Source: Thermosynechococcus sp.
Lineage (GTDB): Bacteria; Cyanobacteriota; Cyanobacteriia; Thermosynechococcales; Thermosynechococcaceae
Reading direction: 5' to 3'
DNA length: 64,000 bases
NCBI RefSeq assembly: GCF_025999095.1
Contig: NZ_AP024678.1
Span: forward strand, 310,001 to 374,000
Part shown: positions 1 to 64,000 of the stretch, in pieces
How positions within the stretch are numbered: position 1 is the first letter of the stretch
How the letters are laid out: the number at the start of each line of letters is the position of its first letter
Translations under genes and position numbers: made by a program
Notes under the pieces: generated by a model
Told to the model about the DNA's origin: nothing
The model's input: only the letters and a program-made list of their open reading frames with translations
The model's database searches: none

Positions 1-1
1 C

Positions 2-1027
2 GGTCAGCGGGAACTGATCATTGGCGATCGCCAGACAGGGAAAACGGCTGTTGCCATTGACACGATCTTGAACCAAAAGGGCCAAGACGTGATTTGCGTC
101 TATGTGGCCATTGGTCAAAAAGCCTCCAGTGTTGCCCAAGTGGTGAACGTGCTGCGGGAGCGGGGGGCGCTGGAGTACACGATTGTAATTGCCGCCAACG
201 CCAGTGATCCAGCGGCTTTGCAATATCTTGCCCCCTACACCGGGGCCACGATTGCTGAGTACTTCATGTACCAAGGTAAGCACACCCTCGTTGTCTATGA
301 CGACCTCTCCAAACAGGCTCAAGCCTATCGGCAAATGTCGCTACTCCTGCGCCGTCCTCCCGGCCGCGAAGCCTATCCTGGGGATGTGTTCTACTTGCAC
401 TCCCGCTTGCTAGAGCGGGCGGCCAAGCTCAACGATGCCCTTGGTGGTGGCAGCATGACAGCACTGCCGGTGGTTGAAACCCAAGCCGGTGACGTGTCTG
501 CCTACATTCCCACCAACGTCATCTCCATTACCGACGGTCAAATCTTCCTTTCCTCTGACCTCTTCAACGCTGGCTTGCGTCCTGCCATCAACGCGGGGAT
601 TTCCGTGTCGCGGGTGGGTTCCGCTGCTCAAATCAAAGCCATGAAGCAGGTGGCCGGGAAACTGAAGCTGGAGTTGGCGCAATTTGATGAACTGCAGGCC
701 TTTGCCCAGTTTGCCTCCGACTTGGATAAAGCCACCCAAAACCAACTGGCCCGGGGTCAGCGCCTGCGGGAAATCCTCAAGCAGCCTCAATATTCGCCCA
801 TTCCTGTGGAGTACCAAGTGGCAACCATCTATGCGGGTACCAATGGCTACCTTGACGATATTCCGGTTGAGGCAGTGGCCAAGTTTGTTGCCGGTCTGCG
901 CGATTACCTGCACACCAATAAGCCAGAATACGGTGAGATTATCCGCACCACCCAAAAACTGGATGAAAAGGCTGAAGCTCTGCTGAAGGAGGCGATCGCT
1001 GAGTACAAAGCTGCCTTTAGTGCCTAA
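2..1027 (+). CDS. atpA: ATP synthase F1 subunit alpha (5' end cut by window)
   Basis: The frame is open from the first bases, so this is the C-terminal two thirds of the F1 alpha subunit; the real start lies left of the window. The Walker A motif GDRQTGKT is encoded at 23-46, followed by the conserved VYVAIGQK segment and the alpha signature region with [17 protein letters not shown]. Alpha binds nucleotide non-catalytically in the thylakoid/plasma-membrane ATP synthase and helps form the catalytic sites with beta. In cyanobacteria atpA normally ends or lies near the end of the atpI-H-G-F-D-A operon. Here a tandem repeat and a strong hairpin terminator follow at once, so the transcript probably ends after atpA, possibly before a separate atpC. 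The family assignment is certain. Confidence 0.97.
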
Positions 1028-1041
1028 GCATTACCTTACTT

Positions 1042-1077
1042 AGATCAAGATCAACAGATCAAGATCAACAAATCAAC
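1042..1077. repeat. 14-bp tandem repeat after atpA
   Basis: AGATCAAGATCAAC occurs twice exactly (1042-1055 and 1056-1069) and is followed by a degenerate third copy, AAATCAAC. It lies between the atpA stop and its terminator. No function is known; slippage is the simplest origin. Confidence 0.8.
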
Positions 1078-1088
1078 AATGACTTGAA

Positions 1089-1117
1089 CCTGCCCTCCAC
1101 CAAGGGTAGGTTTTTTT
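1089..1117 (+). terminator. Rho-independent terminator of the atp operon
   Basis: CCTGCCCT and AGGGTAGG form an 8-bp stem with one G-U pair and a 6-nt loop, followed directly by seven T. It ends the atpA transcript. Confidence 0.85.
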
Positions 1118-1266
1118 GTCAATAGCCAATGTGGCGCTAGCTGGTAGCGGGTTAGAGAAAAAGGAGTATCAAAAATCATTGCAGTTTCGTTAATGAGGAC
1201 CCCTTAGCTTTGTATTCTCTCTTACACTGAGGATCCGCGGACAAACCTTTATCAAGGAGTTCTGTA

Positions 1267-3798
1267 GTGCGTGTCGTTGTCATGGCCGGTGGGAGTGGCA
1301 CTCGCCTACGCCCCCTCACCTGCGATCTACCCAAACCCATGGTGCCGGTGGTCAATCGTCCCATTGCCGAGCATATTCTCAATCTCCTGCGCCGCCATAG
1401 CCTTGATGATGTGGTCATGACATTGCACTATCTCCCCGATATCGTGCGGGACTATTTTGGCGATGGGAATGAGTTTGGGGTGCACCTGAGCTACGTCGTT
1501 GAAGAAGAGCAGCCCCTGGGCACGGCAGGGTCAGTGAAAAACATTGTCAATTTGCTCACAGATCCATTTTTGGTGGTCAGTGGCGATAGCATTACCGATG
1601 TTGATTTAACCGATGCCCTGCGTTTTCACCAGCAGCACGATGCTCCTGTCACCCTGATCCTTGCCCGTGTGCCTCAGCCAAAGGAGTTTGGGATTGTCTT
1701 TACCGATAGCGATGGCCGCGTGCGGCGGTTTCTCGAGAAGCCCTCAGCGGGGGAAGTCTTTACGGATACAGTCAATACGGGCATCTACATCCTCAGCCCC
1801 ACAGTTATGGATTACCTCAATGGCGGCATTGAGCGGGATTTTTCGCGGGATTTGTTCCCATTGCTGTTGCAGGCGGATGTGCCGATGTATGGCTATACCA
1901 CCGATGCCTACTGGTGCGATGTCGGCAGTCTCCAAACCTATCAACAGGTGCAACAGGATGCCCTCTATGGCCGAGTGCACTTGGAAATTCAGGGGCACGA
2001 AGTTCAGCCGCAAATTTGGGTAGGCCACAATACCCCCTTGCCGCAAACGGTTCAGCTACAGGCGCCGCTCGTCTTGGGCAATAACTGCCGCTTTGGTGCG
2101 GGGGTCACCCTTGGGGCGGGCACGGTCTTGGGGGATAACGTGATTATTGGCAATGGCAGTCGGTTGCGTTCAGTGGTGGCTTGGAATGGCTGCTTTATTG
2201 GGGATGACAGTGAATTGGAGCATTGCATCTTAGCTCGCTATGTCCATGTTGATCGCCATGTGAGACTACAGGAAGGGGTGATTATTGGCAGTCGCTGTGT
2301 GGTGGGGGAGGAAGCCAGTCTGAGTCAGGGAGTGCGGCTCTGGCCAGGAAAACGTATTGAAGCGGGTGCAATTGTCAATGAAAGTCTGATCTGGGGCACA
2401 ACAGGGCAGCGCTATCTCTTTGGGCAGCGAGGAGTGGCCGGCGTGGCTAATGTGGACATTACACCGGAGTTTGCCGTGCGGCTGGCGGCAGCCTATGCCT
2501 CAATTCTTGAGCCCGGAACCAGTGTGCTCGTGTCGCGGGATCAGCGCAATGTATCGCGGATGGTGTCCCATGCCCTGATGTCGGGTTTGATGTCGGTGGG
2601 GATTCAGGTTCTCAATTTGGAGGCGATCGCCCTGCCGATTGCCCGCTTCGCTGCCCAAACCCTTTCAGTCAGCGGCGGGATCCATGTGCGCGCCCATCCC
2701 GATCGCGCCGATCAGCTTTTGATTGAGTTTTTTGACCACAAAGGCATCAACCTCAGTAGAGCCAAAGAGCGGCAAATCGAAACCGCCTACTTCCGCGAAG
2801 AGATTCGCCGTGCCCTACTGATGGATGTCGGTGTCATGACCCACCCCAACAACTGCGTGGCCGCCTATGCCCAAGGCTTTGAAAAGTGGCTGAATACGCA
2901 ACTGTTTTATGGTAGCCCCGCCAAAATTGTTATTGACTATGCCTATGCCGTTTCTGGGGTTGTCTTGCCCCAGATCCTCAGTAAGTTTGGCTGCGATGCC
3001 GTTGTTCTCAATGCCACCCTCCACCCAACTCCCCTAAATATTCTGGAGCGACAGCGACTCCTGCGGGAACTGGGACAGGTGGTGACAGCCCTTTCTGCAA
3101 GTTTAGGAGTGCAAGTCTCCGCCAATGGCGAACGGTTGACCTTGGTGGACAATGCCGGTCAGGTTTTCAGTGATCAAGAACTCACGGCCTTGATGACCTA
3201 CTTGACCCTCTTGACTCATCCGGGGGGCACCATCGTGGTGCCGGTCACAACCTCTAGCGCCGTGGAGGCGATCGCCCGCCAGCAGGGAGGACACATTATC
3301 CGCAGTCGTACCAAGCCGACTGATCTCATGGAAGCCTGCCAACACCACAGTGGCGTTGTCCTAGGGGGGTCCGCAGAAACCGGTTTCATCTTCCCGCAAC
3401 TGCATCCGGGATTTGATGCCATGTTTACGATCGCCACACTGCTCGAACTGCTGGCACTGATTGGCAAGCCCCTCACAGTCATACGCCAAGAACTGCCCCG
3501 CGTCCACTACTATCACCGCCCGATTCGCTGTCCTTGGCTTGCCAAAGGGTCATTGATGCGCCACTTAGTGGAAACCCATCCCCGCAACCATTTAAGTCTC
3601 ATTGACGGCGTCAAAATTGGTGAACCCAACACTGACCATTGGGTACTGATTCTGCCCGATGCCAGTGAGCCATTGGTACACCTCTACGTGAATAGTCCTG
3701 ACGCCCCTTGGAGTGAGCAGATGCTGCAACGCTATAGCCGCCGCATTGAAGAGTTTGCCCGCTTGGAACCTCTCTCAGATGCCACAATAAAGATGTAA
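1267..3798 (+). CDS. Sugar-phosphate nucleotidyltransferase fused to a degenerate phosphohexomutase domain
   Basis: The 843-residue protein starts at GTG 1267 behind AAGGAG (1254-1259). Residues 1-235 form a GT-A-type nucleotidyltransferase with the GGSGTRLRPLT signature (8-18), as in mannose-1-phosphate guanylyltransferase or glucose-1-phosphate thymidylyltransferase. Hexapeptide-rich left-handed beta-helix sequence follows to about 380. Residues about 395-840 resemble the phosphoglucomutase/phosphomannomutase superfamily. There the catalytic TASHNP loop reads VRAHP (474-478), with no phosphorylatable Ser. The DGDADR metal loop reads SANGER (618-623), without the aspartates. The mutase half is therefore probably inactive, perhaps regulatory or structural. 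I recall cyanobacterial homologues of the same fused layout and length. The substrate (GDP-mannose is the usual annotation) is not shown by sequence alone. Confidence 0.85.
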   Translation: MRVVVMAGGSGTRLRPLTCDLPKPMVPVVNRPIAEHILNLLRRHSLDDVVMTLHYLPDIVRDYFGDGNEFGVHLSYVVEEEQPLGTAGSVKNIVNLLTDPFLVVSGDSITDVDLTDALRFHQQHDAPVTLILARVPQPKEFGIVFTDSDGRVRRFLEKPSAGEVFTDTVNTGIYILSPTVMDYLNGGIERDFSRDLFPLLLQADVPMYGYTTDAYWCDVGSLQTYQQVQQDALYGRVHLEIQGHEVQPQIWVGHNTPLPQTVQLQAPLVLGNNCRFGAGVTLGAGTVLGDNVIIGNGSRLRSVVAWNGCFIGDDSELEHCILARYVHVDRHVRLQEGVIIGSRCVVGEEASLSQGVRLWPGKRIEAGAIVNESLIWGTTGQRYLFGQRGVAGVANVDITPEFAVRLAAAYASILEPGTSVLVSRDQRNVSRMVSHALMSGLMSVGIQVLNLEAIALPIARFAAQTLSVSGGIHVRAHPDRADQLLIEFFDHKGINLSRAKERQIETAYFREEIRRALLMDVGVMTHPNNCVAAYAQGFEKWLNTQLFYGSPAKIVIDYAYAVSGVVLPQILSKFGCDAVVLNATLHPTPLNILERQRLLRELGQVVTALSASLGVQVSANGERLTLVDNAGQVFSDQELTALMTYLTLLTHPGGTIVVPVTTSSAVEAIARQQGGHIIRSRTKPTDLMEACQHHSGVVLGGSAETGFIFPQLHPGFDAMFTIATLLELLALIGKPLTVIRQELPRVHYYHRPIRCPWLAKGSLMRHLVETHPRNHLSLIDGVKIGEPNTDHWVLILPDASEPLVHLYVNSPDAPWSEQMLQRYSRRIEEFARLEPLSDATIKM

Positions 3799-3847
3799 CC
3801 CAAATCCCGTAGAATCAGGGAAAATTTTTGGTACGTTAGGCACAATC

Positions 3848-5803
3848 GTGATTTTAAAAACGGAGAAAACCCAAGGGAGCTGGAGCGATAAATTGCGGGG
3901 AATTGCCCGTTGGTGGTCAGAATTCAAGATTCAAACCCGCCTCATGGCCACAGCAACCCTCGTGGTCTCCATCATCATGAGTGGCCTCACCTTCTGGGCG
4001 GTGAACACGATTCAAACCAATGCCCACCTCAATGACACCCGCTATGGTCGCGATTTAGGGTTACTCCTAGCCGCTGATGTGGCGCCCCTGGTGGCCAAAG
4101 GGGATACCGCCGCTGTTGCTGAATTTTCCCGTAAATTCTATGAGCGCAGTGCCAGTATTCGCTACATCCTCTATGCGGATCCCGACGGGGAAATTTACTA
4201 TGGCCTGCCCTACTCTGCCCCCCAAGTGGAAAGTGCCCTGACATTGCGCCGCCGTATTCAACTGCCAGAGACCTACCGTGCTAGCCAAGAACCCCTCGTG
4301 CGCCAACACCAAACCCCCAATGGTCTAGTTGCCGATGTCTTTGTTCCCCTAACCTTTAATGGCGAAAACTTAGGGGTTGTTGCCCTGGGGATTAACCCGA
4401 ACCCAACATTTATTGCCTCTGCCAATCTCACGCGGGATCTCACGATCGCTGTCTTTGTCTCCCTCTGGATCATGGTGATCTTGGGGGGGGTCTTCAACGC
4501 CCTCACCATTACCCAACCCATTAAAGAATTGGTGCAGGGGGTGAAAAACATTGCAGCGGGGAATTTTAAGCAACGCATTAACCTGCCCTTTGGCGGTGAA
4601 CTGGGGGAGTTGATCACCAGCTTTAATGACATGGCTGAGCGCCTCGCCTCCTACGAGGCCCAAAACATTGAAGAACTCCAAGCCGAGAAAGCCAAACTAG
4701 ACACCTTGGTGTCCACCATTGCTGATGGAGCAATTCTCTTAGATACCGACATGCGGATTATTCTTGTCAACCCCACAGCGCAGCGTCTTTTCAATTGGGA
4801 GGGGATGAACGTCATTGGCCAAAATGCCCTGGACTGCTTTCCAGCACCGGTGTGCGAAAAACTCACCTGTCCCCTTTACAAAGCCTCCCGCGGAGAGTCA
4901 GAAGGGGGAGAATTTCGGGTAACGCTGCAAGAACCTAGCTCGCGCTCAGTACGGATTCTGCTGACAACGGTTATGGATGTGCAGCGGGAAAAGCCCAAAG
5001 GCATTGCGATTACAATTCAGGACATTACCCGGGAAGTGGAACTCAACGAAGCCAAAGCACAATTGATTAGCAATGTTTCCCATGAGTTGCGTACACCTCT
5101 ATTCAATATCAAATCAATCATCGAAACGATTCAAGAGTACGGCAGCAGCCTCAGTGAAAAAGAGCAACAGGAATTCCTAGAAACCGCTAACCACGAGACC
5201 GATCGCCTGACGCGCCTTGTCAATGATTTTCTCGATATTTCCCGCCTCGAATCGGGTCGCCCCTATCAGTTTGGCTCCGTACAGATGGCGCAGGTGATTG
5301 ATCAGATCATGCGCACCTACCAACTCAATGCGGCCAATAAGTCCATTACCCTAACTGCCGAGGTGGAAACCCCCCTGCCACCGGTTTGGGGCAACTATGA
5401 TCTGCTCATTGGTGCCCTCACTAACTTGGTGGGCAATGCCTTGAAGTTTACACCCGAAAATGGACGGGTAACAATTCGTGCCTATGTCTGGCATCCCCCT
5501 AGCGATCCAGAGCAGGAACGCGTGCGCATTGAAGTGGCCGACACGGGTATGGGGATTGCCCCAGAGGATCAACCCCGTGTTTTTGAGCGCTTTTTCCGCG
5601 TCGAGAATCGCGTGCATACCCTAGAGGGGACGGGGCTGGGGCTGGCCATTGTCCAAGATATTATCCACAAGCACAATACGCAAATTCATTTAATTAGTGA
5701 ATTGGGGGTCGGTAGTACCTTTTGGTTTGATTTGGCCATTGATGAATCTGCCCTCGTTGATAACCCCGACAGCACTGCTGAAACGGCGCTTCCGCCCGCT
5801 TGA
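3848..5803 (+). CDS. nblS: Sensor histidine kinase NblS (Hik33/DspA type)
   Basis: The 651-residue membrane kinase starts at GTG 3848. TM1 is at about 33-53, an extracytoplasmic sensor domain at about 55-190, TM2 at about 197-220, then HAMP (220-273), a coiled coil, PAS (about 280-395), HisKA with SHELRTP (phospho-His412), and HATPase with NALKFTP (N box), VADTGMGI (G1), VFERFFR (F) and GTGLGLAI (G2). All catalytic boxes are intact. The domain order and length are those of NblS/Hik33, the conserved cyanobacterial kinase that acts with the response regulator RpaB on high light, nutrient and cold stress genes, including hli genes. Two hli genes lie in this window. The gene follows the fusion gene by 49 bp and may be co-transcribed. 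Confidence 0.92.
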   Translation: MILKTEKTQGSWSDKLRGIARWWSEFKIQTRLMATATLVVSIIMSGLTFWAVNTIQTNAHLNDTRYGRDLGLLLAADVAPLVAKGDTAAVAEFSRKFYERSASIRYILYADPDGEIYYGLPYSAPQVESALTLRRRIQLPETYRASQEPLVRQHQTPNGLVADVFVPLTFNGENLGVVALGINPNPTFIASANLTRDLTIAVFVSLWIMVILGGVFNALTITQPIKELVQGVKNIAAGNFKQRINLPFGGELGELITSFNDMAERLASYEAQNIEELQAEKAKLDTLVSTIADGAILLDTDMRIILVNPTAQRLFNWEGMNVIGQNALDCFPAPVCEKLTCPLYKASRGESEGGEFRVTLQEPSSRSVRILLTTVMDVQREKPKGIAITIQDITREVELNEAKAQLISNVSHELRTPLFNIKSIIETIQEYGSSLSEKEQQEFLETANHETDRLTRLVNDFLDISRLESGRPYQFGSVQMAQVIDQIMRTYQLNAANKSITLTAEVETPLPPVWGNYDLLIGALTNLVGNALKFTPENGRVTIRAYVWHPPSDPEQERVRIEVADTGMGIAPEDQPRVFERFFRVENRVHTLEGTGLGLAIVQDIIHKHNTQIHLISELGVGSTFWFDLAIDESALVDNPDSTAETALPPA

Positions 5804-6003
5804 AACAGGTTGATAGGGGGATGGGGAGCGGATCGCTCCGAGTTGCCAACAACAACAAATCATCCGCTAAAATCTGAAGGCAGAAATCAATAACTCCTCA
5901 CGCCGGTGGCTGTTTGGGCTTGGCCCTGAGGAAAAACATACAGGTTTTTGCATTTATTTTCATCTAAATCTAAAGCTCACTATTAAATATTGGAGTTGAG
6001 GAA

Positions 6004-7728
6004 GTGAAAACAAACTTCTTGAGAGCCGTTGCTATTCTCTCTATTTTCAGCAGCGCGTCAGTGGCGTTACCAGCGTTAGGGATTCCGATTACCACCCCCA
6101 CCCAACAGGATATTCAGCCAGCCCTACCGGAGGCATCCCCTCTGCCAGCCACCCCGCCGCCAGTTCTTGAACCACCCCCCTCACTCCCTAGTCCACCCCC
6201 GGCGTCAGAAACTGTTTTAATACCTGTACAAAAAATTATTGTTGAAGGCAGTACTATCTTTGGTGCAGCGGAATTTGATCCAATTATCAAGCCCCTCGAA
6301 GGGCGACAGGTAACGCTTGCGGAGCTACAGAGAGCCACCGATGCCATTACAAAACTCTATCTAGACAGGGGCTATTTGACCTCACGCGCCGTTTTGAACG
6401 AGCAGATAGCACGGGATGGGGTAATCAGGATTCAAGTTCTTGAAGGCCGCCTACAGGATATTCGTATTGAAGGGAATAAAGGGATTATCCAGCGCTATAT
6501 TCGCAGCCGGATTGCCCTTGGTGCAGGTGTGCCCCTCAACTCCAATCGCCTTGAAGAGCAGTTGCGTCTGTTGCGAACGGATCCCCTTTTTGCCAATCTC
6601 TCTGCGAGTTTGCGACCCGGCACGACACCCCAGGAGAGTATTTTGGTGGTGCGGGTGGTACCTGCCCGTTGGTTGAATGCGGCTTTTGGTTTGGATAACA
6701 ATACACCGCCAGCGATCGCCCCCCATCGGGCCACGGCCTTTTTGGGATACAACAACCTCAGTGGTCGCGGCGATAGCGTCTATGGCTCCTACGCCATCGG
6801 TAACAATCTCGGCACCTTTGATTGGGGAGCATCCAACACTGTGGAGTTTGGCTACAGCCTCCCCCTCAATGCCATGAATGGTACCCTCACCATTCGCACG
6901 CTGCAAGCGGATAGCGAAATTACCCGCCCCCCCGCCCTTGCGGCCTTGAATATTCGCAGTGAGTCTTCTATTTACCAAGCCAGTTTTCGCCAACCCGTGA
7001 TTCGCAATATCCGCGAGGAACTGGCCTTTGGCATTGGCTTCCTGATGCAGTCCGGGCAAACGTTTGTGGCGGGAGTGCCAGCCCCCATTTCCGCCGGGGC
7101 TGATGCTTCCGGCTACAGTGCTTCCCGTGTGCTAGAGTTCACCCAAGAATATATTCGCCGCGACACCCAAGGGGCATGGGTCTTGCGCTCGCAGTTTAAC
7201 GTTGGCCTGCCTATTTTGGGGGCCACAGCAAATCCCAGTCCGATACCGGATGGCACCTTTTTTAGCTGGCTAGGACAAGGGCAGCGGCAGCAACGCCTTT
7301 GGGCAGACAATTTTTTGATTTTACGCACCGATGTTCAACTCAGTCCCAGCAATCTCCTGCCCTTCCACCAATTTGTGATTGGGGGGCCGCTGTCGGTGCG
7401 CGGCTACTCAACCAACGCGCTCGCTGGGGATAATGGCCTGCGGTTTTCGGGGGAAGCCCGCTTCCCAGTGCTGCGGACTACCAATCGTCGCCCGATTATT
7501 TCCCTTGGGCCGCTGTTTGATCTGGGGGTAGTCTGGAACAATAGCAGCAATCCAGCGGGTCCCGTTGCCAACAATGTCATTGCCGGTCTCGGCTTGGGAC
7601 TCTTGGTACAGCCCACCCGAAACCTAGATCTGCAGTTTCAATATGCAGCACCATTAATTGATCTGCCGGGGCAAACCCGTAGTTTGCAGTCCGATGGCAT
7701 TTACTTTTCCTTGACGGTGCGTCCCTAG
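6004..7728 (+). CDS. TpsB/FhaC/ShlB-type outer-membrane transporter of two-partner secretion
   Basis: The 574-residue protein has a signal peptide (about 1-26), a proline-rich linker (about 40-72), POTRA sequence starting at [13 protein letters not shown] and a second POTRA-like stretch around [11 protein letters not shown]-terminal beta-barrel of about 350 residues follows, with the L6 signature SVRGYS near residue 465. It belongs to the Omp85 superfamily, whose TpsB members export large beta-helical TpsA proteins across the outer membrane. No haemagglutinin-like TpsA partner is present in the window, so the substrate is encoded elsewhere or this copy serves several. The start is GTG 6004, preceded by GTTGAGGAA. 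The stop overlaps the stop of convergent trpA by 4 bp. Cyanobacterial Omp85 proper (Toc75-like) has three POTRAs and is less likely. Confidence 0.88.
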
Positions 7729-8525
7729 GGCGTATCGAGGGCGGTGCGGAGTGACTGACAAAACTCAGCAACAGCGGCAACCCCCTGACCCGGTTCTGCC
7801 AGACGTTTAACAAAGGCACTGCCGACAATGGCGGCATCGGCGCCCCAATCCCGTACCTGGCGGGCATGCTCTGGACTGGCAATGCCAAACCCGACACCAA
7901 TGGGCTTGGGGGTGATCTGCCGTAGGGTGCGCAAGAGTTCCTGAACGCGGCTGGCCATTTCTTGACGCATGCCAGTGACGCCAGTGGTGCTGACAAGGTA
8001 AATAAATCCCTGGGAAGCGGTGGCGATCGCCTGCATCCGTTCGGGCGAGGTGGTGGGCGCAATCAACAGGGTCAATTCCAAGCCCAAATTGGCGGTCTCT
8101 GCAAGAACCGGTTCCGCCTCCTCAAGGGGCAAATCAGGAATCACTAACCCCTTGATCCCGGCTTGGGCAACTGCTTTGAGAAATGAAGAGACCCCCCGAT
8201 GGTAGACGGGATTGTAGTAGGTAAAGAGAATGAGCGGCGCCTTCAGTTGCCGGTGCCAGTCCGTTGTCATTTCTAAGACTGCCTCAAGGCGGGTTCCCCG
8301 TTGCAGAGCGCGGGTGGCGGCTGCCTGAATTATCGGGCCATCGGCCAAGGGATCCGAATAGGGCATCCCCAGTTCAATGACATCGGCCCCATGGTCATCG
8401 AGGGCCTTGAGGGCAGCACCTGTAGTTTCTAAATCCGGGTCGCCGGCAGTCAAAAAGGGGATGAGGGCGCAGCGATGGCGAGCACGACATTGCTCAAAGC
8501 GTTCAGAAATAGTGGGCACAGTCAC
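7725..8525 (-). CDS. trpA: Tryptophan synthase alpha chain
   Basis: The 266-residue TIM barrel cleaves indole-3-glycerol phosphate to indole and glyceraldehyde 3-phosphate in the cytosol; indole passes to TrpB. The catalytic Glu51 sits in [16 protein letters not shown], with the second acid at Asp62, and the phosphate-binding segment [10 protein letters not shown] is present near residue 213. The length is normal. It is a single gene here, separated from the other trp genes as is usual in cyanobacteria. It faces ftsW across a short divergent region and meets the TpsB gene tail to tail with a 4-bp overlap. Confidence 0.97.
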
Positions 8526-8632
8526 GGGCAGTGGCTCTCAAAGATGCATCATAATTGTGCCAGATTAGATACAGCCCTTTTCTAGAATATGAGATACCTA
8601 TAGTGGCAGGTGCCAGTGAGGGTCATCCAAGC

Positions 8633-9898
8633 GTGAGTTGGTGGCGTTTTCTCCCCTTTGGCGATTGCCGACGGGCCAGCGAAGCAGTTGGCGACCTGCG
8701 GCAGTGGAGGCTGGAAGCACGATTGCTCCACTGGTTGACCCTTGTATGGATTGGTCTTGGTTTAGTCGTTCTCTTTTCCGCCAGTTTTCCCGTGGGCTTG
8801 GCTGAAACAGGGGATGGGCTGTACTACTTTACGCGCCAGTTACTGTGGCTTGCCCTTGGCTGGGCAGGGTTTCAACTGTTTTTACGGTTACCCTTGCGGC
8901 GATCGCTCCAGATGGCCATTCCGGGCTTCTTTTTGTTTTTGCTACTCATCTGGGCAACGCGACTCCCGGGGGTCGGGACAACGGTGATGGGCGCCACCCG
9001 CTGGATTAGTATTGGCCCCTTTCAACTCCAGCCCTCGGAGATGATGAAGCCTTTTTTAGTCCTGCAAGCTGCTTGGGTGTTTAGCGCTTGGCGGCGGCTA
9101 CACCTGAAGGCGCGCTGGTTTTGGTTAACGGCCTTTGCCCTGACACTCTTGGGGATTTTAATTCAACCGAACCTCAGTACCACCGCCCTCTGTGGCATTA
9201 CGTTGTGGCTAATTGCCCTCGGGGCAGGTTTGCCTTTGGCACCCCTGCTGTTGACGGCCATGAGTGGCTTGGGCTTAGCGGTTCTCAGCATCAGCATTAA
9301 TGATTACCAACGGCGGCGGGTCATGTCCTTCCTGAACCCTTGGGCGGATGCGATGGGGGATGGCTACCAGCTAGTACAGAGTCTATTGGCAGTGGCCTCA
9401 GGGGGCGTTTTGGGTGCCGGGTATGGCTTTTCCCAGCAAAAGCTCTCCTACTTACCGATTCAGCACACCGACTTTATTTTTGCGGTTTATGCCGAAGAAA
9501 CAGGGTTGGTGGGCTGTCTGCTGCTGTTGGCACTGTTGGTGGCCTATGGTTGGCTGGGAATGCGAGTGGTAAATCGGGCGCGGGATTCCCTGATCCAGCT
9601 CACTGCCTTGGGGGCAACGGTGATGATGCTCCTCCAAGCCCTGATTAATATCGGTGTAGCGATTGGTCTGTTGCCAACAACGGGATTACCCTTTCCCTTC
9701 TTTAGCTATGGGGGGAGCTCAATGATGGCCAGTATGGCGATCGCTGGCCTGTTGATTCGCTGTGCCCGTGAAGGGCAGCAGGCAGAGGTGATGGCCTTCC
9801 CCGGTGCGACAAACGCTCACTCCAGAACCTCCAGAAGCACCCGCCGCCGTGCGGTTGCCGTGGTCCCCCTGCGTCCCAAAGGAATCAATAAACCCTAG
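8633..9898 (+). CDS. ftsW: FtsW-type SEDS peptidoglycan polymerase
   Basis: This is a polytopic membrane protein of about 421 residues with nine to ten hydrophobic segments. It carries the SEDS hallmarks PSEMMKPF, the conserved segment at GDGYQLVQSL, and PFPFFSYGGSSM near the C terminus, which separates FtsW/SpoVE from most RodA. It polymerises septal glycan from lipid II together with a class B PBP. The start is uncertain: GTG 8633 lies 10 bp after GAGGG and is preferred; GTG 8603 is also in frame, and an upstream TTG at 8555 is less likely. The C-terminal tail is basic (RTSRSTRRRAVAV). The stop overlaps that of the convergent phosphatase gene by 4 bp. Confidence 0.9.
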   Translation: MSWWRFLPFGDCRRASEAVGDLRQWRLEARLLHWLTLVWIGLGLVVLFSASFPVGLAETGDGLYYFTRQLLWLALGWAGFQLFLRLPLRRSLQMAIPGFFLFLLLIWATRLPGVGTTVMGATRWISIGPFQLQPSEMMKPFLVLQAAWVFSAWRRLHLKARWFWLTAFALTLLGILIQPNLSTTALCGITLWLIALGAGLPLAPLLLTAMSGLGLAVLSISINDYQRRRVMSFLNPWADAMGDGYQLVQSLLAVASGGVLGAGYGFSQQKLSYLPIQHTDFIFAVYAEETGLVGCLLLLALLVAYGWLGMRVVNRARDSLIQLTALGATVMMLLQALINIGVAIGLLPTTGLPFPFFSYGGSSMMASMAIAGLLIRCAREGQQAEVMAFPGATNAHSRTSRSTRRRAVAVVPLRPKGINKP

Positions 9899-11775
9899 GC
9901 TGACACTTCACGGCCATCTTGACGCCACACGGCAATGACCGAAGGGCGCGGCACGACGACTTGGTCACCATAGGGCCAGCGCGTTGGTAGATCCGCTGTG
10001 GACTTTGCCCCTTCCCCTGGATGTTGAATAGCACAGAAGAAGGTTTTGTAGTCACTGCTAAACTCCGGCCCACAAACTTCACAGCCAGGCACAGCAGAGA
10101 GAAACATCTTCAGTTCGCGGCGCCCTGGGCTGAGGACATAAACGCCATCATTTTTGCCGAGGCGACTTGATGCCCCGTTGCCATCCGTAGCAATCCAGAC
10201 ATTGCCAGCGCGGTCAAAAGTAAAATTGTCGGGTGCGGAGATGGCAGGCACCTTAGTGTTGGTGGGTCGGCCATAAAGCACTAACTGACGGCTTGTCTCT
10301 GGGGCGGTGGGGTCGCCGCAGAGCAAGGGCAACGCCCACCGGAACTGCAAGGCAGCCGGATTATTTCCCTGCTCCACAATCTCAATCACATGGCCCATTG
10401 CGTTTTCGGGGCGAGGATTGGCGCGATCGCTGTCCTTACGCTTTTCGTTGTATGTCAAGGCAAGCCAGACACTTTTAGTGACAGGATTCCATTCAAAATC
10501 TTCTGGCCGATCCATTTTTGTTGCCCCAAGGGCATCGGCTGCCCCCCGTGTATTGATAAAGCACAGCGCCGGCTCCTTTTGAAAGATATCAGGCAAACTG
10601 GGATTTGGCATAATTTTGTTATCGCTGACACGGGCAATTAGGCGCCATTCACCCGTCAGATCGTCGTTAAACCGCGCAACGTAGAGATCGCCTTGATCCA
10701 ACAGGTTCAAGTTGGCGGCACGGTTGTTGGCTCGGTACTTGCCCTTGGTAATGAATTTATAGGCATACTCAAAGCGTTCATCATCCCCCATGTAGACGAC
10801 GACTCGTCCATCGGGGGCAATGACAGTTGTTGCAGCCTCATGGCGAAAGCGCCCTAGAGCGGTGCGTTTGATGGGCAAGCGAGTAGGATTGAGGGGATCC
10901 ACTTCCACAACCCAGCCAAAGCGAAAGGCCTCATTGGGTTCCTTTTCAAGGTTGAAACGGTCTTCGTAGAAGTAAAAACCATAGCGATCGGCCCGCGGGC
11001 TGGGAAGGCCATAGCGCCGATGCAAGGTCTTCACCAGCTCTGTGAGGTTGCGATCGCTCCCCCCAAAATAGCTATGAAAATTTTCCTCACAGGTCAAGAC
11101 TGTCCCCCAAGGGGTTTTGCCCGCTGCGCAGTTATTGAGGGTGCCGTTGACGCGCCGGCCGGTCGGATCAGCGGCCGTTTTCAGGAGGGGGTGCCCTTTG
11201 GCAGGGCCAGAAATTTCACAGGGGGTTGACCCCGTAATCCGATAGTTATAGGGAGAGGCGTTGACATACCGCCAGCCACCATTGGCGTTTTTGCTAATCT
11301 CAACAATTGAAAGGCCATGGGCTTCCCGCTGGAGGGCCGCTTGCCATTGACTCGGGCGATCGCCCACCCTTTCAAACATCAGTTCAGGGTTCGTGTACTC
11401 ATGGTTAACCACTAGCAGATGTTTGCCGTTGGGTGTCCTCTGATACCCCACAAAATCACAGTTGTAGCCAAAGCAGTACCGTTGCCGCTGCACATCTGCT
11501 GCCCTAACTGTTTGATGAATGCGGTTCCAGTCTAGGTTTTCACCCCCATCGAGGGCATCCCCCCAGCGAATGACCACGCCATGCTCAAAGCCCGCCGGCA
11601 AGGTGATTTTGTCGTCTGCATTAGGGTAAATCGTTGAAAATCCTAGGGAGGTTGCAGCCACACCGACTTTAGGTAAGCTTGCAAGGGTCAAACCCGCAGC
11701 GCCAAAGAGGGCTGTTTTCAAAACAGCGCGGCGGCTCAAGGCACGGGATAACAGATCACCAAAATACTCGCCCAT
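9895..11775 (-). CDS. PhoX-family (DUF839) phosphatase with Tat-type signal
   Basis: The 626-residue protein starts MGEYFGDLLSRALSRRAVLK. The twin arginines (15-16) followed by a hydrophobic stretch to about residue 40 indicate Tat export. The mature part resembles the PhoX/DUF839 beta-propeller phosphatases: the conserved FGYNCDF and VVNHEYTNPE are present, plus GRFRHEAAT and a late region WIATDGNG. PhoX enzymes are Ca/Fe-dependent alkaline phosphatases released to periplasm or medium under phosphate limitation. No Pho box was looked for in detail. Whether this paralogue is a true phosphatase cannot be decided by sequence alone, because the family also holds uncharacterised members. Confidence 0.85.
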   Translation of the reverse strand: MGEYFGDLLSRALSRRAVLKTALFGAAGLTLASLPKVGVAATSLGFSTIYPNADDKITLPAGFEHGVVIRWGDALDGGENLDWNRIHQTVRAADVQRQRYCFGYNCDFVGYQRTPNGKHLLVVNHEYTNPELMFERVGDRPSQWQAALQREAHGLSIVEISKNANGGWRYVNASPYNYRITGSTPCEISGPAKGHPLLKTAADPTGRRVNGTLNNCAAGKTPWGTVLTCEENFHSYFGGSDRNLTELVKTLHRRYGLPSPRADRYGFYFYEDRFNLEKEPNEAFRFGWVVEVDPLNPTRLPIKRTALGRFRHEAATTVIAPDGRVVVYMGDDERFEYAYKFITKGKYRANNRAANLNLLDQGDLYVARFNDDLTGEWRLIARVSDNKIMPNPSLPDIFQKEPALCFINTRGAADALGATKMDRPEDFEWNPVTKSVWLALTYNEKRKDSDRANPRPENAMGHVIEIVEQGNNPAALQFRWALPLLCGDPTAPETSRQLVLYGRPTNTKVPAISAPDNFTFDRAGNVWIATDGNGASSRLGKNDGVYVLSPGRRELKMFLSAVPGCEVCGPEFSSDYKTFFCAIQHPGEGAKSTADLPTRWPYGDQVVVPRPSVIAVWRQDGREVSA

Positions 11776-11875
11776 GGTTCGCTGAGAATTCCCTTACTTT
11801 AGGTCACATTTCATAGGTTAGGGAAACCTCAAAGAAATTAAGTTAGGTTGAGCCTAAGAAACGGCAAAAAAAGTG

Positions 11876-13471
11876 TTAAGACAAGGCAGCGGCTAGGAGT
11901 TTTTGCGTATAGGGATGCTGCGGGCAAGCAAAGAGTTGTGCCGTGGGGGCAAGCTCGACAATTTTGCCACGATACATTACCGCAACGCGATCGCAAAAGC
12001 GCCGGGCGATCGCCAGATCGTGGGTGATAAAGAGGTAGGTCAGTTGCAACTGTTCCTTTAACTCTTGCATCAGCGCCAGCACCTGGGCTTGAATATGGGC
12101 ATCGAGCATACTCACCGGTTCATCACAGATCACCAGTTGCGGCTGGGTAATTAGGGCGCGGGCGATCGCCACCCGCTGGCGTTGTCCCCCCGATAGGGCA
12201 TGGGGATAGCGATGAAGGTAGGCGGCCGCGGGGGTCAATTCCACCTGCACCAGCATCTCGCGCACCCGTTCCTGGGCAGCCCGTTTCCCCATCAGCCGAT
12301 GAATGAGCAGTGGCTCCAGCAAATTTTGCTCCACGGTCATTTTGGGGTTCAGGCAGGCATGGGGGTCTTGGAAAATCATTTGCAGATCACGGCGGGTTCG
12401 GCGCAGTTGGGCCGCTGACAATTGAGTTAAATTGCGCCCCCAAAAGACCACTTCACCGGCATTGGCAGGAATCAGTTGCAGAATTAAGCGCGAAAGTGTA
12501 CTTTTGCCACAGCCAGACTCACCAACAAGGCCAAGGGTTTCCCCGCGCCGCAGCGTTAGGTCAACGCCATCCACCGCCCGAATCGTGGTTTGCGGTTGTA
12601 ACCATCCCCCCAAGCGGTAGTGCCGCTGTAAATTCTCAACCCGCAGCAGTTCCGGAGCAGTGTCCAAGGGTGGAGGCTGTGGAAAGGTGAGTTGGGTAGC
12701 TGCAAGTAAGGATTGGGTATAGGGGTGCTGTGGCCGTTGCAGCACTTGCTGAGCCGCTCCCAGTTCCACAATCTTGCCTTGGTGCATTACCGCCAGGCGA
12801 TCGCAATATTTGGCCATGAGTGCCAGATCATGGGAAATGAGTAACAGCCCCCGCTGCTCCTGTTGGCACAGGCGTGTGAGTTCATCTAGAATTTCTGCGG
12901 CAACGGTTACATCCAGGGCCGTTGTTGGTTCATCGGCAATGAGGAGGGGTGGGTTCAATAGCAAGGCAAGGGCGATCGCCACCCGTTGACGCATCCCCCC
13001 ACTCAACTCATGGGGATACTGATGGAGGCGATTGGCAGGAATTTTTACTCGATCCAACACCTCAATAACGCGCTGCCGCCGTTGGCGACGGCTCCAAGCA
13101 GACCAATGACTCCGCAATAGCTCATCGCAGTGGTCATAGACGCGCATGAGCGGATTGAGGCGCGTCATCGGATCCTGAAAGACCAAGCCAATTTGCTCAC
13201 CTCGCAGCCGCCGCAATTGGGAAGCAGTCAGGCCCAAAAGGGATTGCCCCTGAAGTGCGATCTCGCCAAAAACCTGTGACCGCGGTGGCAATAACTGCAA
13301 AATGGCTTTAGCAATTGTGGATTTGCCGCAACCCGACTCCCCGACTAAGCCAAACCGCTCCCCTGCGGCTACACAAAAAGAAACACCATCCACCACGAGT
13401 GTTGCAGCAGATGATGTCTCTATTCCAGGGTAGGCGACCCGCAGTTCCCTGAGTTCTAAAAGAGTCGCCAT
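11876..13471 (-). CDS. ABC transporter ATPase with two nucleotide-binding domains (oligopeptide/nickel type)
   Basis: The 531-residue protein is a tandem of two DppD/DppF-like ATPases. NBD1 has Walker [10 protein letters not shown] near residue 42, signature [10 protein letters not shown] and Walker B LLIADEP. NBD2 has GESGCGKST near 315, [10 protein letters not shown] and LVICDEP. Both halves keep complete motifs, as in YejF-like subunits that serve dipeptide, oligopeptide or microcin importers. No permease or binding protein is adjacent, so the partners are elsewhere. The ATG lies 13 bp after the psbO stop on the same strand, so at least part of its expression may come from psbO read-through. 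Confidence 0.92.
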
Positions 13472-13484
13472 GGACTTGTCGATC

Positions 13485-14303
13485 CTAGACAGGTTCGATG
13501 CGGGCGTAAAAGACCCCTTGAATTTTTACTTCATGGGGTTCGTGGGCACCCATATCATCATCGGAGAGTTGCTCACTTTCAAAGGTGCCAGCAATCTCAC
13601 CGGTGCGGCCATCCACTTTCGCCACATTCAGAGAAATTTGACCCTTGGTGAGGGAGAAGCGTTTAACGTTGGCGCGAGCCAGTTCTTCTTCCTTTGCTTG
13701 GGGAAGGGCGATCGCCGAGTCATAACCAGAGGCCAAGCCCCGTCCTTTAGGATCGAGGAAGTTGGCGGTGCGGTAGGAAGGAACGTTGAATTCCCCCTTG
13801 AAATCCGTTGAAGTGGTGATACTGGTAACGTTGGGCTGAGTGCTCGCCACCAAGTTTTTCACCGTAAACAGCAGTGGGATGCGCTCACCACCGGGCATTT
13901 GCACTGTCACTGGTTGGAAATCAATCCCATCCTCTTCCACAAACGTCAGACTGCCATCGCTGTTGACCTTGAGTTCCCCCTGAATTTGATCCAAGCTCGT
14001 GGTTTCGCGGGTCACCAGTTTTGTGGGCACAAATTCGGCCTCTTGGCGTTTGTTCTTGGGCTCTTCCTTGACCAAAAATGTTGTCGGCTGCAGGCACAGT
14101 TGGGCAATGCGATAGGTTTGGGAGCTATCAATGGGATAGGCACCACGCGCCGTATCATCCAGGGTGGGGCACTTGTTGGCCAGACCTGTACCGACAATAT
14201 CGTCATAGGTTAAAGTCTGTTTTGCAGCAAAAGCGGGGGCGCTCAAGGAAAAAATCCCTAGACATACCGCCAGCAGAGTCGCCATTAAAATGCGATATTT
14301 CAT
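13485..14303 (-). CDS. psbO: Photosystem II manganese-stabilising protein PsbO
   Basis: The 272-residue precursor has a signal peptide (1-26, cut after AFAA) and a mature protein starting AKQTLTYDDIVGTG. Cys of NKCP and of QLCL form the known lumenal disulfide. PsbO is the 33-kDa extrinsic subunit that caps and stabilises the Mn4CaO5 cluster on the lumenal side of PSII. The sequence is nearly that of the crystallised Thermosynechococcus protein. I recall Arg where this has Gln in RIAQLC, Ala where this has Pro in QMPGGE, and a different end, so it may be a sister species. A TATAAT box at 14409-14414 fits a promoter. Confidence 0.98.
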   Translation of the reverse strand: MKYRILMATLLAVCLGIFSLSAPAFAAKQTLTYDDIVGTGLANKCPTLDDTARGAYPIDSSQTYRIAQLCLQPTTFLVKEEPKNKRQEAEFVPTKLVTRETTSLDQIQGELKVNSDGSLTFVEEDGIDFQPVTVQMPGGERIPLLFTVKNLVASTQPNVTSITTSTDFKGEFNVPSYRTANFLDPKGRGLASGYDSAIALPQAKEEELARANVKRFSLTKGQISLNVAKVDGRTGEIAGTFESEQLSDDDMGAHEPHEVKIQGVFYARIEPV

Positions 14304-14408
14304 GGTTAACCTCAGAAGTCAAAGCATCTCAAAGCAATCAAAGTGTGGGAGATAACCCTGCGTAAGAGTCCAGTGAAGGCAGCCATGCAGCTACCTTATC
14401 AATCCATG

Positions 14409-14414
14409 ATTATA
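14409..14414 (-). promoter_or_regulatory. Putative -10 box of psbO
   Basis: TATAAT reads on the minus strand 106 bp before the psbO ATG. No good -35 hexamer lies at the right distance (TCTGAG at about 14432). It is a weak inference of a -10-dependent promoter with a leader of about 100 nt. Confidence 0.4.
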
Positions 14415-14550
14415 CGGAGGTTTGCGATCGCCTCAGAAAGGAAATTTTTGCAGATATTTTAATTTTACAAGAGCAAAAACTAATGAGCCACTCCTCTGCC
14501 ACCGCAGCCGCAAAGTAAACTGGTGAAAAGTCAGGATCAGGAGTAAATTC

Positions 14551-15048
14551 ATGGATGACAACGAGTTGTTTGCTGTTTTGGTTGCCGATGTTGTCAATGG
14601 TACTGAGAGCCTTGCCTCCAACCCCAACTATCGCATTGAGTCTGTCCTAGGGACTTTGCAACTGGTGGACAACCGAGCTGGCGTCATTGCCACAGGCAAA
14701 AGTGAAGGGGGTCAACCACAGATCATCGTCAAGCACTACTGCGACGCGTGGGAATCTTTGCGACAAGCATTGATCCAGGGTTCATTTTTTCCGGACCTTG
14801 CCTACAACAAAGCACAACTGGTGCCCCTTACCCGTGCCCCCATTCCCAAAGACTACCAGCTCTATGATTGTGCTGCCGGTGAGATGTGGCGCAGTTGGCG
14901 ACGGAGGACAGTTGCTCATGTGCATATCTATACCGCGAGTCACTGGCGATCGGTGACGGAGATTTCCTGTAGTGGCGGTGTGGTCTTTATCCTTCTTCCT
15001 GATCTAGAGAAAGAGACAGAACCCAAAAATTCCAGAGATAATATTTAA
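14551..15048 (+). CDS. Unknown conserved-type protein, 165 aa
   Basis: I do not recognise this family. The ATG at 14551 follows AGGAG (14538-14542). The protein is soluble, with no signal or membrane helix. It opens acidic (MDDNELFAVL), has a central domain with HYCDAWESLRQ, and a C-terminal half with GEMWRSWRRRTVAHVHIYTASHWRSVTEI ending in a charged tail (EKETEPKNSRDNI). The next gene, a Ser/Thr kinase, starts 80 bp downstream on the same strand. The two could share a transcript and this protein could relate to that kinase, but the only evidence for that is position. Confidence 0.7.
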   Translation: MDDNELFAVLVADVVNGTESLASNPNYRIESVLGTLQLVDNRAGVIATGKSEGGQPQIIVKHYCDAWESLRQALIQGSFFPDLAYNKAQLVPLTRAPIPKDYQLYDCAAGEMWRSWRRRTVAHVHIYTASHWRSVTEISCSGGVVFILLPDLEKETEPKNSRDNI

Positions 15049-15127
15049 GTAACCTAGGAGTAACAACCAAGCAACGTCAGCCTTACCTGCTTGCGATCTC
15101 GCCAGCCGCTTTCCCTCCGAAGCAACT

Positions 15128-16675
15128 ATGTCAGAACCCCACCGCGACACCAACATCAGCCAAGTCCTCATGAACCGGTATCGGCTCACGGAGTTAATTG
15201 GTAAAGGCTCAATGGGGCGGGTCTATCGCGCAGAAGATATTCTGCTTGGGGGTGTTCCCGTTGCCGTTAAATTCCTGTCGCAAACCCTGCTCAACGATCG
15301 CATGAAAACCCGCTTTGCCCAAGAAGCGCGGGCGGGTGCTCTCCTTGGCCAGAAAACTATGCACGTGGTGCGGGTGCTCGACTACGGCATGAACAATGAG
15401 GAAATTCCCTTCTACGTCATGGAATTTTTAGAGGGGGAAAACCTCAGTGATTTGCTCCTAGAAGAACCCCTGCCTTTAAGCCGCTTTCTGCGCATTGCAC
15501 GGCACATGTGCCTTGCTCTTCAGGTAGCCCATGAGGGAATTATCATCGAAGGTCAAAAATGCCCGATTATTCACCGTGACATCAAACCCAGTAATGTCCT
15601 TGTGATTCAGGATGGCACGATGGGGGAACTCGCCAAGCTATTAGATTTTGGAATTGCCAAATTTTTGGGGGATGTCTCTGAAAAGGGCCAAACCTCGTCG
15701 TTTATGGGCACTTTGGCCTACTGTTCGCCAGAACAAATTGAAGGGCGGGAATTGGATCACCGCTCTGATATCTACAGTCTGGGCATCACCATGTATGAGT
15801 TACTCACAGGCAAGATGCCCATTCAGGCGGAAAGCCACTCTATCGGTAGTTGGTTTAAGGCGCACCACTTTCAAAAGCCCATTCCCTTCAATGTGGCGAG
15901 TCCGGGGCTGCATCTTCCCCCTGCCCTGGAGGAACTGATCATGGCCTGTATGGCCAAATCCCCCAGTGATCGCCCCCAAGATGTTGCGGAAATTATCAAA
16001 GTTCTCACAGCCCTTGAGGAACAGTTTGGCAGTACTCGAGTCACCCAGCCGGGGGTAGAGGTTGCCGCCAAGGTATCTCAACCCTCAGAACGCCAATCTC
16101 AACCGCCTGTTGCCCTTGCAACGGTTGAGGAAGTCTGCTGGCAAAGTGTTTGGCCTGCGGATAAACCCGTAGCGGAAATTGTCTTTCCCATGCCCTTGTA
16201 TGCGCAACGGGAATCAGCGGCGTCGCTGTGGGTGATGTTGCCTCGGTCCGAGATTGATCGGCGCATGCTTAATCTTCGCTACAACCAGTTTCTCTTCACC
16301 ACCAGTCCCCACCCGATGATCCTCTGGATTACCGCTATTTATGATCCCAAGCAAGGTCCCCGCTGGTTGCCCTGCTATTTGGATATGAAACTGCCACGCA
16401 ACCAAGAACTCTGCCTTTTGCTTTCAGAAACGGGTTATTACCCGCTGCTGTTTTTCTCCCTTGAGGATCCGCAACACTGCCTCAATGTCCGCATGTTTAC
16501 GATCGCAACCTTCCAGCGGCAACTCCTACGGGACTGGCTGCAAACCAGTAAAAACTTACCCAGTTCAGCCCCAGCGGTTGTGAGCCGGAATCTCCTTAAG
16601 GCAGAATTTGAAAACTACAAGCCCCAAATCCTCGCCAAGCTAGAGAACGTGAAAATGGCGACAGTCATTGATTAG
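15128..16675 (+). CDS. Hanks-type Ser/Thr protein kinase with unknown C-terminal domain
   Basis: The 515-residue protein has a full kinase domain at about 15-295: Gly loop GKGSMGRVYRAED, VAVKFL lysine, catalytic loop HRDIKPSN (His149), DFG at Asp173 and activation segment GTLAYCSPEQIEG. It should phosphorylate Ser/Thr of cytosolic substrates. A linker (about 310-345) leads to a domain of about 170 residues (345-515) that I cannot assign. It contains VMLPRSEIDRRMLNLRYN and an aromatic block around LLLSETGYYPLLFFSLEDP. No membrane helix or PASTA repeat is seen, so it is soluble. It follows the unknown 165-aa gene by 80 bp. Confidence 0.93.
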   Translation: MSEPHRDTNISQVLMNRYRLTELIGKGSMGRVYRAEDILLGGVPVAVKFLSQTLLNDRMKTRFAQEARAGALLGQKTMHVVRVLDYGMNNEEIPFYVMEFLEGENLSDLLLEEPLPLSRFLRIARHMCLALQVAHEGIIIEGQKCPIIHRDIKPSNVLVIQDGTMGELAKLLDFGIAKFLGDVSEKGQTSSFMGTLAYCSPEQIEGRELDHRSDIYSLGITMYELLTGKMPIQAESHSIGSWFKAHHFQKPIPFNVASPGLHLPPALEELIMACMAKSPSDRPQDVAEIIKVLTALEEQFGSTRVTQPGVEVAAKVSQPSERQSQPPVALATVEEVCWQSVWPADKPVAEIVFPMPLYAQRESAASLWVMLPRSEIDRRMLNLRYNQFLFTTSPHPMILWITAIYDPKQGPRWLPCYLDMKLPRNQELCLLLSETGYYPLLFFSLEDPQHCLNVRMFTIATFQRQLLRDWLQTSKNLPSSAPAVVSRNLLKAEFENYKPQILAKLENVKMATVID

Positions 16676-16729
16676 GGGTACCGCGATCGCTCTCTAGGGC
16701 AGCAATAGAGAAAAATATATTAAGAGTTG

Positions 16730-16758
16730 TTGCGGAATTGGTAAAGAATTGTTACAGT
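16730..16758 (+). promoter_or_regulatory. Promoter with HLR1-like box upstream of hli
   Basis: TTGCGG (16730-16735), a 17-bp spacer and TACAGT (16753-16758) fit a sigma70-type promoter. Overlapping it, GTAAAGAA-TT-GTTACAGT (16741-16758) resembles the HLR1 box, two direct (G/T)TTACA(T/A)(T/A) repeats spaced by 2 nt. The second repeat keeps GTTACA; the first is poor (5 of 8). HLR1 binds RpaB, the regulator paired with NblS. Confidence 0.45.
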
Positions 16759-16790
16759 GAGGGTACAGGGTTCGATCAGGAGTCAAAACC

Positions 16791-16961
16791 ATGGAAGATA
16801 CCAAAACCATTAAAGCTGAAGACCGGAATGCATGGGTGTTTGGATTTACCCCCCAAGCTGAAATTTGGAACGGTCGCCTTGCCATGATTGGCTTTGTGGC
16901 GGCACTGCTCACAGAACTGATCACCAAACAAGGGGTGCTTCACTTCTGGGGTCTCCTCTAG
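16791..16961 (+). CDS. hli: High-light-inducible protein (one-helix Hlip/Scp), 56 aa
   Basis: This small ORF starts at ATG 16791 with GATCAGGAG just upstream. It encodes a 56-residue protein with the CAB/Hlip motif: E24, N27 and R29 of [13 protein letters not shown], one membrane helix (about 30-47) and the ending VLHFWGLL. Hlips dimerise to bind chlorophyll and carotenoid in thylakoids, quench energy, and accompany PSII assembly and chlorophyll synthesis under high light. It has its own promoter-like region and a terminator at 17005, so it is monocistronic. A second Hlip lies at 58308, and a third copy of the motif forms the tail of the ferrochelatase at 50274. Confidence 0.95.
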   Translation: MEDTKTIKAEDRNAWVFGFTPQAEIWNGRLAMIGFVAALLTELITKQGVLHFWGLL

Positions 16962-17004
16962 ACCTTAACTTTCTCCCAATTTTCAGCGGTCAAAGTGTCA
17001 TTTT

Positions 17005-17030
17005 GAGGTCAGTAATGGCCTCTTTTTTTT
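17005..17030 (+). terminator. Rho-independent terminator of hli
   Basis: GAGGTCA and TGGCCTC form a 7-bp stem (one G-U pair) around GTAA, followed by a run of eight T. It ends the short hli transcript. Confidence 0.85.
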
Positions 17031-17188
17031 GGCCAATTACGGTTTAACACCGCTTTTCCCCAAAGAGATCACACCGCCGAAACACAAGTACAGGATCGCT
17101 CCCCCTTTATGCATCCCAATGTTGAGAACAGTAGCGGGAAGCGCCGCTGTCAAAGCTTCAATGATTTCGCAATCGAGAGTTTGTGAAT

Positions 17189-17524
17189 CTAGCCGTGATT
17201 TACGCGGGGAATCCCCAGACTATAGTTGCGCACACGACTATTGAGGTTGTAGCCAATTTCCCCCTGCATCAGTAAGGAGCGAATAAAGTGCTCCAAGTCT
17301 GAGCCAATGCGCCGCAAATTGTATTCCGTCAAGTCTTCCCCTGCAGCATTGGCCACCAATTCCTGAAACTTGGCTTCCACTTTCGCAAGGGCGGCTTCGT
17401 TCCACTCCAATTCGTTATCGGGATCCACATTCAGCGTCAGCGTTTCGGTATCAGGATGAACTTCACCATCTACCACATGGCCGGCATAGATGTGAACGTG
17501 GCGTGTTGTGGACTTCAGTAGCAT
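17189..17524 (-). CDS. ndhM: NAD(P)H-quinone oxidoreductase subunit M
   Basis: The 111-residue protein opens MLLKSTTRHVHIYAG and contains DLTEYNLRRIGSDLEHFIRSLL and GEIGYNLNSRV, the core of NdhM. NdhM is one of the oxygenic-photosynthesis-specific subunits of the peripheral arm of NDH-1, which takes electrons from ferredoxin for cyclic flow and CO2 uptake. The gene stands alone, as is usual in cyanobacteria. A TATAGT box on the minus strand at 17568-17573 may be its -10, giving a leader of about 40 nt. Confidence 0.96.
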   Translation of the reverse strand: MLLKSTTRHVHIYAGHVVDGEVHPDTETLTLNVDPDNELEWNEAALAKVEAKFQELVANAAGEDLTEYNLRRIGSDLEHFIRSLLMQGEIGYNLNSRVRNYSLGIPRVNHG

Positions 17525-17786
17525 GGCTAACCCAATGATGAGTGGACAGTAGTTCGTAAACGCCTTTACTATACCAAGAATCCTTTCAAGGAAAGTTTAG
17601 AAAAACTCATGCCTGAGCCCAAGAATCAGTAATGCAACTGAGCTGGTTTCTATGCTGCTTTTGGCTAGCGATCGCTAAACATAAAAGGGGCAATCGCCCC
17701 CGCTATCAATCCAGAGTTTCGGTGCCTGGCAAAATTTCCCATTTGCGGCTGGGGTGGGCTGGCTGATTCTTGCATCCCTGTCGTTG

Positions 17787-18173
17787 CTACAGGCGCCGCC
17801 GGCCACCCGCCCAAGGGGGAGGGCCACTGTGGCAATGAATGTTAATCACCTCACCATTGGCGCGAGTAATACTGAAGGCATCAAAATCACGTTTACCCTA
17901 TTTGGCCACAACTGTAACGGTTTCGGTCGGCTGGGGATTGATTTGGTAAAACCAACGCGACTCCGCCTCCACAATCACTTGGCCAGTGCTGTTATCGAGG
18001 ATGAATTGATTACCAACGACGCTGCGAACTGTGCCGCGAATGGTCATCCCCTGAAAGTTCGTCAAGTTGCGAATCGGTGTTGCCGACTAGGCAAGGCTCT
18101 CAGTTGTTGGCGGAAGAGCGACCTCCGTAATACCGACAAAGAGAGGAAAACCAAAGCTCCATAAACGTTTCAT
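17787..18173 (-). pseudogene. Broken gene for a secreted OB-fold (NirD/YgiW-like) protein, two in-frame amber stops
   Basis: Reading the minus strand from ATG 18171-18173 gives one continuous frame of about 128 codons interrupted by TAG at 18087-18089 and TAG at 17898-17900. The pieces are a signal-like start (MKRLWSFGFPLFVGI), then SATPIRNLTNFQGMTIRGTV, RSVVGNQFILDNSTGQVIVE, SRWFYQINPQPTETVTVVAK, and after the second stop GKRDFDAFSITRANGEVINI. This looks like the bacterial OB-fold family of periplasmic stress proteins (YgiW/YdeI, DUF5666-like in style), with signal peptide and GQVIV/FDAFSI strands intact. Both stops fit CAG-to-TAG changes (Gln codons). The frame is otherwise clean, so the decay is recent or the stops are sequence errors. 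Confidence 0.75.
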
Positions 18174-18247
18174 CACTATTTTTTCTAAATATCTTAGCTG
18201 ATAACTCAGGGGACAAAAAATGACAGAAATATCATCAGAAATTATTC

Positions 18248-18527
18248 TTAAGAGAAGTCAATAAACACACTCGTTCCTTGACCCACACAACTTTGAATTT
18301 CTATGTTGTCCTTGATGGGCATCGAGAATTTGCTGGAGGATCCCTAGCCCCAAACCAAATCCCCGCGGTTGTTCCTGATCTCGGTAAATACCATAAAAGC
18401 GCTCGTATCCATGGGGAAGCGCCGCTTCTGGAATACCGCTCCCCCTATCCACGACAGCAATTTGAACATCGCGATCCGTCAATGTAGAGCAGAAGGCTGA
18501 CAATTGGCCAGTTGTCCTTAGAGCCAA
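18248..18527 (-). pseudogene. Frameshifted remnant of a sensor histidine kinase C terminus
   Basis: On the minus strand 18527-18300 encodes the end of a HATPase domain: AVVDRGSGIPEAALPHGYERFYG (G1 and F boxes) then GFGLGLGILQQILDAHQG (G2 box). After HQG the frame fails; one frame over, DNIEIQSCVGQGTSVFIDFS and a TAA at 18248 supply the usual kinase C terminus. The N box, HisKA and sensor domains are missing. It is therefore both 5'-truncated and frameshifted, a relic of a two-component kinase. Confidence 0.8.
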
Positions 18528-18822
18528 AAATAAAAGGTCACTTAATTTAATTAATTTAATAGATCCGCAATTTGTTTAGCCATTTGAGAAATGTTGGTTA
18601 GATTTTGCTCCCCTGTTATCAGAGATTCAAGAGCAGTTTCTGCATCTGAAGTCCCATGTGAATGGGCTATCGCTGATGGGGATCATGAATACGCATTCCT
18701 AAAGGCGGGGGCGATCGCCGGTATAAAAAACTATGGTAACCATATGAAATCCCCTTGCAATTAGACAACAAAGAGCCAAGTTGAGTTCAGTGTAAGTTTA
18801 AGGTTGAGCAGAAGGGGAAGGC
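18528..18822. other. Gene-free stretch before the antiporter, with a 13-bp palindrome
   Basis: No coding frame is convincing here. The left part (18538-18700) is AT-rich and may be further decayed kinase sequence. TATGGTAACCATA at 18732-18744 is a perfect palindrome around one base and could be an operator for the antiporter gene 79 bp downstream. A GGGGAAGG ribosome site sits just before GTG 18823. Confidence 0.5.
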
Positions 18823-20259
18823 GTGCTTAACTTAGTTAAAGAGTTTTTAACATTTGCTGCTATGCCCTTGATAACGTTACTTTTGCAACCTTTGCTTGCC
18901 GATGTTGGAGCAGAATCAGTGAATCTGGCGGAAGTGGGTCCATTGATCTCGGCAGCTGTGCTGCTGAGTCTAGTGGTGATCTACTTTGCCAGCAAAGTCG
19001 GCGGTGAAATTTGTGCCCGCATTAACTTTCCACCTGTCCTGGGAGAACTGGTAGGGGGTGTGGTCGTTGGTACTTCCGTCTTGCACTTACTGGTCTTTTC
19101 TGAAGGGGGGGCAACCGAGCCCGCCGTCCTGACGACCTTTATCCAACAGACGGCAAGCATCGATGGCACTGTCGCTTCAGTAGTTGCCAATACCGCCAGC
19201 GAAGTTATTTCCGTCCTCTCGGAAATTGGCGTCATGATCCTGCTTTTTGAGATTGGCCTAGAATCGGATTTAGAGGGACTGTTGAAGGTGGGGCCTCAGG
19301 CTGCCGTTGTTGCTGTGGTGGGGGTGGTGGCTCCCTTTGCCGCTGGCACCCTTGGTCTGGTGAGCCTGTTTCATGTGGACTTGGTCCCCGCCATCTTTGC
19401 CGGTGCCGCCCTCACGGCAACCAGTATCGGGATCACGGCCAAAGTGCTTGCAGAGATTCAACGGCTGACTTCCCCGGAAGGTCAAATCATTATTGGGGCA
19501 GCGGTTCTGGATGACATTCTTGGCATTATTGTGCTGGCAGTGGTGGCGAGTCTAGCCAAAACTGGCACAGTCGAGATCAGCAATGTGATCTATCTGATTA
19601 TTAGCTCCGTCGTGTTTTTGGTGGGTTCTGTTGTCGTGGGGCGGCTGCTGAGTCCTTTGTTTTTGGGGATGGTCGATCGCCTGAGCACACGCGGTAACTT
19701 GCTGGTTCCCTCCTTGATCTTCGCCTTTGTCCTGGGTTATGTCGCTGTAATTCTGCAACTGGAAGCGATTCTCGGTGCATTTACCGCTGGCTTAGTTCTT
19801 GGGGAAACGGAAAAACGGCGGGAGCTAGAGGAGCAAATTTTGCCCATTGCCGATATGTTGGTGCCGGTGTTCTTTGTCTGTGTCGGCGCACGCACCGATA
19901 TTAGTGTTCTGAATCCCCTAGAACCAGCCAATCGTGCCGGTCTGATCATTGCCTCCTTCCTCGTACTGGTGGCCATTGTGGGTAAAGTGGTAACAGGAGC
20001 AACGGTCTTTGGTCAGCCGGGCATTAACCGTTGGGCGATTGGCATTGGCATGGTGCCGCGGGGTGAGGTGGGGTTAATTTTTGCTGCTGTCGGGTCTGCC
20101 AGTGGTGTGCTCTCAAAGGCTCTAGATGCCAGCATTATCGTGATGGTGATTGTGACCACCTTCATTGCGCCACCTCTGTTGCGTTTGGTCTTTAAGCCAG
20201 AGGCCACAGAGGCGTTGCCGACCTCGGATATTGCAGTAGAGTCTCCCCCAGAAGGATAG
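18823..20259 (+). CDS. CPA2-family Na+(K+)/H+ antiporter, NhaS3-like
   Basis: The 478-residue membrane protein has about 12 hydrophobic segments and a start at GTG 18823 behind GGGGAAGG. Conserved CPA2 motifs include [58 protein letters not shown] (the DD-type ion site) and [10 protein letters not shown]. The length and the absence of a TrkA-N/RCK tail fit NhaS3-type cyanobacterial exchangers (Synechocystis sll0689), thylakoid or plasma-membrane antiporters for sodium homeostasis. The cytosolic tail is short and acidic. trmFO starts 2 bp after its stop, so the two are probably one transcript. Confidence 0.88.
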
Positions 20260-20261
20260 CA

Positions 20262-21635
20262 ATGGAACGGATTACGGTCATTGGTGGTGGTTTAGCCGGT
20301 ACAGAAGCGGCTTGGCAAATTGCCCGTGCCGGTCTGCCGGTGGTCCTCTATGAAATGCGCCCGCACGTGGCTAGTCCAGCCCACCATACGGCGGAGTTGG
20401 CAGAGTTGGTGTGCAGTAATTCCTTTGGTGCCAAGGCGAGCGATCGCGCCACAGGGCTATTACACCATGAACTGCGTGCCCTCGGGTCACTGATTATTGC
20501 TACTGCCGATCGCCATCAAGTGCCTGCCGGGGGCGCCCTAGCGGTGGATCGCGCCCAGTTTAGTCGTGAGTTGACTGAAACCCTCGAAAGCCATCCCCTT
20601 GTGACAGTGCGGCGCGAAGAACTGCGCCGCCTCCCAGAAAGCGGGATTGTGGTCTTGGCCACCGGCCCCCTGACCAGTGAAGCCCTGAGTGCCGATCTTC
20701 AATGCCTTACCGGACTGGACTACCTGAGTTTTTTTGATGCCGCCAGCCCAATTGTGGTCGGGGAGTCCATTAACCGTGAGGTGGCCTTTTTGGCTTCCCG
20801 CTATGACCGCGGCGAAGCGGCTTATCTCAACTGTCCCTTCAGGGCTGAAGAATACCAGCGGTTTTGGCAGGCGCTTTGTGAAGCCGAACAGGCGCCCCTA
20901 AAGGACTTTGAGCGCGAGAATGCCCAATTTTTTGAGGCTTGCCTACCCGTAGAGGAATTGGCGCGGCGAGGGGTGGATACCCTGCGCTTTGGCCCTTTGA
21001 AACCTGTGGGCTTGCGGGATCCACGTACGGGGGAGCGTCCCTATGCGGTGGCACAACTGCGCCAGGAGGATCGCCATGGCCAACTGTGGAACTTAGTGGG
21101 TTTTCAAACCAATCTGCGCTGGGGGGAGCAGCAGCGGGTCTTTCGCATGATCCCCGGCTTAGAGCAGGCGGAGTTTGTGCGCATGGGGGTGATGCACCGC
21201 AATACCTTCTTGAATGCACCGAAGTTGTTGAGGGCCAGTCTTCAGTTTCGCGATCGCCCCACCCTCTTGGCAGCGGGTCAAATTACCGGCACCGAAGGTT
21301 ATACGGCAGCGGCAGCAGGGGGCTGGCTAGCGGGAACGAACGCCGCTCGCTTGGCACGGGGACTTGCACCCTTGGTATTGCCCCCAACAACAATGGCGGG
21401 TGCCCTCTTTCACTACATCAGTACGACTGAGAGCAAAGGGTTCCAGCCGATGCCCCCCAACTTTGGCATTTTGCCACCCCTAGAGCAACCAGTGCGGCAA
21501 AAGGCGTTGCGCTATGCCGCCTATCGCGATCGCGCCCTCAAAGATTTAAGCACCTGGGCAACAGCCCTGTCGCTGCCCCTACAGCCTCTAGCGTTAGATG
21601 GGTGCGCTCCCGCCACCGTTGAAGCTGGAGCCTAA
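20262..21635 (+). CDS. trmFO: tRNA (uracil-54-C5)-methyltransferase, folate/FAD-dependent
   Basis: The 457-residue protein opens with the FAD-binding motif [16 protein letters not shown] and contains [22 protein letters not shown] and [20 protein letters not shown], all typical of TrmFO (formerly Gid). It makes ribothymidine-54 in the T loop using methylenetetrahydrofolate and FADH2. It starts 2 bp after the antiporter stop. Its last 98 bp overlap the 3' end of tsaE on the opposite strand, an unusually long tail-to-tail overlap between two genuine genes. Confidence 0.97.
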
Positions 21636-21996
21636 GATAAGCTGGGGGCAAGGTCGGCAGGCGATCGGGCCACTCAATGGCAACAATCCCCGGATCAATT
21701 TCTTCGCCAAGCCAATAGCGTTCTGGCGCCAAGGCCGCCACTTCAGCAGGCGCCAGGCGATAGAGATCAAAGTGATAGAGGGGCACACGCCCTTCAGGGT
21801 ATTCCTGAATTAGCGTGAAGGTGGGGCTTTGAATGACATCTTCAATGTTCAATCCCTCCCCCAAGGCTTGCACAAACGTGGTTTTTCCTGCCCCTAGCTC
21901 CCCCGCCAACAGGAGCACTGTCCCCGCCGGCAGCCATGTCCCCCACTGGCGCCCTAAGGCTTGCAGTTCTGCCAAACTCAGGCTGAGGTTCGTCAT
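21538..21996 (-). CDS. tsaE: tRNA threonylcarbamoyladenosine biosynthesis ATPase TsaE
   Basis: The 152-residue P-loop protein has Walker [11 protein letters not shown] (32-41), [10 protein letters not shown] and the YHFDLYRL segment typical of TsaE (YjeE). It works with TsaD and TsaB in forming t6A37 on ANN-decoding tRNAs. The C-terminal 30 or so residues are encoded antisense to the end of trmFO. The gene begins right after chlM (stop 21997), so it is probably the last gene of the wecG-like/ftsE/ftsX/chlM/tsaE string. Confidence 0.95.
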
Positions 21997-22710
21997 TTAG
22001 GCGGGCACTGCTTCTAGGAGTCGCGAAAAGTAAAAGCGAGTTTTGGTCATGGCATTGCGCTCAATCCGCCAACCCAAGTTGCGCAAAATCTCCACAATAA
22101 ATTCCTCACTGTGGAGATAGGCACGGGTGGCCTTGCTGGCGCCGGGGAAGAATTCACCAATCTTCTTCAGCAGCGTATATTTTGGTGTTTTGGGGGCAAA
22201 GCTGAGGATCAGCCGCTCCATGGCCAAAGAACTCAAGTGGGCTAGCATCCCTGCCATTTGGTTGTCGGGATAGTGGATGAGGACGTCGAGGCAGATGACG
22301 GTATGGTATTTTCCCCGCAGGGCTTCAAGATCACTGACACTGAGGATGAGTTCATGGTGGCCATTTAACTGAACAGCGGCGCGATCGCGGGCTTCGGCCA
22401 CCATCTTTTCGGAAATGTCACTGGCATAGACCCGTGCCCCTAGCTTGGCAAGGGGAATACTTAAACTGCCGACACCGCAGCCAGCATCACAAATGAGTTT
22501 ACCTTTGAGGGAGCCATCAGCTTTGAGCCATGCCAGGACGGTATCAATTGTTTGTTGGTGTCCCATGCGGATATCCGCCTGCACCTTGCTGACTGGGTCC
22601 GTGCCATAGATGCGTCGCCAGCGATCGAAGCCAGTCGTGTTGAAGTAGTTTTGAACGATTGCCTTTTCGTCGGCCGTAGATTGCGTCATAAGTTCCCAAT
22701 GAATCGTCAT
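21997..22710 (-). CDS. chlM: Mg-protoporphyrin IX O-methyltransferase
   Basis: The protein has 237 residues from ATG 22710 (MTIHWELMTQ) or 230 from ATG 22689. The SAM-binding motif is ICDAGCGVGSLSIPLA, preceded by FDRWRRIYG and GHQQTIDTVL, both conserved in ChlM/BchM. It methylates the C13 propionate of Mg-protoporphyrin IX, the step after Mg chelatase in chlorophyll synthesis, at the thylakoid or envelope-like membrane. The long open frame upstream to 22875 runs inside ftsX and is not coding. It sits 8 bp after ftsX and abuts tsaE. Putting a chlorophyll enzyme in a cell-division string may be chance operon packing. Confidence 0.95.
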   Translation of the reverse strand: MTIHWELMTQSTADEKAIVQNYFNTTGFDRWRRIYGTDPVSKVQADIRMGHQQTIDTVLAWLKADGSLKGKLICDAGCGVGSLSIPLAKLGARVYASDISEKMVAEARDRAAVQLNGHHELILSVSDLEALRGKYHTVICLDVLIHYPDNQMAGMLAHLSSLAMERLILSFAPKTPKYTLLKKIGEFFPGASKATRAYLHSEEFIVEILRNLGWRIERNAMTKTRFYFSRLLEAVPA

Positions 22711-22718
22711 TGCCCCAA

Positions 22719-23633
22719 TTATTGTGGCATAGGGGCTGTGGTTTGCAGTGCCAATCGGGTACTCACCAGCCCCAAAATGACACCAATGATGATCAGGAAT
22801 ACACCTAAGTCCGCTGACCATTCCAGGGAAACTTTGCTGGCAAGGGCGCGAAAGCTGGCCTGTTGGGCTAACCACTGCTGAAGCTGTTGACTACTTACCC
22901 AGCCAGCCATCCACGCCAAGGCACCGCCACCACCACCTAGACTGGCCGCTTGAATAAATAGGGGCGTATAAATCCAAGTTTGGGTGGCACCCACGAGTGT
23001 CATGATCTCAATTTCGGGTTGGCGCACAAGGATAATCAACCGCAAAATAGCGCTCACCAGAGCAACTACCGTTAAACTCAGTAGCAGCACCAAAATGAAC
23101 GTGACGCCCCGCACCACTCGCTGCATACTTTGCAGACCCGTTAGGGCGCGCTCAAGGTACTGCACGGACTCAATGCCTTCTTTTTGGGCAATTTGGTTAG
23201 CTAAGGGAGCCACCTGTTCGAGGCTCTGGGCGCGGATCTTGATTTCATCGCTGAGGGGATTGGTGTCAAAGAGGTCTAAGCCGCCCTCTTCACTTTTGAG
23301 GCCCAAATCAGCTTGCAATTCTGCCCACGCGCGATCGCGATCAATCCAAGTGAAATCGGCTACCGCCGGTAATGCCGCCAACTGTTCCTTGAGGCTGGCT
23401 ACCTTGGCAGCAGAAAGCTGAGGCGACACATAGGCAGTAATTTCTAAGCGATTGCCAAGGGACTCAACACTGGCGCCAAGGAGGTGGGACACTTGCCAGC
23501 CCCAACCAAAAATAAACAGCGTCACGGCCACGGCGATCACAGCGGCGCCGTTGAGCCATCCCCCGCGCCAGAGACTGCGGCGCACTTCCGGAAGCAAAAA
23601 GTCAAGGGTGGGTAAGGGACTCAAGTTTGCCAT
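22719..23633 (-). CDS. ftsX: Cell division protein FtsX
   Basis: The 304-residue membrane protein has an N-terminal helix (about 28-50), a large extracytoplasmic domain (about 60-170) and three further helices (about 175-205, 220-250, 270-300), the FtsX topology. YLERALTGLQSMQRVVRG precedes TM2, and the segment LIILVRQPEIEIMTLVGAT is the conserved cytosolic coupling region. With FtsE it forms an ABC-type mechanotransducer that activates septal wall hydrolases. Its start overlaps the end of ftsE by 32 bp, so translation is coupled. Confidence 0.93.
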   Translation of the reverse strand: MANLSPLPTLDFLLPEVRRSLWRGGWLNGAAVIAVAVTLFIFGWGWQVSHLLGASVESLGNRLEITAYVSPQLSAAKVASLKEQLAALPAVADFTWIDRDRAWAELQADLGLKSEEGGLDLFDTNPLSDEIKIRAQSLEQVAPLANQIAQKEGIESVQYLERALTGLQSMQRVVRGVTFILVLLLSLTVVALVSAILRLIILVRQPEIEIMTLVGATQTWIYTPLFIQAASLGGGGGALAWMAGWVSSQQLQQWLAQQASFRALASKVSLEWSADLGVFLIIIGVILGLVSTRLALQTTAPMPQ

Positions 23634-24324
23634 GGTGCAAATGGAGAATCCGATGGGGGACTAGGCGGGTCAGGGCTAAATCATGGGTCGTAAAGAGGAC
23701 TGTTAACCCATGTTGATGCAGACGATCGAGCAGAGCAAGGATTTGCCGGCTCGTTTGCGGATCTAGATTGCCCGTGGGTTCATCCGCCAATAATAGCTCA
23801 GGGCCACCGACGATCGCCCGCGCAATGCTCACCCGCTGCTGCTCTCCCCCCGAAAGAGATTGGGGGTTGGCATTGGCTTTGTGGCTCAGTCCCACCAGTT
23901 TGAGCGCCGTTTGCACCCGCTGCTGAATCTCTGCTTTGGGAATACCGCGCACCAGTAGCGCAAAAGCCACATTTTCTGCCACCGAGCGATCGCCCAACAG
24001 CTTAAAGTCCTGAAAAATGACCCCCAAGCGCCGCCGCAACTGTGCCATCCGCTGATTCTGCTGGGGATTGACTTCCTCACCAAACAGGCGAACGATGCCC
24101 TGATCGGGTCGGAGTTGACCGCAGAGGAGTTTTAAGAGGGTGGATTTACCCGACCCCGAGGCACCCGTGAGAAAATAAAAGTCTCCCCGTCGCAGTTGCA
24201 AACTGACACGATGTAAGCAGGGCAACGCACCACCAAAGGACTTCGTGACTTGATACAGTTCTGCAACGATGGCCCCCTTAGAGGTTGGTTCACAGGGGGG
24301 TACCACGGGGGTCACTGCTGTCAT
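23602..24324 (-). CDS. ftsE: Cell division ATP-binding protein FtsE
   Basis: The 240-residue ABC ATPase has Walker [12 protein letters not shown] loop VIFQDF, signature [15 protein letters not shown] and Walker [13 protein letters not shown]. It drives FtsX. The start chosen is ATG 24324 because its ATGA overlaps the TGA of the preceding glycosyltransferase gene. Longer frames up to 24441 would run deep into that gene. The N terminus carries a short extension ([20 protein letters not shown]) before the domain. Confidence 0.94.
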
Positions 24325-25097
24325 CGGGATGAAAAACGCTGTCGCCCATGCAAACGACTCAGGAGTGCTTTCCATGCAAATTGGGGTAGCGCCAGCATGC
24401 GCCGCCAACGCCAGGGTTCTTGGTAAAGACGGTAGAGCCACTCCAAATGGAGTTTTTGCATCAGTTTGGGTGCCCGCTTTTTAACCCCTGCCCAGACATC
24501 AAAGCTACCGCCAACGCCGACCCAAATCGCTTGGGGACAAATATGGCGGTGGCAATCGATCCAATATTCCTGACGCGGTACCCCCAAAGCCACAAGGATA
24601 ATATGGGGTTGGGTTTCTTTGAGCTTTTCAATGAGGGCGGCTTCCATATCCGCATCGTGGTAACCCGACTGCACGCCAACAATCTTTAAGTTCGGCAGCT
24701 CTCGCTGCCAGCGCGCAGCCACTTTTTCTGCTACCCCGGGTGCTGCCCCATAAAAGAAGATCCGTTTGGGCTGCGGAGAGTCATTGGCGAGTCGCAATAG
24801 AGCTTCGGCAAATTCAATCCCCGGCAGACGGCGCACAGAGAGGCCATGTAACCTCAAGTAGAGAATGACCCCCGACCCATCGGGAATCACCAAATCAGCA
24901 CGGTGTAAAACGTCAGCAAACTCTGGTGTGCGCTCCGCCAGCATCACCATCTCTGAATTGAGCGTGATCACGTGTTGGCCATGACCATCTCGCTGTTGCA
25001 TCAGCAACCACTCAGGGGCATTGTCCACCAAATGGAGGGGAAATCCCAAAACTGAGACTTTTGCCGGAATGGTGGGCATTACAAGGGGGTAACCCAT
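24321..25097 (-). CDS. WecG/TagA/CpsF-family glycosyltransferase
   Basis: The protein has about 258 residues from ATG 25097 (MGYPLVMPTI) or 252 from ATG 25079; neither has a clear ribosome site. Family motifs seen are ITLNSEMVMLAE, the DLVIPDGSGVILYLR donor-site region, RIFFYGAAPGVAEKVA and LGVPRQEYWI. Members transfer ManNAc(A)-type sugars to undecaprenyl-PP-linked acceptors in surface polymer synthesis. The actual sugar here is unknown. It is the first gene of the string into ftsE, with a 4-bp ATGA overlap. The stretch up to psbD (25098-25392) is a divergent regulatory region. Confidence 0.88.
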   Translation of the reverse strand: MGYPLVMPTIPAKVSVLGFPLHLVDNAPEWLLMQQRDGHGQHVITLNSEMVMLAERTPEFADVLHRADLVIPDGSGVILYLRLHGLSVRRLPGIEFAEALLRLANDSPQPKRIFFYGAAPGVAEKVAARWQRELPNLKIVGVQSGYHDADMEAALIEKLKETQPHIILVALGVPRQEYWIDCHRHICPQAIWVGVGGSFDVWAGVKKRAPKLMQKLHLEWLYRLYQEPWRWRRMLALPQFAWKALLSRLHGRQRFSSR

Positions 25098-25267
25098 AGG
25101 AAAGTTGCGCACAAGAGACACCCAGTATCTTACAGCCCCTTTCACAGCAAGTGAACACCCTGAGCAAAAGAGCGTGATAGACAGGAGAAGGCTTCCGTTG
25201 TCTACCCCTATCCTTTGGAAAAGGGCTATATCGCATATACAGGGTCACCGCCACCGGATATGCTTTG

Positions 25268-25297
25268 TTGAAATCCACAAAACGTGTTTGCTAGATT
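25268..25297 (+). promoter_or_regulatory. Putative psbD promoter
   Basis: TTGAAA (25268-25273), an 18-bp spacer and an extended -10, TGC-TAGATT (hexamer 25292-25297), lie about 95 bp before the psbD ATG. This predicts a leader of roughly 90 nt. Confidence 0.5.
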
Positions 25298-25392
25298 AGA
25301 GTCGTTATTAAGATTCGTAAACTTGGCTCTTATCGTGCCATTGAGCTAGCTCACGAATCTGCCTTTATCACTTCCCTTCGGAGTTGAGTTTT

Positions 25393-26451
25393 ATGACGAT
25401 CGCGATTGGACGAGCGCCAGCGGAACGGGGATGGTTTGACATCCTCGACGACTGGCTCAAACGGGACAGATTTGTCTTTGTCGGCTGGTCAGGCATCCTG
25501 CTTTTCCCCTGCGCCTACCTAGCGCTGGGTGGCTGGCTGACCGGGACCACCTTTGTGACCTCCTGGTACACCCATGGCCTGGCCTCCAGCTACCTGGAAG
25601 GGTGCAACTTCCTCACCGTTGCCGTTTCCACCCCCGCCAACAGCATGGGGCACTCCCTGCTCCTGCTGTGGGGCCCCGAAGCCCAAGGGGACTTCACCCG
25701 CTGGTGTCAACTGGGCGGTCTGTGGACCTTTATTGCCCTGCACGGCGCCTTTGGTCTGATTGGGTTCATGCTGCGGCAGTTTGAAATTGCTCGCTTGGTG
25801 GGCATCCGTCCCTACAACGCCATTGCCTTCAGCGCCCCCATTGCCGTCTTTGTCAGCGTCTTTTTGATCTATCCCCTGGGGCAATCCAGCTGGTTTTTTG
25901 CCCCCAGCTTTGGGGTTGCCGCCATCTTCCGTTTCCTGCTATTTTTCCAAGGGTTCCACAACTGGACCTTGAACCCCTTCCACATGATGGGGGTAGCCGG
26001 TGTGCTGGGGGGTGCCCTGTTGTGTGCCATCCACGGCGCCACGGTGGAAAATACCCTCTTCCAAGATGGAGAGAGTGCCAGCACCTTCCGAGCCTTTAGC
26101 CCGACCCAGGCGGAAGAGACCTACTCGATGGTGACGGCAAACCGGTTCTGGAGCCAAATTTTTGGCATTGCCTTCTCGAACAAGCGCTGGTTGCACTTTT
26201 TCATGTTGTTTGTGCCGGTGACGGGGCTGTGGATGAGTGCGATTGGCGTGGTGGGTCTAGCGTTGAACCTGCGGTCCTATGACTTCATTTCGCAGGAGAT
26301 TCGGGCTGCGGAGGACCCTGAGTTTGAGACGTTCTACACGAAGAACCTGCTGTTGAATGAGGGCATCCGTGCTTGGATGGCCCCCCAAGACCAACCCCAT
26401 GAAAACTTTGTCTTCCCAGAAGAGGTACTCCCCCGTGGTAACGCTCTGTAG
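25393..26451 (+). CDS. psbD: Photosystem II D2 protein
   Basis: The 352-residue protein starts at ATG 25393 ([13 protein letters not shown]) behind CGGAG. It has five membrane helices. Key residues are all present: Tyr160 (TyrD, in LIYPLGQ), His189 (TyrD partner), His197 (P680 ligand), and His214 and His268 (non-haem iron ligands). D2 pairs with D1 to hold P680, pheophytin, QA and the iron. The gene is followed at once by a terminator, not by psbC, so it is the stand-alone psbD copy. Cyanobacteria usually have a second psbD in a psbDC operon elsewhere. Confidence 0.98.
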
Positions 26452-26481
26452 GGCGTAAGCAATCCTATCCTCGTCTGAGGG

Positions 26482-26509
26482 TCCCTCTCCAAGTGGGGAG
26501 GGATTTTTT
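26482..26509 (+). terminator. Terminator after psbD
   Basis: TCCCTCTCC and GGGGAGGGA form a 9-bp stem (one G-U pair) with loop AAGT, followed by six T. It ends psbD; rfbC on the other strand ends at 26513 just beyond it. Confidence 0.88.
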
Positions 26510-26512
26510 ATG

Positions 26513-27061
26513 TCAAGGGAATAGGGGAACTTCGCTAAAAGATTTGCCCTGTTGATCTTTGGCAGAAAGGAGAGGTTCGTTATCAATGGGCCATTGAATG
26601 CCAACGGTTGGGTCATTCCACAGTAGGGTATGTTCATCCCCTGGATTGTAGTAGTCTGTTGTTTTGTAGAGGACTTGGGCGGTGGCGGATTGCACCCAGA
26701 AGCCGTGGGCGAAGCCAGGGGGGATCCACAATTGCTGGAAGTTTTCGGCACTCAGCCAAGTTCCCACCCATTGACCACAGGTGGGTGAAGAGCGCCGTAA
26801 ATCAACGGCGACATCAAAAATTTTTCCTTCGATAACGCGAATCAGTTTGCCTTGGGGGTGTTGGTGCTGGTAGTGGAGTCCTCGCAAAACCCCCTGCTGG
26901 GAGGCGGAGTGATTGTCTTGGACAAAGGTCACTGCCAAACCTGTGGCCGCCATAAAGGCTCGTTGATTAAAGCTTTCCAAGAAAAAGCCGCGTTGATCGC
27001 GAAAGACACGGGGTTCTAGAAGGAGAACGTCAGCGATCGCCAGCGGTTGTACCTTGACCAT
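26513..27061 (-). CDS. rfbC: dTDP-4-dehydrorhamnose 3,5-epimerase
   Basis: The 182-residue cupin has the RmlC core: [33 protein letters not shown] with the catalytic His region, and FAHGFWVQS. It epimerises dTDP-4-keto-6-deoxyglucose at C3 and C5 on the way to dTDP-rhamnose, used in cell-surface polysaccharide. Its start overlaps the end of rfbA by 32 bp. The order rfbB-rfbA-rfbC forms one tight operon; rfbD (the final reductase) is not in this window. Confidence 0.95.
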
Positions 27062-27941
27062 GCATTCCTCCTGTTACTTCTGCCCAAACTTGCAAGAGAT
27101 ATTGGCCGTAGCTACTTTTGCGCAGGGGCTGTGCCAGTTCATAGAGTTGCTGCGGTGTGATGTAACCCCGGTGCAGGGCAATTTCCTCTAAACAGGCAAT
27201 TTTAAGCCCTTGCCGTTCCTCTAGGGTGCGAATAAAGCTACTGGCCTGTTGCAGCAGATCATGGGTACCCGTATCCAGCCACGCATAGCCCCGTCCGAGC
27301 AATTCCACCCGCAGTTGTCCCTTTTCCAGGTAAAGGCGGTTGAGGTCAGTAATTTCCAGTTCTCCCCGCGCTGAAGGTTGCAGCTGAGCGGCCAAATCGC
27401 ACACCTGATGGTCGTAAAAATATATCCCCGGCACGGCATAGTTGGACTTGGGCACTGCTGGCTTTTCCTCGATACCGAGAACGCGACCGCTGGCATCGAA
27501 TTCGATAACACCGTACTGCTGCGGATTAGCCACCCGGTAGCCAAAGATCATTGCCCCTGCTGTCAGTTGAGCTGCCCGCTGCAACTTCTCCGAGAGATCA
27601 TGGCCGTAGAGAAGATTATCCCCAAGGGTCAGGCACACGGGTTCCCCCTGCAAAAATTCGCGCCCTAAAATAAAGGCTTCCGCTAAGCCATTGGGCTGCG
27701 GCTGGACACAATAGCTGAGGGATAAGCCCCACTGATGACCATTCCCCAGAAGTTTCTCAAAAAGATAGAGGTGCTCTGGGGTGGAAATAATGAGAATCTC
27801 CCGAATCCCCGCTAGCATCAAGATGGAGAGGGGATAGTAAATCATTGGTTTGTCATAGATGGGCATCAGTTGCTTGCTGAGTACCTGTGTTAGGGGATAG
27901 AGACGTGTACCTGAGCCGCCAGCGAGAATAATTCCTTTCAT
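27030..27941 (-). CDS. rfbA: Glucose-1-phosphate thymidylyltransferase
   Basis: The 303-residue protein opens [20 protein letters not shown] with the nucleotidyltransferase signature, followed by [17 protein letters not shown] and LGDNLLYG, diagnostic of RmlA. It makes dTDP-glucose, the first step to dTDP-rhamnose. The start is ATG 27941, whose ATGA overlaps the rfbB stop; the longer frame to 28040 lies inside rfbB. It is unrelated in role to the fusion at 1267, which has the same fold at its N terminus. Confidence 0.95.
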
Positions 27942-29023
27942 GGGCGATGACTGAGAACGCTGCCGTAGTGGGTGACCAGCCAAGCACTGTAGTCGGCGGT
28001 ACGCGCTGCTTCCACCCAGTCTTGATGGGCAAGATACCACCGCACCGTTTTTTCTAAGCCACTACTAAAGGTTTCTTGGGGCTGCCACCCCAGTTCCCGC
28101 TGAATTTTAGTGGCATCAATGGCGTAGCGGCGATCGTGACCGGGGCGATCGCTCACAAAGGTAATCAAACTGCGGTAATTTAAGCCAGACCGGGGTACCA
28201 GGGTTTGCAGCAGATCACAGAGGGTTTGCACAACCTCAAGGTTAGGCTTTTCACAATTGCCGCCAATGTTGTAGGTTTCGCCCACCTGTCCCTTTTGCCA
28301 AACGGTATAGACCGCACGGCAGTGATCCTCAACATAGAGCCAATCGCGCACATTTTGGCCGTCGCCGTAGATGGGCAGGGGGTGCCCCCCTAAGGCTTGG
28401 CAGATCACTAGGGGAATTAGTTTTTCTGGAAACTGGTAGGGACCGTAGTTGTTGGAGCAGTTAGTGGTGAGGGTGGGTAGCCCGTAGGTGTGGTGGTAGG
28501 CACGCACCAGGTGATCAGAGGCGGCCTTTGAAGCAGCATAGGGGCTGTTGGGGGCATAGGGGGTGTCTTCTCGGAAAGGCGGATCTTCGGGGCCAAGACT
28601 GCCATAGACTTCATCGGTGGAAATGTGGATGAAGCGAAAGGCCTCCTGGGCTCCGGAGGGCAGCTGTTGCCAGTAGGTTTTAACTTCTTCTAAGAGATTA
28701 GCGGTGCCCACAATATTGGTTTGGATAAAGTCGCGCGGACTATTGATGGAGCGATCGACATGGCTCTCAGCCGCAAAGTGAATGACAGCGTCGGGCCGGC
28801 AGGTTTGCAACAAGTCCCGGACAAGGGGGCGATCGCCCACATCACCTTTCACAAATTGGTAATTGGGCAGTTGCTCCAGCATGGCCAAGGTACCGGGATG
28901 ACAGGCATAGGTCACCTTATCAAGGTTGAGCACCGCCCCCCAGCCTTCCGTAAGGGCTAAGCGCACAAAGTTGGCGCCAATAAAGCCCCCGCCACCCGTT
29001 ACCAAAAACTTGATCATGGGCAT
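27938..29023 (-). CDS. rfbB: dTDP-glucose 4,6-dehydratase
   Basis: The 361-residue short-chain dehydrogenase family protein has Rossmann motif [14 protein letters not shown], catalytic STDEVYG with Asp-Glu, and [12 protein letters not shown] (YxxxK). It converts dTDP-glucose to the 4-keto-6-deoxy sugar. The start is ATG 29023 (MPMIKF) or ATG 29017. It is the first gene of the rfbBAC operon and is divergent from the deaminase gene. Confidence 0.95.
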
Positions 29024-29133
29024 TGACACCACCAGATTTTGGCTTGCATCATAGCAAAACAAGACAGCTGCTCAAAAAAATAGACTTACTAGGAATTAAT
29101 CACCATAATCAATATTTGCTCAGGTGGATAACT

Positions 29134-29163
29134 ATGGACGAATTTATGATGGACGAATTTATG
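29134..29163 (+). repeat. 15-bp perfect tandem repeat at the deaminase start
   Basis: ATGGACGAATTTATG is present twice in a row and in frame, giving three possible ATG starts (29134, 29149, 29161) and a duplicated MDEFM. The first is nearest the AGGTGG ribosome site. Confidence 0.9.
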
Positions 29164-29598
29164 GCGGCGGCGATCGCTGAAGCAGAACAAGGACTCAAAG
29201 AAGGTGGCATTCCCATTGGTTCCGTCTTGGTGCGCAATGGCCAAATCATTGGTCGTGGTCACAACCAGCGGGTCCAGCGGGGCAGCCCAATTCTGCATGC
29301 GGAGATTGATTGTCTGGCCAATGCGGGTCGCATCAGTCGCTACGATGATACAGTGCTCTACTCAACCCTGATGCCCTGCTATCTGTGTGCTGGTGCGGTG
29401 GTACAGTTTGGCATCAAAAAGGTGGTTGCTGGTGAATCCCAGACCTTTGCGGGGGCACGGGAGTTTATGGAAGCCCACGGCGTTGAGGTGATTGACCTGA
29501 ACTTGGAGCAATGCCAGCGGCTAATGCGCGACTTTATTGCCCAGTATCCCCAGCTCTGGTTTGAGGACATTGGTAAACTCACTTCCAAAGAAGTCTAG
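29134..29598 (+). CDS. Cytosine deaminase of the fungal Fcy1 type
   Basis: The 154-residue protein starts at ATG 29134 behind AGGTGG. The zinc site is His55 with Glu57 (HAEID) and Cys82/Cys85 (PCYLC). The sequence CLANAGR, the GIKKVVAGES segment and the C-terminal WFEDIG closely recall yeast cytosine deaminase FCY1 (about 158 aa; HAEID, WFEDIG), more than bacterial TadA or CodA. It should deaminate cytosine to uracil in pyrimidine salvage; a guanine or other base deaminase role cannot be excluded. The first ten residues are a perfect duplication, MDEFM-MDEFM, from a 15-bp tandem repeat. It is monocistronic, divergent from rfbB. Confidence 0.85.
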   Translation: MDEFMMDEFMAAAIAEAEQGLKEGGIPIGSVLVRNGQIIGRGHNQRVQRGSPILHAEIDCLANAGRISRYDDTVLYSTLMPCYLCAGAVVQFGIKKVVAGESQTFAGAREFMEAHGVEVIDLNLEQCQRLMRDFIAQYPQLWFEDIGKLTSKEV

Positions 29599-29604
29599 CA
29601 AAAC

Positions 29605-30756
29605 TTAGGAGACAGGAATACGCGGCAAGCGGTTCTTGAAGCCACAGAGAATTTCCCAAGTAATTGTGCCGAGGGCTTCCGCCCAAGTCTCCACCGTCAG
29701 GCAGTCGCCGCCATCTTCCCCAAGGAGGGTTACCACATCCCCCTCCTGTAAGCCATCCATATCACTGACATCAATCATCAGTTGATCCATCGTAATTGCC
29801 CCCACCTGGCGCACCCGTTTTCCCTGGACTAGGACTTCGAGCTTGTTGGAAAGAAGACGCGGCACTCCATCGGCATAGCCAATGCCCACAACGGCAATTT
29901 TCATCGGCCGCGGGGCAATGAATTGATGACCGTAGCTAATGCCGGTGCCAGCGGGAATCTCTTTCAAGAGGGTAATGCGCGATCGCACCTGCATCACTGG
30001 TTTTAAAGGAACAACTTCGCGTAGATGGGGGGCAGGATACACCCCGTAGAGGCCCAAGCCAATGCGCACCATGTCGTAGTGGCTACTGCGGTTCGCCAAT
30101 GTTGCTGCCGAATTGGCCATGTGACGGCGCACAGGGCCTAAACCCAGGGCGGCAATTTGTGCCCATACCTGTTCAAAGTAGGCCTGCTGCTGCCGCATCA
30201 AACTGGGATCCGGATCATCGGCACTGGCAAAGTGGGAGTAAATCCCCTGAATGCGCAGGTGAGGTAGCCGCTGCACAAACTGCACAAACCCCACTGCATC
30301 CTGCCAGGGACAGCCCAAGCGAGACATACCCGTATCAATCATCAAATGGACATCAAGGGGTTCGCGCCGGCGATCGGCGTAGTCGGAGAAAATCAGGGCT
30401 TGCTTGGGTGTAGAGAGGGTAGGTTGAAGCTGCCACTCAGCCATCATCTGCACCTGGACGGGCAAATTGACGGATCCCAAGACCAAAATCGGCGCTGTAA
30501 TCCCTGCCTGCCGTAGGGCAATCCCTTCCGGAATCGTTGCCACCCCTAGCCAAGTCGCACCATGGGCTAAAACCGTCTGTGCCACAGTGGGCGCACCATG
30601 ACCATAGGCATCTGCCTTCACCACGGCTAAAAGTTCCGTTGGCGGTGCCAGCCACTGGCGCAAGCTGCGCGTATTAGCCGCCAAGGCTGTCAAATCAATT
30701 TCAATCCATGCGCGCTCACACTCATGGGAACTGGTGAGCTGTTCCTGACTGAGCAT
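29605..30756 (-). CDS. alr: Alanine racemase
   Basis: The 383-residue PLP enzyme has AVVKADAYGHGA with the Schiff-base lysine, MIDTGMSRLGC, and the C-terminal barrel motif containing TMDQLMIDVS. It makes D-alanine for peptidoglycan. The start is ATG 30756 (MLSQEQLTSS) with AGGA 9 bp before it; longer frames to 30843 lack support. It meets the cytosine deaminase gene tail to tail (6-bp gap). murI, the other racemase for wall precursors, lies divergently upstream across about 320 bp. Confidence 0.95.
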   Translation of the reverse strand: MLSQEQLTSSHECERAWIEIDLTALAANTRSLRQWLAPPTELLAVVKADAYGHGAPTVAQTVLAHGATWLGVATIPEGIALRQAGITAPILVLGSVNLPVQVQMMAEWQLQPTLSTPKQALIFSDYADRRREPLDVHLMIDTGMSRLGCPWQDAVGFVQFVQRLPHLRIQGIYSHFASADDPDPSLMRQQQAYFEQVWAQIAALGLGPVRRHMANSAATLANRSSHYDMVRIGLGLYGVYPAPHLREVVPLKPVMQVRSRITLLKEIPAGTGISYGHQFIAPRPMKIAVVGIGYADGVPRLLSNKLEVLVQGKRVRQVGAITMDQLMIDVSDMDGLQEGDVVTLLGEDGGDCLTVETWAEALGTITWEILCGFKNRLPRIPVS

Positions 30757-30887
30757 CGTTGTTCCTATCCTCACACCATCATTCCCCAGTAGGGGGTGAC
30801 TAACCCTACAGCCACTGACAGTCTGTGATTCAATGTATATCACTCTATGTTCAGTCCTAGGGTCAACATTCGGTTCTTGGCAAAACC

Positions 30888-31073
30888 TGCTAGAGTGGCA
30901 CTACAGCCCTTGCCAAGATATACAGTCCATCCAGGGGAGGCCTTCCTTCCCCAGAAGGGCGCTGGCGGTTTTGAGCGGGTTTCATTGCCGTAAAAAGGGC
31001 GGTAGATTGACTGTGGTTGCCCTTTTGCTGCAGGGGGCAACGCCATGTTTGTTGGTGTGAGGTCGAGGTTCGC
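30888..31073 (+). ncRNA. Candidate structured RNA / leader of murI
   Basis: A stem of 11 pairs with one mismatch joins CTACAGCCCTT (30901-30911) to AAGGGCGGTAG (30995-31005). Inside it are GGGGAGG/CTTCCCC (30934-30940 with 30946-30952, loop CCTTC) and GGCGGT/ATTGCC near 30964-30989. Together these form a three-way-junction shape. An extended -10 box, TGC-TAGAGT (30888-30896), would start transcription almost exactly at the stem. A further 6-bp hairpin (31017-31040) precedes murI. I do not recognise an Rfam family. It could be a leader element or a separate small RNA. Confidence 0.4.
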
Positions 31074-31967
31074 GTGGACAACTGGCACAAGATATCCCTA
31101 AGGCTCAATCCCCTGGGAGCGATTGGCGTGTTTGACAGTGGGGTGGGGGGCCTAACGGTTTTACAGGCACTCCAAAGCCTTTTACCCCAAGAATCGTTTC
31201 TCTACTTTGGTGATACAGCACGGTTGCCCTATGGGACTCGCCGTCGCAGTGAAATCCTCCAATATGTGCGGGAGATTCTCAGGTGGATGCATTCCCAGGG
31301 GGTCAAGATGGCAGTGATGGCCTGCAACACCAGTTCAGCCCTTGCCTTGACACAAGTGCGCAGTGAGTTTTCCTTTCCGATCCTGGGTTTGATTGTCCCC
31401 GCTGCTAAAATGGCGGTCACGCTAGGAAAGCGCATTGGGGTCATTGCCACTCCCGCAACCGTTAAAAGTGGTGCCTATGCCCGGGCACTTCAGGAACTCT
31501 CCCCCAGGGTGGCGATCGCCCAAGTGGCTTGTCCTGAGTTTGTCCCCCTTGTGGAAAGCAATTGCCTAGAGGGCGATCGCGTCCATCGCATTGTTCGGCA
31601 GACCCTAAGCCCCCTAGTGGAATTTGACCCCGATACCCTCATTTATGGTTGCACCCATTACCCCCACCTGCGTCATGTGATTGAGCAATATTTGCCCACA
31701 ACGGTTCATCACCTTGATCCTGCCCATGCAGTTGCCCGCGCCGCCGTGCGCAAACTAGAGGCCATGAATTTGGCGACTCCCTGCCCCCAAGGCCAAGTGC
31801 AATTTTATGTCAGTGGGATACCCGAACAATTTGCCCAATTAGCGAGTCAGTGGCTGGGATACTACCCAAGGGTGGAACATCTGCCCTTAAGTGTCTTAAC
31901 CCAATGCCACTGGCCATTAGAGATAACCGTACCGCCACCAGCGCCCTCCGCAGTTGTTGCCAGCTAG
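31074..31967 (+). CDS. murI: Glutamate racemase
   Basis: The protein has about 297 residues from GTG 31074 (VDNWHKISLR), preceded by GAGGT. Motifs are IGVFDSGVGGLTVL, GDTARLPYGTR, MACNTSSALAL with one catalytic Cys, and IYGCTHYPHL with the other. It makes D-glutamate for peptidoglycan. A longer frame to 31017 begins in sequence that looks structured rather than coding. Confidence 0.95.
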   Translation: MDNWHKISLRLNPLGAIGVFDSGVGGLTVLQALQSLLPQESFLYFGDTARLPYGTRRRSEILQYVREILRWMHSQGVKMAVMACNTSSALALTQVRSEFSFPILGLIVPAAKMAVTLGKRIGVIATPATVKSGAYARALQELSPRVAIAQVACPEFVPLVESNCLEGDRVHRIVRQTLSPLVEFDPDTLIYGCTHYPHLRHVIEQYLPTTVHHLDPAHAVARAAVRKLEAMNLATPCPQGQVQFYVSGIPEQFAQLASQWLGYYPRVEHLPLSVLTQCHWPLEITVPPPAPSAVVAS

Positions 31968-32043
31968 GTGCCCTTGGGAATTTTGGCAGAATAGAACTAT
32001 GCCATCTGGCCGTGTTGTCTATTCACCCCCTTGGAGGATTGCC

Positions 32044-32766
32044 GTGAGTAGTACCAGTAATTTTCAAGAGGCAATTCGCGAAGCGCGCAGTAGTGCAATT
32101 GTCGGCCCTAATGTGATTCGCAATGCCCTACCCTTTTTGGGTGGGGGTCTCATTCTCACCGCCATCGGCAGCTGGGGCGGTCTTGGGGTTCTAAGTGCTG
32201 CCCCCCAACTGTTCATGCCTACGTTCATTGGGGCAATCATTGCTGAGCTGGTGCTCTTTTTTGTGGCGCAGGGAGCAGCTCGCAAAGGGAATAATGGGCT
32301 GGCACTGCCCCTGTTGGCCACCTACAGCCTGCTGTCGGGCTATACCCTTTCTGGTTTGATTGCGGTTGCCCTCAGTACAGTGGGCATTATGGGCATCATC
32401 ATTGCCGCCGCCGGCTGCGGCATCACGTTTCTGGCCGCTAGCCCTATTGGCTCGAATCTGTCGGAGCGCGATGGCTTTGCCCTTGCCAAAACGGTACAAC
32501 TGGGGATTATTGCCCTGCTGGTGGTGCTGCTTCTGCAGTTAGTCTTCAGCTTCTTTGGTGTCTTTACGCCTACGTTTCTAGAAATTGCGATTTCTGGCAT
32601 CGGCGTCGTACTCTTTGTGGGGGCTGCGGTGGTGGATTTCTTTGTGCTGCCCCGCACCTACCGCGACGATCAGTATCTCTCTGCTGCCCTTTCGATGTAC
32701 TTGACCTACATCAACCTCTTTATCTTTATCCTGCGGTTACTGATTGCCCTCAATCGCAGTCGCTAG
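32044..32766 (+). CDS. Bax inhibitor-1/YccA-like membrane protein
   Basis: The 240-residue protein starts at GTG 32044 behind GGAGG. It has about seven hydrophobic segments from residue 25 on and ends with a short polar tail (NRSR). The ordering of helices, the [16 protein letters not shown] segment and the closing [15 protein letters not shown] resemble the BI-1/YccA (UPF0005) family, proposed pH-gated cation leak channels or protease regulators. In cyanobacteria the role is unknown. The stop overlaps the aroC stop (convergent) by 4 bp. The family call is from pattern memory. Confidence 0.8.
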
Positions 32767-33854
32767 AAGCGCAGGTGACACTGGGCATGATCCCGTAGCA
32801 GATGGTCACAGAGAACCAGGGCCACCATTGCCTCAACCATCGGCACCGCCCGCGGCAGCACACAGGGATCATGCCGCCCTTTTGCGGCCAAAATTGTCTC
32901 TTCACCCGCTTGGTTCACGGTCTTCTGCGCTTGACCAATGGTCGCCGTGGGCTTAAAGGCTACCCGTAAAATAATGTTTTCGCCATTGGAGATGCCCCCC
33001 TGAATCCCCCCGGAGCGATTGGTGCGGGTCCGAATTCGCCCCTGTGCATCGGTGTAGAACTCGTCGTTGTGCTCTTGACCCGTGAGCAGGGTACCGGCAA
33101 AGCCAGAGCCAATCTCAAAGCCCTTACTAGCAGGCAGGGACATCACTCCCTTGGCAAGATCTGCTTCCAGCTTGTCAAAAACCGGTGAGCCCAAGCCCAC
33201 AGGGACATTGCGAACCACACACTCAATGACACCGCCAATGGAGTTGGCCTGCCGCCGTGTTTCGTCCACCAGGGCAATCATTTTTTCGGCGGCGGCGGCA
33301 TCGGGACAGCGCATGATGTTGGCCTCAACGGCAGCGGCGGCAACGGTATCGGGATCCACAACCGCCTCAATATCCTTAACCCGCTTGACGTAGGCAATAA
33401 TTTCCGTAGCCGCCACCTGGGTAAGAATTTTGCGGGCGATCGCCCCCCCTGCAACGCGCCCAATAGTTTCCCGGGCCGAGGAACGCCCACCCCCTTGCCA
33501 GTTGCGAATACCGTACTTGGCATCATAGGTGGCATCGGCATGGGAGGGGCGATAGACCTGCGCCATGTCCGCATAATCTTCGGGGCGAGTATCCTTGTTG
33601 CGCACCAGAATGGCAATGGGGGTGCCCAGGGTTTTGCCCTCAAAGACGCCGGAGAGAATTTCACAGCGATCGCTCTCTTGGCGAGGGGTCGTGAGACGAC
33701 TTTGACCAGGGCGGCGGCGATCCAGTTCCTTTTGAATATCGACTTCCGAGAGTTCTAGCCGAGGAGGGCAGCCATCCACGACAACCCCCACCCCACCCCC
33801 GTGGGATTCACCAAAGGTGGTGACGCGAAATAGGTGCCCAAAGGTATTGCCCAT
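32763..33854 (-). CDS. aroC: Chorismate synthase
   Basis: The 363-residue protein starts at ATG 33854 ([11 protein letters not shown]) behind GAGG. It has the three AroC signatures: [37 protein letters not shown] and [15 protein letters not shown]. It makes chorismate from EPSP using reduced flavin and feeds pheA and trpA, both in this window. The length is standard. It overlaps the BI-1-like gene by 4 bp at the stops. The IscA-like gene ends 14 bp before its start, so they may share a transcript. Confidence 0.97.
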
Positions 33855-33868
33855 ACTGATCCTCAACC

Positions 33869-34207
33869 CTACGATCTGCTTACCCGAAAGGCCATACCAC
33901 AGCCACAGGTTTGACTGGCATTGGGATTGTGGAAGCGAAAGGCGCCCCCCATTAAGTCTTCAATGTAATCTACCCGCAAACCCCGCAATACCTCAGCCGC
34001 TTCAGCCGCGATCGCGATCGTCCAGCCCTGGGACCGGGTCAGCAAATCCGTCGGTTTAGGTTCGGCCACAAGAGCCAGATCATAGCGCCAGTCACCGCAC
34101 TCACTGGGTTGTACCTGAATCCGCAGAATGGCTGCCTGGCCTCGACTAATGCCGTGGGCTTGGAGACGTTCCAACTCTTGGATAGCCGCGGGGGTCAATT
34201 CCACCAT
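33869..34207 (-). CDS. HesB/IscA/SufA-type iron-sulfur cluster carrier
   Basis: The 112-residue protein from ATG 34207 ([12 protein letters not shown]) has [19 protein letters not shown] and the C-terminal CGCG motif ([10 protein letters not shown]). The first family cysteine also appears to be present (PSECGDW), though slightly displaced from the classic position. A-type carriers pass [2Fe-2S] or [4Fe-4S] clusters to apoproteins in the Suf pathway. It ends 14 bp before aroC and begins 11 bp after the epimerase-like gene. Confidence 0.88.
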
Positions 34208-34218
34208 CTTGCACAAAA

Positions 34219-35157
34219 CTAGTCGGGCCTCTCAGTATATCGTGGTTTGAGGAGGTTGGTTAGAGCCGTCTTGGCATTGGGGTAGTCAAATTGAAAGCCC
34301 ATAGCCAGCGTCCGCTCCGGCAAGACCCGCTGCCCCTTGAGCACCACATCAGCCCCTTCCCCAAGCAGCAGTTGCAGCACGGGGGCGGGCACAGGCAACC
34401 ACGAGGGGCGTTGCATCACCTCTGCTAAGACACGGCAAAAGTCCGCCATTCTCAGTGGTTCCGGAGCGGTGGCATTGTAAACCCCCTGCATTGCCACCTG
34501 ATCCACAGCAGTCAGAATGAGGCGCACTAAGTCCTGCTGATGAATCCAGGAAAACCACTGCTGACCAGAACCCAGAGGCCCTCCCAGATACAACTGAAAG
34601 GGCAAGAGGAGCTTGGCCAGTGCTCCCTGCGCCCCAAGGACAATGCCAAAACGGAGAATCACTAACCGCACGCCCAAATCCGTGACCCTTTGGGCAGCGG
34701 CTTCCCAGTCCACACAGACCTTGGCTAGAAAATCATTTCCCGCAGCATGGGTTTCAACAAAGGTTTCTGTATCACTGGTGCCGTAGTAGCCAATGGCAGA
34801 GGTGGAGACCAACACCCGCGGTCGCTGTTGACATTGGGCGATCGCCTGTACTAATTGCTGCGTCCCTACCACGCGACTGTCGTAGATCTCCTGCTTGCGC
34901 TGAGCTGTCCAGCGGCCATTGGCAAGGGGTTCACCTGCCAAATTAATGACTGCATCCGCCCCCTCAAGGGCAGAGAACCAATCCCCGGCGGCCTTGGGGG
35001 TGTAGCCCGCCAATTCCACACGGGACATGCCAGCAAATTGTTTAGCGGCTTTCCCAGGGGAGCGTACTAGGGCAACCACTTGATCGCCGCGATCGCTGAG
35101 GGCTTTGATGACCTGCTGCCCCACAAATCCAGTAGCGCCGGTTACAACGACTCTCAT
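34219..35157 (-). CDS. NAD(P)-dependent epimerase/dehydratase family protein, TIGR01777 type
   Basis: The 312-residue protein has a Rossmann start VVVTGATGFVGQQVIKAL, then AVINLAGEPLANGRWT, STSAIGYYGTSD, and a C-terminal block LQLLLGEGADVVLKGQRVLPERT that matches the DUF1731 tail of the TIGR01777 (YfcH/SulA-like) group. The usual catalytic YxxxK is not obvious. It probably binds a nucleotide cofactor; the substrate is unknown. Plant and cyanobacterial relatives have been linked to plastid division (GIANT CHLOROPLAST 1), which is a hint only. Confidence 0.85.
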   Translation of the reverse strand: MRVVVTGATGFVGQQVIKALSDRGDQVVALVRSPGKAAKQFAGMSRVELAGYTPKAAGDWFSALEGADAVINLAGEPLANGRWTAQRKQEIYDSRVVGTQQLVQAIAQCQQRPRVLVSTSAIGYYGTSDTETFVETHAAGNDFLAKVCVDWEAAAQRVTDLGVRLVILRFGIVLGAQGALAKLLLPFQLYLGGPLGSGQQWFSWIHQQDLVRLILTAVDQVAMQGVYNATAPEPLRMADFCRVLAEVMQRPSWLPVPAPVLQLLLGEGADVVLKGQRVLPERTLAMGFQFDYPNAKTALTNLLKPRYTERPD

Positions 35158-35163
35158 AAATGC

Positions 35164-35607
35164 CTATCCATGGGTTGCGCTGGCGGTTTTTGCCTCAAGG
35201 GCTGCCACTACCGGCTGCCACTCTGTGCCGTAGCGCTGCCGTAGGGCTTGCCAAGCGGCCACTTGGCCTTCAGCATACTCGCCGGGTTTGCCCCACTGCA
35301 AAAAGGCACTGAGGACGGATTTTTCATTGCTATCGAGAAAGCGAATGGCATAGGTGGGAAAATTCCCCCGTTTGGCTTGCCCCTCCTCAAAGCGGATTTT
35401 GGCCACCTGATCCATATTCAGGTGAAACTCAAAGTCCTCGGTGTGCATATTGGCATAGCACCCCTTGGGCAGTTCGGCATAGAAGACCTTGGCGAGGGGC
35501 GATCGCACCTCCAAAACCGCAACATCGTTGGTGACGACAAGGCGCAGTAGCCCCAGCTGCTCACAATCCCTGAGGAATTGCTGGAAGGAGGGAGAAGAAT
35601 TGGACAT
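35164..35607 (-). CDS. Conserved small protein, possible ChuX/HutX-like fold
   Basis: The protein has 147 residues from ATG 35607 (MSNSSPSFQQFL); a longer frame to 35682 is less likely. The core, GCYANMHTEDFEFHLNMDQVAKIRFEEG followed by YAIRFLDSNEKSVLSAFLQWGKPGEY, resembles by pattern the single-domain haem-utilisation carrier proteins ChuX/HutX, and I recall similar proteins across cyanobacteria. No haem-handling genes are adjacent. It starts the run into the TIGR01777 gene. Function is not established. Confidence 0.7.
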   Translation of the reverse strand: MSNSSPSFQQFLRDCEQLGLLRLVVTNDVAVLEVRSPLAKVFYAELPKGCYANMHTEDFEFHLNMDQVAKIRFEEGQAKRGNFPTYAIRFLDSNEKSVLSAFLQWGKPGEYAEGQVAAWQALRQRYGTEWQPVVAALEAKTASATHG

Positions 35608-35685
35608 TGTTGGTGCATCAGCTATGAACGCTTCTTCCACTGTGACGCACAGGGGATGCCAATGCAAGCCTACCGAGTGCACTCT

Positions 35686-36861
35686 CTATTTTGCCTGAGC
35701 CAAGTGCAGCACAACTCCCAGACCTGCTCCCATATCCTCTGGAGTGACCTTGCCATCGTGGTTGGCGTCGAGGGCATCAAAGACTGCATCGGTGCCCAGC
35801 CACTCTTCGCGGGTAATAATGCCATCGCCGTCAAGATCATAAACATGGAAGAGTTCTTCAGCAGCATGGGTGAGGGTTGCTTCCCCCTCGATACGGGCCA
35901 GGTGTCGGCTCAGGAGATCTTCAAGGGTTTCCAGAGCCTTGGTAAAGCCTTTAATCCCTTCCTCGAGTTTTTCACTGGCCATCTCATCAGCCGCGTGCAT
36001 CTTGCGGAAGGTGGCCTCATCCATGGGCAGTTTTTCAATGGCAAGGGTGGCCGCGATCGCCGGATCCAGCTTGCGCTTTAGCTCGCCGCTCGTGTTTTGC
36101 AGCTCTTGCAGCAGGGCCGGTGAAATTGTCAACAGATCACAACCTGCCAGTTCAATAATTTCGCCAATGTTGCGGAAGCTGGCCCCCATCACTTCGGTGG
36201 GATAGCCAAATTTCTTGTAGTAGTTGTAGATTTTGGTGACGGAGATCACCCCCGGATCCTCAGGCCCCGGATACTCAGCACGGCCCGTTTTTTTCTTGTA
36301 CCAGTCGAGAATGCGACCCACAAAGGGGGAAATCAGTGTCACACCCGCCTCAGCGCAGGCGATCGCCTGATGGAAGCCAAACAGCAGTGTTAAATTGCAG
36401 TGAATGCCCTCTTTCTCGAGAATTTCAGCAGCGCGGATGCCTTCCCAGGTGGAGGCAATTTTAATCAGCACGCGATCGCGCCCCACGCCTGCGGCTTCGT
36501 ATTGGCCAATCAACTCCCGCGCCTTTTGTACCGTCGCTGCCGTATCGTAGGAGAGCCGCGCATCCACTTCCGTTGAGACCCGACCGGGGATAATCTGCAA
36601 AATTTTCAAGCCAAAGGCCACCGCCAAGCGATCCACAGCAAGGGAGACAATCTCGCGGGGAGTGGCACCAGAGCCCAAATCCGCCTTGGCTTGGCGCAGG
36701 GTTTCATCCACAATGGGCTGGTACTCCTTCATTTGGGCAGCAGCAGTAATCAACGAGGGATTCGTGGTGGCATCGCGGGGGGTGAATTTTTGGATGGCGA
36801 GGATGTCTCCCGTATCAGCGACCACCACGGTCATTTGTCGCAACTGTTCCAGCAAGTTCAT
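35686..36861 (-). CDS. tal: Transaldolase with C-terminal EF-hand pair
   Basis: The 391-residue protein has transaldolase at 1-325 with DATTNPSLI and Schiff-base Lys134 in [12 protein letters not shown]. It interconverts sedoheptulose-7-P + glyceraldehyde-3-P and erythrose-4-P + fructose-6-P in the oxidative pentose phosphate route. The C terminus adds two EF-hands: [13 protein letters not shown] (342-354) and [13 protein letters not shown] (365-377), both with good calcium ligands. The same fused layout is known in other cyanobacterial TalB. Calcium control of the enzyme is an inference. A 14-bp tandem repeat lies in its upstream region. Confidence 0.95.
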
Positions 36862-36943
36862 GAGACAGGTCTCCCAAACGTGTCCCTTTCATTATCGTTC
36901 GCCCGCCCAAGGGTAGGGGAAAGCGCCGTAACAAAGCGCAATA

Positions 36944-36971
36944 TGTCATCTCTAGGCTGTCATCTCTAGGC
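36944..36971. repeat. 14-bp tandem repeat between tal and rimI
   Basis: TGTCATCTCTAGGC is present twice exactly (36944-36957, 36958-36971), followed by a CCTAGG-centred palindrome. No function is evident. Confidence 0.8.
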
Positions 36972-36984
36972 TCCCTAGGGAGCT

Positions 36985-37527
36985 CTAGGTGCAATCGCTG
37001 AGGGACCAACCTTGTGCCTCCACCCGCGATCGCCAATGCTGCCAGTGCTGCTGAAGTGCCTGACCCGTTTCGGGAGTATTGAGGTGATTGCGCCAAAGAA
37101 TCAGGGCATCTTCTGAGGGGTTGTCGTAGTAGTGGGGACGCCGTCCAACCAGCTCAAAGCCAAAGTGCTGATAGAGGCGTTGGGCCGCTTCATTGCTAGC
37201 CCGTACTTCCAAAGTTGCCCACTGGCGATCGCCCCCCTGGTGCCCCAGTTGCAAGAGCCGACACAGGAGTAAGCCCGCCAAACCCTGTCGCCGGTACTGC
37301 GGATGCACCATTAACAGCACCAGATGCAATTCATCGGCAATTCCCCAACTCACACCACAGCCCCACACCTGATCACGGGTGGCGACCACCAGCAGCGTAT
37401 GGTGGGAATTCTCCAATTCACGGGCATAGCCTTGGTGCGACCAGAAGCCCCCCAGACACACCTGATCCAGTTGAACAATGCTATCTAAATCCTTAATCGT
37501 TGGGCGTCGTAATTCTAATTGCCCCAT
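36985..37527 (-). CDS. rimI: RimI-like N-terminal acetyltransferase (GNAT)
   Basis: The protein has 180 residues from ATG 37527 (MGQLELRRPT); ATG 37542 is possible. The GNAT core is LVLLMVHPQYRRQGLAGLLL with the acetyl-CoA R/QxxGxG/A loop, then LEVRASNEAAQRLYQHFGFE, typical of RimI. RimI acetylates the N terminus of ribosomal protein S18 and perhaps other proteins. The start faces the DUF2996 gene. It could be a different RimI-like paralogue. Confidence 0.88.
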   Translation of the reverse strand: MGQLELRRPTIKDLDSIVQLDQVCLGGFWSHQGYARELENSHHTLLVVATRDQVWGCGVSWGIADELHLVLLMVHPQYRRQGLAGLLLCRLLQLGHQGGDRQWATLEVRASNEAAQRLYQHFGFELVGRRPHYYDNPSEDALILWRNHLNTPETGQALQQHWQHWRSRVEAQGWSLSDCT

Positions 37528-37588
37528 GGTCGTTGCCTGCAAAGGAGAGTGCTATCATGCAGAGGAAATGGTACCGTGTCGTAGCGCT

Positions 37589-37966
37589 ATGGCCGAAGAA
37601 ACGCCCACCCAAGCTCCAAAGAAAGAAAAGCCTCCCGCCATTGAGGATAAACCCTTTGCTGAGTTTATTCACGAGGCTTTTTTACCTGCTCTTAAGAACG
37701 CCCTCAGCGCCAAGGTGGGGGATGTGACCCTGCGTCTAGAGGACAACACCGTGATTGGTGAGTGGAGCAAGGGAATGTATCAGTTTCGCCTCTACTTCCT
37801 AGAGGGGAATATCCAAGGGCCGAAGGCGTTTGTCTGTAGCAGCGGCGGCATTGCCCCCAGCACCATTGAACCCTTTTTGGGGGATGAGCGCAAAGTGACG
37901 CTGGATCTCCTGGTCTTTGGGGTCATGCAGCGCCTGAATGGCCAAAAGTGGCTGGGAGGAAATTAG
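37589..37966 (+). CDS. DUF2996-type cyanobacterial protein
   Basis: The protein has 125 residues from ATG 37589 (MAEETPTQAPKKEKPP). A Lys/Pro/Glu-rich head (1-20) is followed by KPFAEFIHEAFLPAL, FRLYFLEGNIQGPKAFVCSS and DERKVTLDLLVFGVMQRLNGQKWL. This matches my memory of the DUF2996 family of cyanobacteria and plastids; its function is unknown. It has no signal or membrane segment. The prxQ GTG lies 3 bp after the stop, so the two are co-transcribed and likely translationally linked. Confidence 0.8.
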   Translation: MAEETPTQAPKKEKPPAIEDKPFAEFIHEAFLPALKNALSAKVGDVTLRLEDNTVIGEWSKGMYQFRLYFLEGNIQGPKAFVCSSGGIAPSTIEPFLGDERKVTLDLLVFGVMQRLNGQKWLGGN

Positions 37967-37969
37967 GCG

Positions 37970-38428
37970 GTGGCAACTGCTGTTCGCGTGGGCGATCGCG
38001 CCCCTGACTTTGAACTCACGGCCGCCGATGGCCGCAGGCTGAAGCTCTCCGACTTTCGTGGCCAAAAGAACGTTGTCCTCTACTTTTACCCAGCTTCAGA
38101 AACCCCCGGCTGCACCATTCAAGCCTGTGCCTTTCGCGATGCCTACAGCATCTTTCAAGAACTGGGGGCCGAAGTAATTGGCATTAGTGGCGATTCTGTG
38201 GCCCGACAGCAGGACTTCCAGAAAAATCACCAGCTCCCCTTTCTTGTCCTTAGTGATCCCGACAACAAGGTTCGTCAGCAGTATGGTGCCTCTTCTCTGT
38301 TTGGCCTCTTTCCTGGCCGGGTCACTTATGTCATCGACAAAGCGGGCGTGGTGCGCTACGTTTTTGACTCCATGCTCAACTTCAAAGCCCACGTGGACGA
38401 GGCGCTCAAGATTTTGCGCCAGTTGTGA
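37970..38428 (+). CDS. prxQ: Peroxiredoxin of the PrxQ/BCP type
   Basis: The 152-residue thioredoxin-fold protein starts at GTG 37970, overlapping no gene but 3 bp after DUF2996. Peroxidatic Cys48 and resolving Cys53 sit in TPGCTIQAC, the C-x4-C spacing of PrxQ. It reduces hydrogen and alkyl peroxides with electrons from thioredoxin. No signal peptide is seen, so it is cytosolic, unlike plastid PrxQ which is thylakoid-associated. Confidence 0.95.
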
Positions 38429-38530
38429 AAAAAGGGAGCGATCGCCATCACCACCCCAGCGTAACCGAGTTCACTGCCCAGGCCTACTCCCTAGGGCTAC
38501 GCTAGAGCCATCATTCTTAGGAGTTTGGCC

Positions 38531-39253
38531 ATGCGTTCCTGCCTTGCCCTTGTGCCTGCGGTGACCTTGTTTTTATTGCCCCTTAGTTTTCTCAGTCTTG
38601 CCCAGGGAACACCCCCTGTGGTTAACCAACATGCCAGTCTTGTGGCGCGGCTGCGGGCGAATTTGCCAAACCGGGGTGTTCCTGGCAGTCGCTTTGGCGG
38701 AGCAACCCGTGGTGCCTGTGTCACTGGTAATGAACGTTTAACCGCCCTGCTTCCCGATACTCATTTTGGCCAAACCGCTGTGGCTGCCCCCACTCTCTTT
38801 GTTTTTGTGCCTAAGAGCAAAGCCACCCAAGGGGAAGTGACGATTGCGGATGCTGAGCAGCGTCCCCTAGCAACAATGGTCGTGAATCTGCCCGCTGAAC
38901 CGGGGATTCTGGCACTGAGGCCCAATGTGCAACTCCAAGCTGGCCAAGACTACCGCTGGACCTTTACCCTGCTGTGTGGTGCTGATGCCGATGATCCCTC
39001 CGCCTTTATCTCTGTCAGTGGGGGAATTTCCCGGGTGCAGACCGCCACGGATGTGGCCAAGAAACTTCAGGGCAACAGTGGGAGCGATCGCCTTGGGGCA
39101 GCAGTTGATGCGGGCCTTTGGTACGAAACCTTGGCGATTTTAGCCGAGCTGCAGGGGAATGCAGTCACGCGGAATCTAGCCCGCAGCCAATGGGTCGCCA
39201 TATTATCTGCCGTTGGTCTCGGGAGTATTGCTCAAGCGCCCCTAGTACAATAA
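38531..39253 (+). CDS. DUF928-like secreted protein
   Basis: The protein has 240 residues from ATG 38531, 8 bp after AGGAG; it starts MRSCLALVPAVTLFLL, a clear signal peptide cut near residue 25. The mature part has an RFGGATRG motif, CVTGNERLTALLPDT, TLFVFVP and YRWTFTLLC, which I recall from DUF928 proteins of cyanobacteria. These are periplasmic or surface proteins of unknown role, sometimes near CHASE2 or two-partner secretion genes; none is adjacent here. Four or fewer cysteines are present. It ends 4 bp before the RNase P RNA. Confidence 0.78.
   Translation: MRSCLALVPAVTLFLLPLSFLSLAQGTPPVVNQHASLVARLRANLPNRGVPGSRFGGATRGACVTGNERLTALLPDTHFGQTAVAAPTLFVFVPKSKATQGEVTIADAEQRPLATMVVNLPAEPGILALRPNVQLQAGQDYRWTFTLLCGADADDPSAFISVSGGISRVQTATDVAKKLQGNSGSDRLGAAVDAGLWYETLAILAELQGNAVTRNLARSQWVAILSAVGLGSIAQAPLVQ
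39246..39251 (+). promoter_or_regulatory. -10 box of rnpB
   Basis: TACAAT ends 7 bp before the predicted 5' end of RNase P RNA and overlaps the stop codon of the preceding gene. No convincing -35 is seen. Confidence 0.5.
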
Positions 39254-39257
39254 AACT

Positions 39258-39626
39258 GAATGAGTTAGCGCGGTGGTTGCGGGAGTCTGCCACTCCTGAG
39301 GAAAGTCCGGGCTTCCGAAAGACCAAGCTTGCTGGGTAACGCCCAGTGCGGGTGACCGCGAGGAAAGTGCCACAGAAATATACCGCCGATGGAGGGAAAC
39401 CTCACAGGCAAGGGTGCAACGGTGCGGTAAGAGCGCACCAGCAACACCGTGAGGTGTTGGCTCGGTAAACCCCGGCTGGAAGCAAGGCGTGCTAGCGCTA
39501 AGGAACCAGGGTTGGTCTTTTCCCCAGTTCTTTGCTAGCCAGAGCCGCTAGAGGCACTTGGTAACAAGTGTCCCAGATAGATAACCACCCTTTGAACAGA
39601 ACCCGGCTTACGTCTAACTCATTCAT
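39258..39626 (+). ncRNA. rnpB: RNase P RNA (type A)
   Basis: The ends pair perfectly over 11 bp (GAATGAGTTAG at 39258-39268 with CTAACTCATTC at 39614-39624), forming P1. The conserved GAGGAAAGTCCGGGC (P4 and CR-I) is at 39298-39312, and the ACAGAACCCGGCTTA partner lies near the 3' end at 39597. It is the catalytic RNA that trims tRNA 5' leaders. The length of about 368 nt is normal. It is inserted between the DUF928-like gene and pheA. Confidence 0.97.
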
Positions 39627-39706
39627 GGATCCTTTCAAGTAGGATCTTGAAAATTCCCTTGTGAGGATGCGCCCTTGAGTCTTTACCCCTCTTGTCTGGA
39701 TCATCT

Positions 39707-40555
39707 ATGGTGAGGCTGGGTTATCTTGGCCCAGTGGGCACCTATAGTGAAGAAGCCGCTCAAAGCTACGCCCAATGGCATCAGGGAGAAGCCCTAACGT
39801 TAGTTCCTGTGACGACGATCGCTGGCTGTCTTGAGGCCTTGGCGGCGGGCGCGCTAGATTTAGCCCTAGTGCCCAGCGAAAACTCCGTGGAGGGCAGTGT
39901 CAACATTACCTTGGATTCGCTGTGGCGATTGGATACGCTCCACATTCAGCACGCCTTTATCCGCCCCATTGTCCATGCCTTCATTGCCCAAACCACAGAT
40001 TTAGCCCAAATTCAAGCGGTCTATTCCCATCCCCAAGCCCTAGGACAGTGTCAGGGCTGGTTGCAAGCCTATCTGCCCCAGGCTTGCCAGTGTCCCGTGA
40101 CCTCCACTGCCGAAGGGCTGCAATATGTGGCACAGTCGGATCGGGTGGGGGCGATCGCCAGCGTGCGCGCAGCCCAACTCCATCAATTGCCCATTATCGC
40201 CACCGAAATCCAGGACATTCCCGACAACTGCACGCGGTTTTGGGTGGTGAGTCGCCAACAGGGGGAAGGCTGGCCACAGCCGGGGGATACCCACACCTCC
40301 ATTGCCTTTAGCCTCAAGGCCAATGCCCCCGGTGCCCTGCTCAAAGTGCTGCAACTTTTTAGCGATCGCCAGATTAACCTCAGCCGCATTGAATCGCGCC
40401 CCAGCAAACGTGCTCTGGGGGATTATCTCTTCTTTGTTGATCTAGAGGTGAATGGTCGTCCCGATGTGGTGGCTGATTGTCTGCTGGCACTTAGGGAGGC
40501 GACAGATGTGCTGAAAGTCTTTGGTAGTTATCAATTTCTCGACCTCGGAGAATAG
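39707..40555 (+). CDS. pheA: Prephenate dehydratase
   Basis: The protein has 282 residues from ATG 39707 (MVRLGYLGPVGTYSEEA); TTG 39692 is an alternative. Catalytic-domain motifs are GYLGPVGTYSE, VPSENSVEGSV and DNCTRFWVVS. The C-terminal ACT domain (about 195-275) has NAPGALLKVLQLF and ESRPSKR, where phenylalanine binds for feedback control. It makes phenylpyruvate in phenylalanine synthesis. ald begins 7 bp downstream. Confidence 0.96.
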   Translation: MVRLGYLGPVGTYSEEAAQSYAQWHQGEALTLVPVTTIAGCLEALAAGALDLALVPSENSVEGSVNITLDSLWRLDTLHIQHAFIRPIVHAFIAQTTDLAQIQAVYSHPQALGQCQGWLQAYLPQACQCPVTSTAEGLQYVAQSDRVGAIASVRAAQLHQLPIIATEIQDIPDNCTRFWVVSRQQGEGWPQPGDTHTSIAFSLKANAPGALLKVLQLFSDRQINLSRIESRPSKRALGDYLFFVDLEVNGRPDVVADCLLALREATDVLKVFGSYQFLDLGE

Positions 40556-40562
40556 ATTGGCC

Positions 40563-41654
40563 ATGCGTATCGGTGTCCCCAAAGAAATTAAGGATCAGGA
40601 ATTCCGCGTCGGTCTGACACCAGCGGGAGTGCAAAGTCTGCGGGAGCGCGGCCATGACGTTCTTATTGAAAGTGGCGCGGGGGTGGGTTCAGGCTTTCGC
40701 GATGAGGCCTATGTTGCCGCAGGTGCCGAAATTGTCGCTACGGCTCAAGCAGCTTGGGATGCCCAACTGGTGGTCAAAGTCAAGGAACCCTTGCCCTCGG
40801 AGTATCGCTATTTGCGTTCTGGCCAACTGCTCTTTACCTACTTGCACCTTGCCGCCAGTCGCGAACTAACGGTGGCGCTTCTGCAATCGGGGATAACAGC
40901 GATCGCCTACGAAAGTGTTGAAGAAACACACTATCACCAACGCAGCTTCCCGCTGCTAACCCCCATGAGCATGATTGCCGGTCGCTTGGCGGTGCAGTTT
41001 GGTGCCCGATTCCTAGAGCGTACCCAAGGGGGACGGGGAGTACTCCTCAGCGGCATTCCGGGGGTGCGGCCGGGGCGGGTGGTCATTCTGGGGGGCGGTG
41101 TCGTCGGCACAGAAGCTGCACGGATAGCCGTGGGGTTGGGGGCACAGGTGAGCATTCTCGATATCAATGTCGAGCGTCTAAAGTACCTAGAAACCCTCTT
41201 TGGCGCACGGGTAGAGTACCTCTACAGCAGTTCCCATGTGATTGCTGAGCAATTGCCCCAAGCGGACTTGGTGATTGGTGCCGTTCTGGTGCCGGGTCAG
41301 CGTCCTCCCTGTTTGGTGCCCAAGTCCCTGGTGCAAAGGATGCAGCCCGGAGCAGTCATTATTGATGTGGCGGTGGATCAGGGGGGCTGTGTGGAAACCC
41401 TGCGACCCACCACCCATTCCAACCCCACCTATACCGCCTTTGGTGTGGTTCACTATGGCGTGCCCAATATGCCGGGAGCGGTGCCTTGGACAGCGACCCA
41501 AGCCCTGACGAATAGCACCTTGCCCTATATCCTCTGCCTCGCCGATCATGGCGATCGCGCCCTCGAGCTCTCCCCTGCTCTTGCCAAGGGTTTAGTGGTC
41601 AAGCAGCACCATTTAGTCCATCCCGATGTGCGGGTTGTCTTTCCTGATCTGTAG
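40563..41654 (+). CDS. ald: Alanine dehydrogenase
   Basis: The protein has 363 residues from ATG 40563 (MRIGVPKEIKDQEFRVGLTP). NAD fold VVILGGGVVGTEAARIAVG, catalytic Lys in VVKVKEPL, His in YLHLAASREL and the Asp of VDQGGC are all present. It interconverts alanine and pyruvate/ammonia with NAD. It is 7 bp behind pheA and probably in one transcript. A nested inverted repeat lies just beyond its stop and may act as its terminator. Confidence 0.96.
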   Translation: MRIGVPKEIKDQEFRVGLTPAGVQSLRERGHDVLIESGAGVGSGFRDEAYVAAGAEIVATAQAAWDAQLVVKVKEPLPSEYRYLRSGQLLFTYLHLAASRELTVALLQSGITAIAYESVEETHYHQRSFPLLTPMSMIAGRLAVQFGARFLERTQGGRGVLLSGIPGVRPGRVVILGGGVVGTEAARIAVGLGAQVSILDINVERLKYLETLFGARVEYLYSSSHVIAEQLPQADLVIGAVLVPGQRPPCLVPKSLVQRMQPGAVIIDVAVDQGGCVETLRPTTHSNPTYTAFGVVHYGVPNMPGAVPWTATQALTNSTLPYILCLADHGDRALELSPALAKGLVVKQHHLVHPDVRVVFPDL

Positions 41655-41662
41655 GGGGTGGA

Positions 41663-41758
41663 TCAAGCACCTCTGGATTCAAATGTTCTCCTAGCTCCGG
41701 AATTTTGCCTAATCCAGACACCATCAGCCCTAGGACTAGCAGATTTGGAGGTGCTTGA
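41663..41758. repeat. Nested inverted repeat downstream of ald
   Basis: TCAAGCACCTC (41663-41673) and GAGGTGCTTGA (41748-41758) are perfect inverted arms. Inside them CCTAG (41690-41694) pairs with CTAGG (41730-41734). The span is 96 bp with no T run. It may be a small MITE-like element or the folded end of the ald transcript. Confidence 0.6.
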
Positions 41759-41819
41759 ATTTCCCTGAAACCCAGTTTTAGGGAGGGATTGAGCCCCTAG
41801 GAAGTCTAAAAACTTGACA

Positions 41820-42478
41820 GAAAAAAATAAGGATAAATGCATCCTCAGAAATTGCCGTAGGTCCTCAATTGCCCACCCCTGCCGATATAGTTGACTCACT
41901 TCCGCATCACTCAGATAATTTAGATTAGTCACAAGACGAAACTTCGTTTGATTCTTATTAAAATTAAACTACTCAATATCTGTCATGATTTAAGTTTATT
42001 CTCATGTTATTCTTGATACGTACAACAAATAAACACTTCCCCTCACTCAGTCCCTCTAAAAATTTCCAATTTGTAAACCCTCTATCCATCACCACAACGG
42101 CGTTCTCAGCAATTATTTCTAGAATCTTCTAAAGAAATTAACGCTTTACCCATGAGGGTCTCTGTCAAATCCTGTAATTAACTTCACTCGATGATATGGA
42201 TAGAATCAAAAGAGTTTGCTGGTCAAGCTAATAACGGTTGAATTTATAGAAAACACTATCGGACTGGAAGAACAATGTCTCTTCTGTGCTTGAGATATCA
42301 GGTGAGTGTTAATTCCCTGAAATAAGCTGGTGTCCTGAATTCTTTGGCTTTCGAAAAAGTGGAGATGTCCACCCTAATCCCTGAATGATTCAAGCGATAA
42401 AATCAATCTCTCATGCTGCTTAATTTATACGATGTCTCTTTCCTTTTTTCTAGCCTCTTAATCTATCTTTCAACACTG
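41820..42478 (-). pseudogene. Decayed IS4-like transposase
   Basis: Minus-strand fragments in several frames match an IS4-type DDE transposase. Around 42110-41976 one frame reads NAVVVMDRGFTNWKFLE and CLFVVRIKNNM. Around 41955-41825 another reads KFRLVTNLNYLSDAEV and LYRQGWAIEDLRQFLRMHL, the familiar C-terminal YREXXK-like region. Stops and frameshifts break every frame, and the segment between the two blocks is deleted. The 5' part holds a 49-bp stretch (42428-42476) that is 45/49 identical to 59098-59146. The sequence is AT-rich compared with its neighbours, as expected for old insertion-sequence debris. No intact terminal repeats were found. Confidence 0.75.
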
Positions 42479-42539
42479 TTGGCTATGGATGTGTTTCAAA
42501 GTGTACCGCTGTCCGCTGAAACCCAGGCCGTTATGCTGC

Positions 42540-42890
42540 TTAGTCCTCGGTGGGGGCCTGACAGAAGTCAACCTGTGTTTGATTAGTTCTTCTGCCGCTT
42601 TTGCCCTTCTCTGCGTAGGTGTGGCTCAAGCGATTTTGCTTTGCCAAAGCATCCAGCAGTATCTCGGCATCTTCCTCGGTAAAATACCCCGTCTCAGAGG
42701 CCTTGCGAGTAGCTTCTCTGGGGGTTCTCACATCGAATCCCCCATAAAAAAGAAGGTCTTGCAAGGTTTGCCAGGGGAGTTCAAGGGTGAACTCAGACAT
42801 TTGCACAAGACCGGCTCGCTCTAATTCCGAATACTCTTCCTGAGTACAGGCAGTTTCTAGGCGAATTAGGGCGCGGCCAAAGTCTGCCAC
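42540..42890 (-). pseudogene. Frameshifted HI0074/HepT-like nucleotidyltransferase-partner gene
   Basis: The open frame encodes ADFGRALIRLETACTQEEYS, ELERAGLVQMSEFTLELPWQ, DLLFYGGFDVRTPREATRKA and ALAKQNRLSHTY, matching the helical HI0074 family, substrate-binding partners of minimal nucleotidyltransferases and relatives of HepT antitoxin/toxins. After SHTYAEK the frame is wrong; one frame over reads AKAAEELIKHRLTSV, the expected C-terminal helix, so there is a 1- or 2-base indel near 42605. The start is also doubtful: upstream, in-frame QALATAV follows a stop-rich stretch. No MNT/HI0073 partner gene is adjacent. The gene borders the IS4 relic, which may explain the loss. Confidence 0.75.
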
Positions 42891-42974
42891 TGCTGTTGCC
42901 AGGGCCTGCTATCTCTATTTTTTTCTATTTGTCATGTTCTATTTTTCATGTTGTATGAACTGCTATTTCTCCGA

Positions 42975-44501
42975 TTATCGCCAACGAAAGGCTGGGTCTA
43001 GCTCATAGCCGAATCGTGTTGCATCTACAGCTGTTAAGTCAATATCCCCAAGACCATATTCCTGCCAGCGTTCTGTGACTCGTCGTGCCACCTCCGGATC
43101 CGAGGTGAGGGGATCGCCCCAAGGATGGTCTGTTTCGGGGGGAATTTTGGTGGTGGCATCAATGCCCATGCGTCCCCCAAGGCCGATTTTTTCGCTGGCG
43201 AAGTCAAGGGAATCAAAGGGAGTATCTTCCAAAATAAAGACATCACGGCTGGGATCCACCTTGGAGCTAATGGCCCACACCACTTGCCGCGGATCACGGA
43301 TATTGATCTCTTTGTCCACGACAATTACAAACTTGGTGTAGGTAAATTGGGGTAGGGCACTCCAAAAGGCAAGGGCGGCGCGGCGGGCTTGACCGGGATA
43401 GGCTTTGTCAATGGAAATAATCGCCGCTTTATAACTGAGGGCTTCCATGGGCAAAAAGAAGTCCACAATTTCCGGTACCTGCTGCCGCAAAATTGGTGTG
43501 TAAATGCGGTTGAGGGCTAAGGCAATCATTGCCTCCTCCTTGGGGGGGCGACCACTAAATGTAGTTAAGTAAATGGGATTGCGGCGATGGGTGAGGCAGT
43601 GGAAATGAATGACTGGCGAAGCTTCCACACCCCCGTAGTACCCCATGTGATCGCCACAGGGGCCATCGGGCAAGACTTCACCAGGGGTAATTGTGCCCTC
43701 AAGGATAAATTCCGACTGGGCAGGTACCTCTAGATCAAGGGTTTTGCACTTGGCCAAATGAATGCCACCCCCACCATAGAGACCCGCAAAGAGCCATTCA
43801 GATAAATCCACGGGAATTGGCGTTGCCGCGGCCATGATAATCAAAGGATGTACCCCCAAGGCCACAGCCACTTCTAATTTTTTGCCTCGGGCGGCAGCTT
43901 TACGAAGATGGCGTGCCCCTCCTCGCACTGAGAGCCAATGGACGGTCATGGTGGTTGGGGATTGCAGTTGCAAGCGGTAAATGCCCACATTGGGAATGCC
44001 GGTCTCACAATCTTTGGTAATCACCAGACCAAGGGTAATAATTTTGCCGGCATCCTTGGGGTAGGGGCGAATCAGCGGTAGTTGCCGTAAATCCAAATCG
44101 GGAGCCTTGATCACCACCTGCTGACAGGGGGGCAGCAAATCACGGCTCGGCTTGGCACGGACAACATCAAAGAGAATTTTGCCAAAATCAAGGGCTTGAC
44201 TCAGGGTTTTCGGCGGCTTAGGCTGCTGCAGCTTCGCTAGCTTTTCACCGAGGGTTTCTAGCTCTAAGGGGTGGTCCATGTTCATTGCCCAGCAGACCCG
44301 CTCTAGGGTTCCCAAGAGATTAATCGCCACGGGATAGGGAGAACCAATGACGTTCTCAAAGAGCAAGGCCGGCCCACCTGCGGCCAATAGCCGATTGCAA
44401 ATCTCGGCCATTTCCAGATCAGGATCAACGGGTACGGTGATGCGTCGCAGTTGTTGCCGCTGTTCTAAAAGCTGGAGATAGTGCCGCAGGTCGTTCGTCA
44501 T
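42975..44501 (-). CDS. ubiD: UbiD-family prenyl-FMN decarboxylase
   Basis: The 508-residue protein has the UbiD core: GVHPLIIMAAATPIP, EFILEGTITPGEVLPDGPCG-type E-x-R/E region with GDHMGYYGG, and VDKEINIRDPRQVVWAIS. It should decarboxylate 4-hydroxy-3-prenylbenzoate using prenylated FMN made by UbiX; in cyanobacteria this serves plastoquinone synthesis from chorismate-derived 4-hydroxybenzoate. The start is ATG 44501; lpxA is divergent 64 bp away. Other UbiD homologues act on other aromatic or alkenoic acids, so the substrate is inferred. Confidence 0.92.
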   Translation of the reverse strand: MTNDLRHYLQLLEQRQQLRRITVPVDPDLEMAEICNRLLAAGGPALLFENVIGSPYPVAINLLGTLERVCWAMNMDHPLELETLGEKLAKLQQPKPPKTLSQALDFGKILFDVVRAKPSRDLLPPCQQVVIKAPDLDLRQLPLIRPYPKDAGKIITLGLVITKDCETGIPNVGIYRLQLQSPTTMTVHWLSVRGGARHLRKAAARGKKLEVAVALGVHPLIIMAAATPIPVDLSEWLFAGLYGGGGIHLAKCKTLDLEVPAQSEFILEGTITPGEVLPDGPCGDHMGYYGGVEASPVIHFHCLTHRRNPIYLTTFSGRPPKEEAMIALALNRIYTPILRQQVPEIVDFFLPMEALSYKAAIISIDKAYPGQARRAALAFWSALPQFTYTKFVIVVDKEINIRDPRQVVWAISSKVDPSRDVFILEDTPFDSLDFASEKIGLGGRMGIDATTKIPPETDHPWGDPLTSDPEVARRVTERWQEYGLGDIDLTAVDATRFGYELDPAFRWR

Positions 44502-44565
44502 TGGGGATCAAAATCGCTTAATCTCTTTTATGTTAAGAATCTTTAGCCAATCGTGCAGGAATGTC

Positions 44566-45369
44566 ATGGCGGTTCATCCCACGGCAGTGATTGAGGCGGG
44601 TGCCCGCATTGGAGAGGAGGTGGAAATTGGTCCTTTTTGCTATGTGGCGGCCACGGTGGAGATTGGACGCGGTACGCAGTTGGCTCCCCATGTGACCCTA
44701 TTGGGATATACCCGCCTTGGCGAGAACTGCAAAGTGCATAGTGGGGCGGTGATTGGCGATCTGCCTCAAGATCTGGCTTATCAAGGAGGAATTAGCTATG
44801 TCCACATTGGCGATCGCTGTACGTTGCGGGAGGGAGTGACGATTCATCGGGGAACCCAGCCAGAAACAGTCACCCATGTAGGGCATGATTGTTTGCTGAT
44901 GGCCCATAGCCACTTGGGTCACAATGTCTATGTGGGGAATCATGTGACGATCGCCAACAATACGTTAATTGCTGGCTATGCCCATGTGGGCGATCGCGCT
45001 TTTATCAGCGGCAACTGCCTTGTGCATCAATTTACCCGCATTGGTCGCTTGGCCATGCTTTCTGGCGGTACTGCCATTCAAAAAGATGTGCCCCCCTTTT
45101 GTATGACTCGTAGCCTCAGCACCAACACGATCATGGGCTTAAATGTGGTGGGCTTACGGCGCGCCGGCTTTTCTGCCCAAGACCGACAGCTCCTCAAAAA
45201 GGCCCTAGATATTCTCTACCGCTCACAATTGACCACCTCCCAAGCCATTCAGCACCTGCGGGAACAGTTTGTGCACCCTCTGATTCAAGAGTTTTGCGAT
45301 TTTATCAGTGCCTCAGAACGGGGCATTTGCCACTTTGTCCGCCGCGGCGAGGGAGACGATCGCGCCTGA
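44566..45369 (+). CDS. lpxA: UDP-N-acetylglucosamine acyltransferase
   Basis: The protein has 267 residues from ATG 44566 (MAVHPTAVIEAG), 5 bp after AGGA. It is a left-handed beta helix of hexapeptide repeats. LpxA hallmarks are RGTQPETVTHVGHDCLLMAHSHLGH with the catalytic His, GNHVTIANNTLIAGYAHVGD, and the C-terminal NVVGLRRAGF. It performs the first step of lipid A synthesis. A frame extending upstream to 44530 is not needed. Confidence 0.96.
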   Translation: MAVHPTAVIEAGARIGEEVEIGPFCYVAATVEIGRGTQLAPHVTLLGYTRLGENCKVHSGAVIGDLPQDLAYQGGISYVHIGDRCTLREGVTIHRGTQPETVTHVGHDCLLMAHSHLGHNVYVGNHVTIANNTLIAGYAHVGDRAFISGNCLVHQFTRIGRLAMLSGGTAIQKDVPPFCMTRSLSTNTIMGLNVVGLRRAGFSAQDRQLLKKALDILYRSQLTTSQAIQHLREQFVHPLIQEFCDFISASERGICHFVRRGEGDDRA

Positions 45370-45437
45370 GGGGAAGACAACCTTTTACCCTCTAAGTATG
45401 AGTATGATCCCCTAACAGACTCTTGCCCCTGTGCCCC

Positions 45438-45971
45438 ATGGCTGAAGTGCTGCTATTATCCCTGATGAGTGGTAGCCTTGGTGTGTCAGCACTGCTGTAC
45501 TATCAGTGGTGGAGCTGGCAGAAGGAACTCAGTCAACAAGGCGATAAAGAAGAGGAACAGTTGACCACCTACCCCTCTAAAGAAGAACACCATCAAGCAT
45601 CTCCCAAGTTGGCGGGTTGGGAATTCAAAATCCTGCGATCGCGCCGCAACCAATTTCATAATCCCGATGTCCTGCGCAAAGTCTGCCAAGAGGAAGCCCA
45701 GGGGGGCTGGATTTTATTTGAAAAGCTGGACGATCGCCGCCTGCGCTTTAGGCGACCCATGGCACTCAGGGAAAAAATTCAGCCGACTGCTAAATATGAC
45801 CCTTACCGTAGTTACTACGGGCCGCGGTTTGAATGGGAATCTTTGTTGTCCGTGATACTCTTGATGATGATGGCAACCTTACCTGCATATTTGGGCTATC
45901 GCTTGGTGATTCTCAGTCAACGGTCAGCCCCGCTGTCAACCACTGCTCCCTCTGCTCCATTGCATCCCTAA
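45438..45971 (+). CDS. Unknown protein with helices at both ends
   Basis: The protein has 177 residues from ATG 45438 (MAEVLLLSLM); TTG 45423 is the alternative. It has an N-terminal membrane helix (about 2-22), a charged linker (about 30-55), a central soluble domain with GWEFKILRSRRNQFHNPDVL, EEAQGGWILFEKLDDRRLRF, and a second helix (about 138-160). The middle block, where a damaged or unwanted state is compared in the style of cyanobacterial small membrane proteins, is not known to me. It ends 7 bp before a Ser/Thr kinase gene and probably shares its transcript. Confidence 0.75.
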   Translation: MAEVLLLSLMSGSLGVSALLYYQWWSWQKELSQQGDKEEEQLTTYPSKEEHHQASPKLAGWEFKILRSRRNQFHNPDVLRKVCQEEAQGGWILFEKLDDRRLRFRRPMALREKIQPTAKYDPYRSYYGPRFEWESLLSVILLMMMATLPAYLGYRLVILSQRSAPLSTTAPSAPLHP

Positions 45972-45978
45972 GGTACCT

Positions 45979-47436
45979 ATGTCCTCCCTCAGCTTGCTTA
46001 GTGTGGGCACAACCCTCCAAGGGGGCAAATATCGCCTCGATGCCCTTTTGAGCCAGGGGGGCTTTGGGGTTACCTATCGCGCCACCCACACCCTGCTCCA
46101 TCAGACGGTGGTACTCAAAACATTGAACTTGCAGCAGGAACCCCCAAAGCGAATTCATGATCTGGGGGAGCGGTTTATTCAGGAAGCCCAGCGTCTTGCC
46201 CAGTTTCATCATCCCCACATTGTGCGTGTCAGTGATTGCTTTATTGAAGGGGGACGTCCCTTCATTGTCATGGACTATATCCCCGGCCGAACATTGGCGC
46301 AGGTGATTCAGGAGGAAGGGCCGCTGCCGGAAAAAACGGCGCTCCACTATATCCGCCAAGTGGCCAGTGCCCTTGAATTGGTACATGAGCATGGCCTACT
46401 GCACCGCGATGTCAAGCCCGATAACATTATGCTGCGGGAGGGCACCGATCAGGTGGTGCTGATTGACTTTGGCATTGCCCGTGAATACACCACTGGGGTG
46501 ACGGAAACAAATACGGGGCTGGTGTCAGCAGGTTATGCGCCGGTGGAGCAGTATTTACCCCGCCACCAATGGACGCCCGCCACTGATGTCTATGCTCTTG
46601 CGGCAACGCTCTATGCCCTTTTGGCCGGACGCCCCCCTGTGGCCTCGATCCTGCGCGATCGCGTGCCGCTCGAGGATTTACGCCAGTTTCAGCCCAATCT
46701 GAGCCAGCGCACCATTGATGCCATTGAAGTGGGAATGGCTTTGGATGTCCGTGAGCGTCCCCAAACGGTGCGGGCCTGGTTGCAACTGCTGATGGGGCAG
46801 TCTGTGGCGCGTCAAACCACGGCAACGGTGGCGGTAATGCCGCAACACCGATCCACGGTTTTTGCAAATACGCCACCGGAGGGGACAGCTGTCGTTGCTT
46901 CCCCTAGACAACGCCACTTTTCGCCGTGGCTGTGGCTGTTGGGAATGGCCATCCTTGGCAGCCTAGCGGGCATTGGCCTAGGGCTATTTTTGCGCAATCA
47001 ACGCGTGGACACAGTGACTCCTCCTCCCCCGCATCCTCAGGAACAGGAATTTCCACCAACCCTGCCGACTGTTGTACCGCCCGTAGAGGTGACGCCCAGC
47101 CCCACTCCGACACCGACCCCAGAGCCGGAACCCACCCCTACGGAACCGACGCCCACCCCGGAGCAGACGGAAACTCCCACCCCCAGTCCGAGTCCTACGG
47201 AAACTCCCACCCCCACTCCAAGTCCTAAGGAAGCCTCCCCAGAGTTAACGCCAACTCCTCCGCCATCCCTATCTCCACCCCCCCCAAAGCCCCCAAAGAG
47301 CGCCGAGCCGCCCGTCGCCCCCCCCACCGCCGTTGAATCCTCTCCACCGGCACCGGCGCCCTCGCCAGCACCGACAGACACAATGCCCGAGGTATCACCC
47401 CCGCCAACGAGTAACACTGAACCGGCTACCCCTTAG
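45979..47436 (+). CDS. Membrane-anchored Ser/Thr protein kinase with Pro/Thr-rich tail
   Basis: The 485-residue protein has a kinase domain at about 14-275: YRLDALLSQGGFGVTYRA, VVLKTL lysine, catalytic loop HRDVKPDN (His142), DFGIAREYT and SAGYAPVEQY activation segment. A linker leads to one membrane helix (about 318-339, WLWLLGMAILGSLAGIGLGLFL-like stretch). Beyond it lies a 145-residue outside tail made almost only of Pro, Thr, Ser and Glu, including a 30-bp DNA repeat. The tail is likely a wall-spanning spacer rather than a fold. The same type (SpkB/PknA-like kinases) is common in cyanobacteria. The stop is 7 bp from the end of the convergent DUF1995 gene. Confidence 0.93.
   Translation: MSSLSLLSVGTTLQGGKYRLDALLSQGGFGVTYRATHTLLHQTVVLKTLNLQQEPPKRIHDLGERFIQEAQRLAQFHHPHIVRVSDCFIEGGRPFIVMDYIPGRTLAQVIQEEGPLPEKTALHYIRQVASALELVHEHGLLHRDVKPDNIMLREGTDQVVLIDFGIAREYTTGVTETNTGLVSAGYAPVEQYLPRHQWTPATDVYALAATLYALLAGRPPVASILRDRVPLEDLRQFQPNLSQRTIDAIEVGMALDVRERPQTVRAWLQLLMGQSVARQTTATVAVMPQHRSTVFANTPPEGTAVVASPRQRHFSPWLWLLGMAILGSLAGIGLGLFLRNQRVDTVTPPPPHPQEQEFPPTLPTVVPPVEVTPSPTPTPTPEPEPTPTEPTPTPEQTETPTPSPSPTETPTPTPSPKEASPELTPTPPPSLSPPPPKPPKSAEPPVAPPTAVESSPPAPAPSPAPTDTMPEVSPPPTSNTEPATP
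47167..47226 (+). repeat. 30-bp tandem repeat in the kinase tail
   Basis: Two 30-bp units (47167-47196 and 47197-47226) differ at two bases and encode two copies of a TETPTPSPSP-like decapeptide in the extracytoplasmic tail. Length change by slippage is plausible. Confidence 0.85.
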
Positions 47437-47443
47437 AGAGTGT

Positions 47444-48142
47444 CTAGTTCTGAAGTGCTCGTAAAAAGGCAGCCAAGCGACTAAAGATTCCCTGACCATG
47501 GGGGTTACCTTGGGGGGTGAGGGCACGCTCAATGTCTTCGCTACTGGGGCGTTGCGCAAATTCTGCTAAGCAGGTGGGGGCTGTTTCACTGTATTGCCAA
47601 ATTTGCCACGGTTGGGGATAACAGCGCCAGAGAATCATGGTTTCTGCGAGGGGACGCAGGTAATAGCAGGGTTCGAGGGTGTTCAAAAATCGTTCCCGCA
47701 ACCGCCGACCGGCGTAGCCAATGCCAACTACGGCCACATCCTGTAGCCTTGGGTTCAAAAGGACAAAGGGGCGATCGCCCGCAGTGAGACACATCTGCTC
47801 AATTGCCGTGACCTCCACAGGGGTAGGGGCAACAATCACAATGGCGCGATCGCTCGCTTCAATGGGTGTCAGAAGTTCATTAACCCCCCGCACACTATAG
47901 GCGGTTTCCCCCCATTCACGACGAGCAAGAGCAGCAGCGCCAGCATCGGCAAAAAAGACCTTGAGATCACTGCCCATTGCCGCAAACAGGGGCAGGTAGC
48001 CAGCCGCTAAGCCCATGGGATTGAGATCAGGGAGCAGAATCTCGATTTGCAGGCGGTTTTTACCCTCTTGGAGCGCCGCTTGGGTAGCCTGTTGGGCTTG
48101 GCTGAGGGCACTCTCCAGACTATCGGGGGGGAAAATGGACAT
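47444..48142 (-). CDS. DUF1995-family protein
   Basis: The 232-residue soluble protein has LPDLNPMGLAAGYLPLF, DAGAAALARREWGE, IVIVAPTPVEVTAIEQM, and FVLLNPRLQDVAVVGIGYAGRRLRERFL. I recognise the DUF1995 family of cyanobacteria and plastids; the plant relative LPA3 helps PSII assembly. The function here is unproven. Downstream of the HPt gene by 5 bp, the two form a pair. It ends tail to tail with the kinase gene. Confidence 0.85.
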   Translation of the reverse strand: MSIFPPDSLESALSQAQQATQAALQEGKNRLQIEILLPDLNPMGLAAGYLPLFAAMGSDLKVFFADAGAAALARREWGETAYSVRGVNELLTPIEASDRAIVIVAPTPVEVTAIEQMCLTAGDRPFVLLNPRLQDVAVVGIGYAGRRLRERFLNTLEPCYYLRPLAETMILWRCYPQPWQIWQYSETAPTCLAEFAQRPSSEDIERALTPQGNPHGQGIFSRLAAFLRALQN

Positions 48143-48147
48143 AGGGG

Positions 48148-48477
48148 CTAGGCAGAAACTTCATTGACCACGGTGTTAAAGAGGTGCTGTAGCTCCTCTA
48201 TGAGCGCTTTGGCCTGCCCTAGGGTCTCTGTGGTAGTGGACTGTTCTAATTGTGCCGCTACTGCTTGCATGGCGCTAATGCCGACATTACCACTGGCTCC
48301 CTTGAGGTGATGGGCATCTCGCTTGATTTGATCCACGTTCCCTTGGTTCACAGCTTCCACCAAAGCCGTTAGGCGTTGCTGGGCATCCTCGACAAAGGCT
48401 TGTAGCAGTTCCAACTCAAACTCGCGATCGCCCCCCGAAAGGGTAGCCAAATAGTCCCAATCAATTGGCGATGTCAT
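48148..48477 (-). CDS. HPt phosphotransfer protein
   Basis: The protein has 109 residues from ATG 48477 (MTSPIDWDYL); TTG 48531 is less likely. It is one HPt domain, with the phospho-His in KRDAHHLKGASGNVG. It should relay phosphate between a hybrid kinase and a response regulator; none is adjacent. It is followed 5 bp later by the DUF1995 gene. A free-standing HPt is uncommon enough to be of note in a compact genome. Confidence 0.88.
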   Translation of the reverse strand: MTSPIDWDYLATLSGGDREFELELLQAFVEDAQQRLTALVEAVNQGNVDQIKRDAHHLKGASGNVGISAMQAVAAQLEQSTTTETLGQAKALIEELQHLFNTVVNEVSA

Positions 48478-48680
48478 CGGTTCCCAATTCCCCACAGGTG
48501 ACTCGTCGTTATTGTAGCCTGTCCTAGCCAAGGCAATTCAAGGGTTGAGGAAAGAAGCATAGGGGTAGCTTTGTAATAATTCTTAACTTCCTTAGGGCAG
48601 TTTACCCCCTTGGCGAAGTCAGGGATTCGATGGCACTATCGCAGTGGTTCAGCAAACAACCGCAGCAAAAGCGAGGAACT

Positions 48681-49733
48681 ATGGGCGATCGCGTGAAAGT
48701 GGCGATTGTGGGGGCCTCAGGCTATGGGGGGGTGCAACTGGTGCGCTTACTCCTGGAGCATCCCCAAGTGGAGATTGTTTATCTCGGTGGTGAAGGCAGT
48801 GCCGGTCGTCCCTACACCGAGTTATATCCCCACTTGCAGGGGCGGGTGCATCTGACAGTGGAGCCCGTATCCGTGGAGGTCATTGGCGATCGCGCCCAAG
48901 TGGTGTTTCTCTCGCTGCCCAATGGCATCGCCTGTCAGCTTGTCCCACAACTCCTTGACCAGGGCTGTAAAGTGCTGGATCTATCGGCAGACTATCGCTT
49001 TCAGGATTTGAAAACCTATACCCAGTGGTACGGTGAACCCAGGGCAGATCAGGCTACGGCACAAAAGGCGGTCTATGGCTTACCAGAACTCTATCGCGAT
49101 CGCATTCGCCAAAGTGCCCTCATTGGTTGTCCGGGGTGTTACCCCACCGCTAGTTTGCTGGCCCTGGCACCTTTAATGAAGCAAGGGCTGATTGAACCCA
49201 ATACGGCAATTATTGATGCCAAGTCCGGTACCTCTGGCGGCGGGCGTCAGGGCAAAATCCATCTCCTCCTTGCAGAAGCTGACAACTCCCTTGCCCCTTA
49301 CAATGTTGCGCGTCACCGCCACACCCCAGAAATTGAAGCTATTTGTAGTGATTTGGCGGGCCAAAGTGTGCTCGTGCAGTTTACACCCCACCTCGTGCCG
49401 ATGCCGCGGGGGATTTTGGCCACTGTCTATGCCACACTGCGGGATCCGGGTCTGGTGCGTGAAGATTTGATCACCATCTACCAAGCCTTTTATCGCCATT
49501 CCCCTTGGGTGAATATCCTGCCCCCCGGCCTCTATCCCCAAACCAAATGGGCCTGGGGGACCAATGCCTGCTTTATTGGTATTGAGGTGGATGAGCGCAC
49601 TGGCCGGGTGATTGTCATGTCTGCTATTGACAACCTGATGAAGGGCCAAGCCTCCCAAGCGGTGCAGTGCTTGAATTTGATGATGGGTTGGCCAGAGACG
49701 ATGGGCTTACCGCAGGTTGCCTTTTATCCCTAG
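48681..49733 (+). CDS. argC: N-acetyl-gamma-glutamyl-phosphate reductase
   Basis: The protein has 350 residues from ATG 48681 ([17 protein letters not shown]) behind GAGGAAC; the in-frame ATG 48630 would add 17 residues not typical for the family. Catalytic Cys153 is in [15 protein letters not shown], and the C-terminal region has [11 protein letters not shown]. It reduces N-acetylglutamyl phosphate in arginine synthesis. Its stop is 3 bp from the end of the small convergent gene at 49737. Confidence 0.97.
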
Positions 49734-49736
49734 GAC

Positions 49737-49916
49737 TCACGTTTCATCTTGCTCCACCAGGGGCAGGCGATCGCCCCGTAGCATCTCTGGGCTAGCTGCA
49801 CTTAGGAATAGCCCCAGGCGCCAAAGACCCCGACCCAGACACAACAGAGCCAAAAAAGGAGCCGTACTCAAGCTCAACAACAGGGTGCCTGGTGAAACGT
49901 TAGACATCGTCGTCAT
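49737..49916 (-). CDS. Small membrane protein, 59 aa
   Basis: This small ORF runs from ATG 49916 to TGA 49737; ATG 49907 would give 56 residues. It encodes MTTMSNVSPGTLLLSLSTAP, then a hydrophobic stretch (FLALLCLGRGLWRLGLFLSA), then a polar tail ending EQDET. Its ATG shares one base with the TAA of the upstream gene (TAATG), a strong sign of coupled translation and of a real gene. I cannot assign a family. Small one-helix proteins are common partners of thylakoid complexes, but nothing ties this to one. Confidence 0.6.
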   Translation of the reverse strand: MTTMSNVSPGTLLLSLSTAPFLALLCLGRGLWRLGLFLSAASPEMLRGDRLPLVEQDET

Positions 49917-50194
49917 TAATCACTCTCTGGCGTCTCCTCCTCAGGAGGCATACTATTTAGGAGCAAGTCTCGCGATTTTTTCAGTTGCTTCCAGAGTGCC
50001 TTGATTTGATTGTAGGCCTCATCGCTAGTGATTTTGCCCCCCGTTTCCAAGGCACAAATATAGCTTACCCGTTGGGCAAATTCCTGCAAATTGGCATTAA
50101 AGGCCAAATTTTGGAGCGTAAATGGGCCGCGGTAGGAACTGATGGGGAATAGGAACTTTTGTTTGTCAAATTCTGGCTTGGGCGATTCAGACAC
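49916..50194 (-). CDS. Small conserved-type protein, 92 aa
   Basis: The protein has 92 residues from GTG 50194 (VSESPKPEFDKQKFLFPISS), preceded by AAAAGGGC at the right distance; longer frames lack a start. It has SSYRGPFTLQNLAFNANLQE, FAQRVSYICALETGGKIT and EAYNQIKALWKQLKKSRDLL. I recall a short cyanobacterial family with the FxFPxSxYxGxFxPxNLxFNANLQEFAQRV pattern (possibly DUF7219). It is helical, with no membrane segment. It is translationally coupled to the 59-aa membrane protein below it. Confidence 0.75.
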   Translation of the reverse strand: MSESPKPEFDKQKFLFPISSYRGPFTLQNLAFNANLQEFAQRVSYICALETGGKITSDEAYNQIKALWKQLKKSRDLLLNSMPPEEETPESD

Positions 50195-50273
50195 AACTAT
50201 AGCCCTTTTCAATGGTACTAGCTCTAGGGTATCGAAAATTTTAAGATTCCCCCTCTCAGGCAGGCGACAGTTG

Positions 50274-51440
50274 TCACAATAGCCCCAGCATATGTAAGGG
50301 GCCTTGACCACTGATGAGTTCAATCATCAAGGCCAGAAAACCCAACATGGCCAAGCGACCATTCCAGCGTTCGGCGGCGGAGGTCATGCCCCATTCCCAG
50401 CGCTCCTGGGGATAAAGCTTCACCCGCTTGCGGGACTTATTCACCTCAGCAAAGGTACGCGGTGGTGCTGCTAGGGCATCCTTAACCAGTTGGGCAAGGG
50501 CGCTAATAAAACCATTGTGATCGTTGAGGGCAGGCACTCGCCGAAACACTTCAATGCCGGCTTCTTCAGCAATCTCGCGGTACTCGATGTCAATTTCTTG
50601 GAGAGTTTCAATGTGCTCCGAAACGAAACTAATGGGCACCACCACCAGGGTTTTCACCCCTTGGGCTGCCAATTCAAGAATGACATCTTCGGTGTAGGGT
50701 TGCAGCCACTCGACCGGCCCCACCCGACTTTGGTAGGCCAGCACATGGGCATTGGGGCGATTGAGGGCAGCCATGATCAGCCTGACGCAGGCTTCGATTT
50801 CCTCTTGGTAGGGATCACCGGCTTCGGTGACATAGCTTTTGGGAACGCCGTGGGCACTAAAGAAAATTACCGCCTCCTCGGGGTTGGGACACCGATCCAG
50901 TTCTTGGCGAATCAAGTCCGCCATGGCGACCACATAACCGGGGTGGTTGTACCAGGAGGGGATCAGGGTATAGCGAATTTTTTGCAATTCAGGGTCTTGA
51001 TTCCATAGGCTCTCTAGAAGGCGAAAACTGGAACCACTTGTGCTAATGGAAAACTGAGGATAAAGGGGCAAAATCACCAGATCGCGAATTTGATCCGCTT
51101 TGATTTGGGCGATCGCCTCCTCCGTAAAGGGGTGCCAGTAGCGCATCCCAATGTACAAGTTCGCCTCAATGCCAAGACGTCCTAGGGCCTCTTTCAGGGC
51201 ACGGGCCTGCTGTTCGGTAATGCGCCGCAGGGGGGAGCCGCCACCAATTTGGGCATAGTTTGCCTGAGAGCGGCGGGCGCGACTGGTGGAAATAAACCAA
51301 GCAAGGGGCTTTTGGAGCCAACGAAAGGGGAGGCGAATGATTTCGGGATCGGAGAACAGGTTGTACAAAAAGGGGCGCACATCCTCGGGGCGATCGGGCC
51401 CCCCTAAATTGAGAAGTAGTACACCTGTTTGGCTCGCCAT
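50274..51440 (-). CDS. hemH: Ferrochelatase with C-terminal Hlip/CAB domain
   Basis: The protein has 388 residues from ATG 51440 ([20 protein letters not shown]). The chelatase part has [10 protein letters not shown] with the catalytic His, [15 protein letters not shown] and [14 protein letters not shown]. After a linker, residues 348-388 form a Hlip helix with [15 protein letters not shown] (358-371), as in type-II cyanobacterial/plastid ferrochelatase. It inserts Fe2+ into protoporphyrin IX; the tail binds pigment and lets haem output respond to chlorophyll supply. The stretch before it (51441-51560) is divergent from the Hsp70-like gene. Confidence 0.97.
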
Positions 51441-51560
51441 TCCCAAAATCACCTAAATCTTTTCGCGATCGCTTTCTTATTGTGACATACTCTCAGGATC
51501 TGAGGGGGAAAAAATCTCGCTAAGGTAAGGATTAAAGAAGGCTGTTGATGTGTTCAAACG

Positions 51561-53153
51561 GTGACCTACGCAATTGATTTTGGAACCAGTAATACGTTGG
51601 TGGCGCGGTGGAATAATGCCGCTCAAGCTGCCGAAGCGGTAACGCTCCCCGGACGCTCGGTGGGCTTTGGTGAGGTGCCTGCCCTGATTCCCAGCTTGGT
51701 CTATGTGGAGGATGCCAGTGTGCCTCTGGTGGTGGTGGGGCAGCAGGTGCGCGATCGCGGGCTTGATGTGGTGGGCGATCGCCGATTTTTCTCGCGATTT
51801 AAGCGCGGTATTGGCACCGCGGTACAGGGCTATTTACCAGAGTTAGAGGGCTGTTCTTTGAGCTTTGAAACCATTGGCACGTGGTTTTTGCAAGCCCTGT
51901 TGCAAGAACTAAAACACACTAGCGGCGGCGATCTCGAGCAGGGGCTGATTTTCACGGTGCCCGTAGATAGTTTTGAGACCTATCGCAGTTGGCTACTGCA
52001 GGCCTGCGCAGGATTTGAGATTGCCCAAATTCGCCTCTTGGATGAACCCACGGCGGCGGCTTTGGGCTATGGGGTGGCCGATCGCCCGCTGATTTTGGTG
52101 ATTGATTTTGGCGGGGGTACCCTCGATCTCTCCCTTGTGGAACTCAAGACCAATCAACGTCAAAGCCATCCCTTGGGATTTATTCTCAAGTGGGGCGATC
52201 GCCAGTGGGCCGCTAGCGACAACCAACGTCCCCACACCGCACGGGTGATTGCTAAGGCAGGATTGAATTTGGGGGGCACGGATATTGACCACTGGATTCT
52301 GGATGAGTGGGTGAAGCGCGGCTTGCCCGCCAATAGTCTGCTGCTGCGCCTTGCTGAACGCATAAAAATTCAACTCTCGCAGCAGCCCTATGCCCAAGAG
52401 GTGTACTTTGACAGCGAAACATTCACCACCGTTGAACTGCGCCTTGAACGGCCTGAATTGGAGGAGATTCTCCGCCAACAGCAGTTTTTCCAACGCCTCG
52501 ATCATGCCCTCACTCAAGTGCTACAACAGGCCCGCCGCCAAGGCATTACTCCCGACATAATCGATGCAGTTCTCCTAGTGGGGGGAACCACCCAAATGCC
52601 AGCGGTGCAAAAATGGGTTGCCGAATATTTTGAGGCTGCAAAGATCAATTCCCAGCATCCCTTTACAGCCGTGGCCATGGGTGCTTTGGCGCTGACCCAA
52701 GGGCTAGAGCTCAAGGATTTCCTCTACCACAGCTACGGTATTCGCTTCTGGGATGCCAAGCTCAACCGCCATGGCTGGCACCCAATTATTCAGCGGGGAC
52801 AACCCTATCCCATGGCTGAACCCGTGGAAGTGATTTTAGGTGCCTCGACCGAGGGCCAGCCCAGTATTGAACTGGTGATTGGTGAACTGGGGGATGAACA
52901 AGGGGGCGTGGAGATCTTTTTTGATGGCGATCGCCTGATTACCCGTAGTGTGGGTGAGCGGACAGTGCAGCCCCTCAACGACAGCCCCCAGGGCAAAACC
53001 CTCGCAAAACTGGATCCCCCTGGGTATCCGGGGAGCGATCGCATTCGTGTCCTCTTTCAAGTGGATGGCGATCGCCAGCTGCGGGTCACCGTTGATGACT
53101 TGCTCACCCAAGAGCGTCTCATCAATAATCAAATCGTCACCCAATTGCGTTAA
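51561..53153 (+). CDS. Hsp70/actin-fold ATPase, DnaK-like paralogue
   Basis: The 530-residue protein starts at GTG 51561. It has the Hsp70 phosphate-1 motif AIDFGTSNTLVA, LDEPTAAALGYG, phosphate-2 VIDFGGGTLDLSL and adenosine motif LVGGTTQMPAVQ, so ATP binding should be intact. The substrate-binding half (about 395-530) is short and does not match DnaK's beta-sandwich and lid well. It is a cyanobacterial Hsp70 relative, not the main DnaK. Its clients and co-chaperones are unknown. It is followed 24 bp later by the DUF3146-like gene in the same direction, a probable operon. Confidence 0.88.
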   Translation: MTYAIDFGTSNTLVARWNNAAQAAEAVTLPGRSVGFGEVPALIPSLVYVEDASVPLVVVGQQVRDRGLDVVGDRRFFSRFKRGIGTAVQGYLPELEGCSLSFETIGTWFLQALLQELKHTSGGDLEQGLIFTVPVDSFETYRSWLLQACAGFEIAQIRLLDEPTAAALGYGVADRPLILVIDFGGGTLDLSLVELKTNQRQSHPLGFILKWGDRQWAASDNQRPHTARVIAKAGLNLGGTDIDHWILDEWVKRGLPANSLLLRLAERIKIQLSQQPYAQEVYFDSETFTTVELRLERPELEEILRQQQFFQRLDHALTQVLQQARRQGITPDIIDAVLLVGGTTQMPAVQKWVAEYFEAAKINSQHPFTAVAMGALALTQGLELKDFLYHSYGIRFWDAKLNRHGWHPIIQRGQPYPMAEPVEVILGASTEGQPSIELVIGELGDEQGGVEIFFDGDRLITRSVGERTVQPLNDSPQGKTLAKLDPPGYPGSDRIRVLFQVDGDRQLRVTVDDLLTQERLINNQIVTQLR

Positions 53154-53177
53154 CCGAATTGATTACAAATTGATATT

Positions 53178-53441
53178 GTGCCTAGCTCTCCCCTACCCCA
53201 AACCACTGCCTATGTCCGCATCATTGCCCAAAGTTGGCAAGAGGGTCACATTCGTGGCCACGTCTGCGCTAGCGAGTACCAGTGGGAATTTTGTTGGCAA
53301 TTTAAGGCGAAAAAACTGCAAATCTCCCCAGTCCTTGGACGTGCCCTGATCAAAGAACCCTTGGGGCGCTTTCTGGAAGCCCAAGATTACCAATTGGAGC
53401 CGGGGGGCGATTATGAATTTGTTGTCCGTGCCAAATTTTAG
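53178..53441 (+). CDS. DUF3146-like small protein, 87 aa
   Basis: The 87-residue protein starts at GTG 53178. Visible blocks are TTAYVRIIAQSWQEGHIRG, EYQWEFCWQFKAKKL, GRALIKEPLGRFLEAQDYQL and a PGGDYEFVVRA end. I recall this pattern as the cyanobacterial DUF3146 family, of unknown function; it looks like a small beta-rich domain. It follows the Hsp70-like gene by 24 bp. Confidence 0.75.
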   Translation: MPSSPLPQTTAYVRIIAQSWQEGHIRGHVCASEYQWEFCWQFKAKKLQISPVLGRALIKEPLGRFLEAQDYQLEPGGDYEFVVRAKF

Positions 53442-53506
53442 GTGCGCTCCTCTGTGCCTAAGCTACAATCAATGAGAAGACCTGTGCTGATATTGCCAGA
53501 TAGCCT

Positions 53507-53710
53507 ATGTTCTTGAGCGAATTAGCGCCCCTTGTTCAAGAGTTGAGCCAAAAACCCGTTGCCTTTATGGGGGGCTTTGTCTCTGGATTGTTGGGGTTGA
53601 GCCTCGATCAAAAGCCGGTGAGTGACTGGCTCAAGCAGTACGGCGACTATCAGCCCCCCAGTGCACCCCCGCCACCCCCCAGTGACTTCAAGAGTATCCG
53701 CATTGAGTAA
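53507..53710 (+). CDS. Small unknown protein with proline tail, 67 aa
   Basis: ATG 53507 opens MFLSELAPLVQELSQKPVAF. An amphipathic helix (3-15) is followed by GGFVSGLLGLSLDQKPVSDWLKQYG and a proline-rich run PPSAPPPPPSDF. I recall similar short cyanobacterial proteins with a GGFxSGxLxLxLxxxPxxxWL motif, of unknown role. The last 23 bp overlap the 3' end of the integrase gene on the other strand. Confidence 0.65.
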   Translation: MFLSELAPLVQELSQKPVAFMGGFVSGLLGLSLDQKPVSDWLKQYGDYQPPSAPPPPPSDFKSIRIE

Positions 53711-54836
53711 GGACACGAGTCACTACCTGCCGTTGATCCCGTAAGGTCAGCCAGCGGTGATAGGTTTGGGTATGAATCGTCACACTGTGTCCCATCATCC
53801 GTGCGGCAACGGTATCGGGTAAGCCATAGTGAATTGTGCGCACCGCCCAAGCATGGCGCAAGTCATAGGGACGAAAGGGCAGGCCGTAGCGGCGGAACTG
53901 TTGATTTACCCGTTGGCCAATGCGTTGCAGGGTGGTTTTGGTTAAATCGGTATTGATCCTTGGCAACTGGGGCGATCGCAATCCAAAGGCCTCAACCCAC
54001 TGGGGAGGAAAGGGCCACACTGGACGGCAGCCAGTTTTTGTGGTTTCCTGCACCTCGATCATTCCTTCCGAGTCTCCCATGACGAGACCACTCAAATCGC
54101 AGAAAAACACTTCATGATTGCGCAGGCCATAGGTGGCCATCAAGCCATAGACATACCGCCACTGGGGATTGGGAATCTGTTGATAGGCGGCTAGAATCTC
54201 CTCATCACTGGGTAACTGCCGTGGTTGGAGCGATCGCCGTGAATAGGTGCCCCAAAACTGAGCAAAGGGAATCGGTAACGCCACCCCTAGGAACCGACAA
54301 AACCCTTGAAAGGCGCTACAGGCCACCTGTCGTTGTCGCTGATCAGCAGGGATTTGTTGCAACAGGCCATAGATCAATTCTGCTAACGAATAGTCGGGAT
54401 GGGCAGCCGCGGCTTTGAGCAACTGTCGCAGATAGGGGACATAGGCGGTTTCCCATGTCGTACGACTGAGATTCCCCTGAGCTAGCCATGCAGTTTCAAA
54501 GGCGGCAATTTGCTTGCCCAAGGATAACTCCCCAAGACGCCCTAGCCCCTTGACCCGTTCATAGTCCTGCCAGCGAAAGGTGTTTTCGAGTAACTTGGCG
54601 GCAATAATTTTGGCTTCCTTCTCTGCTGCTTTAAGACCGCTGGGGGTGGCGGGTAACCCTAGACTTAAACGCTGTTGGTGGGGGCGGAGCCGATGGCTGC
54701 CCGGTCGTGGCGGCAGGGTACCCCGTAGGCTGAGACGTTGGCCGCGTCGTTCAATTTGCAAACGCAACTGCGCCAGTTTGAGGCGTTGATTGACCTGCTG
54801 AAGTTGTTGGTCAAATGTCTGAGGGGAGGTGGCCAT
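53688..54836 (-). CDS. Tyrosine recombinase/integrase-family protein
   Basis: The 382-residue protein has the catalytic set at its C terminus: Arg in MATYGLRNHEVFFCDL, YDLRHAWAVRTIH (box II, here Tyr in place of the usual first His), GHSVTIHTQ, and the nucleophile Tyr in TYHRWLTL. The N-terminal 90 residues are basic and helical, then a SAM-like core-binding domain (about 95-180). It is not flanked by att-like repeats or phage genes, and its start lies inside the 3' end of the ATPase gene (26-bp overlap). It thus looks like a resident cyanobacterial recombinase rather than a fresh insert. Its target is unknown. Confidence 0.88.
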   Translation of the reverse strand: MATSPQTFDQQLQQVNQRLKLAQLRLQIERRGQRLSLRGTLPPRPGSHRLRPHQQRLSLGLPATPSGLKAAEKEAKIIAAKLLENTFRWQDYERVKGLGRLGELSLGKQIAAFETAWLAQGNLSRTTWETAYVPYLRQLLKAAAAHPDYSLAELIYGLLQQIPADQRQRQVACSAFQGFCRFLGVALPIPFAQFWGTYSRRSLQPRQLPSDEEILAAYQQIPNPQWRYVYGLMATYGLRNHEVFFCDLSGLVMGDSEGMIEVQETTKTGCRPVWPFPPQWVEAFGLRSPQLPRINTDLTKTTLQRIGQRVNQQFRRYGLPFRPYDLRHAWAVRTIHYGLPDTVAARMMGHSVTIHTQTYHRWLTLRDQRQVVTRVLTQCGYS

Positions 54837-57117
54837 TGCTCAAGGACGGTGAACTCAACTTGCTGCCGAAATGATCAAAACTGCGGCGAGGGCGTTTTTT
54901 CCAAGGAATATCCAGAACCCCCGCTTGGGAGCGGCTCCGACTGGGCTTGCCCTCAATTTTGACGGGACGATAGTCCATGAGGATGCGCAGGCTATTCAGT
55001 TCGGCCAAGAGGGTTGCCCCATTGCTAATCAAAACCGCAATTACGGGGTGCAGGCTCAAAAAGACCCCCGCTAAAACGACACTGACATTGGGAATGACTA
55101 CAAGGGCAATATTTTGATTGATAATGTTCATCACCTCTTGACTGAGGGCGATCGCCTGCACCAGTCCTTCAAGGCTATTCATCAAAACCAGATCTGCGGT
55201 TTGCCGCGCCGCATCACTGCCGTCAGCAAGGGTGATGGAAATATCAGCATAGGCCATTGCTGCCGTATCGTTGAAGCCTTCCCCCACGTAGGCCACTACT
55301 TTTTCGCCGCCATTTTTGAACTTCTCTAGGAGTGCGACTTTGTCCTCTGGCAGCCTATTCGTATAGATTTGACCGGGGCGAAAGCCAGTGGCATAGCCCA
55401 CCGCATTGGCGACTTCGTGGTGATCTCCCGTTACCATATAGCACTCAATGTCCCGCTGTTGTAGAGCGGCAATCACCCCGGCGGCTTCAGAGCGTACGGG
55501 GTTGCTGTAGAACACCAGTGCCACCAGTTCACTGTTACAGGCAACACACACAAGGGAACGATTCCAGAGGACACCTTCATGGGTGCGTAGTTCATCGAGA
55601 TCAATGGGCACTTGGCGATCGCGCATCAGTTGGGGTGTGCCCACCAAAATTTCCTGTCCCTCTACGGTGGCTGCAACGCCTTTGCCTGGCTCATAGACCC
55701 AGTCACTATAGGTGCCTCCCTCAATGCCGCGTTCAGCCGCATACTCAAGGATGGCAAGGGCAAAGGGGTGATTGATTGACTGTTCCACGGTGGCAAGCCA
55801 ATAGAGCAGCGTTTGCTCACTCAGGCCGGGCTTGAGGAGATTGACCCCGACAATGGTTCCCTTCACCTCTGTCAACGTGCCAGTTTTATCAAAAACAATG
55901 ACATTGACCCGCGCGAGGAGTTCAAGGGCGCGGCCATTGCGAAAATAAACCCCGACCTGGGGAGCATGGGTGAGGGCAGCCAAAATGGCAGTGGGAATCG
56001 TAATGCCAATACCTGAGCCAAAGTCCAATTGTAGGGGGGCGATCGCCCGATGGGCATCTAGGGTAGCACCATAAACAATGGCAGCAATGCCCATGGCAGG
56101 TAAGATTGCCTGGTTGGAGATTTCCTCAGCGTAGTTTTCAATGCGGGTATCCAGCTGGGGCGCTTGGCGAGCCAATTGCAGTGTTTTGCCCACCTGAGTC
56201 TCCTCACCGACGGCTTGGGCGACCACGCAAATTTGTCCGCGCACCACCAGGGAAGAAGCAAGCACCGTTTGCTCAGCTTCACAGGGCAGTAGATCCGACT
56301 CTCCTGTGAGAAACTGCCGCTGAATCACAGCCGACCCCCAGAGCACGGTACCATCCACAGGCACAGCAGAGCCGGCGGCTACAATCACGCGATCGCCCAC
56401 CTGTAGCTCACGCACAGAGACATTTTGGCGAGCGCCGCCCCGCTCTACCCAATAGGTGCGCTGTTGATCGAAGGGGTCAAAAACTTGCTTTTCCCCCACT
56501 TGAGCGGTCATATCCCGCAGGGCCCCGCCCAGCTGATTCATAAAAGTGGCTAACACCGGTGCCATGTATTCCCCTTGCAGCGTATGCAAAATCGTCCACA
56601 GGGATTCCAGTTGGGTGACATTGAGATGGCGGTGTTTGAGGCTCTCTAGGGCTTCCTGGAAGGTGGGTAGTGCCACAACCACAATGACAGTGGCGACAAT
56701 GGCAGGGTAAAAGGGCGTTTGTACCGGCAGCAGCGCCACGATCGCCAGCGCCAAGGTGGGTAGCGCCATTTTCTCGATAAAGTAGTTGGTGTTCCAGGGG
56801 GAGTACACCAACTTATCCATGGGCAGCAGCCCCGCCAGGGGCGGTAGAGACTCATCTGCTGCCGCTTGAATCAATTGGCCAAAGCGGTGAAGGGGATTAT
56901 TCGCTTCAGGGTTGTACTGGATAATCAGGCTAGCGGCGGGCAAGTTGAGGCGAATCCGTTGCACACTCCCTTCTTGCACAAACAGAGCTTGCAGTTGCCG
57001 CCCATAGCGATCGTCATATTGCAGCCGGGGAATCCGTAACCGCACTCGCCCCGGTAAGTGGTGCACCACTTCGTAATACACCTTTGCTGGCGGAGGGGAA
57101 AGCACAGTTGCACTCAT
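54811..57117 (-). CDS. P1B-like heavy-metal P-type ATPase lacking the CPC motif
   Basis: The protein has 768 residues from ATG 57117 (MSATVLSPPPAKVYYEVV). An N-terminal domain with HHLPGRVRLRIP (HMA-related, no CxxC) is followed by TM helices. The actuator TGESDLLP, phosphorylation site DKTGTLT (Asp410), SINHPFAL with the P1B-type His-Pro (450-451), MVTGDH and VGEGFNDTAAM are all intact. The membrane motif just before the P domain reads GIGITIPTAI, with no Cys-Pro-Cys or similar. The transported ion is therefore uncertain; CtpC-like (Mn/Zn) exporters share the HxPGRxRLR head. It lies 23 bp behind the bestrophin gene and overlaps the integrase gene by 26 bp, making one operon. Confidence 0.9.
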   Translation of the reverse strand: MSATVLSPPPAKVYYEVVHHLPGRVRLRIPRLQYDDRYGRQLQALFVQEGSVQRIRLNLPAASLIIQYNPEANNPLHRFGQLIQAAADESLPPLAGLLPMDKLVYSPWNTNYFIEKMALPTLALAIVALLPVQTPFYPAIVATVIVVVALPTFQEALESLKHRHLNVTQLESLWTILHTLQGEYMAPVLATFMNQLGGALRDMTAQVGEKQVFDPFDQQRTYWVERGGARQNVSVRELQVGDRVIVAAGSAVPVDGTVLWGSAVIQRQFLTGESDLLPCEAEQTVLASSLVVRGQICVVAQAVGEETQVGKTLQLARQAPQLDTRIENYAEEISNQAILPAMGIAAIVYGATLDAHRAIAPLQLDFGSGIGITIPTAILAALTHAPQVGVYFRNGRALELLARVNVIVFDKTGTLTEVKGTIVGVNLLKPGLSEQTLLYWLATVEQSINHPFALAILEYAAERGIEGGTYSDWVYEPGKGVAATVEGQEILVGTPQLMRDRQVPIDLDELRTHEGVLWNRSLVCVACNSELVALVFYSNPVRSEAAGVIAALQQRDIECYMVTGDHHEVANAVGYATGFRPGQIYTNRLPEDKVALLEKFKNGGEKVVAYVGEGFNDTAAMAYADISITLADGSDAARQTADLVLMNSLEGLVQAIALSQEVMNIINQNIALVVIPNVSVVLAGVFLSLHPVIAVLISNGATLLAELNSLRILMDYRPVKIEGKPSRSRSQAGVLDIPWKKRPRRSFDHFGSKLSSPSLSNGHLPSDI

Positions 57118-57140
57118 GGTCAATGACCCCTAGAAACTCA

Positions 57141-58121
57141 TTAGGAAAAGGGCTGGGCCGAGGGATGGCGATGGGTCGGCGCCCTAATCAGGTCATTGAT
57201 ATTTTGCTGCATTGTTAGGCAAATGGCATCCAAGGGCAAATCATTGAGGTCACGGCCAAAGGGATTTTCAATTTCAATGCCAATTTCTTCGACGCCAAAG
57301 AGGGTAAACGCAATGAGTCCCACCATTGGACCCGTCCACCACACCAGGTTATCCACCAGTTGAAAGGGCAGCAGTAGGCAATAGAGAAATAGTAACTGCT
57401 TGAGGTGAATGGCGTAGGCAAGGGGCATCGGTGTTTTTAGAATGCGCTCACAGGCCCCCATCGCATCCACCAGTTGCACGAGCAGTTCATCCATGTAGGT
57501 GAGTTGATATAAGGACAGGTGCCCGCGGCGGTGTTGGTGGTGCAGATAGTCCTCGAGCCAAAGGGCAATGCGCAGGGGGACATTTTGTACGGTTTGCAGT
57601 TCTTTGTATTGGTGGGGCTTGAGCAGGGGTTCCAGTTCGGCAAAGGACTCCCCCCGCAGGTGTTGCTTGGTGGCGATCGCAAACACCCCCACTAAATGAA
57701 CAGCATCAATTTTAGCTTGGCGATCCTCGGGACCATTTTCGTCAATGGCGGTCCACATCAAGCGGGTTAGGCTGCGGGAACTATTAACAATATTGCCCCA
57801 CTGGCGGCGGCCTTCCCAGAAGCGCTCATAGGCAGTGTTGGTGCGAAAGACAAGGAGCAACCCCAGCACAATCGACGGAATAAGACTGCCCAGAACTGGC
57901 CAGTGGACATTGAGCACGTAGCGATCGATCGCCGTCACCAAGAGGCCAAAGACACTGCAAACGAGCACTTGCGAAAGAATGGCAGGAATGACGGAGCCCC
58001 GCAGGCGCAGAGCCAGATGTAACCACTGCGGCGGTTGCAACAAAAACTCCGCCACGCCCGACCGAGCCGGGGGCAATTGGCGTTTGGAGCGGTGAAAACC
58101 GAGGAAGGAGAAGCGGCTCAT
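57141..58121 (-). CDS. Bestrophin-family (UPF0187) channel
   Basis: The protein has 326 residues from ATG 58121 (MSRFSFLGFHRSKRQ). It has four hydrophobic segments and conserved bestrophin sequence: GLLLVFRTNTAYERFWEGRRQWG, and late VEEIGIEIENPFGRDLNDLPLD. Bacterial bestrophins form pentameric ion channels (anion or cation), and thylakoid VCCN/BST relatives pass chloride or bicarbonate. Ion selectivity here is unknown. First gene of a bestrophin-ATPase-integrase operon. A CAATG-free leader separates it from the divergent hli gene. Confidence 0.93.
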   Translation of the reverse strand: MSRFSFLGFHRSKRQLPPARSGVAEFLLQPPQWLHLALRLRGSVIPAILSQVLVCSVFGLLVTAIDRYVLNVHWPVLGSLIPSIVLGLLLVFRTNTAYERFWEGRRQWGNIVNSSRSLTRLMWTAIDENGPEDRQAKIDAVHLVGVFAIATKQHLRGESFAELEPLLKPHQYKELQTVQNVPLRIALWLEDYLHHQHRRGHLSLYQLTYMDELLVQLVDAMGACERILKTPMPLAYAIHLKQLLFLYCLLLPFQLVDNLVWWTGPMVGLIAFTLFGVEEIGIEIENPFGRDLNDLPLDAICLTMQQNINDLIRAPTHRHPSAQPFS

Positions 58122-58274
58122 GAATACCAGCGGCAATTCCCACCCCCATCTTTAGCACACGGTTGTGCTGAAACGGTGTTTTTAAGGCAAAGAACCACTG
58201 AGGCGACTGCAAATCTTAAGAAAATCCGTGAGCCCTTGCCATTCCCTGGGGAAAGTGTTAACTTGTATTAAGAA

Positions 58275-58292
58275 CATGAAACACTTTGTAAC
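58275..58292 (-). promoter_or_regulatory. HLR1-like box upstream of the second hli
   Basis: On the minus strand GTTACAAA-GT-GTTTCATG matches two (G/T)TTACA(T/A)(T/A) repeats spaced by 2 nt at 14 of 16 positions. It lies 16 bp before the hli ATG, close enough to block or help initiation. It is a likely RpaB site by family knowledge. Confidence 0.5.
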
Positions 58293-58307
58293 AAACGGAG
58301 TACCGAA

Positions 58308-58517
58308 ATGAAAGGTGGTAGCATCATTGACGATCAGGGCAAAATGAACAACTTTGCCATCGAACCCAAAATGTACGTGATGAGTGAGCCGCAAGCTGGC
58401 TTTACTCCCTACGCAGAACTCTTCAATGGTCGGCTGGCCATGATTGGCTTTATTTCCCTGTTAGCCTTGGAAGTGATTACGGGTCACGGTCTGATTGGCT
58501 TTTTGAATAGCCTCTAG
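58308..58517 (+). CDS. hli: High-light-inducible protein, 69 aa
   Basis: The 69-residue protein starts at ATG 58308 after ACGGAG. A polar 35-residue head is followed by the CAB motif with E37, N40 and R42 ([12 protein letters not shown]) and one membrane helix (about 43-62), ending GLIGFLNSL. It is a second stand-alone Hlip, longer than that at 16791 (56 aa). It binds chlorophyll/carotenoid as a dimer in thylakoids under high light. A terminator follows at 58600. Confidence 0.94.
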
Positions 58518-58599
58518 ATCATCGCTGCGCTCTTAGGCATATCAGTTCTTCAACAGCCCTGGCACCGCTAGAGAAAACAAAAAATTCATGGAATGGATC

Positions 58600-58627
58600 A
58601 GCCTACCTTTTGGGGTGGGCTTTTCCC
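58600..58627 (+). terminator. Probable terminator of the second hli
   Basis: AGCCTACC and GGTGGGCT form an 8-bp stem (one G-U pair), followed by TTTTCCCTTT. The T run is interrupted, so termination may be partial. Confidence 0.6.
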
Positions 58628-59097
58628 TTTGAGTCTTTAATGGAATGAATCAATCATAAATCATAAGGTCTGTGGACTGATCTAACAGTTTTATTTGCTT
58701 GGGCGGTGCGGCGGTCGGCATTGGCTATGGCAAAGTGCCTGTCGCTACGGGAGGCCTCTCAATTGGTCTAAGTGCGGCTTGGTTTTCCATTCGTGAGAAT
58801 CAGCAAGCTCTACTGAGTCAGCAATTCCAAAGGCCGATCGCCCCAAGTGATGCAATAAATGCTTGTTACTCTAGAGTTTAGATCACTCCCAGGAAGAATC
58901 CCTAGAGCTAGAGAAAATTCTTGATCTATATCGCAATTTCTACAGTAGAGCGCATTCATAACTTGGCAGTGATTTCAGAGAGAAACATGTGCAAAATAAC
59001 CTTGAAACGCTCTTGGGAAATACGTTTACCAACTCAGATATTAGGCTCAGATATTAGGCGGGAGTATCCTATTCCCCAGACCTACTCCCATGCAGAA

Positions 59098-59146
59098 GTG
59101 TTGAAAGATAGATTAAGGGGCTAGAAAAAAGGGAAGAAATATCGTA
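59098..59146 (+). mobile_element. Fragment homologous to the IS4-like relic at 42.4 kb
   Basis: Forty-nine bases align without gaps to the reverse complement of 42428-42476 with four differences, all transitions. Both copies carry the same in-frame TAG after a VLKDRLRG reading. Similarity stops at once on either side. Confidence 0.7.
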
Positions 59147-59389
59147 TTTCTCTCTCAAAACAAGATAAAACAGTCAATTTACTATGGTATCCTTTGCAAC
59201 TCTTGTCAAGTTTATTCTCAATCGGCTCAGCCAGTGTGACTACCCCCTCCTGAACTCTCAACTGTTCTTCAAACTCTGGTTGACCTAAACGCTCGAAAGA
59301 AGGTTAAAGTCTTGGCGTAACTCTTAATTGCCGTCTATGACTCTAACCTTCAAGGTGTCAAACATGGCTAATCACGTGATACAGCGGTT

Positions 59390-59600
59390 TCCCCTCTAGT
59401 GAGGTACAGTCGTGACTTAGGCAGTAGGGGTTCTAGCCTCCATCTTGCCCCTCAACCCAATTCGAACTGCTGCCTGCGGCCAGTGATGAGATGGAACCGT
59501 TATCTGGCGAAACCCCCGAAGCGGAAGCCCCTCGACCAAGCACGAAAGGCGGTAAGGTTCAAGCGCTCGGGCGATCGCACTGAGCAAAGCCATAGAGGAA
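59390..59600 (+). mobile_element. Probable relic of an IS200/IS605 tnpB 3' end and right end
   Basis: One frame reads FELLPAASDEMEPLSGETP then EAEAPRPSTKGGKVQALGR, the type of C-terminal tail I remember from cyanobacterial TnpB genes, whose 3' ends also encode the guide-RNA scaffold. CTGCTGCCTGCGGCCAG and the GATGGAACCGTTATCTGGCG segment are the recognisable parts. Stops lie just upstream, and no TnpB catalytic region or intact left end is present. Confidence 0.45.
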
Positions 59601-59851
59601 TTCCTCGGTCATAAAGATAAAGATGTCAAACAACAATGATCAACAGGTACATTACTTAACTGGGGAGGTTATGGGGTAAAGCGTTCATTGAATGAGTAAG
59701 GAAAATTGGCAAATAAACGCGATCGCCCTGTTGAATCTAGAAGTGACAGACAGAAAACCTTAAAATAATCTCACTCCTTGGCGCAGATCATCAGCGATTT
59801 ACCCCTGGAGAATCTGCACCGCAGTGATGCCCAATTGTCTGGATACTTGGG

Positions 59852-60691
59852 ATGGGTCGCACCTACCGCACTATTGGCATTAACCTCAAGGCCATGCCCC
59901 TGGGGGAAAGCGATCGCCTGCTCAGTGTCTTTAGTCGCGATCGCGGGCTGCTGAAGTTAGTTGCCCCCCATAGCCGCGGCGCCCGCTCGAGACTGGGGGG
60001 ACGGGTGGATTTGTTTGTTGTCAATGACCTCTTTATTAGCGCCGGCCGCAGCCTAGACCGCATTCTCCAAGCAGAGACAGTAGCCACATACCAAGGCCTC
60101 AATAACCACTTGACCACGCTGACCGCTGCCCAATATCTCGGTGAGGTGGTGCTCTACCAAATCCATCCCCAGCAACCCCAGCCGGATCTCTTTAATTGGC
60201 TCTGTGCCACGTTGGATCAGCTTCAGGGGGCTTCGAGTCGCGCTGCCCTAGCGCTATTGGTGCGCGGCCTGTGTGGCATCCTGCGATTGGGGGGGATTGC
60301 CCCGGAATGGTACCAGTGCCACGAAAGTGGCTGCAAAATTGCCGTCCCTACAGCGGATACCGACTGGCGATTGGGTTTTAGTTTTGCCAGTGGCGGCGTT
60401 TTTACGATCAGGGCGGATCATCCAGTGGGGAATGGGTCTTTTGCCGGTGCGGGTGGCGATCGCCAACTGACAGCCAGTGAAGTCCGTCTGGGGCAATGGC
60501 TCGCGCTGCCCACCACGCAATTCTTAGCACGGGATGAGTTCCTCGCCCAAGCCGAGGCTTATCCCCTCAGTGTTTGGCTCTCCCTGGAGCGGGTGTTGCG
60601 CCAGTACCTGCAATTTCATCTGGAGCAAGCGTTGCGGGTGCCCCCTCTCCTTGATAGTTGTTTTTCACCTGTTGCGGTGTCCCAGCCATGA
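59852..60691 (+). CDS. recO: DNA repair protein RecO
   Basis: The 279-residue protein starts at ATG 59852 (MGRTYRTIGINLKAMPLGESD). It has the OB-fold N terminus with RLLSVFSRDRGLLKLVA and SRLGGRVDLF, then helices, and a region with CHESGC in place of a full CxxC zinc site. RecO loads RecA with RecR at single-strand gaps. The stop shares ATGA with the next gene, so translation is coupled. Confidence 0.95.
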   Translation: MGRTYRTIGINLKAMPLGESDRLLSVFSRDRGLLKLVAPHSRGARSRLGGRVDLFVVNDLFISAGRSLDRILQAETVATYQGLNNHLTTLTAAQYLGEVVLYQIHPQQPQPDLFNWLCATLDQLQGASSRAALALLVRGLCGILRLGGIAPEWYQCHESGCKIAVPTADTDWRLGFSFASGGVFTIRADHPVGNGSFAGAGGDRQLTASEVRLGQWLALPTTQFLARDEFLAQAEAYPLSVWLSLERVLRQYLQFHLEQALRVPPLLDSCFSPVAVSQP

Positions 60692-61989
60692 CCATTGAGC
60701 AGCAAGACATTCCCTTGGATTTGCCCCTACCACCGGTGCCGCCCCTCTGGCAAAACCGCAATTTTATTGCTCTTTGGTTGGCACAGATCTGCTCGCAGTT
60801 GGCCGATAAAGTTTACCTTGTATTTGTCATTGCGCTGACGACGGAGTTTTTCCAAGCGGCAAACCAGAGCATCAGTGGCTGGGTGTCGGCAATCATGATT
60901 GCCTTTACAATCCCGGCCATTCTCCTGGGATCTGTGGCGGGAGTGCTGGTGGATCGCTGGTCAAAAAAACAGGTGCTCATTGTTACGAACCTATACCGTG
61001 CCCTCCTCGTTTTAGGGATTCCGATCACGATTCTCCTTGGCGCCGGGCAGCGGTTTGGCTTTATGGTGCTGTTGCTGATCACGTTTACAATTTCCTGCTT
61101 AACCCAGTTTTTTGCCCCCGCCGAACAGGCCGCCATTCCTCTGCTGGTGGATAAGTCCCATCTAATGTTCGCCAATTCCCTCTATACGCTGACAATGATG
61201 GCGGCTCTCGTTGTGGGGTTCGCTGCCGGTGAGCCACTTCTCAATCTCGCAAGCCACTGGCATGCCCGGTGGGGTGGGGCAGTGTTTGTTAGTGCCTGCT
61301 ATGGTGGGGCAGCCCTTCTATTGATGCTGCTGCGGCCACCGGATCAGTGTCATCTGCCTCCGAGTCGCCCGCGGCAAGTGTGGCAAGAACTCCGCCAAGG
61401 TCTTCAGCTTTTGCAGGAATATCCAGCCCTGCGTTTTGCGCTACTGCAACTCATTTTGCTCTTTGCTATTGTGGCCGCCATGTCCGTTTTGGTGGTGCGC
61501 CTTGCGGAAATCTTACCTAGCCTCGATACGGCTCAATTCGGTTTTCTCTTGGCCGCAGCGGCCGGCGGACTCGGGCTAGGGGCACTGCTGTTGAATACCG
61601 TGGGTAAGCGCTTTGCCTATGGCTGGTCAAGTTTGCTAGGCTGTTGGGGGATGGGAGGCATGTTCCTGGGTCTGTCCCTAAGTCTAAATTCCTTGGCTTG
61701 GAGCATCGGCTACATCGTGGGGTTGGGCTTTTTTGCCGCCTTTGTGGCAATTCCCATGCAAACCCTCATCCAACTCATGACACCACCAGAACAGCGGGGG
61801 ACGATTTTTGGCCTGCAAAATAACCTGGTGAATATTGCCCTCAGTGTGCCCTTGGGCGTGGCTGGTTTAGCGGAGACATGGTGGGGGCTGCAACCGGTAC
61901 TCATCGGCTTGGGGGGGGCGATCGCCCTTGGTGGGACGCTGATGACCCTCAGCCATCGCAACGGCATGGTGAGCGGCAACCTGCTCTAA
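60688..61989 (+). CDS. MFS transporter
   Basis: The protein has 433 residues from ATG 60688 (MTIEQQDIPLDLP), whose ATG overlaps the recO stop. It has about 12 membrane helices and the MFS loop GVLVDRWSKKQVL (motif A-like). The pattern fits the DHA3 drug/siderophore exporter group, with long relatives across cyanobacteria. The substrate is unknown. The link to recO by a 4-bp overlap is positional, not functional. Confidence 0.88.
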   Translation: MTIEQQDIPLDLPLPPVPPLWQNRNFIALWLAQICSQLADKVYLVFVIALTTEFFQAANQSISGWVSAIMIAFTIPAILLGSVAGVLVDRWSKKQVLIVTNLYRALLVLGIPITILLGAGQRFGFMVLLLITFTISCLTQFFAPAEQAAIPLLVDKSHLMFANSLYTLTMMAALVVGFAAGEPLLNLASHWHARWGGAVFVSACYGGAALLLMLLRPPDQCHLPPSRPRQVWQELRQGLQLLQEYPALRFALLQLILLFAIVAAMSVLVVRLAEILPSLDTAQFGFLLAAAAGGLGLGALLLNTVGKRFAYGWSSLLGCWGMGGMFLGLSLSLNSLAWSIGYIVGLGFFAAFVAIPMQTLIQLMTPPEQRGTIFGLQNNLVNIALSVPLGVAGLAETWWGLQPVLIGLGGAIALGGTLMTLSHRNGMVSGNLL

Positions 61990-62021
61990 AAGTTCCATAA
62001 AAAATCTTCAATCTTTTCATC

Positions 62022-62050
62022 TTGACGTTTTTTGCGCTACGCTGTAGAGT
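62022..62050 (+). promoter_or_regulatory. Sigma70-type promoter of the phosphatase gene
   Basis: TTGACG (62022-62027), a 17-bp spacer and TAGAGT (62045-62050) lie 31 bp before the ATG at 62081. Good match and spacing. Confidence 0.6.
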
Positions 62051-62080
62051 CAATTGACGCTTTTGCTGGCGTAACTTACC

Positions 62081-63472
62081 ATGTCACCTGCCTTCTCCTC
62101 CTCCTCTACGACCTCTTCTAGCCCTGTGATCGCCCTCAAGCAAATGGTGTCGCGGTTACAGCGGGAAAACAGCAAAATTCAGGAGCTATTGGCATCCCTG
62201 AGCTTTGCCCTGCGGAGTTTCAATAATCTGAATCAATTTTTTGAACTGATCCCGCTGATTACCTGTCGGGTAACGGAGGCGGAGGCAGCTGCATTGGTCC
62301 TATTTCGCGCCGATGGCCAAGCCCGTCTTGAACAGCTCCATTGTCACGCCAGCGATCAGTGCCCCAATATTCGTGCTGCCCTAGAAACCGCCACCCGTAC
62401 CCTTGCCAATAGCGTTGGTATGGCTGCAATCGATGCCGGCAGCGATCGTCCTCGACTTGAGCAGCTTTTAGATCAGCAACTGCGGGAACGCCTCCCCCAA
62501 GGCATTCAATTCTACGCCACCGCCATTCTCGTCAAGGACTCCAGACTCACAGAGCGGGGACGGCTATACGTTTTTAGCCAACAACCGGACTATGGGTGGA
62601 ATGAAACGCGACAGCAACTGTTGCAGGCGATTGCGGATCAAACGGCGGTGGCCATTGCCAATGATGAATTGGCCTTAAAGTTGCGCGATCGCCAGCGCTT
62701 GGATCGGGAACTGGAAATTGGTGCTGAAATTCAACGGCGACTTTTGCCCCACCGCTGTCCCAAAATTCACGGTCTAGAGCTAGCGGCCGAGTGTCGCACT
62801 GCCAGTTGGGTTGGGGGAGACTACTACGACTTTATTCCCATTACCTATGGCCTCAGCGATCAACAAGAGATTGAACAAGGCCGTTGGGGCATTGCCATTG
62901 GCGATGTCATGGGTAAAGGGGTACCCGCCGGACTGATCATGACCATGACCCGTGGCATGCTGCGGGCAGAAGCGCTGAATGGTCACCGTCCCAGCCGCAT
63001 TTTGCAGCACCTCAACCGGGCGATGCAGCCGGATTTAGAGAGCTCCCACCGCTTTGTGACCCTCTTTTACTCCGAGTACAACCCGCAAACCCGGATTCTC
63101 GCCTACAGTAATGCTGCCCACCTGCCCCCCCTCCTCTGGCGGGCTGAAACCGGGATGATCCATCGGCTGGACACCTACGGTATGCTCATTGGCTTGGATC
63201 CCCGCAGTCAATACCAAGAAGCCGAAGTACGCCTCCAAGCGGGGGACACCGTGATTTACTACACCGATGGCATTACAGAAGCCGATAATCCCAAGGGCAA
63301 ACGCTTTGAGGAAGAAGGGCTAGCAGCGGTTGTCAAGGAAGGCTGCGCCAAAGGTTTAGGGGCACAGGCCCTATTGGACTATATCTTTGATGCCGTTGAT
63401 GCCTTTACCAATACCAAGGGCCGACGCAGCGACGATATGACGTTGGTGATTCTGCGGGTGATTGACCAGTAG
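62081..63472 (+). CDS. GAF-SpoIIE/RsbU-type protein phosphatase
   Basis: The 463-residue protein starts at ATG 62081. A Ser-rich head and coiled coil (about 20-45) are followed by a GAF domain (about 50-205) and a PP2C-like SpoIIE domain (about 230-460) with WVGGDYYDF, IAIGDVMGKGVPAGLIM, YSNAAHLPPLL, YTDGITEADNPKGKRFEEEG and GRRSDDMTLVILRV, so metal-binding Asp residues are present. It should dephosphorylate an anti-sigma-antagonist-type Ser/Thr phosphoprotein under control of the GAF ligand. No partner anti-sigma or STAS gene is adjacent. Confidence 0.92.
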   Translation: MSPAFSSSSTTSSSPVIALKQMVSRLQRENSKIQELLASLSFALRSFNNLNQFFELIPLITCRVTEAEAAALVLFRADGQARLEQLHCHASDQCPNIRAALETATRTLANSVGMAAIDAGSDRPRLEQLLDQQLRERLPQGIQFYATAILVKDSRLTERGRLYVFSQQPDYGWNETRQQLLQAIADQTAVAIANDELALKLRDRQRLDRELEIGAEIQRRLLPHRCPKIHGLELAAECRTASWVGGDYYDFIPITYGLSDQQEIEQGRWGIAIGDVMGKGVPAGLIMTMTRGMLRAEALNGHRPSRILQHLNRAMQPDLESSHRFVTLFYSEYNPQTRILAYSNAAHLPPLLWRAETGMIHRLDTYGMLIGLDPRSQYQEAEVRLQAGDTVIYYTDGITEADNPKGKRFEEEGLAAVVKEGCAKGLGAQALLDYIFDAVDAFTNTKGRRSDDMTLVILRVIDQ

Positions 63473-63547
63473 GCCATACCGCAACCCTGGCTCTGGGGAT
63501 TGTCAGTTGCCCCAGCCGCTCCTGTAACAGAGAGCCCTCCCAAGGTG

Positions 63548-63937
63548 ATGACAATCAAATCAATAAAAGCGGTTAAGATAACCGCAGGTATCTACGAGGT
63601 GGCGATGCGCTACTTTGTTGAGGTCAGCTTCCGTTGTGATGATGCTGCCATTTGGGACACCCTAACCCGTTACCTCGGCTTTGTGGTTGCCGAAACCCTT
63701 GACCAGGCTATGGCACTGCATCATTTTTTTGAGATGCATCCACTGGTATCTGGCGTCGAAACCTTTGTCCAAGCCAGTGAAAGCCAACCCTATCTGCTGC
63801 TGACCACCTATCCAGAGCGCATCAGCAGGGCCAATGTCCAACGCAGTCGTTTTCAGGAGGCGCTGGCAATCCTTGGCGAACAGAGTTCTGGGCTGGCGGA
63901 ATGGCTCTTTATGGAGACGACGGGGGATAAGTATTAA
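63548..63937 (+). CDS. Unknown protein of about 129 aa
   Basis: I do not recognise the family. The frame is open from TTG 63500 to 63937; ATG 63548 (MTIKSIKAVKITAGIYEVAM) is the likelier start, although AAGG lies only a few bases before it and TTG 63500 has GGGG upstream. The protein is soluble, with AMRYFVEVSFRCDDAAIWDT, LGFVVAETLDQAMALHHFF and QASESQPYLLLTTYPERIS. It follows the phosphatase gene and could be in its transcript. The final 60 bases of the window hold an AT-rich TATAAAATATAAGG region that may be the promoter of a gene to the right. Confidence 0.65.
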   Translation: MTIKSIKAVKITAGIYEVAMRYFVEVSFRCDDAAIWDTLTRYLGFVVAETLDQAMALHHFFEMHPLVSGVETFVQASESQPYLLLTTYPERISRANVQRSRFQEALAILGEQSSGLAEWLFMETTGDKY

Positions 63938-64000
63938 GCACTCTACTCCACGCTAGGGAAAACTATAAAATATAAGGTCCCCTTGGAGCACACCACAGGA

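What the first reader, a model, noticed from the sequence alone, without database searches (positions are those of the whole stretch)
1267..3798. Nucleotidyltransferase fused to a mutase domain that has lost its catalytic serine and metal loop
The PGM/PMM half carries VRAHP where the phosphoserine loop TASHNP should be and SANGER in place of DGDADR. The half is long and otherwise well kept, so it has probably been repurposed, for example as a sensor of sugar phosphates controlling the transferase.
Basis: partly seen in the sequence, partly recalled or inferred. Interest (0 to 1): 0.6.

Follow-up and report, generated by a model that had tools for sequence, protein, structure and literature searches.

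The report
Sugar-nucleotide enzyme with dead mutase half
A cyanobacterial enzyme that should make an activated sugar carries a second half that folds like a sugar-phosphate mutase but lacks the parts needed for that reaction; the same loss is seen in every relative examined from four bacterial phyla, so the half has probably served another, likely regulatory or structural, role since early on, and the common 'two-in-one enzyme' reading of this family is doubtful.

Summary
The 843-aa ORF (Thermosynechococcus chromosome) is a nucleotidyltransferase with a beta-helix, fused to a complete four-domain phosphohexomutase fold (AlphaFold pLDDT 87; TM 0.89 to Thermococcus PGM over 460 columns). Not two but all four mutase active-site loops are rewritten: phosphoserine loop, metal loop, sugar loop and phosphate loop (LPDASEP for RxSGTEP). 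This is no local lesion: 0 of 142 fused homologues (Cyanobacteriota, Bacillota, Actinomycetota, Campylobacterota) keep TASHNP, DGDxD or RxSGTE, while the same genome has three canonical mutases. The half is under purifying selection (dN/dS 0.02-0.12, like the transferase half) and has its own signature (CPWxxKGxxMR, DGVK, LPDxxEP), strongest in domain IV. The transferase half keeps its catalytic residues. So it is an old, family-wide pseudo-mutase fused to a probably active transferase. I favour a regulatory or scaffolding role for domain IV (inferred, untested). Substrate is open: dedicated ADP-Glc, dTDP-Glc, UDP-GlcNAc and GDP-Man enzymes, plus a UDP-Glc candidate, already exist here. In Bacillota relatives the gene follows a glycogen-synthase-like glycosyltransferase.

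The parts
1267..3798 (+). fused nucleotidyltransferase / pseudo-phosphohexomutase gene (843 aa)
   Evidence: full-length homologues
1273..1962 (+). NTP_transferase domain (residues 3-232), catalytic motifs GGSGTRLRPLT, PKP, SGDS, FLEKP, NTG, YWCDVG kept
   Evidence: G8 G9 G11 R13 K23 D107 E157 K158 N170 W216 D218 invariant in 54 sequences
2011..2361 (+). left-handed beta-helix (hexapeptide) domain, residues 249-365
2416..2802 (+). pseudo-mutase domain I (384-512)
   Evidence: PF02878; fold match
2674..2703 (+). remnant of phosphoserine loop: GGIHVRAHPD (470-479) in place of GG-VITASHNP
2863..3159 (+). pseudo-mutase domain II (533-631)
   Evidence: PF02879
3118..3135 (+). remnant of metal loop: SANGER (618-623) in place of DGDADR
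3172..3498 (+). pseudo-mutase domain III (636-744)
   Evidence: PF02880
3361..3384 (+). remnant of sugar-binding loop (699-706, LGGSAETG); deleted in most Bacillota relatives
3499..3756 (+). pseudo-mutase domain IV (745-830), with the most conserved family-specific motifs
3529..3561 (+). family-specific motif CPWLAKGSLMR (755-765), absent from canonical mutases
   Evidence: 99.5th percentile of windows in this half
3604..3615 (+). DGVK (780-783)
3652..3672 (+). LPDASEP (796-802) in place of the phosphate-binding RxSGTEP loop

Best explanation
The protein is a sugar-1-phosphate nucleotidyltransferase of the GMPP/CugP type, probably catalytically active, permanently fused to a pseudo-phosphohexomutase. 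The mutase half has kept the whole four-domain fold but lost all four active-site loops, so it cannot run the phosphoserine mechanism. It has been kept by selection in a non-catalytic role that I infer to be regulatory or architectural: domain IV, with its new CPWxxKGxxMR / DGVK / LPDxxEP surface, and the H-x-R and E of the former serine and metal loops, would hold the transferase-beta-helix part in an assembly, or bind an effector other than a hexose phosphate, and so set its activity. Shown here: architecture, loop loss, family-wide extent, constraint, intact transferase motifs. Inferred: transferase activity, regulatory or scaffolding role, the part played by domain IV. Unknown: the sugar and the nucleotide.
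For: Domain calls. Loop alignments and 0/142 with TASHNP, DGDxD or RxSGTE. Full mutase fold predicted, TMt 0.89, rmsd 2.5 A over 460 columns to 9du5, 0.88 to 1wqa. dN/dS of the pseudo-mutase half 0.019-0.116 against 0.039-0.087 in the transferase half. New motifs in the 99th percentile of conservation. Transferase catalytic residues invariant in 54 sequences down to 34% identity. Three canonical mutases elsewhere in the genome (GlmM, alpha-PGM, a third PGM/PMM-like), all with ASHNP and DGDxD, so no need for mutase activity here. Precedent for a dead paralogue regulating a sibling sugar-nucleotide enzyme: GMPPA on GMPPB (PMC11228364).
Against: No experiment shows transferase activity or regulation for any member. 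Disruption of S. coelicolor SCO1388, described with the same architecture, gave no phenotype, alone or combined with either of the other two pyrophosphorylase candidates (PMC5982138). One Synechocystis substrain carries a frameshift in sll1496 (PMC10068330; that sll1496 is the orthologue is from memory), and one relative (L061) has an in-frame loss of about 230 residues of the mutase half, so the role is dispensable at least there.
Confidence: 0.55

Rival explanations
1. Sugar-phosphate sensor: the former mutase cleft still binds hexose phosphates and controls the transferase allosterically.
For: Complete cleft-forming fold kept; some ancestral cleft positions remain conserved, GG-H-R in the old serine loop and E622 in the metal loop; DGVK kept.
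Against: Phosphate loop RxSGT replaced by LPDxx in essentially all members and sugar loop degenerate or deleted, the two loops that grip substrate in canonical mutases.
Confidence: 0.2
2. Purely structural: the half only sets oligomeric state or tethers a partner enzyme (for example the adjacent glycosyltransferase in the Bacillota), with no small ligand.
For: GMPP-type enzymes are oligomeric; 17 of 20 Bacillota loci have a GT4 glycosyltransferase directly upstream, gaps -85 to +124 nt; conserved surface motifs without an obvious ligand loop; the PDB holds complexes of GlmM with the cyclase CdaA, so mutase folds do bind partner proteins (7olh, 9g69).
Against: No conserved neighbour in cyanobacteria; invariant polar W/K/R/D residues are more than a pure scaffold needs.
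Confidence: 0.25
3. Truly bifunctional enzyme with unusual mutase chemistry (for example phospho-His477, or Ser in some members), as the database annotation implies.
For: SCO1388 is described as apparently bifunctional (PMC5982138); 52/142 have His and 28/142 Ser at the column.
Against: The column varies freely (H, S, D, gap, A, V; conservation 0.38); metal-loop Asp residues and the phosphate loop are lost together; dedicated mutases exist in the genome.
Confidence: 0.04
4. A decaying leftover of an old fusion, without function.
For: Loops lost; one in-frame deletion (L061) and broken or split copies in a few genomes.
Against: dN/dS 0.02-0.12 and invariant residues across four phyla.
Confidence: 0.03

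Closest known systems
alpha-D-phosphohexomutases, archaeal PMM/PGM/GlmM type (1wqa, 9du5; TIGR03990)
   Same: Four-domain fold over full length (TMt 0.88-0.89), best HMM match 242 bits
   Different: All four catalytic loops replaced; score far below the family cut-off (439 bits)
Mannose-1-phosphate guanylyltransferases (GMPPB 7d72, Rv3264c-type NF052502) and cyanobacterial CugP (8x7s, Tlr0611)
   Same: NTP_transferase plus beta-helix, catalytic motifs kept
   Different: Below NF052502 cut-off (264 vs 440 bits); carries an extra 460-aa pseudo-mutase; substrate not established
SCO1388-type / 'mannose-1-phosphate guanyltransferase/phosphomannomutase' fused proteins (KEGG K16881, from memory)
   Same: Same architecture; Streptomyces plasmid homologues 38-39% identical over full length
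   Different: Described as bifunctional; these sequences say the mutase half is not a mutase
GMPPA/GMPPB pair of animals
   Same: Non-catalytic homologue of a sugar-phosphate enzyme regulating an active nucleotidyltransferase
   Different: There the dead partner is a nucleotidyltransferase paralogue on a separate chain; here it is a fused mutase fold

Membership tests
alpha-D-phosphohexomutase (as an active enzyme) | Four-domain PGM/PMM fold | tested here: met
alpha-D-phosphohexomutase (as an active enzyme) | Phosphoserine loop T/S-A/G-S-H-N-P | tested here: not met
   GGIHVRAHPD; 0/142 homologues
alpha-D-phosphohexomutase (as an active enzyme) | Metal loop DGDxDR | tested here: not met
   SANGER; 0/142
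alpha-D-phosphohexomutase (as an active enzyme) | Sugar loop GEESG in domain III | tested here: not met
   GGSAETG here, deleted in most Bacillota
alpha-D-phosphohexomutase (as an active enzyme) | Phosphate loop RxSGTEP in domain IV | tested here: not met
   LPDASEP; 0/142
alpha-D-phosphohexomutase (as an active enzyme) | Mutase activity | not testable with these tools
   needs assay
Sugar-1-phosphate nucleotidyltransferase (PF00483) | GxGTRLxPLT, PKP, D of SGD, EKP, second D motif | tested here: met
Sugar-1-phosphate nucleotidyltransferase (PF00483) | Pyrophosphorylase activity | not testable with these tools
   needs assay
Mannose-1-phosphate guanylyltransferase (NF052502) | Curated score cut-off 440 bits | tested here: not met
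   264 bits; substrate left open
GMP-PMI / ManC (TIGR01479) | This protein as the genome's GDP-mannose source | tested here: not met
   a separate canonical GMP_PMI lies at G000:C1:811886-813292, 718 bits
GMPPA-like regulator | Binds a metabolite and regulates the transferase | not tested
   analogy only

The most novel reading that the evidence does not exclude
A widespread, ancient class of sugar-nucleotide synthase whose built-in pseudo-mutase acts as an allosteric receptor for a metabolite other than hexose phosphates (or for a partner glycosyltransferase), reading it through the rebuilt domain IV / serine-loop face, in most cyanobacteria outside the picocyanobacteria and in many Clostridia and actinomycetes.
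Probability: 0.3. Interest if true: 0.68.

Novelty: new variant of a known kind. Interest (0 to 1): 0.46.

Why it matters
The fused family was found in about 141 of 386 sampled Cyanobacteriota genomes and in roughly half of 250 sampled genomes of the phylum of a Clostridia relative, and is read as a bifunctional transferase/mutase (for example SCO1388). If the mutase half is dead throughout, pathway reconstructions that count it as a phosphomannomutase are wrong, and a large group of uncharacterised sugar-nucleotide enzymes would share an unrecognised regulatory or scaffolding domain. It would also be a clear case of a phosphohexomutase pseudoenzyme fixed by fusion, with a defined motif to mutate.

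Tried and rejected
Recent or local loss of the serine: rejected, loss is family-wide. Alternative serine loop elsewhere: no TASHNP-like motif anywhere in any of 142 sequences, and the old loop sits in its expected place between two predicted strands, 470-476 and 483-490. Fused relatives with an intact serine loop that would show the order of events: none found. GDP-mannose supply as the reason for the fusion: weakened, the genome has its own canonical GMP_PMI, and the gmd/manC presence survey did not split cleanly along fusion presence. Conserved neighbour in cyanobacteria: none; the NblS-like kinase downstream is adjacent only in Thermosynechococcaceae. A GT4 partner in this genome: only generic 30% hits. 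Phospho-His477 as nucleophile: column not conserved. Literature on the pseudo-mutase: searches found none; the open-access library is incomplete.

Full report
What is there. The ORF 1267-3798 (+) encodes 843 residues in a Thermosynechococcus chromosome of 2.50 Mb. Residues 3-232 are an NTP_transferase domain, 249-365 a hexapeptide beta-helix, and 384-830 a PGM/PMM fold of four domains.

The loss is complete. Aligned to P. horikoshii PMM/PGM and to the three canonical mutases of the same genome, four loops differ: GGIHVRAHPD for GG(A/L)xITASHNP, SANGER for DGDADR, GGSAETG for GEESG, and LPDASEP for RxSGTEP. Without the phosphoserine, the three metal-binding Asp and the phosphate-gripping Arg-x-Ser-Gly-Thr, the established phosphohexomutase mechanism cannot operate (established knowledge of the family).

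It is a family property. Full-length fused relatives occur in about 141 of 386 sampled Cyanobacteriota genomes (my count of full-length matches; absent from family f19, whose 1.6-3.7 Mb genomes suggest marine picocyanobacteria, and from f31), in roughly half of 250 sampled genomes of the phylum of a Clostridia relative, and in Streptomyces, Nonomuraea and Sulfuricurvum. Of 142 fused sequences none has a TASHNP-like, DGDxD or RxSGTE motif. The serine column holds His (52), Ser (28), Asp (20) or gaps (10) among others. The 28 serines are not followed by His and come with DxNxE-type loops, so they are not canonical either. No fused relative with an intact mutase half was seen.

It is not junk. 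Pairwise dN/dS of the pseudo-mutase half is 0.019-0.116, against 0.039-0.087 in the transferase half. AlphaFold2 on 54 homologues gives mean pLDDT 86.7, and the half matches T. kodakarensis PGM over its full length (TMt 0.89, rmsd 2.5 A, 460 columns). Conservation has moved: domain IV carries CPWxxKGxxMR (755-765), DGVK (780-783) and LPDxxEP (796-802) at the 99th percentile of windows, the GG-H-R of the old serine loop is at the 96th, and the sugar loop is at the 1st. The CPWxxKGxxMR motif is absent from the canonical mutases aligned.

The transferase half looks alive. G8, G9, G11, R13, K23, D107, E157, K158, N170, W216 and D218 are invariant in 54 homologues. Nearest solved structures are CugP (8x7s, Tlr0611) and GMPPB. 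The substrate is open. The score against the mycobacterial-type mannose-1-phosphate guanylyltransferase model is 264 with a cut-off of 440, and the genome already holds GlgC, RmlA, GlmU and a canonical GMP_PMI plus a CugP-type protein.

Context. In Thermosynechococcaceae an NblS-like histidine kinase lies downstream, but no neighbour is conserved across cyanobacteria. In the Bacillota loci a GT4 glycosyltransferase closest to glgA_Coryne is directly upstream on the same strand in 17 of 20, with a GH57 branching enzyme within about 6 kb in 10 and a DUF4912 protein in 10. That points to alpha-glucan-like polymer synthesis there, so an NDP-glucose product is plausible in that branch (inference). 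The 20 loci were drawn from the best matches, not at random.

Literature. SCO1388 of S. coelicolor, described with the same architecture, is called apparently bifunctional; its disruption had no phenotype alone or in double mutants with the other candidates (PMC5982138). sll1496 of Synechocystis carries a frameshift in one substrain (PMC10068330). No paper on the dead mutase half was found in the open-access library. SCO1388 and sll1496 themselves were not aligned here; their membership rests on the paper's domain figure and on memory respectively.

Mechanism. Best supported: active transferase plus a pseudo-mutase kept for regulation or assembly through domain IV. The sugar-phosphate-sensor idea loses weight because the substrate-gripping loops are those lost. 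Which of regulation or scaffolding applies cannot be settled without biochemistry.

Noticed in passing
window 3848-5803 (+): Sensor histidine kinase with HAMP, PAS, HisKA and HATPase domains (NblS/Hik33-like by architecture) directly downstream; adjacency holds in Thermosynechococcaceae only.
   Followed up: partly
L194, L196, L198, L202, L203, L206, L208, L210: Recurrent Bacillota cluster: GT4 glycosyltransferase (glgA_Coryne-like), fused pseudo-mutase transferase, GH57 branching enzyme, DUF4912. Looks like an uncharacterised alpha-glucan synthesis set.
   Followed up: partly
L061 (G249:C1:1084000-1090000): A fused gene with an in-frame loss of about 230 residues (443-674) of the pseudo-mutase half, a natural truncation useful for testing need for the half.
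   Followed up: partly
L060, L065, L058: Fused gene split or truncated: two overlapping frames in L060, a frame change or loss of the C-terminal part in L065 and L058; sequencing error not excluded.
   Followed up: partly
window 27396-27935 (-): A second nucleotidyltransferase, RmlA-type, lies in the same window.
   Followed up: yes
G000:C1:1075638-1076342: A nucleotidyltransferase-like match with one TAA inside, possibly a broken glucose-1-phosphate cytidylyltransferase gene.
   Followed up: no
plasmid hits H7-H11 (not fetched as loci): Archaeal plasmids carry adjacent, separate glmU and glmM genes similar to the two halves; such a pair could be the source of the fusion.
   Followed up: no
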